Source of the DNA: a virus
Strand: one strand, 5' to 3'
Virus record (IMG/VR): IMGVR_UViG_3300032236_001054
Location: 1 to 44,793 of that record
DNA: 44,793 nucleotides
Shown: piece after piece, positions 1 to 44,793 of the stretch
How positions within the stretch are numbered: the stretch's first letter is position 1
Layout of the letters: each line of letters starts with the position of its first letter
The notes under the pieces: model-generated
Seen by the model: the letters and a program-made list of their open reading frames with translations, nothing else
Databases searched by the model: none
Told to the model about the DNA's origin: nothing
Translations under genes and position numbers: made by a program

Positions 1-65
1 TGTATACTTGGTGGTCTTGAATCCACCGGAAGTATTCTTATAGGTCTGTTTCTGTTTAGTTGCCA
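1..65 (-). CDS. 5' end of a small phage gene running off the window
   Basis: An ATG at 65-63 opens a frame that stays open to the left edge of the window (21 codons visible, beginning MATKQKQTYK). It overlaps the 3' end of the upstream gene by 10 nt, the same tight packing seen in the following genes. The visible part is basic and polar. Too little is present to name a function. Confidence 0.5.
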
Positions 66-232
66 TATAGTCTATTCTTAATGGTTAAAATTTTTCTTCT
101 ACGAGCCTCAGGAAGTTTTCTCATATCCTCTACCCAATTGAGCATATTCACAAGTTTCTCCTGTGAATCTATAGGACCATGCATTTTCACATAGGTCTTA
201 GTATAATACTCAATGTCTTTGGTGGTAATCAT
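56..232 (-). CDS. Small hypothetical phage protein (58 aa)
   Basis: The frame is open further upstream, but the ATG at 232 overlaps the TGA of the preceding membrane-protein gene in an ATGA junction, so I take it as the start (MITTKDIEYYTK). The product is soluble, mixed-charge and Lys/Arg-rich towards its C-terminus. I do not recognise the family. Translational coupling with the gene upstream is likely. Confidence 0.6.
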   Translation of the reverse strand: MITTKDIEYYTKTYVKMHGPIDSQEKLVNMLNWVEDMRKLPEARRRKILTIKNRLYGN

Positions 233-396
233 GAAATATGGGCACCAGATTTCCACCAGTAGTAGCCTGCAAGTGACATGAAATAAAGCACTACAAAGAT
301 TAATGCCCTTGCACGCCACATGGTTGCTGCAAAGAACATACCGAGCATAAAAGAGAAAAGGTTCAGTGAATCTACACCGACCAGTAGGATGTTCAT
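229..396 (-). CDS. Small membrane protein (55 aa)
   Basis: A 55-codon frame starts at ATG 396, overlapping the TGA of the upstream gene (ATGA), and ends in another ATGA overlap with the next gene at 232. The protein (MNILLVGVDSLNLF...) has two hydrophobic stretches, about residues 10-25 and 31-47, separated by a WRAR turn, so it is probably a two-pass inner-membrane protein. Overlapping junctions at both ends argue it is real. Function unknown. Confidence 0.65.
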   Translation of the reverse strand: MNILLVGVDSLNLFSFMLGMFFAATMWRARALIFVVLYFMSLAGYYWWKSGAHIS

Positions 397-824
397 GGCT
401 TATCCTGTTGCTTTCTAATCAATTGTGTTTGGTTATCGGGAGTAACAAATAATCTTGCAGCAATAATCTTATTATCTGTTGCAAAGTCAGTTCGTTGAGT
501 AAATTCAATATACTTACCAGCCAATAACTTGTGTGCTAGTTCCAAGGCCAATTCATGCTTAATCTTATCTTTGTCAATAATATTATCTTCAAGTAGACTA
601 CTACCAATAGACATTTGAACCGCTACCATTTCACCACGAACGGTCTGTAGTGTTGAATCATAACCAATATTTTGGTCACTCAACCAACCAGAAGGTGAAA
701 GGCCATTATGTGGATTATAAGGAGCACCAATAGCACCACTAATTGTGATACTACCAGGGTATGTCTGTTGTAGTTTTTCAATTTGTGTGTCAGTCAATGT
801 TAGACCTGATATACCTTGGCTCAT
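393..824 (-). CDS. Conserved-looking hypothetical phage protein (143 aa)
   Basis: The longest frame begins at 833, but the ATG at 824 has a GAGAGGA Shine-Dalgarno sequence at good spacing and overlaps the TGA of the upstream gene (ATGA), so 824 is preferred. The N-terminal half is Gly/Ser/Pro-rich with a WLSDQNIGYD segment. The C-terminal half is helical and charged (KHELALELAHKLLAGKYIEF). No signal peptide, membrane segment or catalytic motif is evident, and I do not recognise the family. Confidence 0.7.
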   Translation of the reverse strand: MSQGISGLTLTDTQIEKLQQTYPGSITISGAIGAPYNPHNGLSPSGWLSDQNIGYDSTLQTVRGEMVAVQMSIGSSLLEDNIIDKDKIKHELALELAHKLLAGKYIEFTQRTDFATDNKIIAARLFVTPDNQTQLIRKQQDKP

Positions 825-1480
825 ATTTTCCATCCTCTCTCTTTATATTTTGCTACACGGTGACTAGAAGGTTCTATGGTCAAGTGCTGACGAACCAATC
901 TCTTACTCTTGATAAGTCTCCATTGTTCCATCGAAATATACAACCGGTCACTGTGTAGGTCATAGTAGGGCATACAATGAATGAAATCAAATGCCCTACG
1001 TGCCCACTCATAATCCGAAAGTGTTATCAATTGCATTCGGTTCTTGAGAGTAATTGCATTAGGTGATTCATGGAAACCAGTTGCATCAAAGACACCACCA
1101 TATTCTGGACCAGTATCATCCATGATAATATCTTTGGCCTCATCTCTGAGAATAGTGGCCAACGGATGAATGTCTTTGGAATCTCTGCACCAAAAGTCAT
1201 AGTCCTTTACGTTTTCTCCATGGTATAAGGACGATATGGAACCTCCAGAGAGAATCAGTTGTATTGACATTTGTTCTCGGACACCAAAACGAAAATCAGT
1301 AAACAACCTAAAAACTGCTTGTCTGACCTTTAACTTGAGTTCTTTGCATTCCTCTTGGAATAACTGAGACTCTGGTTTGTTTTTTTCTAGGGCTTCTTTG
1401 AGACGGTCTAGGTTGCTCAATTGGTCAAAGGGTGTTCTGGTCACCAAGGGTTTATGCGGTGTATGCGGAATTACTTGCAT
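821..1480 (-). CDS. Nucleotidyltransferase-fold protein (219 aa)
   Basis: The protein carries LSGGSISSLY followed about a dozen residues later by KDYDFW (residues about 78-97). A glycine-serine turn followed by an acidic D-x-D pair is the hallmark of the polymerase-beta-like nucleotidyltransferase superfamily. The third carboxylate is not obvious. The N-terminal 60 residues are charged and helical. It lies between groES and small phage genes in an overlapping run. Possible roles are tRNA or nucleic-acid modification. The fold call is an inference from a short motif, and the substrate is unknown. Confidence 0.6.
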   Translation of the reverse strand: MQVIPHTPHKPLVTRTPFDQLSNLDRLKEALEKNKPESQLFQEECKELKLKVRQAVFRLFTDFRFGVREQMSIQLILSGGSISSLYHGENVKDYDFWCRDSKDIHPLATILRDEAKDIIMDDTGPEYGGVFDATGFHESPNAITLKNRMQLITLSDYEWARRAFDFIHCMPYYDLHSDRLYISMEQWRLIKSKRLVRQHLTIEPSSHRVAKYKERGWKI

Positions 1481-1566
1481 GTGCAGTTACGCCCTTGGTT
1501 ACAGTTACCGGTACAGGAGCCTTCGGAAACCTTGGAAAACCAATAATTAATCCTCGAAAACAGCAA
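1471..1566 (-). CDS. Cys-rich mini-protein with TTG start (31 aa)
   Basis: A frame from TTG 1566 (inside the 3' end of groES) to TAA 1471 (inside the 5' end of the next gene) encodes a 31-residue peptide whose C-terminus reads SCTGNCNQGRNCTCK, with four cysteines in 12 residues. I recall short phage proteins ending in a C-x-G-x-C-N-Q-G-R-x-C-x-C pattern, which is why I trust it. An AAGAAG purine run lies a few nt upstream of the TTG. The four Cys could bind a metal. The start codon is uncertain; the reading frame is more secure. Confidence 0.6.
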   Translation of the reverse strand: MLFSRINYWFSKVSEGSCTGNCNQGRNCTCK

Positions 1567-1807
1567 TGATATCTTCTTCTTTAATAATGTAAAACTCATC
1601 TTGATCCACCTTTGATTTGGTCGCCTTATTCCAGTTTGCTAGTATAACATCTCCAGGTTTTACGTCAACCACATCCGTACCAACCGCTAGAACTTTGCCG
1701 CGATTTGCTTCGGATGGGTCTGCACTGGACAGGACAATACCACTTGCTGTGGTGGTTTCTTTTTGGATCAACTCAATGATAACTCGGTCTTTTAGTGGTG
1801 TAATCAT
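1547..1807 (-). CDS. groES: GroES-like co-chaperonin (T4 gp31 analogue)
   Basis: At 86 aa it has the usual GroES length and layout: N-terminal PLKDRVIIEL, mobile-loop region TTTASGIVL (about residues 19-27), the GKVLAVG strand and the C-terminal EEDIIAVFE strand. It should cap host GroEL, as T4 gp31 does during capsid protein folding. It is closer to bacterial GroES than to gp31 in length and motifs. It is transcribed leftward from the intergenic region at 1808-1882, divergently from the small plus-strand gene. Confidence 0.93.
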   Translation of the reverse strand: MITPLKDRVIIELIQKETTTASGIVLSSADPSEANRGKVLAVGTDVVDVKPGDVILANWNKATKSKVDQDEFYIIKEEDIIAVFED

Positions 1808-1845
1808 AATTTACTTTCTTTTTTGTGCGTTGCAACATAAGTTAG

Positions 1846-1853
1846 TATAAATA
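1846..1853 (+). promoter_or_regulatory. T4-type late promoter box TATAAATA
   Basis: An exact TATAAATA octamer lies 29 nt upstream of the ATG at 1883, matching the T4 late-promoter consensus recognised by gp55-type sigma factors. It sits inside a near-perfect palindrome (TTAGTATAAATACTAA, 1842-1857), so a regulatory role on both strands is possible. Confidence 0.65.
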
Positions 1854-1882
1854 CTAATATCGTTACTACTAGGGTGGATAAA

Positions 1883-2044
1883 ATGTTTAATAAAATTGTT
1901 AATTTCTTCAAAAACTTATTTGATGCAAATACTTATAGCAAAGGTCTTGAAAGATTCATTGCTTCTAAAGGTGTTCAAAGTGCCGCTGAAGTTGATTATT
2001 GGGTTCGCCAGTATGAGAAAAAAGGCGTTGCGCCTTGGTTCTAA
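1883..2044 (+). CDS. Small plus-strand phage protein (53 aa)
   Basis: ATG 1883 to TAA 2042-2044 encodes a 53-aa protein with an amphipathic N-terminus (MFNKIVNFFKNLF) and a charged middle (LERFIASKGVQS, VDYWVRQYEKKG). It resembles small bacterial and phage proteins of the DUF3563 type in having a short segment of about 27 residues before the V-x-x-W/L-x-R pattern, but I am not certain. A GGTGG Shine-Dalgarno-like run lies upstream, and a TATAAATA late box precedes it. Its stop overlaps the stop of the convergent epimerase gene. Confidence 0.65.
   Translation: MFNKIVNFFKNLFDANTYSKGLERFIASKGVQSAAEVDYWVRQYEKKGVAPWF
2017..2036 (-). terminator. Rho-independent terminator after the epimerase gene
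   Basis: Read on the minus strand just past the TAG at 2041: AAGGCG-CAA-CGCCTT followed by TTTT. This is a 6-bp stem with a 3-nt loop and a T-run, as expected for an intrinsic terminator. It lies inside the last codons of the plus-strand 53-aa gene. Confidence 0.65.
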
Positions 2045-2865
2045 ATTGATAACATCTGTTCATAGGTGTAATTTCTTTCCATATAAGGTGATGGATTGGG
2101 CAAGTAACATGCCTTTAAATCACCTTGTCTTCTCGGTTTCTCAATTACTTCAAAGTCTACTGAGTTTGTCTTCTTAAAAGTGTCGATAATCTCACGGACT
2201 GTTCTAGTATCACCGTAGGCCAGGTTCTCAATATTATTTGCTGGATTATCGATTGCTCGAATAATTGCCAAACAAATATCATTTACATGTACATACTCAC
2301 GTACACAAGTACCATCTTTGGTATCATAATCTGTACCATATAAGTTAAACTGTTTCGTTTGTACTGCTTTCTTCAAATTGTAAAATAGTCCGTCTCCATT
2401 AGTTGGATTAAATCCGTCTTGACCTATTACATTATAGAACCTAAAGATGGTGGAATCAATACTGTTGTTGGCACAGTATTGTTGAACGCATTGTTCTGCC
2501 ATCAATTTGGAATGACCGTATGGACTGGTTGGGTTACTGGCTGCACCAGTTGAAGCAAGAATAAAATGTTCATATTGCAAAAACCTTAATGCATTGATTG
2601 TACCATTGACATTGGTTTCATAATATGAAATTGGACTCTTAACCGATTCACCAACTTTCACCAAAGCGGCCAAATGAATGACTGCATCCCAAGTCACATC
2701 ACCAATACCTGGTCGGGAGGCTAATGTGGATGGGACAGTAACGTCTGACTGGTGACCTTTTATATCAAAACCTTGGATATTAATATCCCTACGGACTTCT
2801 TTGATAATTTTTTTAAGGTGACTTCCGATATATCCCATGTCACCAGTAATCAATACATTTTTCAT
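2041..2865 (-). CDS. NAD-dependent sugar-nucleotide epimerase/dehydratase (GalE-like, SDR)
   Basis: The 274-aa protein has the extended-SDR signature: GDMGYIGSH dinucleotide-binding loop at residues 8-16, the HLAALVKVGES segment and the catalytic YGHSK (Y-x-x-x-K). Family members interconvert or dehydrate UDP/GDP/dTDP sugars. It is about 50 residues shorter than cellular GalE, and the substrate cannot be read from sequence. It may feed the glycosyltransferase cassette at 23.9-28.5 kb. It begins in an ATGA overlap with the 65-aa gene upstream and ends at TAG just before a terminator. Confidence 0.88.
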   Translation of the reverse strand: MKNVLITGDMGYIGSHLKKIIKEVRRDINIQGFDIKGHQSDVTVPSTLASRPGIGDVTWDAVIHLAALVKVGESVKSPISYYETNVNGTINALRFLQYEHFILASTGAASNPTSPYGHSKLMAEQCVQQYCANNSIDSTIFRFYNVIGQDGFNPTNGDGLFYNLKKAVQTKQFNLYGTDYDTKDGTCVREYVHVNDICLAIIRAIDNPANNIENLAYGDTRTVREIIDTFKKTNSVDFEVIEKPRRQGDLKACYLPNPSPYMERNYTYEQMLSI

Positions 2866-3059
2866 TCTTTTAATAAAATTGAATCACCAATATTAACGTA
2901 GCTTTCGGCCAATCTCTTGGCTTCGTTTACGTTAGTGGAAATGGTTTCATGCATCCAAGTACCGTTTGAAAAGAAGACAACGGTATATGTACCATCATCT
3001 TCTCTAATGACTTCGGTTCTTTTATTTCTGTGGCTATACATCATTATAATTTCGCTCAT
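2862..3059 (-). CDS. Small hypothetical phage protein (65 aa)
   Basis: Starts at ATG 3059 behind an AAGGA Shine-Dalgarno and ends in an ATGA overlap with the epimerase start. The sequence alternates short beta-type segments (TEVIREDD, TYTVVFFSNG) with a helical tail (EAKRLAESYVNIG). It is probably a small alpha/beta protein. No recognised domain. Confidence 0.7.
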   Translation of the reverse strand: MSEIIMMYSHRNKRTEVIREDDGTYTVVFFSNGTWMHETISTNVNEAKRLAESYVNIGDSILLKE

Positions 3060-3067
3060 AATAATCC

Positions 3068-5212
3068 TTAAGCAATCAATCCAATAAAGCGGTTCAATAC
3101 CACTCGATTGGCTTTACGGTTGTTATTGTATTTGGAGAAAGCAGATACAAAACCACGGGTTGTTGCATTTTCTTTCACTTCAAATTCTGCATCATCATCT
3201 GTTTCCAGACCTTCTGCATATAGTAGGTAGTATTCATCATAACCTTCAGAAGTTACGACTTGGTACTTATTACTGCGGAATTTCTTCTTGAATTCATCCT
3301 GTTCAGCAGTGGTTTCAGCATCAGAAAAGTGGTGCATTTGATAACCAAAATCACGACCAGAAAGAACATAGAAACCAACCACATGTGCATTGGTACGAGC
3401 CTTCAACAGTTTGATATAAGCAGCAGTCAATTCACGACTGTAACCATCTTCAACATATTCTTCATGTTTAGTTACGGGGTCACGAATAACATAAGTTGTA
3501 TTACCTTGTCGAGTTGTATAACGACCAGTGGAATCATATGAATACAATGATTTTTGGCCATCACCATCGGTCAAGAATACAGTATTCACAATTTGCAAAC
3601 GATTGTCTTTACGGAACTTAGGAACAATTTCCATAGCGGCAACAACAGCCTCATTCAATGGAGTACCAGAAAGACCGAACCAGTCAGGTTTGACACAGTA
3701 ACGGTTATGGAAAGCCAACAAAGCGGAAGCGGCATATGAATACTCACTTGCAGACATACGGCTAGACAACAAATTCATCAAAGAGAATTCACCCAATACC
3801 ATGTCATCTTTCTTAGGATGAACACGGGCATTCTTGTCGTATGCTTGTGTGAAAGCATAAACATCATAAGGAATATTAACTTTCTTACAGAACATAACCA
3901 GATTCAACAATTGACGAATGGTGTTGTCAATGTGAGTGTGCATTGAACCAGACCAGTCAATGAACATAACCAAACCATGAGACTTACCGTTAGGTACAAC
4001 CGAAATCTTCTTGAAGATATCTTCACTAAAACCATAAGAATAGATTTTAGACATATTCAATTCACCAGTTTTTGCTACGGATGCACGTTTCATTTGATCC
4101 GCATTCTTACGCAGTTCAAATTCTTTTACCAAGTAACCAACAACTTTCTTCGATTCTTCACGCAACTTTTGATAGGCCTTTTTATCGGCACCATTGCGAC
4201 CATCAGGCAATTCATAACCACCGTTGACCCATTTGGCATGGTCAACTTTGGTTTGCACATCCAAACGATAACGATTCCACAATAGTTTATGGTCAACAAT
4301 AATTTCGTCAAGATTCAACTTGGGAACATTGCCGTATGCATATTTACGACCATCATTTGAGAACAATTTGTGTTCATTTCTGCGGAACGCTTCATCAGTA
4401 TGTGAAACAGGTTTATTTGTGTTTGCTCCGGCATGACCAGAAGCACCTTTTACATCACCTTGGTTGCTTTGATTGTCATCTGATCCATCCGAATTTGAAC
4501 CATCAGATTCATCATTATTTGTTGACTCTTTTCCGTCAGCTTTTTGTTCAGTTTTTGAACCACGACCAACATTTTCTTCAGTTGAGTCGGATTCCATTTC
4601 ATTTCCGTCTTCGTCATACACATATTCTTCAGTATTTGGACGGCTAGCCTGTTTTTTTTCTTCTTCCGTCATGTTGTCACAGATTTTTTTAGCGACACGG
4701 ATGACATCATCATAGGTTACAGTGCTTTCCACTTCATCCAAAATGAGTTTTTCTTCATCGGAAAACAAAATACCAAGGTCAACACCGCCTTTGCAATACA
4801 AATTGATGCGGTCAATGAAGTTTAATTTGTTTAGGTCTTCGCCTTTGGTGCCAAAAAAGTCTTTTTCAAGCAAATCCTTGTATGCACGAATGAAGGACTG
4901 ACGCAAACCAGGATATTTTGACTTGATTTTGCGCTCGATGCGAGAATCTTCAACAACATTTAGTACAGACATAGACATTTTTTCATCAAATGCCTTTTTG
5001 AGACCGTCCAGGGGAGTAAAAAGTGCATGGCCAACTTCATGACCGATGAAAAGGTCGTATTGGTCGTTGGTAATGTCTTTGTTTAGAACAGGAATAGTCA
5101 AAACACGATTCTGTACATCAAAGGATGCAGTAGAAACGTTGCGTTGTTCGATATGCAGATTTTCGGTGGCCATGAGTTTGGCCAAAAGTGACTTGGATTG
5201 TGTTAAAAGCAT
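3068..5212 (-). CDS. Zincin plus von Willebrand A domain protein (CobT-like, 714 aa)
   Basis: The N-terminal domain has HEVGH at residues 58-62 (HExxH zinc motif) and NVVEDSRIE about 25 residues later, a gluzincin-like third-ligand arrangement. An acidic, low-complexity Ser/Asp/Asn linker occupies about 195-275. The C-terminal half carries FIDWSGSMH (about residues 415-423), the D-x-S-x-S metal site of a VWA domain, then SGTPLNEA and LTDGDG. CobT and related VWA partners of MoxR/CobS-type AAA+ ATPases share this layout, so it may work with an AAA+ protein, none of which is in this window. It has its own sigma-70-like promoter at 5238-5265. The real substrate is unknown. Confidence 0.82.
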   Translation of the reverse strand: MLLTQSKSLLAKLMATENLHIEQRNVSTASFDVQNRVLTIPVLNKDITNDQYDLFIGHEVGHALFTPLDGLKKAFDEKMSMSVLNVVEDSRIERKIKSKYPGLRQSFIRAYKDLLEKDFFGTKGEDLNKLNFIDRINLYCKGGVDLGILFSDEEKLILDEVESTVTYDDVIRVAKKICDNMTEEEKKQASRPNTEEYVYDEDGNEMESDSTEENVGRGSKTEQKADGKESTNNDESDGSNSDGSDDNQSNQGDVKGASGHAGANTNKPVSHTDEAFRRNEHKLFSNDGRKYAYGNVPKLNLDEIIVDHKLLWNRYRLDVQTKVDHAKWVNGGYELPDGRNGADKKAYQKLREESKKVVGYLVKEFELRKNADQMKRASVAKTGELNMSKIYSYGFSEDIFKKISVVPNGKSHGLVMFIDWSGSMHTHIDNTIRQLLNLVMFCKKVNIPYDVYAFTQAYDKNARVHPKKDDMVLGEFSLMNLLSSRMSASEYSYAASALLAFHNRYCVKPDWFGLSGTPLNEAVVAAMEIVPKFRKDNRLQIVNTVFLTDGDGQKSLYSYDSTGRYTTRQGNTTYVIRDPVTKHEEYVEDGYSRELTAAYIKLLKARTNAHVVGFYVLSGRDFGYQMHHFSDAETTAEQDEFKKKFRSNKYQVVTSEGYDEYYLLYAEGLETDDDAEFEVKENATTRGFVSAFSKYNNNRKANRVVLNRFIGLIA

Positions 5213-5237
5213 GATAAGTCCTAATGAATATGTATCT

Positions 5238-5265
5238 ATTATACAATAATTCTAGGTTTTGTCAA
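5238..5265 (-). promoter_or_regulatory. Sigma-70-like (early-type) promoter for the VWA gene
   Basis: On the minus strand TTGACA (5265-5260), a 16-nt spacer and TATAAT (5243-5238) are both perfect consensus hexamers. The predicted start is about 5231, 20 nt before the ATG at 5212. Host RNA polymerase should use it directly. A 16-nt palindrome lies 5 nt upstream of the -35 box. Confidence 0.85.
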
Positions 5266-5270
5266 GTGGT

Positions 5271-5286
5271 GTTGTATTTTTACAAC
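5271..5286. repeat. 16-nt palindrome upstream of early promoter (copy 1)
   Basis: GTTGTATTTTTACAAC, an inverted repeat ending 5 nt upstream of the -35 box of the promoter at 5238-5265. Nearly the same 16-mer occurs at 5704-5719 and 6139-6154. Candidate operator or UP-element-like site. Confidence 0.6.
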
Positions 5287-5471
5287 TAAATTTCAGTAAT
5301 GTAGAGACAACCGTCTTTTACTTCAAGGTTTAATTTAGTTCCTTCTACCCATCCAGTAATTTCAATCAGTTCTGGAGGAAAAGTCAGAATTCCATCGCCG
5401 GATCCGTCAGGAGCATCTTCAATAATTGCTGGCCAAGAACGGTCATTCATATTGATGTTTAAGTTTGTCAT
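5286..5471 (-). CDS. AbrB/MazE-like small protein (61 aa)
   Basis: The frame can be read from a TTG at 5492, but ATG 5471 is the more ordinary start. The C-terminal half (GILTFPPELIEITGWVEG then KLNLEVKDGCLYI) has the spacing of a swapped-hairpin AbrB/SpoVT domain: hydrophobic PxELxxxxGW, a glycine, then a beta strand ending in GCLYI. Such proteins bind DNA or act as antitoxins, but no toxin gene is evident beside it. It overlaps the next gene upstream by 29 nt and ends with TAG within the palindrome before the promoter. Confidence 0.6.
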   Translation of the reverse strand: MTNLNINMNDRSWPAIIEDAPDGSGDGILTFPPELIEITGWVEGTKLNLEVKDGCLYITEI

Positions 5472-5598
5472 AATTTTCTTGGTCCTGCTCAAATTGAGTC
5501 AAATTGGCCCACATTTTAGTAACTTCAATTAGTGATTTTACTGCTTCTTGGTCAACTTTGAGTGTTTCCGGCTTACGGTCATCATTTTGTATTTGCAT
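5443..5598 (-). CDS. Small hypothetical protein (51 aa)
   Basis: ATG 5598 to TGA 5443. The product (MQIQNDDRKPETLKVDQ...) is a charged, probably helical peptide with a WANLTQFEQDQENYDKL coiled-coil-like segment. It begins 4 nt after the stop of the 44-aa gene and overlaps the AbrB-like gene. Both overlapping frames look plausible; this one fits the tight packing of the operon. Confidence 0.55.
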   Translation of the reverse strand: MQIQNDDRKPETLKVDQEAVKSLIEVTKMWANLTQFEQDQENYDKLKHQYE

Positions 5599-5602
5599 AT
5601 AA

Positions 5603-5737
5603 TCAATTTTCCAAACTTTTTGTTGGATGTTTCAGTTTACGTGAATATTTTGCAGCATTTTTGTGTGCTTGCACTGGTTTAATAGGTGTTCGACACACCG
5701 GACGTTGTAATTTTACAACAAATTTAGTATTTTTCAT
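5603..5737 (-). CDS. Small basic hypothetical protein (44 aa)
   Basis: ATG 5737 overlaps the TAA of the upstream gene (TAATG) and the frame ends at TGA 5603. The 44-aa product is strongly basic (many Lys/Arg, AKYSRKLKHPTK), consistent with binding nucleic acid, but it has no recognised domain. Its codons 7-12 overlap the second copy of the 16-nt palindrome. Confidence 0.6.
   Translation of the reverse strand: MKNTKFVVKLQRPVCRTPIKPVQAHKNAAKYSRKLKHPTKSLEN
5704..5719. repeat. 16-nt palindrome (copy 2, inside a small gene)
   Basis: GTTGTAATTTTACAAC, a perfect inverted repeat and near-identical to the copies at 5271 and 6139. No convincing -35/-10 pair follows it on the minus strand, unlike the other two. 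Confidence 0.5.
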
Positions 5738-6081
5738 TATCGCCTCATGCTTGAAATGTCTTTTGCTTCTTCATCAGTAAAAACTGGCACGGCATTAGAC
5801 TTATGCATAGTAGCAATGCCTTTTACCTTTGTTCCTGTGTAAATTTTTGGCGGTGCCTTAGTGGCAACACCAAGTCCTGTATCCAAAGATTCGATTTTAC
5901 GAGTTTCTCGAACATAAACGCCAGTAACCACTGGACTCTTGATTGTAGGACGCTGAGTAAATTTACTCAATGATTTAGGTTTCATATCCTCAATGGATTT
6001 TAACCATGCATCATATTGTGCCTGTTGAGCCTTAGGTACTTTGCGTTTTTTAGATTTGGGAACGTTACTGTGAATAAACAT
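5737..6081 (-). CDS. Basic phage protein of unknown function (114 aa)
   Basis: A longer frame begins at 6096, but ATG 6081 is preceded by GGAGATTTT, so it is the better start. It lies only about 16 nt after the predicted transcription start, so the longer version would be nearly leaderless. The N-terminus is highly basic (SKKRKVPKAQQAQYDAWLKS). The rest is Lys/Thr/Pro-rich with a VVTGVYVRETRKI strand. I recall similar proteins in other T4-like phages but no function. It is the first gene behind the promoter at 6104-6131. Confidence 0.72.
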   Translation of the reverse strand: MFIHSNVPKSKKRKVPKAQQAQYDAWLKSIEDMKPKSLSKFTQRPTIKSPVVTGVYVRETRKIESLDTGLGVATKAPPKIYTGTKVKGIATMHKSNAVPVFTDEEAKDISSMRR

Positions 6082-6103
6082 AAAATCTCCATACAAGTCT
6101 TGT

Positions 6104-6131
6104 ATTATACAGAGATTTTAGGATTTGTCAA
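6104..6131 (-). promoter_or_regulatory. Sigma-70-like (early-type) promoter
   Basis: Minus-strand TTGACA (6131-6126), 16-nt spacer, TATAAT (6109-6104). Perfect hexamers with the same spacer as the promoter at 5238. It drives the block of small genes leftward from 6081. A palindrome copy lies 7 nt upstream of the -35 box. Confidence 0.85.
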
Positions 6132-6138
6132 GCAGAGT

Positions 6139-6154
6139 GTTGCTTTTTTACAAC
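6139..6154. repeat. 16-nt palindrome upstream of early promoter (copy 3)
   Basis: GTTGCTTTTTTACAAC, 14 of 16 positions identical to copy 1 and in the same place relative to a TTGACA box. It supports a shared upstream control element. Confidence 0.55.
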
Positions 6155-6155
6155 A

Positions 6156-6335
6156 TCATTTTCGGTATCGTTTGGCGTCCGAATAGTAGTCGGATTCATA
6201 GGCATCAAAATACTTTGATTGTTTTTTTGATTCTCTTTGTTTGTCTCGCTGTTTACGGTCATATGTATTTGTTTTAAATGCATATTCATCGTTGTAGTCC
6301 CTTTCTTTGCGAAACTTAGCTACATTTTTGGACAC
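6156..6335 (-). CDS. Small charged hypothetical protein, GTG start (59 aa)
   Basis: GTG 6335 is preceded by TAAGGAG at good spacing, and the frame runs to TGA 6156. The product is almost entirely charged and aromatic (KFRKERDYNDEYAF, KQSKYFDAYESDYYSD), with no membrane segment. It ends just upstream of the palindrome and promoter that serve the next gene. Unknown family. Confidence 0.68.
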   Translation of the reverse strand: MSKNVAKFRKERDYNDEYAFKTNTYDRKQRDKQRESKKQSKYFDAYESDYYSDAKRYRK

Positions 6336-6349
6336 TTACTAACTCCTTA

Positions 6350-6772
6350 TTATGGTAACATTCCTGGGAATGCTTCTTTAACAAATTTATAATCTAGGCC
6401 TTTTACACCCAAGTCTTTATTGAAAATACCAATAACAACTTCGGCCTCTCTAGGTTCCAAATTCTGGAGATATTCAACCAGTAATTGGTTACGTTTTTGT
6501 GGTGTGAGTTTTTCAGCGGTTGGATCACCTTTACGGAACATATAGAGTTTCCGAATCTCGGTGGTCAATTGAGCATATCCCATTCCGGCAGGAATATCTT
6601 TGATTTGATAACCTGGTGGAACTTCGTGGTGCAACCATTCATATTGAGGATGAAATGCTAATTCCAAAACTTGTGTCATCACTTTGGAAACATTTCTCTG
6701 CAATATTGCTAATCGTTCTTTTTTATTTTTGGCTAATTCAAATTCGTCAAAAACTTCATACATATTCTTCAT
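6350..6772 (-). CDS. Conserved T4-like phage protein, DUF6433-like (140 aa)
   Basis: The layout (charged helical N-terminus, KNKKERLAILQRN, then LQNLEPREAEVVIGIFNKDLG and a C-terminal YKFVKEAFPGML) matches a conserved hypothetical family in T4-like cyanophages that I recall as DUF6433. The closing K-x-V-x-E-A-F-P-G motif is the strongest feature. Function is unknown. It starts in a TAATG overlap with the RNase H stop, so the two are translationally coupled, and it may act in replication. Confidence 0.72.
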   Translation of the reverse strand: MKNMYEVFDEFELAKNKKERLAILQRNVSKVMTQVLELAFHPQYEWLHHEVPPGYQIKDIPAGMGYAQLTTEIRKLYMFRKGDPTAEKLTPQKRNQLLVEYLQNLEPREAEVVIGIFNKDLGVKGLDYKFVKEAFPGMLP

Positions 6773-7623
6773 TAGAAATCCTCAATCACATCCATAAGGT
6801 TGGTTAGTTTGTTTTGAATAAAATAATTCAACATTTTCTGCTTAGTAGCAGGTTTTGTTTCCTCATAAGTATTTATGATTTTCTCTTTAATTTCGGATGG
6901 AATGCAAGTTAGGTCAATCAGTGTCTTATTACGAGAGAAACCAATCTTTGCATTTTCATCCGACCAATCTTCGGCATTTTCTTTTAGAAGTTTATCTAAA
7001 ACGCCCTTAGTAATGGGTTTTTGTCTCAAATCACGGACAAAACAATCACTTGGTGAAAAGATATTTGGAATACCATCACCCTTATCACCACGAATAATCT
7101 TTTCTTGGAGTTCCAAGAGTGGATCTTCCGATTTTAGGTATTTCTTCAATGCAGGATTGTATTGTTTGACATTACTACCCCAGCGTTGCAGTTGCAAGAA
7201 ATCTCCATCACTAGACAAGATAAGGACTTTCTCATGTGATGCATGGCGTGGAACAAGAGTACCAATAATGTCATCAGCCTCGGCCATTTCCACATCAATT
7301 ACTTTGTAAGGAAAGTTTTCTTTCAGTTCTTGCTTAAACTTGGCCAACATGTCAAAAATCAAGTGCCAGTCCAATGTAGACTTCTCACGAGACTTTTTAC
7401 GGCCTGCCTTGTAGTGTGGAAAGAACTCCTTACGCCAGTATTTGCGGTTGTCACAGCAAAGTACAACTTCTCCATATTCTTTACGGAAAGTCTTTAGGTG
7501 CATACGGAGAATATTGAGAACCATATGTCGGATTAAATCTTCTTCCAACTTAACGGTCTTTTGGTTTGAAATTTGAGCCATAAGTCCTGCTAGAAGGACT
7601 TGGTTCAGGTCAACGAGAATCAT
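6772..7623 (-). CDS. rnh: Ribonuclease H / 5'-3' exonuclease (T4 rnh family)
   Basis: The 283-aa protein follows the T4 RNase H / FEN-1 plan. Metal-binding acidic residues appear in order: ILVDLNQ at the N-terminus, VVLCCDNRKYWRKEFFPHYKAG (about 52-75), EADDIIGTL (about 114-122), SSDGDFLQ (about 140) and the helix-hairpin turn RGDKGDGIPN (about 178-187). It removes RNA primers and flaps from lagging-strand fragments, working with the polymerase and gp32-like protein. It has its own sigma-70-like promoter at 7648-7676. Confidence 0.93.
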   Translation of the reverse strand: MILVDLNQVLLAGLMAQISNQKTVKLEEDLIRHMVLNILRMHLKTFRKEYGEVVLCCDNRKYWRKEFFPHYKAGRKKSREKSTLDWHLIFDMLAKFKQELKENFPYKVIDVEMAEADDIIGTLVPRHASHEKVLILSSDGDFLQLQRWGSNVKQYNPALKKYLKSEDPLLELQEKIIRGDKGDGIPNIFSPSDCFVRDLRQKPITKGVLDKLLKENAEDWSDENAKIGFSRNKTLIDLTCIPSEIKEKIINTYEETKPATKQKMLNYFIQNKLTNLMDVIEDF

Positions 7624-7647
7624 TACGAATCCAATAGTTAAAACTGT

Positions 7648-7676
7648 ACTATATCACACTTCGCTAAGTTTGTCAA
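7648..7676 (-). promoter_or_regulatory. Sigma-70-like promoter for the RNase H gene
   Basis: Minus-strand TTGACA (7676-7671), 17-nt spacer and TATAGT (7653-7648). The predicted start, about 7641, is 18 nt upstream of the ATG at 7623. The -35 box lies inside the 3' end of the preceding gene. Confidence 0.78.
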
Positions 7677-7992
7677 AGGTTCTGTTAACGAATTCTTCGG
7701 ATGTTGTTGTTTTCCTACAAACAATACCAAACCAATTCTCTTTAATCATTCTGGTAATATATTCCACAGGTGCACTTAGGATACCTTCAAACTTATCCAA
7801 ATCAGTAATACAACCTTCTTCATCTTCTCGGAAAATAATAATGTGGTAACAATCACCCATTATAGAACCACCCAATTTGGTTCCTTTATCTTTGTATTCG
7901 CTTGCTTGAACGTGGATGTTATCATCTTCTTCTGTTGGCAAAAAGACATAACTATCACAATCGTTATTCAGCACTTCTCTTAGGTCGGTCAT
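7654..7992 (-). CDS. Hypothetical phage protein (112 aa)
   Basis: Acidic protein with an alpha/beta pattern: DCDSYVFLPTEEDD, the glycine-rich KLGGSIMGDCYHIIIF strand, and PVEYITRMIKENWFGIVCR. The GGSIMGDCYHIII segment could be a beta hairpin core, but no catalytic motif is recognisable. Its start overlaps the 3' end of the GIY-YIG gene by 29 nt, suggesting coupled translation. Confidence 0.7.
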   Translation of the reverse strand: MTDLREVLNNDCDSYVFLPTEEDDNIHVQASEYKDKGTKLGGSIMGDCYHIIIFREDEEGCITDLDKFEGILSAPVEYITRMIKENWFGIVCRKTTTSEEFVNRTFDKLSEV

Positions 7993-8398
7993 TGTAGTCC
8001 TTAATATGAGACTTTCTTACTCTAACCATAATCCAGTCATTGTAATACTCATCACTTTCCATTACATTGTTTGCGAACTGTTCTTTCGCTTCAAGATAAC
8101 TACACTCTCCCTTGGACTTGCAAAGATGTAGTATCTCTCGGCGGAACTTATCCTCTCCGTACAGTATAACATCTTTTTGTAGTTTGTCACTACTTCCGTA
8201 ATAAGTTTGCCAGTCTGATGGTACTTTTACTTTTTTGCGTTTGCCTTTTACCATTTTGGTCCTAGAGAACCAGAAAAGTTTCTTACCGATATACTTTTTG
8301 TTGTTCTCTAGGTTTGTTATCAGATATACGAATCCGTAACTATCGCCAATTTGGTCTTCTGTGAAATCAGTATCATTATATTGCCAGTTTATTCCCAT
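7964..8398 (-). CDS. GIY-YIG nuclease-domain protein (144 aa)
   Basis: Residues about 22-41 read GFVYLITNLENNKKYIGKK, a GIY-YIG signature in which GFVYL replaces GIYxL and KYIGKK gives YIG; RREILHLC and a later glutamate region follow in the expected order. The family includes homing endonucleases and T4 Seg and DenA nucleases. There is no separate DNA-binding tail and the gene sits within a coupled operon, so a free-standing processing or host-DNA nuclease is as likely as a homing enzyme. It overlaps the zinc-ribbon gene by 10 nt. Confidence 0.8.
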   Translation of the reverse strand: MGINWQYNDTDFTEDQIGDSYGFVYLITNLENNKKYIGKKLFWFSRTKMVKGKRKKVKVPSDWQTYYGSSDKLQKDVILYGEDKFRREILHLCKSKGECSYLEAKEQFANNVMESDEYYNDWIMVRVRKSHIKDYNDRPKRSAE

Positions 8399-8577
8399 TT
8401 GAGGTCATCTTCATTCAAGTCATCATCCTCTATATATTCTTCGGATAATTCTTCAATGGGATCACCACAAAATGGGCAAAACTCAGGCAATGGTTGAGAT
8501 ACTAATTGTTCAACATACTCTACGGCATAGGTTGATTCACATTCTAAACATTCTCCAGAAATTACTTTGTTTGTCAT
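8389..8577 (-). CDS. Small zinc-ribbon protein (62 aa)
   Basis: Two CxxC knuckles (CLEC at residues 10-13, CPFC at about 34-37), about 20 residues apart, define a zinc ribbon. The tail is very acidic (EELSEEYIEDDDLNEDDL). Small proteins of this type can be transcription or replication accessory factors; no partner is evident. It sits between nrdB and the GIY-YIG gene. Confidence 0.78.
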   Translation of the reverse strand: MTNKVISGECLECESTYAVEYVEQLVSQPLPEFCPFCGDPIEELSEEYIEDDDLNEDDLKWE

Positions 8578-8606
8578 TTTTATTCTTCTTATTGTAGTTT
8601 ATAAAA

Positions 8607-9593
8607 TCATTTAGCCCAAACATCGGACCAATCTCCAGTCAAGGCACCTTTTGCATAATCGGTTGCACGATTTTCAAAGAAGTTTGTGTGTGTAGGTGCG
8701 TTAATCATTTCTTCAACCCATGGCAATGGATTCTTCTTAACCTTAAAGATGCCTTTAAGTGATAGTGAAATCAATCTACGGTCAGCAATGTAACGGATGT
8801 ATTTCTTAACGTCTTCAGCATTCAAACCTTCCATTTCACCCATTGCAAAAGCCAAGTCAATGAACTTATCTTCCAACTCAACCATCTTTTCAGCAATGGT
8901 GTAAATGCGTGACTTCAATTCATCATTCCAGATTTCTGGATTTTCTTGAATGTAAGTGCGGAACAATTTAATCATGTTCTCAGCGTGTTGTGTTTCATCG
9001 ACAATAGACCATGTAACAATTTGTCCCATGCCCTTCATTTTACCATGACGAGGAAAGTTCAACAACATAATGAATGAGGAGAACAATTGCATACCTTCAG
9101 TAAAGGCACTGAACACGGCGATATGGGTTGCAGTATTCTCTTTAGTTGTATTCTGCTTTGAAATGTCCAACACATAGTCGTGTTTCTCTCTCATTTCAGC
9201 ATACTCTAAGAATTCATTGTATGTTGTTTCAGGCAAACCAAGAGTTTCAATCAAGTGTGAATATGCGGCAACGTGTAATGCTTCACGTGCAGCAAAGCCC
9301 AACAACATCATTCTCATTTCTGGTTGTGGAAAGTATGGTAGATAATTCTTAACATAACCACCAGCAACGTCAATGTCACCTTGTGTGAAGAAACGGAAAA
9401 TGTGTGTCAGAAAATTCTTTTCACTATCTGTTAATTTCTTCTTCCAATCTTTCACATCTTCCATCATTGGCACTTCTGTGTGAAGCCAATGTGATTGTTC
9501 ATGTTTCAACCATGCATCATATGCCCAAGCATAGTTGAAAGGTTTAAAGTAACTACGTTCCGATGTTACATCATTCTGCGCTTTCTTAATCAT
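8607..9593 (-). CDS. nrdB: Ribonucleotide reductase class Ia beta subunit
   Basis: ATG 9593 overlaps the TGA of the thioredoxin gene (ATGA), so it is preferred over the ATG at 9605, giving 328 aa. Diiron and radical residues are all present: E40 (HTEVP), E104 and H107 with the radical tyrosine Y111 (REALHVAAY), E166 (FTEGMQ), E200 and H203 (DETQH). It generates the tyrosyl radical for NrdA-catalysed reduction of ribonucleotides. It follows nrdA and thioredoxin in one transcription unit. Confidence 0.96.
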   Translation of the reverse strand: MIKKAQNDVTSERSYFKPFNYAWAYDAWLKHEQSHWLHTEVPMMEDVKDWKKKLTDSEKNFLTHIFRFFTQGDIDVAGGYVKNYLPYFPQPEMRMMLLGFAAREALHVAAYSHLIETLGLPETTYNEFLEYAEMREKHDYVLDISKQNTTKENTATHIAVFSAFTEGMQLFSSFIMLLNFPRHGKMKGMGQIVTWSIVDETQHAENMIKLFRTYIQENPEIWNDELKSRIYTIAEKMVELEDKFIDLAFAMGEMEGLNAEDVKKYIRYIADRRLISLSLKGIFKVKKNPLPWVEEMINAPTHTNFFENRATDYAKGALTGDWSDVWAK

Positions 9594-9835
9594 ACTTCTG
9601 CCCATTCTTTTAGTAATTTTGGTGTTTTGACTCCGACATTTCGTTTCACTTCAATGTTTTCATCTAACAATACTAAAGTGGGAACAGAACGAATACCATA
9701 TTGATTTGCAATATCTTCATTCACATCGATATCAATAACCTCAATAGGTAGTTTTAGTTCTGCTCTTTCCAGATTTGCGGCCAATGTTTTGCATGGTTGG
9801 CACCATGATGCAGTAAATCTCAAAATTCTTTTCAT
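9590..9835 (-). CDS. Thioredoxin / glutaredoxin-like reductant (81 aa)
   Basis: ATG 9835 has a GAGGGA Shine-Dalgarno formed by the end of nrdA; the longer frame from 9874 would overlap nrdA out of frame and is rejected. The protein has FTASWCQPCKTL (WCxxC active site at residues about 11-15) and the cis-proline SVPTLVLL. It is short for a thioredoxin, as phage versions are. It is probably the electron donor that re-reduces NrdA, consistent with its place between nrdA and nrdB. Confidence 0.92.
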   Translation of the reverse strand: MKRILRFTASWCQPCKTLAANLERAELKLPIEVIDIDVNEDIANQYGIRSVPTLVLLDENIEVKRNVGVKTPKLLKEWAEV

Positions 9836-9836
9836 A

Positions 9837-10142
9837 TTATCCCTCACATGCGATACAATCATTACCTTGTGCAATTTGTGTCATGTCAATTTCTTTAATA
9901 ACTTGACGTTCAATCTTCTTGGAAACCTTGTCGGCTTTACCAATCTTTTCAGAACGGCAGTAGTACAAAGTCTTCAATCCTTTTTTCCATGCCATAAAAT
10001 GAATAGCATGAACGTATTTAATATTAGCATCTGGACGGAAGAACAGATTCAATGATTGTGCTTGGTCGATATACATTTGTCTATCTGCGGCCAAGTCAAT
10101 CACCCAACGTTGGTCAATTTCCATAGATGTTTTAAATACTGC
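9837..10142 (-). CDS. nrdA: NrdA C-terminal part, downstream of in-frame TAG
   Basis: This is the in-frame continuation of the alpha subunit: after the TAG at 10145-10143 the frame reads AVFKTSMEIDQRW and onwards without loss. It holds the last part of the barrel, the radical-transfer tyrosine pair in LKTLYYCRSE and the C-terminal redox cysteines in DCIACEG. An internal ATG at 10124 could start a separate 95-aa peptide, but no Shine-Dalgarno precedes it. Without this part the upstream fragment cannot be an active reductase, so it is either made by readthrough or reinitiation, or the gene is broken. Confidence 0.85.
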   Translation of the reverse strand, partial: AVFKTSMEIDQRWVIDLAADRQMYIDQAQSLNLFFRPDANIKYVHAIHFMAWKKGLKTLYYCRSEKIGKADKVSKKIERQVIKEIDMTQIAQGNDCIACEG

Positions 10143-10145
10143 CTA
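10143..10145 (-). other. nrdA: In-frame amber codon interrupting nrdA
   Basis: TAG on the minus strand lies between codons for DDE and AVFKT. In the NrdA family the residue at this point is usually Lys (E-K-A-V-F-K), so a single AAG-to-TAG change would explain it. Neither side shows a frameshift, insertion or homing endonuclease. Confidence 0.85.
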
Positions 10146-11621
10146 TTCATCATCACTTAGAATGTCTAAATGTTGAACCGAACCATCGTTGGCAATAATA
10201 GAAGACCATACTTCATTATATTTGTCGGTGTCGGTAATCAACTCTTTAAGAATTTTATCCAACCAACGGTTCTTATTCAAAAATGAGCCCGATAAAGTAT
10301 CTTGACGGTACGCATTAGCTCGATAAGGCTCAATACTAGGGCTAGTATTTCCCATGATGATAGACGAAGAAGCATTTGGAGCGATAGCCATAAGATGACT
10401 AAAACGCAAACCAGTACCCTCAGCATCCGGAGCTTCTCCACGTTCTGTTCCCAAAGATTTATTAGCTTCATCTAATCCCTCTCTAATACTTTTGAAGATT
10501 CTATTGTTAGCAACTTTTGCCATCACACCTTCGAATGCAATTCCGTTCTTTTGTAGATATGCATGAAAACCGAGGGCACCAACACCAATAGAGCGTTCAC
10601 GCATAGCAGACCATTTTGCTCTTTGTACGACACCAGGAGCATTATCAATGAAATACTGTAGAACGTTATCAAGCATCTCAGCAACGTCCCTAAGAAAAAG
10701 TGGCTCATTCTTCCAATCATCATAAGTCTCCAAATTCAAACTAGACAAACAACATACAGCAGTACGTTCTTTGTTTGTTGGCAAAATGATTTCAGAACAC
10801 AAGTTTGATTGGTGAACTTTCAAACCTTTTTCTTTTAACCATTCTGGCAATTCACGATTACTTGTATCAATAAAATGAATGTATGGTTCGCCTGTGTGCA
10901 TACGCAATTCCAGGATTTGTTGCCACAAACTTCTTGCAGAAACGGTTTCACGAATTTCTTTTGAGAATGGATCAATTAAGTTCCATGAATCGTCTGCATT
11001 AGGATCCAACATACACTTTTCAATGATGGTCATGAAATCATCTGTAATGTTGATGCCATGGTGCAAATTCAAACAACGCACATTTGGATCACCTGTTGGC
11101 TTACGCATTTCTAGGAATGGAATAATGTCAGGGTGACTAATATCAAGGTAAGCAGCATAAGAACCACGGCGAGTCCGGCCTTGGCGATAAGCCAGAGATG
11201 ATGCATCGTAAATTTTGAGGTGTGGCATAACGCCAGTAGATTTGTCATCCGCAGAACGTATCCCGAAACCGATGCCAACACCACCGCCAAACATAGACAA
11301 CCAATTAGTTTCAGAAAGATTATCAACTAGACCCTCCGCTGTATCATTAATATAATTTAGAAAACATGAAATAGGTAGGCCTTTTTTAGAACGACCGAAT
11401 GATAAGATTGGTGTTGAATATGACAACCAATGTTTAGACGAATAATCGTATAGTCTCTGTGCATGTTCTGGATTGGATCCAAAAGATGCTGATACGAATG
11501 CAAAACGTTCTTGAGGTGATGTTTCTTCCTCACGCATGTACGATTCTTTTAATCGTTTAACACCCAATTCATCAAATAGCTTATCACGTTCTAAGTCTAT
11601 CTTAATGCCCATGTATTCCAT
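10143..11621 (-). CDS. nrdA: Ribonucleotide reductase class I alpha subunit, N-terminal 492 aa
   Basis: Starts at ATG 11621 behind AAGGA. Catalytic residues are in place: C86 (ISCFLN), N273, C275 and E277 (SNLCSEI), the second redox cysteine in AVCCLSS (about 290) and the GNTSPSIEP loop. The usual N-terminal ATP-cone is absent, so allosteric activity control is probably missing, as in some phage enzymes. The frame ends at an in-frame TAG, about 100 codons before the expected C-terminus. It forms one operon with MazG-like and thyX upstream and thioredoxin and nrdB downstream. Confidence 0.93.
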   Translation of the reverse strand: MEYMGIKIDLERDKLFDELGVKRLKESYMREEETSPQERFAFVSASFGSNPEHAQRLYDYSSKHWLSYSTPILSFGRSKKGLPISCFLNYINDTAEGLVDNLSETNWLSMFGGGVGIGFGIRSADDKSTGVMPHLKIYDASSLAYRQGRTRRGSYAAYLDISHPDIIPFLEMRKPTGDPNVRCLNLHHGINITDDFMTIIEKCMLDPNADDSWNLIDPFSKEIRETVSARSLWQQILELRMHTGEPYIHFIDTSNRELPEWLKEKGLKVHQSNLCSEIILPTNKERTAVCCLSSLNLETYDDWKNEPLFLRDVAEMLDNVLQYFIDNAPGVVQRAKWSAMRERSIGVGALGFHAYLQKNGIAFEGVMAKVANNRIFKSIREGLDEANKSLGTERGEAPDAEGTGLRFSHLMAIAPNASSSIIMGNTSPSIEPYRANAYRQDTLSGSFLNKNRWLDKILKELITDTDKYNEVWSSIIANDGSVQHLDILSDDE

Positions 11622-11622
11622 A

Positions 11623-11991
11623 TTATTCCTTGTTATTATCTAATACTGTTTTAATGTCTGGAGGTGTCCAACCTTCAGGCTTTAACACCTTACCATCTTG
11701 TCTTTTTTCTACTTTACCACTAGGAGAAATCTTACTTAGATTGCTTCGTGCCACTTCATCCCAAACGGCCTGTTGCGGCAATTTCAATGTTTCTTCCAAC
11801 CCTTCAATAACCCACTTCAAGTCTGCACACCCATCTGCAATTTCTACCATATCTTTTTCAAAATATGCTTTAATTAGTTCATTGAATTCTTCACGGATTA
11901 GTGCCAGGTATAAATCGGATTGTTTACTGAATCCGGTTTCAACTTGGTCACAAGCAACCATAAATTTTTTCACATCATCACGACTGTTCAT
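11623..11991 (-). CDS. MazG-like NTP pyrophosphohydrolase (122 aa)
   Basis: All-alpha NTP-PPase signature: REEFNELIKAYFEKD (E-E-x-x-E) followed by EIADGCADLKWVIEG (E-x-x-D-x-x-x-D), giving the Mg-binding acidic residues of the MazG/phosphoribosyl-ATP hydrolase fold. The C-terminus is proline-rich. Such enzymes hydrolyse nucleoside triphosphates to monophosphates and could adjust the nucleotide or (p)ppGpp pool during infection. It starts in an overlap with thyX and ends 1 nt before the nrdA start. Confidence 0.88.
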   Translation of the reverse strand: MNSRDDVKKFMVACDQVETGFSKQSDLYLALIREEFNELIKAYFEKDMVEIADGCADLKWVIEGLEETLKLPQQAVWDEVARSNLSKISPSGKVEKRQDGKVLKPEGWTPPDIKTVLDNNKE

Positions 11992-12661
11992 TGATAAATT
12001 CCTTAATCATTGGGAAAACCGGTTCAATCACCAAGGCACATGCCAAGGCTACTTCTTGATGTTCTTTTTGTGTGCCATTTGCGCTTCGGAGTTGTATATA
12101 GTGAACCCAAGACCGCAAGGTTCCAGCCATATACATGCGTGATTTTGTCATGCCTTCTGGCAAAACGGCACGAGCCTGTTCTTTAGCAATTCCATTGTCC
12201 AAAGCCCATTTATAAGCATCTTCAACTTCATCCATGATTTGGTTTTGACGTTGACGCCATGTCTCAATCAATGTTGCGTTATCGGTTTCAATACTGTTCT
12301 GACGATTCTTGGTATCTTGCAAACGTGCTTCACGCAATTCAAAACCAAGTTGTGATGCATCAGCATATCGCTGGCTAAATTCTTGGAAAGAGAACGAACG
12401 GTGACGTAAAATTTGTCGTGCAATGTCTCTTGTCGTTTCAATCTCCAACGTCAAGGAAACCATCTCCAATGGTGACCAATGTTGGTTGTTAATCAAGTAT
12501 CGAACCAACTTTTCTGAAGTCTCCTTGTTGTTTTGGTTCGCTGGATTAGACACTCTTGCTGCATAAGCAATTTGGTCTAATAGACTGGTCTTGGACGGTA
12601 CATCCACACCCATGATGTTCTCAAAAGGTCCTTGAGAATAATTAATCAATCTTACATTCAT
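11978..12661 (-). CDS. thyX: Flavin-dependent thymidylate synthase ThyX
   Basis: The ThyX motif RHRSFSFQEFSQRY (RHRxxSxxxxSxRY) spans residues 86-99, preceded by the HWSPLEMVSLTLEIE segment and followed by the LPEGMTKSRMYMAGTLRSW helix. The enzyme makes dTMP from dUMP using FAD, NADPH and methylene-tetrahydrofolate. Length (227 aa) is normal. A strong sigma-70-like promoter lies upstream, inside the primase gene, so the thyX-MazG-nrd genes may be transcribed separately. Confidence 0.96.
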   Translation of the reverse strand: MNVRLINYSQGPFENIMGVDVPSKTSLLDQIAYAARVSNPANQNNKETSEKLVRYLINNQHWSPLEMVSLTLEIETTRDIARQILRHRSFSFQEFSQRYADASQLGFELREARLQDTKNRQNSIETDNATLIETWRQRQNQIMDEVEDAYKWALDNGIAKEQARAVLPEGMTKSRMYMAGTLRSWVHYIQLRSANGTQKEHQEVALACALVIEPVFPMIKEFINEQS

Positions 12662-12662
12662 A

Positions 12663-13664
12663 CTATACTTTCTTCCAGTTTACAAATTCCATTTTTGCTC
12701 GTAGGTTTACAAACGAGTGTTTCTCCATTATATCACACAATTCATCTTTGTCAAATCCTGACAAAACCATGTCATTCACATCTTTGTCCGTAATCATTTC
12801 AGGCCAAATCACAACATTGAAGTGGTTATCTATGGCCTTTTCCATCAACTTTACAATTTCTTTATTCCTTGGTTCATTGTCATAGACTAATACAATTTTG
12901 GATTTGTCCAAATATTCTGCGGCTGTTTCCAAGGCTGAACTGGCAACGGCAACAGAATTTTTAATAAACATAGAATCAATAGGACCCTCAAAAACAAAAA
13001 TCTTCTCCTCTTGATTAACACGGTCAATGCCAAACATGCGTGGACCTTCGTCCGTTAGTTTAATTGTGATGTAACGTATCTTTGACTCACCTAGAGCACG
13101 GCCTTGAAATCCAGTGATGTTTCCTTCTTTGTCATGAAACGGAATAACAAGGCGTTTGTCTCCAGCAATAATATCTTTATCAACACCAAAAGAATCCACA
13201 AAAGATTTGTAGTCTTCGGCATAATATAGATTGCCATACATTTCTTCTGGTATTTTGCGACCAGTTACATATTGTTTAGCAAAATGTTCATCCGGTAACT
13301 CAGAGATTTTAGGTAAGTCTAGACTTTTCTTAAAGACTGGTTTAACCATCAACTCTGAGAATGTTGGTTCAGGACTATTTGTATTTGCGGAGTTCTTATA
13401 GACTTCTAGCGTGTATTCTTCCAATAAATTTGGGTCAACTTGCTTTAGAAAGTTATAGAAAGATGTGGATGCACCACAGTTGTGACACATATAGAAGTAG
13501 TCATTCTTCTTTCGGAAGATGTAGCCACGACTTTTTGTTTTGTTTTTTTGGGAATCTCCACAGAGAGGACAACGAAAGTTGTATAAGTCATCCTTCTTCT
13601 TTGCAAACCTCAGCAATTTTGGCGCCAGCTGGAGGAGAAAACTACGGTCAATAAAAACACTCAT
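12663..13664 (-). CDS. DNA primase (T4 gp61-like)
   Basis: The N-terminus has a zinc-binding domain with C32, C35, C60 and C63 (CPLCGD ... CHNCGAS). The central part has TOPRIM motifs: IFVFEGPIDSMF (acidic first motif) and KIVLVYDNEPRN (the second, D-x-E-type). At 333 aa it is close to T4 gp61. It makes RNA primers together with the helicase encoded at 30702-32084. The primase gene is well away from the helicase, as in T4. Confidence 0.92.
   Translation of the reverse strand: MSVFIDRSFLLQLAPKLLRFAKKKDDLYNFRCPLCGDSQKNKTKSRGYIFRKKNDYFYMCHNCGASTSFYNFLKQVDPNLLEEYTLEVYKNSANTNSPEPTFSELMVKPVFKKSLDLPKISELPDEHFAKQYVTGRKIPEEMYGNLYYAEDYKSFVDSFGVDKDIIAGDKRLVIPFHDKEGNITGFQGRALGESKIRYITIKLTDEGPRMFGIDRVNQEEKIFVFEGPIDSMFIKNSVAVASSALETAAEYLDKSKIVLVYDNEPRNKEIVKLMEKAIDNHFNVVIWPEMITDKDVNDMVLSGFDKDELCDIMEKHSFVNLRAKMEFVNWKKV
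12727..12754 (-). promoter_or_regulatory. Sigma-70-like promoter inside the primase gene, upstream of thyX
   Basis: Minus-strand TTGACA (12754-12749), 16-nt spacer, TATAAT (12732-12727). Both hexamers are perfect although they also encode primase residues. The predicted start is about 60 nt upstream of thyX. Confidence 0.65.
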
Positions 13665-13682
13665 AATATAGGGAAAGAGAAA

Positions 13683-14096
13683 TTAAGCGAACAGGGCTTT
13701 TAGTGTATCAGGTTTGACATGAGAAATCAACCATGATAAAACAAGTATGCCGCCGGCAACCATCCACTTCCATTGCAGAAGTTTATCCAAGGACTCTTTT
13801 TCTTTTGTGTTGTGGTCTTGCATTTCTTTACGGAGAAGTTTGATTTCATCCAATAAAGTTTTTTCGGTATCTTGAACTTTATCCAAGACTGCATCTATAC
13901 GGTCATGCAATTCATTAATGTCGCCGTTTGTCTCAAGTCTTCTTTTATCCATATCATCATATACCTTTGCAATGTGACGGTCGTGCTGATCCACAAGTTT
14001 TTCTATAACCTTGTCCATCTTATTACACAGTTCTGTTATGGTTGATACTTGAGACTTTAAAACTCCAACATCAACTTGAATTGATGTCTCTGCCAT
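13683..14096 (-). CDS. Coiled-coil protein with C-terminal membrane anchor (137 aa)
   Basis: Heptad-rich helices fill residues about 10-105 (repeated D/E/K with L/I/V spacing, e.g. ELHDRIDAVLDKVQ), followed by one hydrophobic segment WMVAGGILVLSWLISHV near residues 111-127. The topology suggests a tail-anchored inner-membrane protein. It opens the lysis-type block at 13.7-16.4 kb and could be a holin accessory or spanin-like factor, but this is a guess from location. Its start overlaps the stop of the upstream gene (TAATG). Confidence 0.75.
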   Translation of the reverse strand: MAETSIQVDVGVLKSQVSTITELCNKMDKVIEKLVDQHDRHIAKVYDDMDKRRLETNGDINELHDRIDAVLDKVQDTEKTLLDEIKLLRKEMQDHNTKEKESLDKLLQWKWMVAGGILVLSWLISHVKPDTLKALFA

Positions 14097-14275
14097 TATT
14101 TTTTATCCGGAATCTTTGTTCCATCCAATTTTTTGTGGATAGTAATTGTTTTGCAGACTTCTTTTTCTTTTTGTGTCTTAGCGTCTTTGGTAGTTTCGCA
14201 AACCTTTTTGGTTTCTGCATGAACTGCACCAATAGACAATAGAGACAAAGTAATGGCTAGAATAATTGATTTCAT
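14096..14275 (-). CDS. Small exported protein with signal peptide (59 aa)
   Basis: ATG 14275 to TAA 14096. A typical Sec signal peptide (residues 1-20: MKSIILAITLSLLSIGAVHA) is followed by a mature part of about 39 residues, basic and with two cysteines (KVCETTKDAK, KEVCKTITIH). The mature peptide probably forms one disulphide in the periplasm. It sits in the lysis-type block, so a role in envelope disruption or superinfection control is possible but unproven. Confidence 0.75.
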   Translation of the reverse strand: MKSIILAITLSLLSIGAVHAETKKVCETTKDAKTQKEKEVCKTITIHKKLDGTKIPDKK

Positions 14276-14284
14276 TTTAGTTCC

Positions 14285-14800
14285 TTAAATTTCAGGTTGA
14301 GGTGCAGGAGGCGGAGCAAGTTTACCACCAAAACCAACCATAACATCTGATGGCGGAACACCGCTATTATCTACTGAAACAGGTACACTTGTCAAGGGCG
14401 CAACTGGTGCAGGATTTGGCACAAATGGTTTTGGTATTGTTGGAGATACTGGAGGTGTTGTAAACACAGGTTGTAAAACGGGTGCTGCAACTGGTGCTGG
14501 TGATACTGGCGTTGGTCTGTTTGCTGCATCTAATGCCTTTGTTTTTAAGTCTTTGTCGTTGCCTGCCAACATAATACCTGACAATGTGCCTGTCAAGAAA
14601 GTGGCAATTGGTATAATCATTTCAAAGAACTTCTGGTCAATAGGGCTGATAGCGTTTAACGGCTGTGTAATGAAGATGATAGAATAAAGCACAACGAAAA
14701 CGATACCTGTCAAGGTCAATGCTAGACAGATACCAATGAAAAACTTCAGACGAGCCATTAGCTGGTCTTCAGTGTATAAGAATTGTTCGTTATTTTCCAC
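14285..14800 (-). CDS. Membrane protein with proline-rich tail (171 aa), holin candidate
   Basis: The frame is open to 15073, but that upstream part overlaps the lipoprotein gene. GTG 14800 has AAGGAG at good spacing and is chosen. Two transmembrane segments (about residues 21-45 and 58-80) are separated by a short loop (QPLNAISPIDQKFF). The tail (about 100-171) is Pro/Ala/Val-rich. Two membrane spans next to the lipoprotein and endolysin genes make it a holin candidate, though no holin family is recognised. Confidence 0.78.
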   Translation of the reverse strand: MENNEQFLYTEDQLMARLKFFIGICLALTLTGIVFVVLYSIIFITQPLNAISPIDQKFFEMIIPIATFLTGTLSGIMLAGNDKDLKTKALDAANRPTPVSPAPVAAPVLQPVFTTPPVSPTIPKPFVPNPAPVAPLTSVPVSVDNSGVPPSDVMVGFGGKLAPPPAPQPEI

Positions 14801-15077
14801 AGTTAACTCCTTGCGGCGGTTTTCCTGCCGTTGGTGTTTGGTTGACTGGTACACTTGGTTCAGGCGCAGGCGGACCCAATCTCGGATCACGTTGACCTTT
14901 GAAGATATGTTCCGGACAAGTCCTTGTGACATCACATATAGGCGGTTTACATTCCTCTTTATCCCAGTTCTTAGGATCCTGACAAGGGTAACGAAACTTA
15001 TCACCCCCACACATAGCAAGAGTAAGTGGTAATATGAGTAAGATTGCGGCATATGCGAATAATTTTCTATCATGCAT
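14790..15077 (-). CDS. Lipoprotein with Cys-rich mature domain (95 aa)
   Basis: ATG 15077 follows AGGAG formed by the end of the endolysin gene. The N-terminus is a lipoprotein signal peptide ending in the lipobox-like LTLAMC (Cys about residue 23). The mature part has five more cysteines (YPCQDP, EECKPPICDVTRTC) and a proline-rich C-terminus. It is likely anchored in the outer membrane. It lies directly after the endolysin and may belong to the lysis module. Confidence 0.78.
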   Translation of the reverse strand: MHDRKLFAYAAILLILPLTLAMCGGDKFRYPCQDPKNWDKEECKPPICDVTRTCPEHIFKGQRDPRLGPPAPEPSVPVNQTPTAGKPPQGVNCGK

Positions 15078-15078
15078 G

Positions 15079-15702
15079 TTACGCTCCTAGTACAGACATA
15101 ACATGGTTATAATGTTTAATACGGTCATCAAGACCAATTGTGCCACCATTGATTCTCTTAGTCAATGTTAACATATCATTCTTGTCTGCCCATTGGTTCA
15201 AATTATTGGTTTCCCAGAACCAACACGCTGATTGTGCAGCACCTTCAAATGTTTGCATATACTCTGCTGCTTCTTCTGGTGTTATACCCAAACTGGCAGC
15301 AAACCAGAAATAGTTGTCTTTGCCTGTTGTCTGAATAAGGCCACGACCACAGTAACGGTAACCATCACCAGACGATTCATCTCCGTTACCCATACGATTG
15401 GCATAGATTCTGTTGGCAATTGCTTCCTGTTTGTTTGGTTTACTTGCATATTCGTTTGCGAGTTCATCTGTTGGAAAATACTTACCAAATAGTTTACGTA
15501 AAGTTGGCGCTTTGTAATTTAGATTTTCTTTCAATGCGGTGAATTCAGCAGACTCGTGAGCACACTGAGCCAAGAACGCAGCAATACGTTGTGGTGTATC
15601 AATCTGATAATCTGGCAATAATTGCTCTAACGCAGAATACCAATGGTCAATGTATGGATTCTTTGGTAGAATTTGTTTTAATTGTGCTTTTGTAAGTTGC
15701 AT
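15079..15702 (-). CDS. GH19 chitinase-like endolysin (207 aa)
   Basis: Glycoside hydrolase family 19 features: CAHESAEFTALKENLNY (catalytic Glu in HES at about residue 50), YRYCGRGLIQTTGKDNY (the GRGxxQxTGxxNY motif) and the final RINGGTIGLDDR. It lacks a signal peptide, so it needs a holin to reach the cell wall, where it cleaves peptidoglycan glycan strands. Length is typical of phage GH19 lysins. Its start overlaps the o-spanin stop (TAATG). Confidence 0.93.
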   Translation of the reverse strand: MQLTKAQLKQILPKNPYIDHWYSALEQLLPDYQIDTPQRIAAFLAQCAHESAEFTALKENLNYKAPTLRKLFGKYFPTDELANEYASKPNKQEAIANRIYANRMGNGDESSGDGYRYCGRGLIQTTGKDNYFWFAASLGITPEEAAEYMQTFEGAAQSACWFWETNNLNQWADKNDMLTLTKRINGGTIGLDDRIKHYNHVMSVLGA

Positions 15703-15962
15703 TACTTAACCTCATCAAAAATCTTCTTTTGACTGTCGTACCATTCTATCCATGCATCCACTTTAGAAGAACATTGATGGTATAATGTATAATTGTTAAC
15801 AACTGTTTTCGCCACATCACTTAACTTGGCACCGTCAGTTAGTTTATTTAGTTCTTCGCATTTTGTCTTTAATTCGACAGGTGCTTCTGGAAATTTAGCG
15901 GTTACAGGAACAACAGTCTCACAACCAGTAAGTAACAATAGTGCTAATAGTGTGTATTTCAT
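15702..15962 (-). CDS. Outer-membrane spanin-like lipoprotein (Rz1 type, 86 aa)
   Basis: A short lipoprotein signal ends at LLLLTGC (Cys14). The mature region is helical with KFPEAPVELKTKCEELNKL, two more Cys and a WIEWYDSQKKIFDEV tail. Its position immediately after a membrane-anchored coiled-coil gene, overlapping it by 4 nt, and directly before the endolysin fits an o-spanin. Together the pair would fuse inner and outer membranes at lysis. This points to a Gram-negative host. Confidence 0.8.
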   Translation of the reverse strand: MKYTLLALLLLTGCETVVPVTAKFPEAPVELKTKCEELNKLTDGAKLSDVAKTVVNNYTLYHQCSSKVDAWIEWYDSQKKIFDEVK

Positions 15963-16381
15963 TTTTCTGTCGCCTTATTCAATGCATCAATGAATTCTTT
16001 TGGTATCGTACATTGGTTGTCATACTTTACAATTTCACGGTCAACATATTGAATAATATCTTCACCTTTTTGACGATAGTATTCTTTCTTCGTTACAAGT
16101 TTGGTTACAACAGTTTTGTTTGTCTCTTTAGACTTTTCTTCTGCAACTGCAACTTTGGCTTCCATCTCTTTTACTCTTGCAATCCAAACACTTTCATTGT
16201 AGCTTGCACCAGACATAAAAGTTCCAATTACTACAAGTAATATGGAACCTAGTTGTACGGGAGTTTTGTAGAGTGATAGACCAGGAAGAAATTTTATCAA
16301 ATAAGATGCAGCATAACCAGCTACACCTATTAATAAAACTGCATAAAAAAACCAATCAGGAAGCCATTTTAAAATCCACAT
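15959..16381 (-). CDS. Inner-membrane spanin-like protein (Rz type, 140 aa)
   Basis: The N-terminal third is hydrophobic with two or more membrane segments (about 10-30 and 42-58). The rest is a periplasmic coiled coil (VKEMEAKVAVAEEKSKETNK) with one cysteine near the C-terminus that could disulphide-bond. It starts 3 nt after a basic small gene and overlaps the o-spanin gene in ATGA style. Classical Rz has one membrane span; two here is unusual but compatible. Confidence 0.75.
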   Translation of the reverse strand: MWILKWLPDWFFYAVLLIGVAGYAASYLIKFLPGLSLYKTPVQLGSILLVVIGTFMSGASYNESVWIARVKEMEAKVAVAEEKSKETNKTVVTKLVTKKEYYRQKGEDIIQYVDREIVKYDNQCTIPKEFIDALNKATEK

Positions 16382-16384
16382 GTT

Positions 16385-16600
16385 TTACACCTTTGGAGGT
16401 TTTCTTGATCCCATTCCCATCATTACGGGGTTATGTGCTTTTTTCTTTTTCTTCAAGTAAACACCAGGTTCACCCGATTTACTACCAGGAGGTTGACCCA
16501 TACCTGCAACTTGGCCACCACCAGTAGTATTTGTTGGACCTGATGCAACAGCACCAGCACCCATGCCGTCTTCTTTGACGAAATCTTTAAATCGTTTCAT
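16385..16600 (-). CDS. Small basic protein with capsid-targeting-like N-terminus (71 aa)
   Basis: ATG 16600 overlaps the TAA of the upstream gene (TAATG) and is preferred over the GTG at 16612. The N-terminus MKRFKDFVKE resembles the T4 internal-protein targeting peptide (MKTYQEFIAE), with a possible V-K-E cleavage site. The rest is glycine-rich then very basic (KKKKKAHNPVMMGMG). It may be a DNA-associated internal head protein. This is inference from the N-terminus and location. Confidence 0.68.
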   Translation of the reverse strand: MKRFKDFVKEDGMGAGAVASGPTNTTGGGQVAGMGQPPGSKSGEPGVYLKKKKKAHNPVMMGMGSRKPPKV

Positions 16601-17592
16601 TAGCAGTTCCACTTTCTTAGTGCTAGTGCTTTGCGAGTTGGTTTGCCGTCCTTTTTCATAGGACCTTTCATACCACCCATTCTAGCACAGAAGGATTTAC
16701 GGCGATTTGCTGCCTTAGAACCTTTTTTCAATTTTGATGGTGGTGTTGTTACTGCCATCTTTAGTTTTGAACCTGGATTCTCTCTGCGATAAGATGCAAT
16801 ACCTTTACGGTTTAGACCACCTTTAGGGTCTTTACCTTCTTTGCGTCTCCATGCAGCAGACTCATACAATTCTTCGTCTGATACATCTTCTAGGTCTTCC
16901 CAAATAACTTCAGGATCAATGTTGTTTGCTTCTGCGATTTCCATCACAAGTTCTTCAACGATGTCAAACATTGCATCTGGATTGTGTTCTTCTTTTAGTT
17001 CACTACGCATGTAATTGGCAACAGTCATGATGTAGTCTTCTGCCAATGTAATTTTGGACTCAACCCATTCAGGTAAGTCTGTCTTGTCACCAATCAAGTC
17101 CATCATCTCTTGTGCATTGTGCATGATGGTACGTAATTGATTGATGGCCATGTATGGATCAGAGTATTCTGGATCTTTTTCTTCTTTAACCTGTTTATCT
17201 GCCAAGCCTTCCGCCACACCTTGCTTAGATTTAACGTGCCCATAACCAGTTTTATAATCTTCCGCATCTTGCTTGTCTTTGTGGATATTGTTATATGGCT
17301 TTTTTCTATGAGCATCTAATCTACCTTTTTCGTAGGGCGTTGGAATGCTACCAGAATGTTTTGTTTTGAGTGGTGCTGGATGGTCATTGAATTTTGGTGA
17401 TGCTGAATCTTTATTCAATAAGTCAGATATACTGCCTTCCGCCATATCCTCAACTTCTTCAGGTACACAATTAGGCACCTTACGACCACCCTTCATTTTC
17501 ATACCAACGGCAGTGTAACCGGTCCAGCAAGCATCTTTGAGTCCACCTGTTGGTTTTTTAACTTTTTCTCTTAGTTGTTTGAAATTTTTCAT
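16600..17592 (-). CDS. Composite head-associated protein with DUF6321-like tail (330 aa)
   Basis: Segments in order: a targeting-like N-terminus (MKNFKQLREK); LKDACWTGYTAVG...GGRKVPNCVP (about 18-43), a motif I recall from several phage and giant-virus proteins; a PYEKGRLDAHRKKPYNN block (about 85); an acidic helical middle; and from about residue 246 a basic tail (AAWRRKEGKDPKGGLNRKG ... SFCARMGGMKGPM ... RKALALRKWNC) that I recognise as DUF6321-like. Repeated A-E-G sites could be protease cleavage points. Likely packaged in or processed with the head; function unknown. Confidence 0.75.
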   Translation of the reverse strand: MKNFKQLREKVKKPTGGLKDACWTGYTAVGMKMKGGRKVPNCVPEEVEDMAEGSISDLLNKDSASPKFNDHPAPLKTKHSGSIPTPYEKGRLDAHRKKPYNNIHKDKQDAEDYKTGYGHVKSKQGVAEGLADKQVKEEKDPEYSDPYMAINQLRTIMHNAQEMMDLIGDKTDLPEWVESKITLAEDYIMTVANYMRSELKEEHNPDAMFDIVEELVMEIAEANNIDPEVIWEDLEDVSDEELYESAAWRRKEGKDPKGGLNRKGIASYRRENPGSKLKMAVTTPPSKLKKGSKAANRRKSFCARMGGMKGPMKKDGKPTRKALALRKWNC

Positions 17593-17975
17593 ATTTTCCT
17601 CAGTATGTCTGCAACTTTCATATCGACTGGAATCATGTCCGTTCTTATATTTTTACCCCGAATACCATGCACCACTTCAGGCAATATATTTAGATACAGT
17701 AAGAAAGTTTTTAGAACATCATAGTCTTTCTCATCGGTTCTAAAAAACAATATTCTTGCCGTAGCTTCAACGCCAAATACATTATTGAGCATAATGATGT
17801 GATTTAGAATCAATCTCTCTTTAAGATTTTTTGTTACTTTATATCTACGTAACAATCTTTTGAGATACTTGGTTCTCTTTAAATCACCCTCAAACTCCGA
17901 CATTAAACAATTTGGCGATGTGTAACACTTAACAGCATACATCACAAAATTATCTTCATTCAAATCATCAAACAT
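17589..17975 (-). CDS. Conserved T4-like phage protein (128 aa, DUF7207-like)
   Basis: The pattern MSEFEGDLKRTKYLKRLLRRY then LKERLILNHIIMLNNVFGVEA matches a helical protein conserved in T4-like cyanophages that I recall as DUF7207. No catalytic motif is seen; it may be a structural or assembly protein, as its neighbours are head genes. Its start codon has no ordinary Shine-Dalgarno next to it; instead a UUCG hairpin lies between an AAGGA and the ATG (see the hairpin feature). It overlaps the next gene by ATGA. Confidence 0.78.
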   Translation of the reverse strand: MFDDLNEDNFVMYAVKCYTSPNCLMSEFEGDLKRTKYLKRLLRRYKVTKNLKERLILNHIIMLNNVFGVEATARILFFRTDEKDYDVLKTFLLYLNILPEVVHGIRGKNIRTDMIPVDMKVADILRKI

Positions 17976-18001
17976 AATGTTGGGGCCGAAGCCCCATCCT
18001 T
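17976..18001 (-). promoter_or_regulatory. Hairpin-bridged Shine-Dalgarno for the DUF7207-like gene
   Basis: Minus strand from 18001: AAGGA, T, then GGGGC-TTCG-GCCCC (17995-17982), then AACATT and the ATG at 17975. The linear gap from AAGGA to ATG is 21 nt, but folding the UUCG hairpin leaves about 7 nt, an ideal spacing. T4 gene 38 is known to use such a folded ribosome-binding site. A terminator is the alternative reading, but there is no T-run. Confidence 0.7.
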
Positions 18002-18002
18002 A

Positions 18003-18623
18003 TTAAACGCCAGTAAACGCAGTACCCCAGCTTGTATTGCCGGAAGCTGTGTTCGAAGCAACTGGACTAGCCAAAGCAACCAATGTTTCGCTGATGTAAC
18101 GAACTGTTCCATCATTGTTGGTTTTCTTTTGAATGTGAACCCAACCTGGATTTAGGTTGCCCATTGCAACAGTATTGTTAGCTAGACGAGTTGGTGTAAC
18201 CAAAACTGTGTCTTGGCCATAAGTTTTGGTCATTGTTTTGTTTGCGTTGAAAACAAGTGATTTATCAAACTCAACACCAAAACCTGTACTCACAGTATTG
18301 AACAATCCTGTAGACAAAGTAATTGTATTGCCGCTTGTAGAAGAAACGGTTGTGTTTGAAGCGAAGAAACCAGGAACGCCGTTACCTGCTTGGCCGCCTT
18401 TGTTATCACCAAAACCGTTTGCCCAGAAATAGACAAATTGTCCTGCTGTTACACCAATGTTGGCCACGTTATTTTGGCCACCATCATAATAAGAAACTGT
18501 AATAACATTATTACCTGCGGTATTACCGGTAGTAACAGTAAGTTGAACGTTTTCTCTTGTTTCACGTTCAACGTCCATTTTAGGTTTGCTGATGTGTTTG
18601 TCGTTATTTGACCATGCTGACAT
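18003..18623 (-). CDS. Putative structural (capsid decoration or tail-type) protein (206 aa)
   Basis: The N-terminus (MSAWSNNDKHISKPK) is polar; the rest is beta-rich with many Thr, Val, Asn and Gly (NNVITVSYYDGG, NTVSTGFGVEF, NPGWVHIQKKTNNDG). The ending GWVHIQKKT...YISETLVALAS resembles C-termini of structural proteins that I recall from marine T4-like phages. A GGAGA Shine-Dalgarno and an AATAAATA late box upstream fit a virion gene. The exact role is not determined. Confidence 0.68.
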   Translation of the reverse strand: MSAWSNNDKHISKPKMDVERETRENVQLTVTTGNTAGNNVITVSYYDGGQNNVANIGVTAGQFVYFWANGFGDNKGGQAGNGVPGFFASNTTVSSTSGNTITLSTGLFNTVSTGFGVEFDKSLVFNANKTMTKTYGQDTVLVTPTRLANNTVAMGNLNPGWVHIQKKTNNDGTVRYISETLVALASPVASNTASGNTSWGTAFTGV

Positions 18624-18652
18624 GTTTATATCTCCTTGAAGGGTAATCTACC

Positions 18653-18660
18653 TATTTATT
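18653..18660 (-). promoter_or_regulatory. T4-type late promoter box (AATAAATA)
   Basis: Minus-strand AATAAATA, one mismatch to TATAAATA, 29 nt upstream of the ATG at 18623. It overlaps the stop region of the preceding gene. Confidence 0.45.
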
Positions 18661-19693
18661 GAATTGATTTTTTGCCTGTATTTGTAGCAATATAGTCTGG
18701 TTGTTTGCCACGATTTTTCATCATTGGATCAATTTCAATCGTGTCTCGTTTCTCTCCAGTAAGAGTGGTTCCACCTTTCAAAACCATGCGAGCATTGGTT
18801 CCTTTTTCATTGTCATCGTTAACCTCTTGTTTTTTAATAACTTTTGGTGGTTTAACGTTTGTACCTGGACCTTTATCGTCCTTCTCATGGTCATACATAT
18901 CTTCTTTTAGTCTATGTTTTGCATAGATTTCTTTGACCATTTTTGCAGCCTTAGACTTCTTAGGTGCAACATCATTGGTTGTATTTGCACCATCAAATGG
19001 AGATTGAGTGGCACATTGTGGATCATTAATGTTGTCTTCTCTCATTTTGGCTTGATATGTGTGCCAAGCAATATCACTCTTGACGGTTTTTTCACCACCA
19101 AGAGATTTGCGTAAGCGACCTTTTTCAGCATCCTTCTTGTCTTGCTCTCTAGACTTATTAATTTTTGCCAGTTGAGCAGGAGATATTTTTCTCCATGGAT
19201 GATTACTATCGGCCTTTTCGTCAAGTTCAAATTCTTCTGTTTGTGGTCTTACTTTTTTCATAGAGCCTGCCGGTGCTGGGATTGCATAATAAGATGCAGC
19301 TGCATCCAATTCATGTTTTCTTTTTAAAGTTGGTGATTTAGAAACTGTAGAACGAATTTCTGGTGCACCTGTGTGTTTACCATTGTATCTTGTTGTCAAA
19401 TCTTCAGTTACCGATTCGTCTTCATAGATTCCATGGTCTTGTTTCCATTTTTCAAATTCGCCAGTCTTAGCTTGACCAACTCTTTGGTTTTTACTGACGT
19501 AATTGATATTGTAACCTTTAGCCTTGTAGAACTTGGATAACAAATCTGCACGGCGTGAGGTTACATTTTCAGGAATAGGAATACCGCCACCGGCACCGGT
19601 AGCGGACCATGGATCACTTGGATCCACATTTCCTTTAGATGGTGGTGCAGATTGTTTTGCAACACCTTTCACCACATCCTTCATTTTAGTCAT
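18656..19693 (-). CDS. Charged head-region protein of unknown function (345 aa)
   Basis: ATG 19693 lies behind GAGGAAAAG. The protein is hydrophilic, Lys/Asp/Pro-rich and largely without predicted core structure, apart from LLSKFYKAKGYNINYVSKNQ and a conserved-looking PSDPWSATGAGGGIPIPEN near the N-terminus. Several acidic strings ending in E (e.g. QTEEFELDE) might be prohead protease sites. It lies between head-associated genes with 8-nt overlap upstream. I do not recognise the family. Confidence 0.65.
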   Translation of the reverse strand: MTKMKDVVKGVAKQSAPPSKGNVDPSDPWSATGAGGGIPIPENVTSRRADLLSKFYKAKGYNINYVSKNQRVGQAKTGEFEKWKQDHGIYEDESVTEDLTTRYNGKHTGAPEIRSTVSKSPTLKRKHELDAAASYYAIPAPAGSMKKVRPQTEEFELDEKADSNHPWRKISPAQLAKINKSREQDKKDAEKGRLRKSLGGEKTVKSDIAWHTYQAKMREDNINDPQCATQSPFDGANTTNDVAPKKSKAAKMVKEIYAKHRLKEDMYDHEKDDKGPGTNVKPPKVIKKQEVNDDNEKGTNARMVLKGGTTLTGEKRDTIEIDPMMKNRGKQPDYIATNTGKKSIQ

Positions 19694-20789
19694 GTTTCTT
19701 TTCCTCGGAAGTGCCTAGTTTACCCATCATGGTTTCATTTCTAATCTTTTTGAAAGATTTGCGAGCCAATTCTTTTGCAACTTCCATTGGTGAAGTTTTT
19801 TCTTCAACATTCAACTTAACTTTGTAAGAAAGAGACTTGTTGTGATAGTCAGCAGGAACTTTTTCACGTCCTTTTAGAGTATCAACAGTTTTAGTCTTCA
19901 TGTTTTCACCTGGATCAATATGAACGTCATCTTCTTCGCTCATTGTGCTGATACCACCAAGGTCTTCATGTTTCATGGCTTGTTTTGTAGCAGTAGCATA
20001 CATTACATTTTTAGCACGGTCACCATAACGGTCTTTGAAACCAGCAATGCCTTTTTTCATAGACTTAACAATCTTTTCACGTTTTTCTTTTTCAGAAGCA
20101 GTCATGTGACGTTCTTCATCCAACTCAGTTTCTTTTTTGCCTTTGTGCATAGACTTTTCGTGTTTGTGCACTTCTTTGTCAGCAATTTTCTTAACTTCTG
20201 GTTTAGTTACGCAAGAATCATCTTCTTCAGTCATCTTGTGTGCAGACAAACGAGTTTCTTTATCTTCTTCTTTTTTCAAAGCAGATGGCTTAACCATTTT
20301 CTTAACAAGTGCTTTATCTTCTTTCTCGTCAGGATGGTCTTCTTCTTTCATTGATTTCTTGGTGTATACATCACCAGTAGAAGTTTTCTTGTGTTCATGA
20401 CCAGTCAATTCGCCTTTTTTCTTAGGCAATTGGCTCATGTATTTACCTTTTAGAACGTCAAAAGGATTAGAAGATTTCTTTTCATCTTCTTCTCTAACGT
20501 CAGCACTGTGACCAGATGCTGCAGCTTTGTCATCTTTTTTCTTTGAAATTTGAGCAGCAATTTTTTCTGGAGGAACCATGCCCTCAGAATGATGTTTTGC
20601 AGTTACTGGATATTTCTTACCTTGGAATTCAAAGTGAGATTGGTTTGCTCTCTTAGCGGCATGTGCAGCCTTGTGAAAACCAGTTTCATCTAATTCTGGT
20701 TCTAGAAGCATCTTTTTCTTTTCGTCTGCTTCCATGATTGCTTTTGTTGCGTCAACCAAAGATTGTGGTACTAGAGATTTAGTAAACAT
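19686..20789 (-). CDS. Lys/Glu-rich head-region protein (367 aa)
   Basis: The N-terminus (VPQSLVDATKAIMEADEKKK) has an I-M-E site followed by A, like T4 prohead protease cleavage points, and I recall similar SLVDATKxIMEA starts in other T4-like head proteins. The rest is extremely rich in Lys, Glu, Asp and His (e.g. KKMVKPSALKKEED), as expected for a scaffold or internal core component. The repeated KKEED/KEEDH blocks look like low-complexity filler. No enzymatic motif. Its first base overlaps the upstream gene's stop. Confidence 0.65.
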   Translation of the reverse strand: MFTKSLVPQSLVDATKAIMEADEKKKMLLEPELDETGFHKAAHAAKRANQSHFEFQGKKYPVTAKHHSEGMVPPEKIAAQISKKKDDKAAASGHSADVREEDEKKSSNPFDVLKGKYMSQLPKKKGELTGHEHKKTSTGDVYTKKSMKEEDHPDEKEDKALVKKMVKPSALKKEEDKETRLSAHKMTEEDDSCVTKPEVKKIADKEVHKHEKSMHKGKKETELDEERHMTASEKEKREKIVKSMKKGIAGFKDRYGDRAKNVMYATATKQAMKHEDLGGISTMSEEDDVHIDPGENMKTKTVDTLKGREKVPADYHNKSLSYKVKLNVEEKTSPMEVAKELARKSFKKIRNETMMGKLGTSEEKKHD

Positions 20790-22603
20790 TATTTTACTCC
20801 TGTTTTTTTCTTTTTAATTGTTATACCTGATTGGCCAAACTTTTCAATTGGCTTAACAAAGTCTTCTTTATTTCCAGCACCACCAAGAGTGCCACCTACG
20901 CCAGAATCTCCTTGACCGAAATCGAAGATTGATTCCTTAAACTTTTTTAACTTCTTATTCTTTTCTGCCAGTGGATTTGGGTTAACGCCTCTTGGCTTAC
21001 CTGCAAAATCAGCAACATCATCATTGCTATATTCTGTCTCCTCACGGTATGTAGAATCCCCTAAACCTGAACTAGCCGCAGCACTTTGTCCTGCTGCTCT
21101 TGAGTTTGTTGTTGGACCGATTCCACCAACGTCACCAATCTTTGCAGCGGTTAAAGAACGGTCACCAAATTTCTTTTTTCTATTTGTATCGGCATCTTTG
21201 TTGAAGTTTGCAACCTTTGGTTCTGGTGATTTAATCATCACAGGTTCTTTGTCTTCTGTATATGTGTTACCACCACCAACTTTAGGCATGTAATCACTAT
21301 TTGATTTGATATCACCATCTCTAACATCATCTCTGCGACCTAGTTTTGCGGCAAATTGCATAACAGGACTATTGTTGTCTTTCAATACGTTCAAACCTTT
21401 GTCTTTCAAATTGGTTCTTTGGATTGATTTTGCACCAATTTTAGATTCATAAATCTGTAAGAATTTGTTTGCACTTGAATAGTGAATAGAACCATTGTCT
21501 AAGAACTTTGTAGTTTCTGCAAACAAGTCAGCAATATCGCTAACCTTTTCTTCTAGGTCTCCAGTGTTATCAAAACGTGAAAAACTCTCAAACAACTCTG
21601 AAAAATGAGCAATGTTCTTTTGTGCTTCTGTCCAACGTGCATGACGAATGGATTCTACCATCATTCTCGACAATAGAGTATTTCTTTCTTGACTTACCTT
21701 GTCGGTTGTATCAACAAAAACCATCATCGTGTTGTAACCCAATTCCTCAAGTTCTTCTTTGATTTGAGAAATCTTTTCATAGTCATCAGCAGGACCATTG
21801 ATGATAAGTGGACCACGTTGACGAATTGCTTCCATCTTAGGATTCATAGAACGCATTGCCAACTTGTGCTTGTCATTCATGATATCCATAACTTGTTGGA
21901 AGTTTAATTCAACGATGTTTTGTTCTGCGATACACTCACGAATAACAACGTCTTTACCAGAACCAGGACCGCCAGTAACAAAGATGGCTTTACCTTGGCC
22001 ACGATTTGTGGATTCATGTAGACCCATGCCTCTAGTCACATCATGGAACAATTCTGTTGCATGTTCCGGATGTTTTCTGATGTTTGATGGTAGATTATCT
22101 TTGAATTTCTTGAAATCACCATTCTTGACATAGTTACGCATATCGGTACCAGAGATACCAGGTTTACGTTCACCAGTTGATTGTTGTTCGATATGGTCAA
22201 ACTTAAAGTAACCATGACGGCCTTCTACACCATTGTATTTCTTCAATAAGTGATAGTTTGCTTCTGCACCTTCACCTGATGCAACGATGGCGTGGTTGTA
22301 ACCTTTTTTGTGCATTTCTGCTGCATGGTGAAGAATACTTGGCGCTTCTTTTGTTGCAGGTACAATGTTTGCATCTGGAAAAGCACGTTTAATGTGCTTC
22401 ATTTTTGTTTTAATATCAAGTGGATTCTTCTTAGCATCATTTGCGTGTGAAGCCACAATGATGTGGTCAGCATGATTTCTTTTAGCCAAGTCTTGGATGC
22501 CTCTGACATTTTCCTCATGACCCTTAGTTGGTGGGTTCATGCGGCCAATTGCCATGACAATTGACTTGGTCTTTTCTTCTACTAACTGTCTAAAGGATTT
22601 CAT
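20789..22603 (-). CDS. Nucleotidyltransferase plus P-loop kinase fusion (604 aa)
   Basis: N-terminus MKSFRQLVEE resembles the T4 capsid-targeting peptide. Residues about 15-165 form a cytidylyl/NMN-adenylyltransferase domain: GRMNPPTKGH (20-29, the T/H-x-G-H site) and ISGTDMR (150-156). A P-loop domain follows with GGPGSGKD (211-218; Asp where Ser/Thr is usual) and VFVDTTDKVSQERN, as in small-molecule or polynucleotide kinases. The last 150 residues are Gly/Ser/Lys-rich and disordered-looking. Cyanophages carry a comparable gene called cytitidyltransferase. Possible roles are NAD synthesis or RNA-end repair; its substrate is unproven. Confidence 0.82.
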   Translation of the reverse strand: MKSFRQLVEEKTKSIVMAIGRMNPPTKGHEENVRGIQDLAKRNHADHIIVASHANDAKKNPLDIKTKMKHIKRAFPDANIVPATKEAPSILHHAAEMHKKGYNHAIVASGEGAEANYHLLKKYNGVEGRHGYFKFDHIEQQSTGERKPGISGTDMRNYVKNGDFKKFKDNLPSNIRKHPEHATELFHDVTRGMGLHESTNRGQGKAIFVTGGPGSGKDVVIRECIAEQNIVELNFQQVMDIMNDKHKLAMRSMNPKMEAIRQRGPLIINGPADDYEKISQIKEELEELGYNTMMVFVDTTDKVSQERNTLLSRMMVESIRHARWTEAQKNIAHFSELFESFSRFDNTGDLEEKVSDIADLFAETTKFLDNGSIHYSSANKFLQIYESKIGAKSIQRTNLKDKGLNVLKDNNSPVMQFAAKLGRRDDVRDGDIKSNSDYMPKVGGGNTYTEDKEPVMIKSPEPKVANFNKDADTNRKKKFGDRSLTAAKIGDVGGIGPTTNSRAAGQSAAASSGLGDSTYREETEYSNDDVADFAGKPRGVNPNPLAEKNKKLKKFKESIFDFGQGDSGVGGTLGGAGNKEDFVKPIEKFGQSGITIKKKKTGVK

Positions 22604-23778
22604 CGTGGTCTTGCCAAAAAGTTAAGTCTGTTAAATTCTTGTCTATCGTTCAGTTTAGAAACTTTGCCTTTATGTGTTGCAACGAAACCTTCTGGTTTAA
22701 CTGATGCATCACCGACAGTATGTTCTAAACCACCAGTGTGTCTTGCTAAAACGTGAACTAATGCATTTTTCGCTTGTTGTAAGTGATGATGCATCTTAAA
22801 GAAATTCTCATAATGTTGTGTATTGTTATCAATATGTTCAACGTGAGCCTTCTTTTCCGCTTCCTTTCTAGCAATTGCCGCAGGAGTTTTCACTTTAGCA
22901 ATATCTTTGTCATATTTAGCTTCGATAGATTTCTTGAGTCCAGCAACGCTTGGTTTCTCACCAGTTCTGATAGTCTGGTTAATATGTGTCTCAATAGGTC
23001 CACCAGCATTACGGTGTGGTTCTGTTGCAGCATACATTTGTTTACCGTGTAGGTCATGTAGTGCTTGTGCTGATGCCAAATGATGATGGAATTGGTCCTC
23101 ATCATGTTTGGACATCATAACTTTAGATGTATCGTGACCAGGTTCTCTGTGATAAACATCTGGATGGTCTTTGAATCCAGATAAGTCTGGATGAAAATCT
23201 GCTTTCATATCAGCCAAGGTATTGCCATGATATTGTGTATGTGTGTATACACCAAGTTTGGCTTTACGAATTTTCTTACCTTCTTCTGAATCTTTAGGTG
23301 CAGAATAGTTGATTGTGTTTGGTTTGAAGTGAACTCTACCATCATGTTCAGTCTTATCGCCATGGCCAAACATCATGTCACCTTGGTAAACACCAGTTTT
23401 TGGTGCAACTTTAGGTAAGTGATGTAGTGCGTCTTTTAGTTTAGCAACAAGACCTGGAGCATGTCCATGGTTTGCTTCGATATCTTTTTCTGTGTAATTA
23501 ACTTTTGGATTTACGTTAAATGCAGATTTGGATGCAACAAAGAATCTACCAGTCTCTGGATGATGGCCATATACAATACTTGGTGAACCATCGTGTTTCA
23601 TTGTCAAAGTAGGATCATTTTTGCCCGCTTTGATGTGTTTTCTCACTTGATTCAGTACTCCAACAGCGTGACTGAAACCTTCGGCACCGCTATGGATAGG
23701 ATGATCCTCCACATGCGTGATGTGCTTAAGCTTCGATTCGTCAGCTTCTTCTTTGAGTAGAGATTTAAAAGTTCTCAT
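22600..23778 (-). CDS. ATP-dependent ligase-like nucleotidyltransferase (DUF6267-like, 392 aa)
   Basis: Covalent nucleotidyltransferase motifs appear in order: TMKHDGSPSIVYG with K61-x-D-G (motif I), GVYQGDMMF (129-137, motif III), KLGVYTHTQY (about 192, motif IIIa), EGFVATHKG (363, motif IV) and KVSKL (372, motif V). This is the order found in DNA and RNA ligases. The N-terminus MRTFKSLLKEE again looks like a capsid-targeting peptide. The protein is very His-rich. It overlaps the kinase fusion gene by 4 nt, so a joint kinase-ligase repair role is plausible. I recall related phage proteins as DUF6267. Confidence 0.72.
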   Translation of the reverse strand: MRTFKSLLKEEADESKLKHITHVEDHPIHSGAEGFSHAVGVLNQVRKHIKAGKNDPTLTMKHDGSPSIVYGHHPETGRFFVASKSAFNVNPKVNYTEKDIEANHGHAPGLVAKLKDALHHLPKVAPKTGVYQGDMMFGHGDKTEHDGRVHFKPNTINYSAPKDSEEGKKIRKAKLGVYTHTQYHGNTLADMKADFHPDLSGFKDHPDVYHREPGHDTSKVMMSKHDEDQFHHHLASAQALHDLHGKQMYAATEPHRNAGGPIETHINQTIRTGEKPSVAGLKKSIEAKYDKDIAKVKTPAAIARKEAEKKAHVEHIDNNTQHYENFFKMHHHLQQAKNALVHVLARHTGGLEHTVGDASVKPEGFVATHKGKVSKLNDRQEFNRLNFLARPR

Positions 23779-23814
23779 TTTTACCTTTAGACTTGCAATA
23801 CACTATGATTGCCA

Positions 23815-23834
23815 TAAAGTTATTTATATAACTT
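23815..23834. repeat. AT-rich inverted repeat around the late promoter
   Basis: AAAGTTAT, four bases, ATAACTTT: a perfect 8-bp inverted repeat enclosing the TATAAATA box. It could be a weak terminator for the glycosyltransferase operon upstream or a regulatory site. The remaining gap (23835-23888) shows nothing further. Confidence 0.45.
23821..23828 (-). promoter_or_regulatory. T4-type late promoter box TATAAATA
   Basis: Exact TATAAATA on the minus strand, 42 nt upstream of the ATG at 23778, at the head of the block 23778-16385. It lies within an inverted repeat (AAAGTTAT-N4-ATAACTTT, 23815-23834). Confidence 0.7.
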
Positions 23835-23888
23835 TTTAGTTTGCGTACCTAAACCTGGAAAGTTTGGCTTCGATACATAGAGAGACTT

Positions 23889-24569
23889 TTAATCGGAAAC
23901 GTAAGTTCCTGTTAATGCAACGATACAACCAACATGGATTTTATCAAATTCTACCAGTTTGTCTTTTGGTATATTGATAAAATGAGCATGTTCTGTGTCT
24001 ATGCCATTTATAATATATTGTGGATTCTTATTTCTTAGTATTTCAAGGTATTCTTCAACCAAAGAAAAAGACCAAGAATACATTCTGGTGTCCAATAAGA
24101 AGTGACCATCACCCCTCCAACTTGGAACTCTGGTCTTAAAGGTGTATTTCCCATCTAGGTCATTATACCGATTGATGTCAAAATCATCTTCAAGTAGGCA
24201 TCTTCCACCCATTTTGAAGATTCTACCTTTCTGATTGGCAAAATCAAAACGGTCTTTCAGGACATTCATGGCAAATAATAACATATATCCTTCACCCATA
24301 CCCTTTGCGACATGGACGTTAAAAAAATTGTTTATTTTTTGTGCAGCTTCATCTTCATGAAGTCCCAAAAACAAGTCAATTTTAGGACTTATTAGGTCAT
24401 GTTCTTCTTTGGTGAATGGAGTTTTTGAGTTGTCAACAAAGACAATGAACGCTTCTGGTACTTTCTCACGAATGGTATCAAAAGTTTTCAAAGTCTGGTT
24501 GAATCGGTCTTCTACATTAACGGAACCTTGGTTGGTTCTGACACATGATGGTACGATAAAGATGTTCAT
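23889..24569 (-). CDS. Glycosyltransferase-like protein, last gene of the glycan cassette (226 aa)
   Basis: Starts in an ATGA overlap with the aminotransferase gene. The fold looks like a GT-A-type domain: an N-terminal strand (NIFIVPSCVRTNQG), EAFIVFVDNSKTP, FKMGGRCLLEDDFD (a candidate acidic metal site) and a late helix with NGIDTEHAHFINIPKD. No exact family could be named. Its place at the end of the cassette suggests a sugar transfer step. Confidence 0.6.
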   Translation of the reverse strand: MNIFIVPSCVRTNQGSVNVEDRFNQTLKTFDTIREKVPEAFIVFVDNSKTPFTKEEHDLISPKIDLFLGLHEDEAAQKINNFFNVHVAKGMGEGYMLLFAMNVLKDRFDFANQKGRIFKMGGRCLLEDDFDINRYNDLDGKYTFKTRVPSWRGDGHFLLDTRMYSWSFSLVEEYLEILRNKNPQYIINGIDTEHAHFINIPKDKLVEFDKIHVGCIVALTGTYVSD

Positions 24570-25639
24570 TGGAATCCATTTAATGCTTCAATTATAACAT
24601 CCAATTCATCATCCGTCAACCACCAACCATTAGGAATACAGATTTGGGTTGCATCAAAACTTGTGGTTCCGGGTAATTCACCCTCTTTGAACTTTGCGGT
24701 ACAATCATAAAAGTCATTCCGGTAATGGACTGGACTAGATGAAATGCCGTGGTCTTCCAAATAGGCGGTGAATTCTGCCTTACGACCATTCTTAACATGC
24801 ATACTGAATAGCCAATATGAACAAGTTTCGTCCCATTCAGGCAAAATTAGGTTATCATTCTTAACAACACTAATAAGTTTCTTGGAGTTTTCAATCTGTT
24901 TGGTTACTGATTCTCTTGCTTCAGGAATGTTGCAGATACCAATTGATGCAGCAATATCATTCATGTGATATTTGAAACCTGCTTTAGTGATGTTTTGTGT
25001 GCAACGGAAAGATTGTCCTTTGGTTCTATCTAATCCAAACCAACGTAGAAGTCTTGCTTCTTCTTCCTTTTCTTTTGTATCACATACAAGTAGACCACCA
25101 TCGCCGGTTGTCAAATATTTGATAGCCTGTAGACTATAACAAATGTAATTACCACGTTCGACTTCTACTGGAAAGATATCCCAAGTGTGTGCAGCATCTT
25201 CAACAACAGGAACACCAAATGATTTCAGTGCCTTGTAATCTGCAATCTTACCTGCCCAATTAACACAGACAATAGCCTTAGTCTTTTCGTTGACTAATTT
25301 GGCAACAGATTGTGGGTCAATCAAACCAGTAATTGGGTCAATATCTGCCCAACGAATTGTTGCATGACGATGGATTGGACCAATGTTAGAGGCGAAACAG
25401 GTCTGTGGTGTACAGATAACCTCATCACCAGGACCAACGCCAATCAAGTCCAAAGCAAGGTCGATAGCAGAAGTGCATGAATCAACTGTAACTGGACGGA
25501 ATTCTGTTCCAAGTTCTTTCCATAGCAAGTCTTCAAAGTCTTCAACTTTTGGACCTTGGCCAATGAAACCTGATTCCAGTACCTTTGCAACTTCGATACT
25601 GGATTGTTTTGACATTTTTACTTTAAATAACGGAATCAT
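24566..25639 (-). CDS. DegT/DnrJ/EryC1-family PLP aminotransferase (357 aa)
   Basis: ATG 25639 follows GGAG and is preferred over the upstream ATG at 25669. The protein begins IPLFKVKM and has SGFIGQGPKVEDFE (cofactor loop start), TVDSCTSAIDLAL, VVEDAAHTWD and YSLQAIKYLTTGDGG with the PLP-binding Lys. Members transfer an amino group to keto-sugar nucleotides (as in 4-amino-4-deoxy or 3-amino sugars). It would make a modified sugar for the neighbouring transferases. Confidence 0.92.
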   Translation of the reverse strand: MIPLFKVKMSKQSSIEVAKVLESGFIGQGPKVEDFEDLLWKELGTEFRPVTVDSCTSAIDLALDLIGVGPGDEVICTPQTCFASNIGPIHRHATIRWADIDPITGLIDPQSVAKLVNEKTKAIVCVNWAGKIADYKALKSFGVPVVEDAAHTWDIFPVEVERGNYICYSLQAIKYLTTGDGGLLVCDTKEKEEEARLLRWFGLDRTKGQSFRCTQNITKAGFKYHMNDIAASIGICNIPEARESVTKQIENSKKLISVVKNDNLILPEWDETCSYWLFSMHVKNGRKAEFTAYLEDHGISSSPVHYRNDFYDCTAKFKEGELPGTTSFDATQICIPNGWWLTDDELDVIIEALNGFQ

Positions 25640-26096
25640 AGTGATACTCCATCTTGATAATTTTACCATCGTCTTCAGTAACTCTAAAACCTAATGAGTT
25701 ATAAACAACGAACGCTTTTGTGTTTGATTTCAACAATTCTAGTTTGATAGGTAGTTCAAACTGTTCTGCCAATTTGGCCAAGGCACCAAAGAGTGTTTTG
25801 CCATGGCCTTTACCTCTTTCTGATTCGGTTAATCCTCCAGTCAGAAGAACTTCTCCGTTTTCAACTCTGATATAACCATAACCAACGATAGTTGCAGCAA
25901 CACCGTGAAAAACTTTATGAACAAGATACAATTTATTAGTGTCTTTGTTTAGGTTGTTCCACCAATTAAGTTGTTGTTCCTTTTCAATCAAGTTTGTACT
26001 TCTTGTCATGTAATTTCTACATTCATTTCTAATGATGCGTAGACTCTCAGCATCAAAAGAAGTTTGAACAGGAACCAATACTATAAATTCTTCCAT
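25623..26096 (-). CDS. GNAT-family N-acetyltransferase (157 aa)
   Basis: ATG 26096, behind GGTGAT and just after the upstream stop, is the chosen start. The GNAT core has VGYGYIRVENGEVLLTGGL (beta strands), ERGKGHGKTLFGAL (the R/Q-x-x-G-x-G/A acetyl-CoA loop) and VVYNSLGFRVTED at the end. Next to a sugar aminotransferase, it probably N-acylates an amino sugar. Length is normal for the family. Confidence 0.88.
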   Translation of the reverse strand: MEEFIVLVPVQTSFDAESLRIIRNECRNYMTRSTNLIEKEQQLNWWNNLNKDTNKLYLVHKVFHGVAATIVGYGYIRVENGEVLLTGGLTESERGKGHGKTLFGALAKLAEQFELPIKLELLKSNTKAFVVYNSLGFRVTEDDGKIIKMEYHYDSVI

Positions 26097-26097
26097 A

Positions 26098-26904
26098 TCA
26101 ATCACCATTATTAAATTGTTTAAAGATAACAAATGGATCCAAACCTAACTGATGGTCTGGAATCCTATGTTGCATAAAGGCATCTGGTTGATTGGTTGCA
26201 CACATCAACATCAGAGTTTGGTCATCATCGGTCAAGTTGTTTGTATATAACAAGTCAAATGCACCAAACATCATTGATTCCATAGAAGGCCAAAGTGCCT
26301 TATTTGCAACAATCTTTGCGCCTAAAATGTGAACATCATTTATTGCAATAATTCTAGGTAGGCTGTTTTTTGGATCCAAATCTTTGTATGCAAACAAGTG
26401 AATCTTTGTTGGGTCAAAATCATATGACCATTCTTTATGACCACCAAGCGTTTCTTCACTTCTGCAATAACCAAAGTCTAACCAAGCAACAGTATCATTA
26501 GAAACTAAACCAGAATTGATTGCTAGATTAACGAAATGTGACTTCAAGAGATTCACCAAAACATATTTGTGACTCCAGTATTCTGGATTCTTAATCTGAC
26601 TTGGATGAATCAACTGTTTGAAACTAACGAGTTCTTGGATGCCAATGATTTTACTAGCAATTGTTCCAAACTTAACAAAAGGATCAAATTCAATAATCTT
26701 AATATCGGAACGAATCTTTTTTAGGCGTTCACCAATGTCTGGTGTGGTTACAACAACGATTTCATTGTTTAGTTTAGTAAGATGCGTGAATCGTTCAATG
26801 TATGTGTCGGTTGAACGTTGTAGATAATGTGGAAGGCCTTTGTCAGGTGTCCAATCACCACGACCAATATCATAAAATGCTGTAACTATTGTAATGTTGC
26901 TCAT
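26098..26904 (-). CDS. HtrL/YibB-like glycosyltransferase (268 aa)
   Basis: Begins SNITIVTAFYDIGRGDWTP, the N-terminal signature I recall for the HtrL/YibB/WlaTC family of cell-surface sugar biosynthesis proteins, followed by RSTDTYIERF and later WLDFGYCR. Length fits. It probably transfers a sugar onto a phage or host glycan. It starts in an ATGA overlap with the next gene upstream. Confidence 0.8.
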   Translation of the reverse strand: MSNITIVTAFYDIGRGDWTPDKGLPHYLQRSTDTYIERFTHLTKLNNEIVVVTTPDIGERLKKIRSDIKIIEFDPFVKFGTIASKIIGIQELVSFKQLIHPSQIKNPEYWSHKYVLVNLLKSHFVNLAINSGLVSNDTVAWLDFGYCRSEETLGGHKEWSYDFDPTKIHLFAYKDLDPKNSLPRIIAINDVHILGAKIVANKALWPSMESMMFGAFDLLYTNNLTDDDQTLMLMCATNQPDAFMQHRIPDHQLGLDPFVIFKQFNNGD

Positions 26905-27755
26905 ACGTCAGTACTAAATGTCAATACATCTTCTACGCCATATTTCTTTTTATAGAAACTCATCAACTCTGGATCCCTATCATATTGATGTACGATATAG
27001 AAAGGTTCTTTTGTTTTTCCATCTTTGACTAGACCATCTTCAAAGATTGGTTTTTGTTCCAAGATAAATGGTGCAAAATGGTCTTTCTCGCCGGGTTTAT
27101 TAGTGATGTGCAAGTTACAAGTCCATGCATCAGACAGACCAACAAACAAGGTTTCATTTTTGTATGGATGCCAATTCAATAGAACATTATATGCTGCTTG
27201 GTCGGCAACCCAATCAGGACGGTTTGCTGACAATTGATACAACATACCACACAAGTCTTTGATATAATCGGAATCACCGGCCAAAGTTCCAACATTGTAG
27301 ACTTCTTTGTCTTCAATGTCTTGATAGAAATAAGGTCCAAATGCCTTCATGATGTTCTCACTATTCCAATGTTCGTATTTGATTAGAATAGATTCGGACA
27401 CAGCAATCATCTTTTTGTCTTGAATGTTATTTTCAATCCACTCACTTGGATTCTTTTGAAAGATAACATCACGAACATCCGTTGTGATTACATAACGATA
27501 CTTCTCAGTATGTGTCTTGAGGAAGTTATAGATGTGAATGAATCTTTCCATGTGAAAGCCCATTCTTGCTTGACTTGGTGCAGAGATAACTGTAAAACCA
27601 GCATCAGCCAATTTACTATCAGTTTCTTTACTTGAACCAATTGAGATGATTACTTTATCACCCGTGAAACCACATTCATTGATTGAATCTACCCACGGTT
27701 TGATTGTGTTGAATGAGTAGTTCTTAAATGCACCAATAATTAAATCTTTCGCCAT
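26901..27755 (-). CDS. Glycosyltransferase-like protein (284 aa)
   Basis: A GT-A-like layout: DLIIGAFKNYSF at the N-terminus, KVIISIGSSKETDSK, then YRYVITTDVRDVIFQ with a D-x-x-D-type metal site near residue 95, ending in a helical YKKKYGVEDVLT. The pattern resembles uncharacterised nucleotide-sugar transferases. It overlaps its neighbours by 4 and 16 nt, so it is part of the cassette operon. Specific sugar unknown. Confidence 0.7.
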   Translation of the reverse strand: MAKDLIIGAFKNYSFNTIKPWVDSINECGFTGDKVIISIGSSKETDSKLADAGFTVISAPSQARMGFHMERFIHIYNFLKTHTEKYRYVITTDVRDVIFQKNPSEWIENNIQDKKMIAVSESILIKYEHWNSENIMKAFGPYFYQDIEDKEVYNVGTLAGDSDYIKDLCGMLYQLSANRPDWVADQAAYNVLLNWHPYKNETLFVGLSDAWTCNLHITNKPGEKDHFAPFILEQKPIFEDGLVKDGKTKEPFYIVHQYDRDPELMSFYKKKYGVEDVLTFSTDV

Positions 27756-28462
27756 GGCAAATTCCCATTATATTTTTGTTTCATCATTTCATTTCCTTGC
27801 AAGAAGAATTCTGCTTGAACAGAATCCGCACGACTTGCAACTCTATAGTTTACACTATAACGACCATTTGTGTCAAATGTTTTTAGATTCTGCATCATAA
27901 AGGGTGATAGGATTCTATCAACTTCTGGTTGTTCTTGTGGATGTCTTGCTCTACGATACCAACATGGAGAGAAACCTAATGCGGCCTGTCTTGGTATCAT
28001 GAAACAATTAACATCGATGAACATATCATTGATTACGGAAGTCCATTTACCCAATGATTCACAATCGTCATTACATATGTATTTGCCTTCTTGGCCGACA
28101 ATTTTACGCAAAGAATATGCCCATTGATTACCGTTATTCAACAATTCAACAAGAGATTCAATATGGTTTTCATCATACCAATTATCTTCGTCCAGGAAAC
28201 ATAGGAAGTCTCCCTTTGCAATATAAGTCATTGCACCATAGATTCTATGACCATTGTATTGGTCTTTGCCTGTGGCGTAGGGCAACTTAACCACATCTAG
28301 ATTTTGGTAATCTTGTAATAGTGGTTTTGCTTTTGGGTGGTCGCCGTCAACAACCACCAAATGTTGAATGTTTTTGTATGTTTGGTTCTTAACACTATCA
28401 AGTGCTTGACGGACCATTGGATTGCCCGTAGTGGGTGTTATAACTGTAATCAAGGGATTCAT
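27740..28462 (-). CDS. GT2-family glycosyltransferase (240 aa)
   Basis: Classical GT2 start PLITVITPTTGNPMVRQALDSV, KNQTYKNIQHLVVVDGD, then GDFLCFLDEDNWYDENHI, whose D-E-D holds the metal and nucleotide-sugar phosphates. The protein likely transfers a hexose or related sugar. It is the first gene of the glycan cassette. It starts 16 nt after the stop of the neighbouring gene. Confidence 0.9.
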   Translation of the reverse strand: MNPLITVITPTTGNPMVRQALDSVKNQTYKNIQHLVVVDGDHPKAKPLLQDYQNLDVVKLPYATGKDQYNGHRIYGAMTYIAKGDFLCFLDEDNWYDENHIESLVELLNNGNQWAYSLRKIVGQEGKYICNDDCESLGKWTSVINDMFIDVNCFMIPRQAALGFSPCWYRRARHPQEQPEVDRILSPFMMQNLKTFDTNGRYSVNYRVASRADSVQAEFFLQGNEMMKQKYNGNLPWRKI

Positions 28463-28478
28463 AATATAACCTTATAAT

Positions 28479-29576
28479 TTAGATATATGAGTAGTCACAC
28501 ATCATTCGAGTGGGATAACCATCACCACCTTGTGTGTCACGAATATTTAGTTTCAAAATATAATGACCTGTTTCAATTTCCATGTCAATACGTTTACCTG
28601 TTCCTGTTTTACCTCCGTAATACACAGTACAAGATTTCGGTGTTGCAGCCTCAGTCATGTATTTCTTATCAATCATATACACTTCAGTTTTACCAGAAAG
28701 TTTGTGAACGATAGTATAACCATGACCAATACCAGAAACCAAAAAATCTTTAAGGTCTGTTTTTTGTCTAGCGGACATTCTTTTCCAAATATCTTCTGAG
28801 TAACCTTTCTTCAGATTACCATTGAAAATATCACAGAATAGAGCATCATTGATGTTAAACATATCCAAAATTTTTAAACCATCGGCATTTTTTATGCTAC
28901 CGGTTTTGATTTCTGCTGGAGAAAGAACAGTACGAACACCAGAGTTAAAGAAAGTAACTGTACCACCAGTCTTCAAACTCAAGTAAATTTCTTTTTTACC
29001 ATCACAAATCAAAGTAATATCTGTAACAACTGGCCCCAAATTGTTATCGCTTACTGGAATCTTAGATGAAATTAAAACTTTTGGTGTATATACAAATGGT
29101 CGTTTGTTGTTCAATTCACCAACTTCTTTTACTTCTAAGGTTTTACATTTTTGTAATTTGTGTAGTGAAACTATCGAATCAACCGCCTCTTGTAGTTTAG
29201 GATCGGTGATTGTTTCTCCAGACCACCATTTTCTTAAAGCGTCAGCAAGTTGACCTTCATATGCATTACCTTTGTTTTGAACTCCTCGGCCACCAGAAGA
29301 TCCATTACCAAATTTCAAAGAAATGCCCCATGATGAAATTTTTCTTTTCCTAAAAATCTCAGATTGGATATCTTTTAGTTTAATGTCTTCTTGCAAAGCC
29401 CTGGTAACATTGATTTTGCTTAGTGCTTTAGGATCAATGTTAATTGGTGCTTGGACTTCTTTAAATTTGCCTTTAAGTAAGGCGAATACTGAAATAATGT
29501 CATCAATTTTTTTAGCATCACCCTTTAGGGTTTGTTTAATTTCTGTGGCTGTAGTAGGAAAGAAAGTATAAGCCAT
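28479..29576 (-). CDS. Conserved phage protein, possible PD-(D/E)XK fold (365 aa)
   Basis: The sequence around residues 100-210 (KGNAYEGQLADALRKWW, then VVTDITLICDGKKEIYLSLKTGG) follows the spacing of a PD-(D/E)XK nuclease: a Glu in the first helix, an Asp strand, then E-I-Y-L-S-L-K with the catalytic Lys. The C-terminal part is beta-rich. A GATAAATA late box precedes the gene, suggesting it is expressed late and possibly tied to packaging or the capsid. Similar hypothetical proteins occur in T4-like cyanophages, as I recall. Confidence 0.6.
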   Translation of the reverse strand: MAYTFFPTTATEIKQTLKGDAKKIDDIISVFALLKGKFKEVQAPINIDPKALSKINVTRALQEDIKLKDIQSEIFRKRKISSWGISLKFGNGSSGGRGVQNKGNAYEGQLADALRKWWSGETITDPKLQEAVDSIVSLHKLQKCKTLEVKEVGELNNKRPFVYTPKVLISSKIPVSDNNLGPVVTDITLICDGKKEIYLSLKTGGTVTFFNSGVRTVLSPAEIKTGSIKNADGLKILDMFNINDALFCDIFNGNLKKGYSEDIWKRMSARQKTDLKDFLVSGIGHGYTIVHKLSGKTEVYMIDKKYMTEAATPKSCTVYYGGKTGTGKRIDMEIETGHYILKLNIRDTQGGDGYPTRMMCDYSYI

Positions 29577-29595
29577 GTTGTCCTCAAATAAAGAA

Positions 29596-29603
29596 TATTT
29601 ATC
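29596..29603 (-). promoter_or_regulatory. T4-type late promoter box (GATAAATA)
   Basis: Minus-strand GATAAATA, one mismatch to TATAAATA, 19 nt upstream of the ATG at 29576. It overlaps the stop codon of the DruA-like gene. Confidence 0.5.
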
Positions 29604-30705
29604 TAATGATTTGAATCTCTTTGCCAGAGGTCCAAACCTCCAATTCAGTTCTCAAACGACCTTCACTTTTCAATGTGTCGTATCGGTTTGAAGCCTTGTT
29701 TTTCCACCATTGTATGATGTTTTCTAGTTCATACTTATCATAGTTCTCCTTGTCTTTAATCAAAGTATCAGTCTTACAACAAATGTAGTCCACAAAGTTG
29801 CTATATCCATAGTTAGAAATGTAATAACGTTTCTGTTCTGTCAACTTCTTAGCGTTCTCAATCGTTTTAAGAAAAGCATCACCCTCAATTGTACCTTTTA
29901 ATGAGGCCTTTGTCAAGGCAATGATTCGTTGTGAAATCTTCAATTTCTTACTTGAAGCGGTTTCTTCAACCAGAGGACCAACTCTCTCTTGAACAAAGTC
30001 ACGTAGGTCTGAGTACGGTTTGCCATGCATCATAGGCAAAAAATCAGATTCTGTCAATCCTTTATAGCGAATAAAAGGCTTCATACCATCATACTGTGAG
30101 ACTTGTTTAGTTGAACCATACAAACTTGTTGTTTCAAAGAGACACAAATTCATTCCATACTTCTTGTTGACAATTTCACGGACTGTATGTGAAGTGCAAA
30201 TTGCAGCCAACAGTTTACCACCAAGATAGTTGAAACCAAATGGTTGACTTGGAACAATCACAAAACCCATCATAGCAGAATCATTGAATCTTTTACCCCA
30301 CTCAGGTTTTTGTGTAAACACTTGACCCAACATTTCATTTCTAGGTTTGCAGTTGATAACAGGTGAACCCAAACGAATGAATCCTAGAAACTGTTGTGTC
30401 TTTCTTTCTCTTACAGCCAAATGAACACTACGTCCAACAGGACGAATGTTGATATGTGATGATGTGATTGATAGTAGTGTTTCCCATGTCTCATTAGGAA
30501 TCTCACACACTTCAATGTCCATATCATTTGGATGCATGGTGAAATCGGAGAACAAATCATCTTCAGGAGGAAACAAAGATGTTGGTATTTCTTCCAATGA
30601 GTTTAACTTTTGGTCACGCATGTATTCATCAATACGTTCAAAGTTACCAAAGTAATCTTCAAACGCTTTTGCACAATGAATAGCATCCTCTTTAGTCAAC
30701 ATCAT
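29599..30705 (-). CDS. DruA-like (DUF4338) protein (368 aa)
   Basis: The middle of the protein (about 85-215) has HLAVRERKTQQFLGFIRLGSP, NDSAMMGFVIVPSQPF, the GGKLLAAICTSHTVREIVNKKYGMNLCLFETTSLYGST block and a K-x-F-I-R-Y-K-G end. Its pattern of G-F-I/G-x-L strand, LLA helix, YG-x-x-x-x-L-x-E-T-T and S-x-Y-x-A/G-S-x resembles DUF4338, the DruA component of the bacterial Druantia defence system. It lacks the other Druantia genes. In a phage it may be a nucleic-acid modifying or counter-defence protein. It overlaps the helicase stop by 4 nt. Confidence 0.65.
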   Translation of the reverse strand: MMLTKEDAIHCAKAFEDYFGNFERIDEYMRDQKLNSLEEIPTSLFPPEDDLFSDFTMHPNDMDIEVCEIPNETWETLLSITSSHINIRPVGRSVHLAVRERKTQQFLGFIRLGSPVINCKPRNEMLGQVFTQKPEWGKRFNDSAMMGFVIVPSQPFGFNYLGGKLLAAICTSHTVREIVNKKYGMNLCLFETTSLYGSTKQVSQYDGMKPFIRYKGLTESDFLPMMHGKPYSDLRDFVQERVGPLVEETASSKKLKISQRIIALTKASLKGTIEGDAFLKTIENAKKLTEQKRYYISNYGYSNFVDYICCKTDTLIKDKENYDKYELENIIQWWKNKASNRYDTLKSEGRLRTELEVWTSGKEIQIIR

Positions 30706-32084
30706 ACTTTAAATCCTTCAAATGACTTTTTACCAGGTTTCTTTACGTTAGTTGCGGCTTGAGCCACACCAGCATCAACCAAACCATCTTGACCAGATTG
30801 TTCAACATCATATAGTTTCATCTTTGCTCTATCAACACCAATAGTGAATCGTTTGTACATTGTAGGATCATTGTAACGATTCTTCAGTTGCTTCACCATG
30901 ATTTGACCGAGTTCCTGTAGGTCTTCGGACGTAATCAAAGCAAACATTAGGTCAGCGGTAGCGGGCAAACCAAAAGACTCGCTTGTGTCTTCCAGTCCGG
31001 GATCGGAACTTGTAAAGCCTGAACGTGTTGTTTGTGTAGCAGATACAATTGGAACTCCGTATTCAACGGCAAGGCCACGCAATTCTTCTGCAATTGACTT
31101 AACGTAGGTGTAGGAGTTGATGTTTGCTCCGGCTTTAATACGAGAGCTGCAGCATATATTGAGATAATCAATAAAGATAATGTCAGGACGAAATGATTTT
31201 TTAAGATTGAGTTCATTCAATAAAGACCTAAAGTGTGTTGCGGATGCGGATGCAGTTGGGTATTCTTTGATGATAAGTTTACCGGTAGTTTTTGCCTTTA
31301 GTTTTTCAACCTTCTTGTCATACATATCTTTTGGAAGACTTGTCAAATCATCCAACGTAACATTAAGGAGATTTGCATCAATACGTTCGGCAATCTTTTC
31401 TTCAGCCATCTCCATTGTGATGTAAAGAACATTACGACCTTGTGACATAGCACCAGCGGCAACGTGACACATAAAAAGAGATTTACCCACACCAGTACCA
31501 GCCAGAGCAATGTTAAGAGTTTTACCAGGTAACCCACCCTTTGTGATTTTGTTAAAGTAGTCCAAGTCGAACGGAATTCGTTCTTCGTGTCTGTGGTAGA
31601 ATTCATATCGCTCATCGCTGTTCTCCAAATAATCATGACCAACTGACGTATCAAAAGTTACGGCTAAAGCGTCTGATAGTATTTTGGGAATCTGACCTTT
31701 GTCGTGCGTTTTGTCTTTTCCTTCAAGAATAGAAATGCTCCCCAATACTGCCTGGTAGATGGCCTTTTCTTGACAGAATTGCTCGGTTTTGTCAGTAAGC
31801 CATTGTATTTGGGATTTCTCTCCTTTAGTTTTCTCAATTTCTTGGATAGTAGTTTGACACTTTTCCACTTCTGCATCTGAGAGATTTCGCCTTTCTTGGA
31901 TGGCCAATACAAGCGCTTCAGGCGTTGGTGCATTATTGTAAGTTTCTGTGAATGATTTAATCTCATCATAAATTAGTCTTTCTGCTCGGTCGGTGAAGTA
32001 TTCACTCTTTAAGAAAGGAAGAACTTTTCTCAGGTATTCATCTGAGTAAATCAGGTTCTTCAGTATCGTCTGTTCTAGTTTCAT
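30702..32084 (-). CDS. Replicative DNA helicase (DnaB-like, T4 gp41)
   Basis: The 460-aa protein has the DnaB N-terminal helical domain, Walker A AGTGVGKS at 195-202, the TMEMAEEKIAERID stretch, Walker B PDIIFIDYLNI and the late VKQLKNRYNDP motif. It forms the hexamer that unwinds DNA ahead of the polymerase and recruits the primase. Its start overlaps the 108-aa gene by 47 nt. Confidence 0.94.
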   Translation of the reverse strand: MKLEQTILKNLIYSDEYLRKVLPFLKSEYFTDRAERLIYDEIKSFTETYNNAPTPEALVLAIQERRNLSDAEVEKCQTTIQEIEKTKGEKSQIQWLTDKTEQFCQEKAIYQAVLGSISILEGKDKTHDKGQIPKILSDALAVTFDTSVGHDYLENSDERYEFYHRHEERIPFDLDYFNKITKGGLPGKTLNIALAGTGVGKSLFMCHVAAGAMSQGRNVLYITMEMAEEKIAERIDANLLNVTLDDLTSLPKDMYDKKVEKLKAKTTGKLIIKEYPTASASATHFRSLLNELNLKKSFRPDIIFIDYLNICCSSRIKAGANINSYTYVKSIAEELRGLAVEYGVPIVSATQTTRSGFTSSDPGLEDTSESFGLPATADLMFALITSEDLQELGQIMVKQLKNRYNDPTMYKRFTIGVDRAKMKLYDVEQSGQDGLVDAGVAQAATNVKKPGKKSFEGFKV

Positions 32085-32364
32085 CTATAATATCCCCATC
32101 AACATTGTCACTCATCAATTCAACCAACATATCACCAAGATAGTTTTTGAATTTGGCATCATCCATAAGTTTTTTAGGCTTCACGATTGGTGATTCTAAC
32201 ACATCAAAAGCGAAATGTAAATGGGGCCCATCAACTTCTTCCGTTATTTTAACTTTACCATATTTGAACACCACATCTTTGTAACTACCATTCAGTAGTT
32301 TGATGTGGGTTATAGTCTCATCACCCTTAGGATAAATGAAACAGTAATCCACACCTTCTATCAT
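32038..32364 (-). CDS. Hypothetical replication-region protein (108 aa)
   Basis: Small protein with beta strands (GVDYCFIYPKGDETITHIKLLNG, KVKITEEVDGPHLHFAFDV) and an acidic tail. It lies between uvsX and the helicase, overlapping uvsX by 4 nt and the helicase by 47 nt, so expression is coupled with both. T4-like phages carry other small genes in this interval, and a helicase- or recombinase-associated role is likely. I do not recognise the family. Confidence 0.72.
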   Translation of the reverse strand: MIEGVDYCFIYPKGDETITHIKLLNGSYKDVVFKYGKVKITEEVDGPHLHFAFDVLESPIVKPKKLMDDAKFKNYLGDMLVELMSDNVDGDIIDETRTDDTEEPDLLR

Positions 32365-33395
32365 TCTTCTTCCTGCATGATGCTACCGGTAGCAACACCA
32401 TATCGGTTTGTGATATACTCATGGAATGTTTTGTCATTCAAAATTGATTCCCAAAACTCAAATGAGTCGGTATCTTTTTCACGGTATTTCTTTTCTCCAA
32501 CTTCACCAGTTTCAGTATTTACTTTACTGTACCAACCATTACTTGGTTTTACCACGTGTTTGGATTCAAGAGCGATATCCAATAGGCCGCTCCACTTGCT
32601 AATACCACCATCAAAAGATACTGAAACAGGGATTTTAGATTTTTCTTTGACATAACGGGACTTTTCTACATTGATAATAAAGTTGTAACCAGTTATTTCA
32701 GTACCTTCTTTTTCTTGCTGGCGACCAAGAATAAAGATGTTATCGGCAGAGTAATATGAACCTGTACCACCACCAACGATGTCTTTAGGGAACATACCAA
32801 TTTCTTTGTAGGTATGATTTACTACAATCATTGGAATATCTTTCAATGACAAGTGAGGTGTTACCATACGGAACAAACTCTTGACTTGTTTGGCACGTGA
32901 CATATCAGCCACAGATTTACCATCTAATGCATCTTCAACTTCTTTCTTGGATGCCAAGTTACCAATTGAATCAATAACAATGATGAGGTGTTCACCACGT
33001 TCCAATTCAGTCAATTGCTTCATTACGTCAAACTTCAATTGTTCTATATCAGTAAGAGGAGTATGTAGAACACGGTCAGTATCAATACCAAAGGAATCAA
33101 AATAAGATTGAGGAGTACCAAACTCAGAATCATAAAAAAGAAGTGCAGCATCTTCGTATTTGTCCATGTAAGATTTGGCCATCAAAAGTGAGAAAGCAGT
33201 CTTAAAGTGTTTTGATGGACCTGCCCACATTGTAAGACCTGGTGTTAGACCACCATTCAAACTGCCAGATAGTGCAATGTTGACCGCTGGTATTGCCGTT
33301 GGAATCATGTCCTTCTGTGTGAAGAACTTTGATTTGGATAAAATAGCAGAATCTTTAATACTACTATTCTTTTTGATTTTGTCTAATATACTCAT
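32361..33395 (-). CDS. uvsX: UvsX-type RecA-like recombinase (344 aa)
   Basis: Walker A is WAGPSKHFKTAF (GPSKHFKT at 59-66), the unusual form of T4 UvsX (GPSKSFKS) rather than the GPESSGKT of RecA. Walker B is LIIVIDSIGNL, and MIVVNHTYKE follows. It drives strand exchange in recombination-dependent replication, normally with UvsY and UvsW. It sits next to the DNA polymerase gene in the same orientation. Confidence 0.95.
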   Translation of the reverse strand: MSILDKIKKNSSIKDSAILSKSKFFTQKDMIPTAIPAVNIALSGSLNGGLTPGLTMWAGPSKHFKTAFSLLMAKSYMDKYEDAALLFYDSEFGTPQSYFDSFGIDTDRVLHTPLTDIEQLKFDVMKQLTELERGEHLIIVIDSIGNLASKKEVEDALDGKSVADMSRAKQVKSLFRMVTPHLSLKDIPMIVVNHTYKEIGMFPKDIVGGGTGSYYSADNIFILGRQQEKEGTEITGYNFIINVEKSRYVKEKSKIPVSVSFDGGISKWSGLLDIALESKHVVKPSNGWYSKVNTETGEVGEKKYREKDTDSFEFWESILNDKTFHEYITNRYGVATGSIMQEEE

Positions 33396-33403
33396 AGTGT
33401 TCC

Positions 33404-35950
33404 TTAACTAAAAAAATCTTCAAGTGAACTTTGCTTCTCGGTTTTCCAACCGATGCAATCAAGAATTACCTTAATTGGTTCTAGGAAAGTTTTGTCGAAT
33501 TGCGTATCATAATCGATAAATTTGTCAATGTCAAATTCTTTTGGCAATCTTGCCGGATAGGAGATAACCGTATCTTTGAATGGGTTTGGCATTTTAAGAT
33601 AAGAGAACTTAACTTTTTCGCCTTCCTGAATCTTAGGATACTTCTTGGTTAAACCCAATCTTTCCAGATGATGGTTGTATAGAATGGCACCTTTCACATG
33701 AATTGGTGTACCCATTTTATATAGACTTAGTGAATCCGAATACTTTGCAAGTCCATTAAGTCCACGTGGAAAAGATACTTCTTCTGGCGGTAACTTTTTG
33801 AATTCTTCACGGAAATCATGAATGAATTGGTGCATATCATCTTCAGTTTTACCAATCATGATGTAGATAGATTCTTTCATCTTTGTGCGAACTGCCGCAG
33901 GAGTGGAAGACTTAATCATTTCAAGACCCATAACTTTCAGGTCAGGTTCATTATATCGAACACCTTCATTGTCATACACATTCATGATGTAACGTTTCTT
34001 GGCAGTCCAGATACCTTTGTCAGCCAAACCTTCACGTTTCATTTGCATCTTTTGTGCATATGCGTTTACATAAGATGCCAATTCTTGATACGACTTGTCA
34101 ATGAATGGTTGAATCTTCTGTTCGCAAACACGGTCCATGAAATCAATCACTTTAGTCTTTGGAAGTCCAACAGTACCGTCTGCACCATAAACACTATTCA
34201 CCAGGGGGCCAAGTTTCATATAGATTGAATCTGTGTCAGACGCAATCACATAATCCACATCAGAAGTCTTTAGAATCTTGTTCATGTATTCGTTCAGTTT
34301 GTTTTCAATCCAACGAATACTCAATTTCCCAGCAGAAGTAACCCCAAGCGCCATACGCAAATCATAAAAACGGAAGTACTGACTGCCCAAAGCACCATAA
34401 GCACTGTTAAGGGACACTTTTTTAGCCAGTTGCAGATTATTAAATCTAGCGATTCGCTTTTCGATATCATACTTCTTAGTAACGTCTTTTTCATTCTCAT
34501 ACTCCTGCTTTGCAGCCAACATCATCTTCTTGAACTTCTTACGGTCTTCATACATCTCTGCCATCATCTTAGGCAAGAAACCTTGAAAGTCTGTACGGAA
34601 GAATTGACCGTTGGGTGTCATGGTGACCTTATCACCAATATTTGATAAGTTAATTGACTTAGTAAGCAATTTATCAACTGTTACACCTTGTGACAGAATT
34701 TGACGCATATCATCCGTGTAATCTTCTGGTTCAATCAAAGTTTCGGGACTGATATTGTATTGCATCATCAAGTGAGGATACAAACTGTTCAAGTCAAACG
34801 ATGCAACCCATTCATGTAGACCAACTTGGGGGTCTTTAACATATGCACCCTCAAACATACCGTCTTTTTCTTTGTGTTCTTTTGGCGGAACAACAATACC
34901 GTCTTGCATCAGACGGTTATAGGTAAGTGCATCCCACATACGAGTTTGTGCAAACACATCTTCATAGTTGCACTTGGTATCATATGCAAGGGTCAGAGCC
35001 AACTCCAACAACTTTAACTTATCTTCCAGTTTGATAATCAACTCAACGTCTTTGATGTTATATTCAATAAACTTTTGGAAGTTCAAACGATACAAAGCAT
35101 GTAAGTTGTCATATTCATCATAGGACAATTTGTTTTCGCCGATTTCAGCATTAGCAATAGCATCCAAACGATAAGATTCTTGTGACTTACCGTTCGGAGC
35201 ATACCATCGATACAGTTCAATATAGTCAAGTGATGCAACGCCCATCAGGTCATATGCAATCATTGTACGATTGTTAAATGTGGTTTGACGTTCGCCAATT
35301 CTTTTCCATGGCGACAACAGATTTGTGTCAGGTTCACCAAGAATCTTGCGAAAACGATTGACCAAATATGGAATATCGAAAAACTTGGTGTTCCAACCGG
35401 TCAACACATCTGGTGTGTCATTGACCCAATGTTGAATGAATTTCTTGCAGAGAGTCCATTCGTCTTTGCACTTGATGTAAATTTCTTCGCCTTGAACTTT
35501 GTAATCACCGCAACCAAAGACTAATGTCATACCATTGACATATTTCAAACAGATTGCAGTAATTGGTTCGTTGGCCAAATAAGGATCAGGGAAACCATTC
35601 TCAGAACCAACCTCAATATCGATTACGCCGATAGAAATGTTGTCTTGGTCCCAATCAACCATGCCTGTGTGTTGTTCACCGATGAAGGCATATTCATATC
35701 TTGTGTTACCATAGACTTTTGGACCACCAGAAACTCCATCAAACTTCTTGATGTATTCACGGGCTTCTTTGATATCTTCAAACTTCTTTTCCAGAAGTGG
35801 AACACCGTCCAAAGACTTGAGTGTTCCGTTTTTGTGTTGGATGTATAGAGATGGTTGGTAGTCAATACGTTGTTTGACACGTTTACCATTCATAACGCCT
35901 CGGTAAAGAATGGAGTTACCGAAGCATTGTACGTTTGTGTAAAATTTCAT
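33404..35950 (-). CDS. Family B DNA polymerase (T4 gp43)
   Basis: An 848-aa replicative polymerase with a proofreading domain: exo I D-I-E at 111-113, exo II TGWNTKFFDIPYL at about 184-196, exo III with YNIKDVELI near 301. Polymerase motifs are A FDLNSLYP (385-392), B KVSLNSAYG (511-519) and C SDTDS (571-575). The C-terminal SSLEDFFS is a likely sliding-clamp-binding peptide. It starts directly after the Sm-like gene. Confidence 0.97.
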   Translation of the reverse strand: MKFYTNVQCFGNSILYRGVMNGKRVKQRIDYQPSLYIQHKNGTLKSLDGVPLLEKKFEDIKEAREYIKKFDGVSGGPKVYGNTRYEYAFIGEQHTGMVDWDQDNISIGVIDIEVGSENGFPDPYLANEPITAICLKYVNGMTLVFGCGDYKVQGEEIYIKCKDEWTLCKKFIQHWVNDTPDVLTGWNTKFFDIPYLVNRFRKILGEPDTNLLSPWKRIGERQTTFNNRTMIAYDLMGVASLDYIELYRWYAPNGKSQESYRLDAIANAEIGENKLSYDEYDNLHALYRLNFQKFIEYNIKDVELIIKLEDKLKLLELALTLAYDTKCNYEDVFAQTRMWDALTYNRLMQDGIVVPPKEHKEKDGMFEGAYVKDPQVGLHEWVASFDLNSLYPHLMMQYNISPETLIEPEDYTDDMRQILSQGVTVDKLLTKSINLSNIGDKVTMTPNGQFFRTDFQGFLPKMMAEMYEDRKKFKKMMLAAKQEYENEKDVTKKYDIEKRIARFNNLQLAKKVSLNSAYGALGSQYFRFYDLRMALGVTSAGKLSIRWIENKLNEYMNKILKTSDVDYVIASDTDSIYMKLGPLVNSVYGADGTVGLPKTKVIDFMDRVCEQKIQPFIDKSYQELASYVNAYAQKMQMKREGLADKGIWTAKKRYIMNVYDNEGVRYNEPDLKVMGLEMIKSSTPAAVRTKMKESIYIMIGKTEDDMHQFIHDFREEFKKLPPEEVSFPRGLNGLAKYSDSLSLYKMGTPIHVKGAILYNHHLERLGLTKKYPKIQEGEKVKFSYLKMPNPFKDTVISYPARLPKEFDIDKFIDYDTQFDKTFLEPIKVILDCIGWKTEKQSSLEDFFS

Positions 35951-36255
35951 TAGACAATCAATTGTTTATTAGGAAGAACGATGCCGGCACCAAAAACTTG
36001 TTTGTAGTTGGTGATAAAATCTTCGGCAGGCGTATAATAATACACAATGTGTTTCTTTGCAAGCGTTATCTTAGCATTTTTTTCTTGTGGTGCATGGAGT
36101 GGGAATGGTGCGAAACCAACATTTGGTTGACCGTCACGACCACGGACAACAGCAATTCCCACAGGATTTTCTAGTACAAACTCGGTTTCAGATTCGGATT
36201 CAACCTCGGCAAGAACATCTTCACCGGTAATAAGTTTTAGTGCAATAATTTCCAT
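35950..36255 (-). CDS. Sm-like small protein upstream of DNA polymerase (101 aa)
   Basis: Beta-rich: EIIALKLITGEDVLAEVE and EFVLENPVGIAVVRG, the layout of Sm/LSm-type domains that I recall in a conserved gene next to the polymerase in T4-like cyanophages. An RNA-binding role is possible. Its stop (TAG/TGA region) abuts the polymerase ATG with a 1-nt overlap. It is the first gene on the minus strand, divergent from the plus-strand module. Confidence 0.72.
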   Translation of the reverse strand: MEIIALKLITGEDVLAEVESESETEFVLENPVGIAVVRGRDGQPNVGFAPFPLHAPQEKNAKITLAKKHIVYYYTPAEDFITNYKQVFGAGIVLPNKQLIV

Positions 36256-36270
36256 AACAAACCTTTTCTG

Positions 36271-36278
36271 TATAAATA
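36271..36278 (+). promoter_or_regulatory. T4-type late promoter box TATAAATA for the plus-strand module
   Basis: Exact TATAAATA on the plus strand, 92 nt upstream of ATG 36371. It is the best promoter candidate for the four plus-strand genes. The rest of the 36256-36370 gap contains the hairpin at 36310-36326 and an AAGGA before the ATG. Confidence 0.7.
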
Positions 36279-36309
36279 ATGTGGTAAGCGATTATATATG
36301 AATTTGTCT

Positions 36310-36326
36310 GAATGGTCAAGCCATTC
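36310..36326 (+). promoter_or_regulatory. Leader hairpin
   Basis: GAATGG-TCAAG-CCATTC, a perfect 6-bp inverted repeat in the untranslated leader of the plus-strand module, 45 nt before its first ATG. It could stabilise or regulate the mRNA. Confidence 0.45.
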
Positions 36327-36370
36327 GTGTTATCTTTGCCATTTATTATAAAAATAACAAAGGAACTGAG

Positions 36371-38089
36371 ATGAATTTAAGAAAACTGCTTGCGGCCGGC
36401 ATACTATCAGCGTTAAGTATTGTCTCTGTCGCCCAATCCGATCCCACCCTAATCAATCAATCTTCTAGTTTAACTGGTGGCACATACAGTTCCAGTTCTC
36501 TGGTTGACACAAATAGTACATCAAACAGTCTTAGCACTGTCAACAGTAACAACAACAATGTTAGTACTAGCAATGCTACTAGCACCAGTACGGTAAACAG
36601 TACCAGTACAAATAATAATAATAGCGTTTCTACATCTACCGCAACTGCTGTGAACACCAACAATAACATTCAAAGCGGTACTGTAACAAATAATAACAAC
36701 AATGTCAATACTGGCACAATGACTTATAATAACAATAACGTCAACTCCGGTACAATGACATACAATAACAACAATGTTAATACATCAAGTTCAACAAGTT
36801 CCGCAACAAACGTTAATACAAACTATAACGTTAATCCCGGTACAATGACTTATAACAATACCAATGCTAGTACCAGCAGTTCAACCAATAGTAACACTAA
36901 CGTTAATACAAATAACAATATCAATAGTGGTACTATGACATATAACAATAACAATGCTACCACAAGTAGTTCAAGTAACACCAATGTTAACACAAACAAC
37001 AACGTTAACACTGGTACCATGACCTACAATAACAATAACGTTAATGCTTCAACAAGTTCTGCAACCAATGTCAACACAAATAACAATGTGAACAGTGGTA
37101 CAATGAACTACAACAATAACAACGTTAATGCTTCAACAAGTTCTAGCACAAATGTCAATACCAACAATAACGTAAACTCTGGTACAATGACATACAATAA
37201 TAACAATGCTAGTACAAGTACCGCCACAAATACAAACGTTAATACTAATAATAACGTGAATTCTGGCACCATGAATTATAACAATAACAATGTTAATGCA
37301 TCTACCAGCACTGCTACAAACACTAATGTTAACACCAATAATAATGTGAATAGTGGCACTATGACATACAATAACAATAATGTCAATGCTAGTACCGTTA
37401 ACAGTACAAATACTAACAATAGTGTCAGCACCAACACCAATGCTAATACCAATGTTAATACTAATACAAGCACCAGCAACAATGTTAACCAAAACATTCA
37501 AAGCGGTAGCATGACCAACAATAACAACAATGTTTCAACTTCTACTGCCACAAATAACAATAACAACGTTAACCAAAGCACAAGTTCAAACAATAACGTC
37601 AATCAAAACATCCAAAGTGGTACATTGACTAACAACAACAATAACAACAGCACAATTACACAGAAAGTTGTTCAACCTCCACCAACAGCAGCAAGTCCTG
37701 CTATGATGAGTGGTGGTAATGCTGACCTATGTACAACAGGTACTTCTAGTGCAGTTCAAACACAAATCTTTGGTGTAAGTAGTGGTGGTACAAACCGTGA
37801 TATGAATTGCGAACGTTTGAAACTATCCAAAACACTTTATGATATGGGTATGAAGGTTGCTGCTGTTGCTACAATGTGTCAAGACCGCCGTGTATTTGAC
37901 GCTATGATGGCAGCAGGAACACCTTGCCCCTATGAAGGTAAAATCGGTGAAGCCGCTAAACAGGCATGGGAAGAAAACGAAGATAAATTACCTAAAATGG
38001 AAGAAGTGGTAAAAGACAATGACTATTACAAAAATATTGGCGTCGGTAGTTTGCTGGGCTTTGTTGCTTACCGCATCTTCAACCACTAA
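36371..38089 (+). CDS. Secreted Asn/Thr/Ser-rich repeat protein (572 aa)
   Basis: AAGGA precedes ATG 36371. A Sec signal peptide (about residues 1-21, ending VAQS) is followed by about 400 residues of near-pure Asn, Thr, Ser, Val and Gly with about nine copies of a GTM[TN]YNN unit spaced by NVN/NAST runs. From about residue 440 the sequence becomes ordinary: DLCTTGTSSAVQTQIFGVSS, DMNCERLKLSKTLYDMGMKV, MCQDRRVFDAMMAAGTPCPYEG and a final hydrophobic helix. This C-terminal part, with six cysteines, resembles conserved phage proteins I recall. Likely exported to the periplasm or surface. Function unknown. Confidence 0.8.
   Translation: MNLRKLLAAGILSALSIVSVAQSDPTLINQSSSLTGGTYSSSSLVDTNSTSNSLSTVNSNNNNVSTSNATSTSTVNSTSTNNNNSVSTSTATAVNTNNNIQSGTVTNNNNNVNTGTMTYNNNNVNSGTMTYNNNNVNTSSSTSSATNVNTNYNVNPGTMTYNNTNASTSSSTNSNTNVNTNNNINSGTMTYNNNNATTSSSSNTNVNTNNNVNTGTMTYNNNNVNASTSSATNVNTNNNVNSGTMNYNNNNVNASTSSSTNVNTNNNVNSGTMTYNNNNASTSTATNTNVNTNNNVNSGTMNYNNNNVNASTSTATNTNVNTNNNVNSGTMTYNNNNVNASTVNSTNTNNSVSTNTNANTNVNTNTSTSNNVNQNIQSGSMTNNNNNVSTSTATNNNNNVNQSTSSNNNVNQNIQSGTLTNNNNNNSTITQKVVQPPPTAASPAMMSGGNADLCTTGTSSAVQTQIFGVSSGGTNRDMNCERLKLSKTLYDMGMKVAAVATMCQDRRVFDAMMAAGTPCPYEGKIGEAAKQAWEENEDKLPKMEEVVKDNDYYKNIGVGSLLGFVAYRIFNH
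36700..37410 (+). repeat. Degenerate in-frame tandem repeats in the secreted protein gene
   Basis: About nine copies of a motif coding for N-x-GTM[TN]YNN, separated by runs of AAY/ACN/AGY codons. Codon-level variation between copies (AAT/AAC mixtures) shows the repeats are old rather than recently duplicated. Confidence 0.7.
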
Positions 38090-40793
38090 TGCACAGAATG
38101 TTAATGTAACTTCTGGTGAACCATTAAACAGTACAGGGAACATTCTCAACTTAGGTGGAGGACTTCCCTGGAACAATACTGTTACCGGTTCGGCAGGTGG
38201 TTATAGTGGTGGTTATACACCCGCTTACAATCCAAGTACTGGCAATATCATTTTTGGTTATACGCCACAAACGGTTAGTCAAACTGTTGCCATATCTAAG
38301 GCATTGGCTAATGCTGGTTCTGGTGTTCAGTTAGAGGGATATAACTACTCTTGGGGTATCAACAATGAGTTGAGTAGTGGTGGTGGAAATAGAGGCACGA
38401 TAACAGGTAATGTTAGTCTAAAGGGCACCAATGGTCAAACATTGGAAAGTTTCAACTACAACTACAATGGTATAGACACTGGTGCCGGTAATTTCCAACA
38501 ATACAACGGAACTCAACTATTCAACAATAAGTATGATGTTAGTGAAGCCAGTTCTGTAACAGTTAGTTTTACTGGTAAAGACCAGAACTATTGGGCTGGT
38601 TTTTATGGTCCAAGAGTTCATGTGAATAGTTTCTCACTATTGTATGGTGTCAATCCTTGTTCAGCAAATCCTGCTTATTCACCAACTTGTCCTGGTTTTA
38701 GCAGTCTACTTACAAGTGCAAACTTAGTACCAAATCCAAATGCAGTTGCAACTCCTGGTAATCCAGTAGACAATTCTTTTGCTATTTCAACTGCATTATC
38801 CAACAGCGGTTCTGGTTTGTCTTTATATGGTATTAACTACGGTTACACATATAATTTACCAACAACTGCAACATCAGGCTATGTTACTGTTGGTATAGGA
38901 AACAATATAACTGCCGGTGTTGGTGGTTTCACTCGTCAATTAAATGGTCCAACTCAAGGTGCACAGACTGCTAGTTATCAACTGTTGACACCTTCTGCAA
39001 TTAACACCAATACGATGGGTACGTTTAATTTTCTTGCAGGTGTGGATGGTGCAGGAGCATCTATCTATAATATGACTGCTAGTTTGATTGTTATGCCTGA
39101 TGCATGTACACTTAACCCATTGAGTAGTACATCATGTACAGGTTATGCAAAAGCGTATGCTGCTCAACAAGCACAATTACAACAGCAACAACAGGCAGCG
39201 GCTCAAGCGGCTGCATTGGCTGCGGTATCTTCGGCAGTTACTGCACAAACATCAACAGTTTTGGCTGCCGCAACACAACCTCCACCAGCGGCAGACCAAC
39301 CACCAGTCGCACAAGTTGCACCACAAGCCGCAAATAATTCTCCACAACAAGGTGGAAATCCTACACAACAAGCGGCAGGTCCTGCACCTGATCCAAATTC
39401 ACAGCAACAACCACAACAGCAACAACAAGCCGTGGCACAAAATGGTGCACCACCTCCTGCGGCACCGGTGACAAGTGCTGCACCATCAGCAACAAATCCA
39501 CAACCTAAACCAGGCGATGTTCAAGTTGCAGGTTCTACAAAACCACCTGGACCAAGTGAAAGTAAAAGTAGTGGACCTTCAGCATTGGCTATGAGTGTTG
39601 TGTCAAAAGAACAGGCCAAAGTGGCAGCCACAACGGCAGCAGTAGTTGCACAAGCAAATGATGCCGCAGCAAGTGCAACTTCACAAGCATTAACAACAGC
39701 ATTGACTGTTGCTGGTTCAGCACAAGCAACAAGTATTTCTGCAAGTATGGCCACAGCAACTGCAACATCCAGTTCAAGTAAAACTACAACAACCAGTCAA
39801 TCAACAACAAGTGTGGTTACTCTACAAGGTAATGCTCAAACAAGTGTAGTTTCTGTTAACAATCAACGTTCAATGGAAAATTCTGCTACCACAACAACTA
39901 CAACCAATAATACACAAACTGCCAGTTCATTGCCACCAGTTAAAAATACAACTTCTACAAGTGCACAAACAACTGTGATGGTTGCACAACAAAACGAATC
40001 ACAGAATTTACCTACACCAAATAAACAACAAGAAGTTTTGCAAATAAACATGCAACAAATGCAAGTATCAAGTCTGCCTCCAGTTGCACCAAAACAACAG
40101 GAATTTGTGCAAGCGAATACACAACAGTTACAGACCACAAGTTTACCACCAGTTGCACCAAAACAACAAGATTTTACACCAGTTGTAGTGCAACAGGTTA
40201 TGGTTGCAACTACCGTAGAACCACCTAAACAAGTGCAAACAACATTTGAGCAAACTCAAGTTGCCATGGTTAATACTGTTCAACAACAATCTTATCAGCC
40301 CATACAGAATGAAGTTGTTGTATCACAATATGTTCCACCACCACAACCAGTAAACACTCAATCAAGTTCTTTTGTTGATTATTCTATTACTGTACAAACA
40401 AACTTAGACAGTTTGAAGAAAACCAACATTGTTGCTTTAACAGAAGTTGAAGTGCCTAAAGTTGAAACTATGAAAGTCGGTACTAGAAATGTATTAAGTG
40501 ATTACATGAATGCTCAAGCGTTTTTGGCATTACAAGGTGCAGAACAAACACAAGATGGTATGATTAAACGCAATGTTCAACCAAATGAAGTTGCTAATGG
40601 TGTTGATATTGCTAGTATTGCCACACAGCCAAAAGGTTATGATGCTTATACAAAAGTTACTTTGGTGGATGCAAAATTTTATGAATCTAAAGAAGTTTAT
40701 AAAAACCAAGAAGTTGTTGATAATCGCCGTGCTTTAAGAGGTCTTGGTAGTGACGCAAAATGGCAACGAATGGTTGACGAACAATACAAATAA
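38019..40793 (+). CDS. Secreted Gln/Ala/Thr-rich protein (924 aa)
   Basis: ATG 38019 lies 71 nt inside the 3' end of the previous gene in another frame, and a signal peptide (MTITKILASVVCWALLLTAS, cleavage near residue 25) follows. Residues about 25-360 are beta-rich, Gly/Asn-rich, and contain two disulphide-like segments (NPCSANPAYSPTCPGF and ACTLNPLSSTSCTGYA). Then come poly-Gln/Ala, Pro-rich linkers and a repeated SLPPVAPKQQ block. The last 120 residues are ordinary (VTLVDAKFYESKEVYKNQEVV). Probably surface-exposed or virion-associated; no family recognised. Confidence 0.75.
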   Translation: MTITKILASVVCWALLLTASSTTNAQNVNVTSGEPLNSTGNILNLGGGLPWNNTVTGSAGGYSGGYTPAYNPSTGNIIFGYTPQTVSQTVAISKALANAGSGVQLEGYNYSWGINNELSSGGGNRGTITGNVSLKGTNGQTLESFNYNYNGIDTGAGNFQQYNGTQLFNNKYDVSEASSVTVSFTGKDQNYWAGFYGPRVHVNSFSLLYGVNPCSANPAYSPTCPGFSSLLTSANLVPNPNAVATPGNPVDNSFAISTALSNSGSGLSLYGINYGYTYNLPTTATSGYVTVGIGNNITAGVGGFTRQLNGPTQGAQTASYQLLTPSAINTNTMGTFNFLAGVDGAGASIYNMTASLIVMPDACTLNPLSSTSCTGYAKAYAAQQAQLQQQQQAAAQAAALAAVSSAVTAQTSTVLAAATQPPPAADQPPVAQVAPQAANNSPQQGGNPTQQAAGPAPDPNSQQQPQQQQQAVAQNGAPPPAAPVTSAAPSATNPQPKPGDVQVAGSTKPPGPSESKSSGPSALAMSVVSKEQAKVAATTAAVVAQANDAAASATSQALTTALTVAGSAQATSISASMATATATSSSSKTTTTSQSTTSVVTLQGNAQTSVVSVNNQRSMENSATTTTTTNNTQTASSLPPVKNTTSTSAQTTVMVAQQNESQNLPTPNKQQEVLQINMQQMQVSSLPPVAPKQQEFVQANTQQLQTTSLPPVAPKQQDFTPVVVQQVMVATTVEPPKQVQTTFEQTQVAMVNTVQQQSYQPIQNEVVVSQYVPPPQPVNTQSSSFVDYSITVQTNLDSLKKTNIVALTEVEVPKVETMKVGTRNVLSDYMNAQAFLALQGAEQTQDGMIKRNVQPNEVANGVDIASIATQPKGYDAYTKVTLVDAKFYESKEVYKNQEVVDNRRALRGLGSDAKWQRMVDEQYK

Positions 40794-40803
40794 GGAGACT
40801 ACA

Positions 40804-41391
40804 ATGTCAGAAGAAATCAAAAACGTTAACGCAAAAATTGATGAGGCAGAAGCCGCAATCAAAAAATATGCAAGCAAAGACACCGTTATCAGTATCGGTG
40901 GTTATGAATTCACACCAGCAAAATTGATGGTTGCATTCACACTTGCATCTTCATTGTTGGGCGGTCTATATGGATGCTTTGAAGTATATAAAGACTACCA
41001 AAGCATGAAGAAAAAGATTGCGGATTATTCTGCACCAGATTTGTCTGGTTTTGATAAACGTCTAGCGGTGATTGAAGAAACCATTGGGAAAACCAATGAC
41101 TATACTCGTGATATTAAGAATGACTTGAAAGGTGATATCCGTAGAACTGAAACAGTTACAGAACAAGTTGAACGCTATGTTAAGGATGCAAATCGTCAAT
41201 CTGATAGCGAAATGCGTGATATGCGTAAGGGTGTCCGTGAAGACCTAGATAAAGAACGTGCAGAACTTCAAGCAATGCGCCAAGAAAATGCTCAAATGCG
41301 TAAAGAAATTGAACGTGAATTGGTTGTTTTGAAGAAAGAAGTTGACGCTAAAATTCAAAAGGCCGTGGATAATCCATTAGCAAATAAATGA
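40804..41391 (+). CDS. Membrane-anchored coiled-coil protein (195 aa)
   Basis: The longer frame starts at 40744, but ATG 40804 follows AAGGAG and is preferred. One hydrophobic segment (KLMVAFTLASSLLGGLYGC, about 40-58) follows an N-terminal helical part. The rest is a long charged coiled coil (about 75-190; ERAELQAMRQENAQMRKE). It could be a spanin-like or envelope-spanning protein partnered with the two secreted proteins. It ends in an ATGA overlap with the next gene. Confidence 0.75.
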   Translation: MSEEIKNVNAKIDEAEAAIKKYASKDTVISIGGYEFTPAKLMVAFTLASSLLGGLYGCFEVYKDYQSMKKKIADYSAPDLSGFDKRLAVIEETIGKTNDYTRDIKNDLKGDIRRTETVTEQVERYVKDANRQSDSEMRDMRKGVREDLDKERAELQAMRQENAQMRKEIERELVVLKKEVDAKIQKAVDNPLANK

Positions 41392-41759
41392 TAAAAAAAC
41401 TTTTGTTATGTTTATTGATGATTGGTTCTGCTCATGCGGAACCCTTTGAAGGTTGGACTGATGAGGAGAAAACCTGGTTTGCTGCTAGTGAAATTGCACA
41501 AGTGATTGACTATCAGACAACCAGGAATATGTTGTATCAACAATCACGTAAAGGTTTCTATGAAACCAATCCTTTATTGGGTCATCACCCCCACAAAGAT
41601 AAAATGAATTTAGCCGAGGTGGCAACCTTAGTTGGCAATTATTATCTTTCGGATTATCTTAGTCATGATAACCGATTACTTTGGTTGAAAGTGCACACAA
41701 GCCTAGAACTTTTAGTAATAGGACACAACTTTTCTATTGGTGCAGAAATAAAATTTTAA
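41388..41759 (+). CDS. Exported small protein (123 aa)
   Basis: A signal peptide (MIKKLLLCLLMIGSAHA, about residues 1-17) leads into a mature protein with DYQTTRNMLYQQSRKGFYETNPLLGHHPHKDK, a pattern I recall from uncharacterised phage and bacterial exported proteins. Hydrophobic helices follow, and the C-terminus ends in Phe after alternating residues (GAEIKF), reminiscent of outer-membrane protein termini. It closes the plus-strand module and its stop overlaps the convergent 72-aa gene. Confidence 0.72.
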   Translation: MIKKLLLCLLMIGSAHAEPFEGWTDEEKTWFAASEIAQVIDYQTTRNMLYQQSRKGFYETNPLLGHHPHKDKMNLAEVATLVGNYYLSDYLSHDNRLLWLKVHTSLELLVIGHNFSIGAEIKF

Positions 41760-41974
41760 TTTACAGATACGGACAAACTGGCAGGAACATCAATAGATAC
41801 AGTTCCTAGTGGGTGACGTTCGTGTTTGTGTTCACCATTCTCATCAAAGATTCTGCAATGTGCATCTGGATGTTTCTCAATAAATGCAATTGCTTCTTCC
41901 AATGTTTCAATGAAATGATTTTTTGTTTCTAAAAAACCATTCAAGAATCTTTGAACTTTTACCATGTGTGCCAT
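41756..41974 (-). CDS. Small hypothetical protein (72 aa)
   Basis: Start at ATG 41974 behind AAGGA. The protein reads as a short strand/helix unit (VQRFLNGFLETKNHFIETLEEAIAFIEKHPDAHC) followed by a His-rich loop (ENGEHKHERHP) and a strand. No family recognised. It is the leftmost minus-strand gene next to the tRNA cluster, and its stop overlaps the stop of the plus-strand exported protein. Confidence 0.65.
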   Translation of the reverse strand: MAHMVKVQRFLNGFLETKNHFIETLEEAIAFIEKHPDAHCRIFDENGEHKHERHPLGTVSIDVPASLSVSVN

Positions 41975-41992
41975 ATACTGTCCTTTTTAACT

Positions 41993-42066
41993 TGGAGCGG
42001 GATAGCGGAATCGAACCGCTGACTAAAACTTGGAAGGATCTCGTTTTACCATTAAACTAATCCCGC
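41993..42066 (-). tRNA. tRNA-Gly(TCC)
   Basis: Acceptor GCGGGAT/ATCCCGC, D-arm GTTT..AAAC, anticodon loop CTTCCAA (TCC), T-arm GCGG-TTCGATT-CCGC, discriminator T and an encoded CCA. One U-U mismatch in the anticodon stem. Confidence 0.9.
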
Positions 42067-42074
42067 TTATAAAT

Positions 42075-42148
42075 TGGTTGCGAGACCAGGAATCGAACCT
42101 GGACCTGGAGCGTATGAGACTCCTGAGTTACCGTTTCTCTATCTCGCT
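42075..42148 (-). tRNA. tRNA with CAT anticodon (Met or Ile2)
   Basis: Anticodon arm GGAGT-CTCATAC-GCTCC, T-arm CCAGG-TTCGATT-CCTGG, encoded CCA. The first acceptor pair is A-A, an unpaired end that is a feature of initiator tRNAs, but the three G-C pairs of an initiator anticodon stem are missing. Met, fMet and Ile2 cannot be told apart here. Confidence 0.88.
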
Positions 42149-42159
42149 ATGTATATAGG

Positions 42160-42236
42160 TGGTGCGGCTGGTGGGACTCGAACCCACAAAACTCGGATTT
42201 TAAGTCCGATACGTATACCAATTCCATCACAACCGC
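42160..42236 (-). tRNA. tRNA-Leu(TAA) lacking a long variable arm
   Basis: Acceptor GCGGTTG/CAGCCGC, Leu-type D-loop (GGAATTGGTA), anticodon loop CTTAAAA (TAA), T-arm GTGGG-TTCGAGT-CCCAC, CCA encoded. The variable region is only GTTTT, whereas bacterial Leu tRNAs carry a long extra arm. Confidence 0.88.
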
Positions 42237-42257
42237 ATAATTAAGTGTATTCTTTAT

Positions 42258-42335
42258 TGGTACCCCTGCTCAGATTCGAACCGAGAGAACTCTTCCTTTT
42301 GAGAGAAGTGACTTTACCAATTTGTCCACAGGGGC
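42258..42335 (-). tRNA. tRNA-Leu(CAA) lacking a long variable arm
   Basis: Acceptor GCCCCTG/CAGGGGT, D-arm GAC..GTC with AAATTGGTAAA loop, anticodon loop CTCAAAA (CAA), variable AGTTCT, T-arm CTCGG-TTCGAAT-CTGAG, CCA encoded. Second Leu tRNA in the cluster with a shortened variable region. Confidence 0.87.
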
Positions 42336-42342
42336 AAAATCT

Positions 42343-42418
42343 TGGTGCAACCCACAGGAATCGAACCTGTTTCCATGGTTCTTCAGACCACCGCTATGAC
42401 CACATCAGCTAGAGTTGC
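42343..42418 (-). tRNA. tRNA-Phe(GAA)
   Basis: Acceptor GCAACTC/GGGTTGC, anticodon arm GTGGT-CTGAAGA-ACCAT (GAA), T-arm ACAGG-TTCGATT-CCTGT, discriminator A and CCA encoded. Confidence 0.92.
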
Positions 42419-42420
42419 AT

Positions 42421-42495
42421 TGGTGCTCCCACCAGGAAACGAGCCTGGTTCTCATCCTTACCAAGGATGTGTAATCGCCATTATACTATGGGAGC
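42421..42495 (-). tRNA. tRNA-Thr(GGT)
   Basis: Acceptor GCTCCCA/TGGGAGC, anticodon arm CATCC-TTGGTAA-GGATG (GGT), T-arm ACCAGG..CCTGGT with a TCGTTT-like loop, CCA encoded. Confidence 0.88.
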
Positions 42496-42498
42496 AAG

Positions 42499-42534
42499 TG
42501 ACACACAATTTGTCCTTTTGTACGCCGTGTGTCA
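42499..42534 (-). other. Hairpin between tRNA-Thr and tRNA-Val
   Basis: TGACACAC (42499-42506) and GTGTGTCA (42527-42534) form a perfect 8-bp inverted repeat around a 20-nt loop in the only sizeable spacer of the proximal tRNA cluster. Possible RNA-processing or termination structure. Confidence 0.5.
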
Positions 42535-42543
42535 AGGCGAATT

Positions 42544-42619
42544 TGGTACCTTGTGACGGGTTCGAACCGCCGACATCCTCCTTGTAAGGGAGGCACTCTA
42601 CCAACTGAGTTAACAAGGC
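42544..42619 (-). tRNA. tRNA-Val(TAC)
   Basis: Acceptor GCCTTGT/ACAAGGT, D-arm with AGTTGGTA loop, anticodon arm CCTCC-CTTACAA-GGAGG (TAC), T-arm with GGTTCGAACCC, CCA encoded. Confidence 0.92.
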
Positions 42620-42626
42620 ATATATG

Positions 42627-42699
42627 GGCAGGCGTAAGAGAATTGAACTCTTGATATCGGAATCACAATCCGAGGTTTTACCACTAAACTAACACCTGC
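42627..42699 (-). tRNA. tRNA-His(GTG)
   Basis: Acceptor GCAGGTG/CGCCTGC with discriminator C73, as for His tRNAs, anticodon arm TCGGA-TTGTGAT-TCCGA (GTG), T-arm AAGAG-TTCAATT-CTCTT. The CCA is not fully encoded. Confidence 0.9.
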
Positions 42700-42705
42700 A
42701 TAAAA

Positions 42706-42779
42706 TGGAGCGGGATACCAGAATCGAACTGGTAACTAAACCTTGGCAAGGTTTCGTTTTACCACTAAACTAATCCCGC
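42706..42779 (-). tRNA. tRNA-Gly(GCC)
   Basis: Same acceptor and D-arm as tRNA-Gly(TCC), anticodon arm AAACC-TTGCCAA-GGTTT (GCC), T-arm ACCAG-TTCGATT-CTGGT, CCA encoded. Its first 15 nt overlap the 3' end of the DUF458-like gene. Confidence 0.92.
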
Positions 42780-43265
42780 ACTTTCTAAAACTTCTTGTTC
42801 TGCCAGAATACGCTTCAAACGGTCTGCACAGAATGATGCTGCTGGTGCATCTGGTTTTACCATTGGTGTCATGTTGCAAGTGCCTTTTATATATCCAATT
42901 GCCTGTTGGACAACGCAAGAAGAACCATAAATGTCTTCTTTGTTCAAGTCTAAGTGAACTTCAACATGATGGTCTTCCAGAACGTCCTGGAGACTTTGGA
43001 ACAATTCTGAAACCTTATATACTTCTGTCATCAGACGCATAGCAGGTTTGCTTTTCTTGTGGTCATAATCCAGTTCACGTTCAACGTAACCAAAGATTTT
43101 GCATCCGTGACGGCCATCAATATGAACTACGACAGCCAAAGCATAATCTGCATACCAAACACCATCAACACGAACTCTTTCTGAATCTGCACCAAGATAA
43201 ACTTTAGTATCTGGTCCTTGTGCTGACAAGAATTCTTTAACTTTTTCTATGTCGAAATTTTTCAT
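42765..43265 (-). CDS. RNase H-fold protein, DUF458/YkuK-like (166 aa)
   Basis: The frame is open from 43331, but ATG 43265 follows AAGGATTG and avoids the upstream tRNA-Trp gene. The sequence has KVYLGADSERVRV (Asp first strand), YALAVVVHIDGRHGCKIFGY, EVHLDLNKED and a C-terminal APAASFCADR. This matches the RNase H-like DUF458 family (YkuK), probably binding or cleaving RNA. It sits between tRNA genes, and its last 15 nt, including the TAG stop, lie in tRNA-Gly(GCC). Confidence 0.82.
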   Translation of the reverse strand: MKNFDIEKVKEFLSAQGPDTKVYLGADSERVRVDGVWYADYALAVVVHIDGRHGCKIFGYVERELDYDHKKSKPAMRLMTEVYKVSELFQSLQDVLEDHHVEVHLDLNKEDIYGSSCVVQQAIGYIKGTCNMTPMVKPDAPAASFCADRLKRILAEQEVLESAGLV

Positions 43266-43279
43266 ATCAATCCTTAAAT

Positions 43280-43353
43280 TGGCATCCCAGGAAGGACTCG
43301 AACCCTCACCAACGGTTTTGGAGACCGGCATGCTGCCATTACACTACTGAGAT
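43280..43353 (-). tRNA. tRNA-Trp(CCA)
   Basis: Acceptor ATCTCAG/CTGGGAT, anticodon loop CTCCAAA (CCA), T-arm GAGGG-TTCGAGT-CCTTC, discriminator G typical of Trp, CCA encoded. Confidence 0.88.
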
Positions 43354-43354
43354 A

Positions 43355-43549
43355 TTATTTCTTTACTAATGGATTCTCCACATCATCATAGTGGAGTCCC
43401 AACTCATCCGAAATTCGAGCCAACTCATCAAGAGCCTTCTCTTGTTTCGATTTCTTATCCTTACCAAATATTGCATCCCAATTACTAGCGAACTTGTCTT
43501 GAGATACACTATATGGTCTAGGACTTGAACCTTTACCACCATCACTCAT
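43355..43549 (-). CDS. Conserved small phage protein (64 aa)
   Basis: ATG 43549 follows AGGAG and is preferred over the frame extending into tRNA-Arg. The N-terminus (MSDGGKGSSPRPYSVSQDKF) with NWDAIFGKDKK is a pattern I recall from many unrelated phages. The C-terminus is a charged helix (EKALDELARISDELGL). Function unknown. It ends 1 nt before tRNA-Trp, so the RNA must be cut between them. Confidence 0.78.
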   Translation of the reverse strand: MSDGGKGSSPRPYSVSQDKFASNWDAIFGKDKKSKQEKALDELARISDELGLHYDDVENPLVKK

Positions 43550-43567
43550 ATTTAATACTCCTAAAAT

Positions 43568-43645
43568 TGGTGCGCCCCGAGGAATTCGAATCCCCAACCT
43601 CACGGGTTCGTAGCCCGGTGCTCTATCCAGTTGAACTAGAGGCGC
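43568..43645 (-). tRNA. tRNA-Arg(ACG)
   Basis: Acceptor GCGCCTC/GGGGCGC, anticodon loop CTACGAA (ACG), D-loop AACTGGATA, T-arm with TTCGAAT, CCA encoded. Confidence 0.9.
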
Positions 43646-43651
43646 ATAAAA

Positions 43652-43745
43652 CCATATAGAAACACACTACGAGCGGGCGGTCGATATCGGATTCCGTTAC
43701 TCACGAATCCAAGTCACTTACCCACAAGAATGTGTTTTTATATGG
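43652..43745 (-). ncRNA. tRNA-like element 1 flanked by CCATATA inverted repeat
   Basis: On the minus strand a 74-nt core (43735-43662) opens with ACACATT and closes with AGTGTGT, a 7-bp acceptor-like stem, extended outward by CCATATA/TATATGG. Inside are a CTT-GTGGGT-AAG D-arm-like hairpin, a GGATTC..GAATCC stem and a weaker third arm. No GGTTCGA T-loop is seen, so it is not a canonical tRNA. Confidence 0.4.
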
Positions 43746-43823
43746 AATCCATTGTGTGTAGGGCATCGAAACCTACATTAAGCCCCATAATGGGCCTTTA
43801 TTACCACTTATAAGAACACGGAT
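43743..43823 (-). ncRNA. Divergent tRNA-like sequence ending in CCA
   Basis: Minus strand ATCCGTG..AATGGAT-T-CCA gives a 6-of-7 acceptor stem and an encoded CCA. A CTT..AAG D-arm with GTGGTAA, a GCCC-ATTATG-GGGC arm (TAT as possible anticodon) and TGTAGG..CCTACA around TTCGAT follow. The arms are the wrong size for a standard tRNA. Confidence 0.4.
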
Positions 43824-43874
43824 TCTTGGGGTCATGACTCCCCAATATGGACAGGGTAATTACTCCTGTTTTTA

Positions 43875-43937
43875 CCATATAGAAACACACTATGCCACGC
43901 TCTGAACCTGGACTCTTAGTAATGTGTTTTTATATGG
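43875..43937 (-). ncRNA. Mini tRNA-like element 2 (43-nt core)
   Basis: Same ACACATT/AGTGTGT acceptor-like stem and CCATATA flanks as elements 1 and 3, but the core (43927-43885) holds only one hairpin, CCAGG-TTCAGAG-CGTGG, like an acceptor plus T-arm minihelix. It may be a decayed copy. Confidence 0.35.
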
Positions 43938-44055
43938 CGTATCAACAATGCCGTATGCATCCGTCATTGCGTCTGTAATTAGTATCCGAGATTCCGAGCC
44001 TCGATATCTATCCCGTAGGTAGCAGTCCCGTGTATGACTTACTAAAAACTGATAT
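43935..44055 (-). ncRNA. Structured sequence ending in CCA between elements 2 and 3
   Basis: Minus strand begins ATATCAG and ends TTGATAC-G-CCA, giving an acceptor-like stem with an A-C first pair. It contains a TATCGAG..CTCGGATA hairpin and a near-palindrome (AATGACGGATGCATACGGCATT without two pairs). At about 120 nt it is too long for an ordinary tRNA. Confidence 0.3.
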
Positions 44056-44056
44056 A

Positions 44057-44153
44057 CCATATAGAAACACACTATGGGATTCGAACCCTTCGTTCAGCAT
44101 CAGAACTTCAAACCTACCCACCTGCTAGCAGGAGTTAATGTGTTTTTATATGG
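44057..44153 (-). ncRNA. tRNA-like element 3 with canonical T-arm
   Basis: 77-nt core (44143-44067) with the shared ACACATT/AGTGTGT stem. It carries GGG-TTCGAAT-CCC, a perfect T-arm core, a GTTC-TGATGCT-GAAC anticodon-like arm whose position 33 is G rather than T, and a CCTG-CTAG-CAGG hairpin. This is the most tRNA-like of the three repeats. Confidence 0.45.
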
Positions 44154-44225
44154 TGGTGATAGAAGGTAACGATCCTTCCTTTGAGGCTTATGAGACCCCC
44201 GCATATCCGTCTATGCTATATCACC
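44151..44225 (-). tRNA. Second tRNA with CAT anticodon
   Basis: Acceptor GGTGATA/TATCACC, D-arm GCAT..ATGC with an AGACGGAT loop, anticodon arm GGGGT-CTCATAA-GCCTC (CAT), T-arm GAAGG-ATCGTTA-CCTTC with an unusual loop, CCA encoded. Met or Ile2. Confidence 0.8.
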
Positions 44226-44233
44226 GAAATGAA

Positions 44234-44428
44234 TTTGTAAGTCGTAGCGTCCCTCATATCGCTACCATTTTCCCTTGTCATAAAGCCGGCAGGGTCAAGA
44301 TCCGTCATTACAGTTACTCATCCAACGCTTCTATCTTTGTGCTAGGGTATTGCGCCCCTCGTTGTTTACCTACTCTTTGGCTGGCCGGCTACTCGAATCG
44401 GTGACTTTCACTTACTGACACTTACAAA
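44234..44428 (-). ncRNA. Candidate structured RNA closed by a 9-bp stem
   Basis: Between 44226 and 44431 no tRNA or CDS is supported. TTTGTAAGT (44234-44242) and ACTTACAAA (44420-44428) are perfect complements. Inside are AGCCGGC/GCCGGCT (long-range), GTAGCG..CGCTAC (hairpin) and AGGG..CCCT. T4 carries two stable RNAs of unknown function (C and D) within its tRNA cluster, which is a reasonable precedent. Confidence 0.4.
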
Positions 44429-44431
44429 ACT

Positions 44432-44509
44432 TGGCGTCCACCGTCGGTATCACACCGCACTCCAAGTCAGCTGGTAAGTGCTGACCTACGAATCTCTCGT
44501 TGAGTGGAC
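44432..44509 (-). ncRNA. Divergent tRNA-like cloverleaf with CCA
   Basis: Acceptor GTCCACT/GGTGGAC with discriminator G and encoded CCA, D-arm ACGA-GAGAT-TCGT, middle arm GTCAGC-ACTTACCA-GCTGAC (8-nt loop) and a short T-arm CGG-TGTGATA-CCG. All four helices are there, but GG in the D-loop and TTC in the T-loop are missing. Amino acid unclear; TAC is in the loop. Confidence 0.5.
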
Positions 44510-44512
44510 TGA

Positions 44513-44558
44513 CTTATATTTCCATCGTTGCCACCACAGCATTGACTACTCATATAAG
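44513..44558 (-). ncRNA. Short structured element with 7-bp closing stem
   Basis: CTTATAT (44513-44519) and ATATAAG (44552-44558) are perfect complements closing a 46-nt unit, with a 32-nt interior. It is similar in size to the 49-nt unit to its right. Confidence 0.3.
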
Positions 44559-44570
44559 CACTAACTTGTA

Positions 44571-44619
44571 GTAGACGCTACCGGGCATTTAGTGCCCGTA
44601 TCACAATTAGTTGGTCTAC
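44571..44619 (-). ncRNA. 49-nt three-way-junction-like element
   Basis: Minus strand GTAGAC..GTCTAC closes a unit with two hairpins, CAA-CTAA-TTG and CGGGCA-CTAAA-TGCCCG. It looks like a reduced tRNA with one arm missing. The second loop contains CTA, but not in the normal anticodon position. Confidence 0.35.
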
Positions 44620-44625
44620 AAAACT

Positions 44626-44704
44626 TGGCTCCGTGTGAGGGAATCGAACCCACCTAGTCATTGATTAACAGTCAAGTCCTTGCACCTTGCTTGGATTTCA
44701 CGGA
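44626..44704 (-). tRNA. tRNA-Asn(GTT), copy 1
   Basis: Acceptor TCCGTGA/ACACGGA with a final A-A mismatch, anticodon arm TTGA-CTGTTAA-TCAA (GTT), T-loop TTCGATT, discriminator G, CCA encoded. T-stem has one mismatch, so it is somewhat degenerate. Confidence 0.82.
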
Positions 44705-44712
44705 ATAAAACT

Positions 44713-44788
44713 TGGCTCCTCGACCTGGGCTCGAACCAGGGACAAACGGATTAACAGTCCGGCACTCTACCAACTGAGCTATCGAGGA
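44713..44788 (-). tRNA. tRNA-Asn(GTT), copy 2
   Basis: Acceptor TCCTCGA/TCGAGGA, D-arm GCTC..GAGT with AGTTGGTA loop, anticodon arm CGGA-CTGTTAA-TCCG (GTT), T-arm CCTGG-TTCGAGC-CCAGG, CCA encoded. A clean tRNA. Confidence 0.93.
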
Positions 44789-44793
44789 ATAAA

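Follow-up and report, generated by a model that had tools for sequence, protein, structure and literature searches.

Among the systems described so far, Aeromonas phage Aeh1 offers one of the closest parallels to an interrupted phage nrdA gene: NrdA is encoded in two pieces, nrdA-a and nrdA-b, with the gene of the endonuclease mobE between them, and, according to excerpts of the two reports, such a split phage NrdA can be active (PMC3653736, PMC2988022). The Aeh1 gene breaks at positions 221/222 of the PF02867 profile, and its two matched parts lie about 920 bp apart. A second point of comparison is provided by phages in which TAG is recoded and read with suppressor tRNAs; recoding is known from other metagenomic phages and such genomes hold many in-frame TAGs (41 ORFs with an in-frame TAG in phAss-1). 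The third is the isolated nonsense allele or consensus error in metagenome-assembled phage genes, where one private base turns a codon of an otherwise undamaged gene into a stop and no supporting feature lies nearby.

The DNA analysed here, referred to as the window, is an entire virus record of 44,793 bases that is classed as linear, and such a record is often a fragment. Its nrdA gene shares with that of Aeh1 the coding of NrdA in two pieces on one strand; however, an endonuclease gene or any other insert is absent and the break lies at a different site, near PF02867 position 461 as counted from the profile match. As in the TAG-recoded phages, a conserved gene contains an in-frame TAG, but here there is a single one, no tRNA with a CUA anticodon was found in a tRNA array that is cut at the contig end, and TAG is in use as a terminator. 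No tested feature separates the gene from isolated nonsense alleles or consensus errors. Since the stop is private among the relatives examined, stands alone and is accompanied by no feature making use of it, the TAG very probably reflects a change of one base, not under selection, in what is in other respects a standard class I nrdA; it would be either a null allele of recent origin or an error in the consensus.

Reading frame and family membership of the interrupted nrdA

The whole gene, including its TAA, occupies 11621-9837 on the minus strand. The ORF 11621..10143 (492 aa) terminates at an in-frame TAG at codon 493 (10145-10143), after which the frame is open for a further 101 codons to the TAA at 9839-9837. 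The head (10146..11621, minus strand, 492 codons) comprises the all-alpha domain together with the greater part of the barrel domain and matches PF02867 at 1.7e-79 (268 bits), while the tail (9837..10142, minus strand, 101 codons plus TAA) holds the end of the barrel domain and matches the same profile at 1.1e-17 (64 bits, cut-off 23.9). Read through the TAG, the frame scores 763 bits against PRK09102.1, a curated NrdA model with a cut-off of 620, and with the barrel domain and the curated model both above their cut-offs it is placed in the class I NrdA family. No Pfam match to an ATP-cone was found in the alpha subunit (10143-11621, minus strand); among solved structures its nearest relatives are 6dqw and 6dqx, which we take to be class Id enzymes. 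The initial annotation had described 492 codons, a TAG and the same frame going on with family-conserved sequence, without frameshift, intron or endonuclease, and this description stands: both parts match PF02867, the frame is continuous and only the stop codon lies between them.

The catalytic residues are not carried on one polypeptide. By position, the head holds Cys 86, 275 and 290/291, presumably the active-site cysteines, whereas the Tyr 553/554 and Cys 589/592 pairs, which we take to be the radical-transfer tyrosines and the C-terminal cysteines of NrdA, lie 3' of the TAG. All of these residues are invariant in a 40-row alignment, which also confirmed the downstream positions that the initial annotation had given for the Tyr and C-terminal Cys pairs. 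A structure model (mean pLDDT 72.3) places residue 493 in a short helix spanning 490-495, ahead of a helix at 504-515.

The genes around nrdA each match their own family, namely a thioredoxin-like gene (9590..9835) and nrdB (8607..9605), both intact and on the minus strand, and a thyX-type gene. Elsewhere in the window, a small ORF at 1547-1807 (minus strand; ITPLKDRVIIEL...) resembles, by eye, a GroES-type co-chaperonin.

Codon 493 among relatives and the origin of the stop

A protein search of viral contigs with the nrdA head gave at least 593 confirmed stretches, the best 80 of which were kept. Since this search was unbiased with respect to the site, it is informative that a sense codon is present there in 80 of these 80 best-matching loci and that none of them has a stop anywhere in the aligned NrdA. 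A pattern scan of viral contigs for a TRR codon at the site followed by the downstream conserved motif returned no record; as controls, the pattern gave 1 match in the window and its sense-codon version matched 102 of 102 other loci. Conservation of the stop, the mark of programmed readthrough, was therefore found neither among the best 80 loci nor in the TRR scan. A further 22 loci (L083-L104) had been fetched by a pattern demanding a sense codon at the site and so are no evidence on codon 493, for which only the 80 count.

The 102 related loci correspond to 98 contigs, the pairs L085/L004, L088/L006, L090/L008 and L093/L007 each lying on the same contig. All carry Lys (90) or Arg (12) at the site, encoded by AAA (51), AAG (39), AGA (10) or CGA (2), in keeping with the initial view that the position is normally Lys. 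That one base change would explain the TAG is correct with respect to the codon of the nearest relatives, which is one base away, but the best local haplotypes (L006, L007 and L092) differ at the preceding base as well. Relatives were also inspected for a long insertion, which the initial annotation had named as a sign of a mis-joined gene, and they carry the gene uninterrupted. Amongst four annotated matches in cultured phages, Cilsick, APTC_SA_13 and Aes508 have one annotated gene across the match; in BvP no annotated gene lies under the NrdA match, which sits near the start of the record.

At the level of single bases, every base of the window nrdA except the T of the TAG occurs at its position in at least one of the 102 related loci. 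One such singleton is ordinary, because 13 sister alleles scored likewise carry 0, 1 or 2 unseen bases each, and approximately 4% of random changes in nrdA would create a stop when summed over mutational opportunities. When eight distinct close alleles together with L006 and L008 serve as the reference, the window nrdA has, besides the stop, 8 synonymous private changes and 1 non-synonymous one, one of these falling in the tail, numbers too small to reveal post-stop selection there. The 101-residue tail has no residue difference from L103, L101, L099, L102, L096, L087 and L003. A perfectly conserved tail is what a rescued gene would show; with one private change it is uninformative on the age of the stop. 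Synonymous differences separating the tail from those of related loci are numerous, but they are mostly alleles shared in the population and were discarded as a signal postdating the TAG.

The nearest nrdA alleles show 89-92% DNA identity. In this freshwater-type phage group the nrdA alleles (9837-11621 in the window) are mosaic, with the closest relative switching every few dozen codons, and the pattern of identities suggests frequent recombination or a mixing of strains in the assemblies. L103 is nearly identical to the window nrdA over codons 373-483, and around codons 462-484 another allele becomes the closest. This change raised the possibility of a misjoin at the TAG, which was rejected as not specific, because the closest allele switches along the whole gene.

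Interruptions are scarce in the related contigs, which counts against an unselected event: among 481 related gene copies from 25 families (91 of them nrdA copies) no internal stop is credible, the two in L068 lying near the start of one match of 56% identity. A possible frameshift was seen at about 5079-5082 of L049, in an exonuclease-like gene (6772-7623 in the window), and is the sole one in the 481 copies. Neither errors nor null alleles are thus common in any given gene; if enough windows and genes are scanned, some such events would, we infer, still be met. When the ORFs of relatives were compared with the window, nrdA was the only credible interrupted gene, the raw list of more than 100 positions consisting nearly entirely of antisense, short or shadow ORFs as judged by eye. 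Second interrupted genes at 5501 and 1813 were rejected because the stop precedes the likely true start, and one at 6120 because the stop coincides with only the sixth residue of the ORF in one relative.

Within the unselected event, its two forms receive near-equal weight: a nonsense allele that arose recently in this phage genotype is plausible at slightly below even chances, and a wrong consensus base in the contig is about as plausible. The initial annotation had listed both a broken gene and an assembly error among its options, and these are the likely answers, whereas nothing found supports the readthrough, suppression or two-piece assembly that were listed beside them.

The tRNA array and explanations in which the stop is bypassed

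That the stop is real and tolerated, with amber suppression or head-tail assembly giving a working NrdA, is on the whole quite unlikely. In the case of suppression or readthrough, some full-length NrdA would be made with the help of an amber suppressor of the host or of a CUA tRNA encoded on an unsequenced part of the phage genome. The intact and conserved tail agrees with this, and so does the state of the tRNA array (41993..44788, minus strand), which runs up to the contig end with 13 tRNA genes called, compared with up to 32 in the array piece of one relative. None of the 13 has a CUA anticodon, a negative that is not final as the array stops at the contig end, and none was called in 14 pieces of DNA representing 11 relatives, although three of these pieces are without any tRNA. 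A looser, home-made anticodon scan for CUA, which as controls recovered the tRNAs for Trp, Phe and His and one of two for Met, found none in the window; in other loci its sole hit was a weak candidate in L030, a locus for which ARAGORN reports no tRNA. Along with the fact that the stop is common to no relative examined, these results make suppression very unlikely. Next to the tRNA-Asn gene of the array lies a degenerate tRNA-like sequence (44629-44704, minus strand); its match to the tRNA family reaches 23.3 bits, where the gathering score is 29, and it is not called by ARAGORN.

The array of the window also contains three hairpins (43653-43744, 43876-43936 and 44058-44152, minus strand), in which a nearly invariant 15-bp stem (CATATAAAAACACATT ... 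GTGTGTTTCTATATG) encloses a hypervariable interior. Copies occur three times in L110 and once each in L114, L116, L117, L118 and L119, and one pair of the L118 stem has changed on both sides together. An exact pattern scan of viral contigs gave at least 120 stretches, of which 80 loci (L129-L208) with 87 elements were kept. In these 80 of at least 120 stretches the hairpin is on the strand of the nearest tRNA in 87/87 elements and within 300 bp of it in 83/87, the nearest being tRNA-Lys for 47/87; as read from the flanks, the first bases of the hairpin often overlap the CCA end of the upstream tRNA. The window copies have no match in Rfam, even at E up to 1, and among the papers found in a literature search none names such a hairpin in its title or the opening of its abstract. 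Judging from these pattern matches, the hairpin is widespread in phages and possibly represents an undescribed RNA element.

Assembly of NrdA from two pieces, as in Aeh1, would have the head end at the TAG and the tail restart at an in-frame ATG 18 nt further on, which opens an ORF of 95 codons (9837..10124, minus strand). The activity reported for a split phage NrdA, in excerpts of PMC3653736 and PMC2988022, gives this a precedent, and short PHROGs families that match the C-terminus of NrdA (phrog_10616 and phrog_33412) point in the same direction. However, no Shine-Dalgarno sequence precedes the internal ATG, whereas the start of nrdA has AAGGA, and the ATG is no adaptation because its Met is invariant in intact relatives. 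The lack of an insert and the distance from the Aeh1 break also count against a split of that type, as does the fact that the site is unsplit in 80/80 relatives (the best 80 of at least 593), and two-piece assembly is therefore highly improbable. The two PHROGs families match C-terminal NrdA only (within residues 448-567 of P0001), phrog_10616 from residue 493 and phrog_33412 from residue 448, and by these matches some phages may carry an NrdA tail as a separate piece. Among the papers found in a literature search, none deals with a premature stop codon in phage nrdA by its title or the opening of its abstract.

A phage-wide recoding, with TAG read as a sense codon throughout as in the recoded metagenomic phages, has practically negligible probability and is contradicted by the window itself, in which a single gene has a credible in-frame TAG and four other ORFs among the 56 listed terminate in TAG, with stops or non-family sequence beyond, namely an epimerase-like gene (2041-2865), an AbrB-like gene (5286-5492), a primase-like gene (12663-13664) and a DUF458/RNaseH-like gene (42765-43331). 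The labels epimerase and AbrB come from the initial annotation, which had already taken TAG to be not reassigned on the strength of these genes other than the primase-like one.

Consequences for the phage ribonucleotide reductase

If the TAG is real, translation would stop after residue 492 and the product would be without the radical-transfer tyrosines and the C-terminal cysteines. A head without Tyr 553/554 and Cys 589/592 would be inactive, leaving the NrdA of this phage essentially null, and infection would then depend on the ribonucleotide reductase of the host. Phages whose own nrd genes are defective can make use of the host enzyme in this way. The initial annotation had held that the split must be overcome for activity, which is true for the activity of NrdA, because the invariant Tyr and C-terminal Cys pairs follow the stop, but that it is actually overcome does not follow.

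The private stop in this nrdA most likely reflects an isolated mutation or a mistake in the sequence rather than a novel route to the enzyme. Private nonsense codons in auxiliary phage genes are common, whether as events or as errors, and the present one matters little as found, although it calls for caution, as nrdA seems split or recoded until relatives are compared. Should the stop be real and bypassed, it would show that a split enzyme can start from one base, and a tolerated stop would mean that a split or recoded ribonucleotide reductase can arise from a single nonsense codon, with no mobile element involved.

Follow-up and report, generated by a model that had tools for sequence, protein, structure and literature searches.

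The closest described systems come from T4-like phages. The T4 head cargo proteins IPII, IPIII, and Alt start with a 10-residue N-terminal tag, in which residues 4 and 7 serve targeting and residues 8 and 10 processing (PMC9026906); T4 cargo consists of small basic proteins or an ADP-ribosyltransferase. In cyanophages, a series of cytidylyltransferase/NMNAT nucleotidyltransferases (NTases), namely T4-GC190 of S-SM1, ORF91 of S-SCSM1, ORF154 of S-CREM2, and S-SZBM1_140, have been reported in virions. Head packaging of these marine proteins has already been suspected by the authors of published work, and a role in restoring NAD has been proposed for them in print (PMC9602691, PMC10665884).

The window analysed here is the whole stretch of 44,793 nucleotides, a single 44.8-kb metagenomic record without head genes; its source phage appears to be a freshwater relative of phage T4, of the Kyanoviridae type. 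On the minus strand of this window, two adjacent genes overlap by 4 nt (22600–22603), as the initial annotation had described, with the following features:

22600–23778, minus strand: DUF6267 protein, 392 aa, tagged, predicted to be an enzyme of RNA-ligase fold (Pfam PF19782, E 2.3e-93)
23749–23778, minus strand: tag MRTFKSLLKE of the DUF6267 protein, cleavage of gp21 type expected after E10
20789–22603, minus strand: 604-aa tagged fusion of a HIGH-type NTase and a P-loop kinase (phrog_3041, E 2.5e-41; phrog_395)
22574–22603, minus strand: tag MKSFRQLVEE of the 604-aa protein, from the motif scan
22010–22570, minus strand: NTase domain, residues 12–198 (GRMNPPTKGH, ISGTDMR), Z about 13 to NMNAT and PPAT structures
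21494–22009, minus strand: P-loop kinase domain, residues 199–370 (GGPGSGKD), Z 13.4 to a C. thermocellum polynucleotide kinase

The likeness to IPII, IPIII, and Alt lies in the tag, whose key positions (4, 7, 8, and 10) coincide, in a late-promoter sequence, and in a gp21-type protease, found here in relatives; unlike the T4 cargo, the putative cargo pair consists of a ligase-fold enzyme and an NTase-kinase. The cyanophage virion NTases have an NTase domain related to that of the 604-aa protein and the same tag (shifted by one residue in S-SZBM1), and in S-SM1, S-SCSM1, and S-SZBM1 they belong to the same gene block as in the window, next to gp41; they differ in that they have no kinase domain and that their DUF6267 homologue is untagged, while the window phage is a freshwater one. 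Both window genes are under strong purifying selection when compared with near relatives (dN/dS 0.02–0.05 for DUF6267 and 0.08–0.11 for the 604-aa gene). PADLOC assigned no defence family to the pair; a Cas13a match from the same tool was set aside as weak (E 0.0056).

The two N-termini, MKSFRQLVEEK (604 aa) and MRTFKSLLKEE (392 aa), match the T4 capsid-targeting sequence at its key positions, i.e., hydrophobic residues at 4, 7, and 8 and E10. The T4-like N-termini and (L/I/V)-x-E sites reported in the initial annotation are indeed present, the latter as VEE and LKE, respectively, at residues 8–10. The motif used for our scans was M..[FYLIM]..[FYLIW][LIVMKF].E; the scans of T4, S-SM1, and the whole window came after it had been composed. 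It occurs in 3 of the 42 CDS of the window, as compared with 0.07 expected from shuffled N-termini, and none of 20,000 shuffles gave 3. Across 72 kb of T4 (161 ORFs of at least 60 aa), the only matches are ipII, ipIII, Alt, and gp24, all four of them head proteins, and in the freshwater loci, the gene strand has 311 occurrences of the motif against a single one on the opposite strand. Residues 1–11 of DUF6267 have an AlphaFold2 pLDDT below 50, so the tag is predicted to be disordered. Conservation of the tag varies: in phage C48C1, DUF6267, the NTase, and two small neighbours all bear it; many freshwater relatives have a weak version on the NTase (K7, or D or S at position 10); and both genes are without it in the marine P-HM2 clade. 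The gp21 protease itself is encoded by four of six relatives (57–58% identity) and is absent from the 44.8-kb fragment.

Tagged NTase homologues have been detected in the published virion proteomes of S-SM1, S-SCSM1, and S-CREM2; GC190 of S-SM1 and ORF91 of S-SCSM1 both carry the tag, which is present in 80/80 S-SM1-type homologues. As the motif was written after the N-termini of S-CREM2 and S-SCSM1 had been seen, the tests on these two phages were not blind: in S-CREM2, it is found in 6 of 219 CDS (0.36 expected), and the published virion list contains all five motif-bearing CDS of at least 75 aa (Fisher p 0.004; p 0.0004 without annotated structural proteins). According to its authors, this list may include co-purified proteins. 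The S-SCSM1 scan covered 189 of 282 CDS, and one small strict-motif protein of this phage is unreported in its virion MS. Untagged DUF6267 homologues are absent from the virion lists of S-CREM2, S-SCSM1, and S-SZBM1, the last of these having been predicted in a prospective test, which otherwise gave a mixed picture. In S-SZBM1, the NTase (MRFRQFIIEA) was detected by MS but missed by the strict motif because its core sits one residue early, and the virion MS, which is incomplete in this phage as in S-SCSM1, did not pick up two small strict-motif ORFs (105 and 165 aa).

Upstream of DUF6267, we identified three further elements:

23821–23828, minus strand: T4-type late promoter sequence TATAAATA, at a conserved position in relatives
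23794–23813, minus strand: 5′ leader hairpin with a 5-bp stem and an 8-nt loop, CA[A/T]AGTGT, supported by covariation
23784–23788, minus strand: probable ribosome-binding site AAAGG, read directly from the sequence

Of 53 distinct relatives, 43 have ATAAATA in the 150 nt that precede the DUF6267 start (4.1 expected by shuffling), mostly 40–65 nt before the ATG. As ATAAATA occurs in the window less often overall than expected by chance, it is only this position that argues for a late promoter; sigma-70-like promoters were not above chance either. The conserved TATAAATA sequence supports late expression of the putative cargo genes. The hairpin, which we propose as a new RNA element, rests on covariation, as thermodynamic folding of the leader was no better than that of shuffles: its 35 distinct versions from 95 loci show compensatory changes in all 5 pairs, and 76 of its 80 database occurrences are directly before DUF6267.

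Concerning DUF6267, the motifs K61-x-D63-G64, Q132-G133-D134, P362-E363-G364, and K375 show no or almost no variation among 64 relatives spanning down to 31% identity. The full ligase motif set announced in the initial annotation was thus recovered in order (KxDG, III, IV, and V), except that motif III reads QGD instead of QGE. The confident AlphaFold2 model (pLDDT 92.3) supports the ligase reading, for which a structure prediction had been suggested: the 50 PDB matches in its VIA-align listing are without exception RNA or DNA ligases (Z up to 9.1), while Foldseek gave an E of only 0.02. The predicted adenylyltransferase fold is shared with the RNA ligase of Naegleria gruberi (Z 9.1), T. brucei REL1 (Z 8.0), T4 RNA ligase 2 (Z 7.9), fungal Trl1 (Z 7.8), and T4 RNA ligase 1 (Z 7.2), all with the same motif order KxDG, QGD, EG, K. 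Unlike these RNA ligases, DUF6267 has a helical insertion (residues 224–344, about 120 in all) between motifs III and IV, a D for E in motif III, and no significant sequence-profile match. Indeed, hhalign against single sequences of T4 Rnl1, Rnl2, and DNA ligase gave no match (a weak test, with an Neff of 3), and PDB searches with single proteins and profiles of the pair returned no reliable relatives; the ligase reading therefore rests on fold and motif order. For DUF6267, the most likely activity is that of an ATP-dependent polynucleotide (RNA) ligase.

The GRxNPPTxGH nucleotidyltransferase and P-loop kinase of the earlier reading are supported at the fold level, with GRMNPPTKGH and GGPGSGKD in place, although Walker A closes with D and not S/T. 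With its HxGH-type and ISxTxxR-type motifs, the first domain has a HIGH nucleotidyltransferase fold, to which PPAT is equally close; every score against curated NMNAT and NadR models was far below cut-off, so we rejected both assignments and filed it only as a HIGH-type nucleotidyltransferase. In the clade of the window, the GSDR motif of relatives has been lost (GEGA at residues 110–113). For the kinase domain, the Z of 13.4 to the C. thermocellum Pnkp kinase domain is equalled by guanylate kinase, PSTK, and Kti12. The P-loop fold is also shared with zeta-toxin family kinases (PF06414, 26.4 bits against a cut-off of 22.3), which does not imply toxicity, and NadR joins an NTase and a kinase in the same order; unlike all of these, the 604-aa protein ends Walker A in D, and other nucleotide kinases fit equally well. 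Only the 25-column P-loop aligned with T4 PseT by hhalign. The P-loop, retained with a dN/dS of 0.026–0.09, most likely belongs to a domain that phosphorylates nucleic-acid or nucleotide ends.

The explanation that we favour, with reasonable though far from full confidence, is that the pair is late-expressed head cargo, injected with the DNA, for RNA end repair. The 10-residue tag would steer each protein into the prohead core, where the prohead protease would cut after E10; both enzymes would exit the head with the DNA at infection, and RNA ends, e.g., those of tRNAs cut by host defence, could be repaired in the first minutes. Capsid targeting, already advanced in the initial annotation, is strongly supported by the T4 calibration, the virion proteomes of relatives, the co-conservation of the tag, and the late promoter; for the source phage, we infer packaging, which we hold to be quite probable, as well as cleavage, injection, and catalysis. 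Since DUF6267 is likely an RNA ligase and its partner an end-kinase, RNA end repair is the likeliest job, yet it is the least certain step, to which we give somewhat less than an even chance.

Could the tag be an ordinary short amphipathic helix on proteins that stay in the cytoplasm during infection, the virion detections being contamination? Abundant host-stage proteins can persist in CsCl-purified virions, as the S-CREM2 authors caution, and part of the family has a degenerate motif; the specificity of the motif in T4 and S-CREM2, the fact that, within one gene block, virion lists include tagged members and lack untagged ones, the late promoter, and a disordered, separable tag make this distinctly improbable. 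Even less probable is that the proteins are head core or scaffold components with old enzyme folds whose catalysis is no longer important: the surrounding block does encode many virion proteins (ORFs 89–93, 95, and 97 in S-SCSM1) and the window NTase has lost GSDR, but the invariance of the DUF6267 catalytic residues and the kept, constrained P-loop speak against it.

A more serious contender, albeit an unlikely one, also takes the pair as head cargo and makes the 604-aa protein a NadR-like NAD salvage enzyme countering a host NAD drain, its kinase converting nicotinamide riboside to NMN and its NTase NMN to NAD, with DUF6267 acting separately. The domain order is that of NadR (PMC9503650), the NTase fold is close to NMNATs, ISGTDMR resembles the second NMNAT motif, relatives give weak matches to TIGR01526 (E 0.00094) and TIGR00482 (E 0.00013), and the marine homologues bear the NMNAT annotation and proposed NAD role cited above. 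Against this stand the curated models, the equal fit of PPAT structures, an hhalign alignment with E. coli NadR restricted to the HxGH stretch, the absence of a kinase domain in the marine homologues, and the loss of GSDR in the window's own clade.

Returning to head cargo, the tag rule predicts from sequence the enzymes carried in the heads of marine and freshwater T4-like phages, and it accounts for the repeated detection of cytidylyltransferases, a SAM lyase, and a kinase in virion proteomes; DUF6267, present in 464 phage records with no function assigned, becomes a testable candidate RNA ligase delivered at infection. In some relatives, a tagged HAD protein matching phrog_415 (named polynucleotide kinase, E 3.5e-10) lies between the two genes and would suit a kinase-phosphatase-ligase kit. 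A more speculative extension, which we consider doubtful, is an exchangeable cassette of ligase, NTase-kinase, HAD phosphatase, and nuclease-like proteins run by a portable tag, late promoter, and leader hairpin, i.e., a complete RNA end-repair kit pre-loaded in Kyanoviridae-type heads; repair would then begin before expression of any phage gene.

Two neighbouring ORFs also bear the tag or a near version of it:

16385–16600, minus strand: third tagged ORF, 71 aa, basic, MKRFKDFVKEDGMGAG, from the motif scan, conserved in relatives L093, L089, and L090
16600–17592, minus strand: DUF6321-domain protein, from a domain match, with the near-tag MKNFKQLREK

The former (MKRFKDFVKEDG) had been overlooked in the initial annotation and came out of the whole-window scan. 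A homologue of the latter in relative G001 is tagged, and two others, S-CREM2 ORF137 and S-SCSM1 ORF29, appear in published virion lists.

The 44.8-kb fragment belongs to a T4-like phage and carries uvsX, gp41, gp61, nrd genes and a DNA polymerase gene. The features considered here are the following:

22600-23778, minus strand: DUF6267 gene, between gp41 and gp61 (Pfam PF19782, E 2.3e-93)
20789-22603, minus strand: 604-aa gene, between gp41 and gp61, encoding a nucleotidyltransferase (NTase) fused to a kinase (phrog_3041; phrog_395 cytidyltransferase; Zeta_toxin-like P-loop)
16385-16600, minus strand: third tagged ORF, 71 aa, basic, matching the fixed motif described below
23794-23813, minus strand: leader hairpin with a 5-bp stem, between promoter and ATG, identified by covariation in the window and 95 related loci

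Relatives of DUF6267 occur in 464 phage records, and a gp41-adjacent block of similar make-up is found in Pelagibacter phage HTVC008M, P-HM2, S-SM1 and Methylophilales phage Melnitz; the DUF6267 and NTase genes also lie near each other in C48C1. Since PHROG family 455 matches DUF6267 as well as the NTase, this profile suggests that some phages fuse the two. Both genes of the window are under purifying selection.

Each of the two proteins starts with a tag of about ten residues (MRTFKSLLKE in DUF6267, MKSFRQLVEE in the 604-aa protein) resembling the T4 capsid-targeting sequence (CTS), which we searched for with the fixed motif M..[FYLIM]..[FYLIW][LIVMKF].E. Within 72 kb of T4 (161 ORFs), only ipII, ipIII, Alt and gp24 match. 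The first three are internal head proteins. The fourth, gp24, is a head protein cleaved by the prohead protease gp21 according to the T4 record. There is no match in T4 ipI, nor in gp22, gp67 and gp68, which are core proteins. The window holds three matching ORFs, namely the pair and the 71-aa ORF, whereas shuffling the N-termini of its 42 CDS gives an expectation of 0.07. Only three ORFs match in the 174-kb genome of a relative (G001), and the two with a ribosome-binding-site-like stretch encode DUF6267 and a DUF6321 protein. In freshwater loci, 311 matches fall on the gene strand versus 1 on the opposite strand, the loci overlapping so that cases are not independent.

Ten residues are enough for T4 head targeting, residues 4 and 7 serving targeting and 8 and 10 processing; with D at position 10, targeting is retained and cleavage is blocked (published T4 work, summarised in PMC9026906). 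All four positions are retained in both window proteins. They persist in freshwater relatives, where the remaining first-ten residues vary (MLSFKTFLTE, MKSFLNFLKE, MRSFLTFLKE, MKNIKHFLKE) and a linker of variable length follows; residues 1-11 of DUF6267 are disordered in its AlphaFold2 model. Neither protein has the tag in the marine P-HM2 clade, where the sequence opens with the enzyme domain itself, and S-SM1-type phages carry it on the NTase only; with this distribution the tag, judging from sequence, acts like a module that can be added or left off. The start annotated for the C48C1 cytidyltransferase (L345:3001-3064) leaves it without the tag and with a truncated GRxNP motif; translation from the in-frame ATG at 3001 yields MKNFSQYLLEEE.

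Published virion lists bear on packaging. That of cyanophage S-CREM2 covers 52 of its 219 CDS and includes all five tagged CDS of at least 75 aa: a SAM lyase, a kinase, a cytidylyltransferase and two unknowns. Contamination could not be ruled out by its authors; the address tag that these proteins have in common argues against it. S-SM1 GC190 (MKKFSAFLNE) and S-SCSM1 ORF91 (MKSFLQFLKE) are likewise reported in virions, and the S-SZBM1 NTase, also detected there, has the motif one residue early. Untagged DUF6267 proteins (S-CREM2 ORF87, S-SCSM1 ORF257, S-SZBM1 141) are absent from the lists, non-detection being weak evidence. Tagged NTases in virions and untagged DUF6267 proteins unlisted make a natural contrast between the partners of a pair, from which packaging is predicted for the window's DUF6267, which has the tag. 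Small tagged proteins of S-SZBM1 and S-SCSM1 are missing from their virion lists; one such family, MKxFKxFxSESVNISGDFNGNLY (L099:44215-44535 and L349:42312-42629; S-SCSM1, S-SZBM1), is unreported in both. The Cas9-annotated S-CREM2 virion protein ORF12 (L104:7704-10313) has the tag pattern LRFASFMAEA internally, near residue 17, and the true start may thus lie downstream of the annotated one.

The T4 late-promoter sequence TATAAATA lies 43-50 nt upstream of the DUF6267 ATG, and among 53 distinct relatives, 43 have the ATAAATA core ahead of DUF6267 (4.1 expected), usually at a distance of 40-65 nt. Late expression suits head cargo, whereas an early counter-defence enzyme made from incoming DNA would not use a late promoter. 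The hairpin has an invariant loop, CA[A/T]AGTGT, and compensatory changes in all five stem pairs; it has no Rfam match at gathering thresholds. DUF6267 lies directly downstream of its commonest form in 76 of 80 database loci; one exception is L393, which combines a late promoter with a tagged protein of another kind. Our guess is that the hairpin exerts translational control on the cargo transcript.

The DUF6267 model (pLDDT 92.3, pTM 0.88) points to a ligase: all 50 rows listed by VIA-align are RNA or DNA ligases, the best being Naegleria RNA ligase (Z 9.1, rmsd 3.7, 184 aligned), with TbREL1 (Z 8.0), T4 Rnl2 (7.9), Trl1 (7.8) and T4 Rnl1 (7.2) also matched. A helical insertion (about 224-344) sets its motif spacing apart from that of these ligases. 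Taken by itself, the Foldseek result is weak (best E 0.02). In the 604-aa protein (pLDDT 79.7 over residues 1-400), residues 12-198 resemble PPAT and NMNAT in fold (Z about 13), and residues 201-370 match C. thermocellum polynucleotide kinase (Z 13.4), guanylate kinase (12.9), PSTK (12.7) and Kti12 (12.7). Because these matches to the modelled kinase domain tie, the fold does not fix the kinase substrate. HTVC008M differs in encoding the kinase on its own, and there the match to Zeta_toxin and PSTK is stronger. At residues 110-113, where relatives have the GSDR motif, the NTase clade of the window has GEGA, a replacement that may reflect a changed substrate or lost nucleotidyltransferase activity.

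Our best reading is RNA end repair injected with the phage, in which ligase and 5'-end kinase would form a set, to which some relatives add a tagged HAD protein. HAD-type (DxDDT) proteins, tagged or near-tagged, lie between DUF6267 and the NTase at L029:8153-8788, L039:8274-8891, L112:5150-5785 and L118:4188-4799; the L029 copy matches phrog_415 'polynucleotide kinase' (E 3.5e-10). The main rival is NAD salvage, which published work has already put forward for the marine NTase. Nor must the two enzymes share a substrate: other tagged DUF6267 neighbours show, by eye, D...ExK-type patterns (L011:4903-5943, L029:7167-8153, L120:4173-5144) and may be nucleases, for which profile searches returned no confirming match, and this nuclease-like look means that the cassette may carry several unrelated effectors.

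CTS-bearing head cargo, cyanophage virion NTases and the NAD idea are already known. As far as the literature searched shows, the new points are that the T4 CTS rule is tied to these virion enzymes, that DUF6267 (named in none of the papers searched) is predicted to be a ligase and is tagged only conditionally, that a third ORF bears the tag, and that a late promoter is paired with a hairpin leader.

Elsewhere in the window, the protein at 29599-30705 has a strong match to phrog_19197 (function unknown) and, at E 6e-6, a weak one to the defence family DruA (DUF4338), and an array of 13 tRNA genes occupies one end of the fragment (41993-44788).
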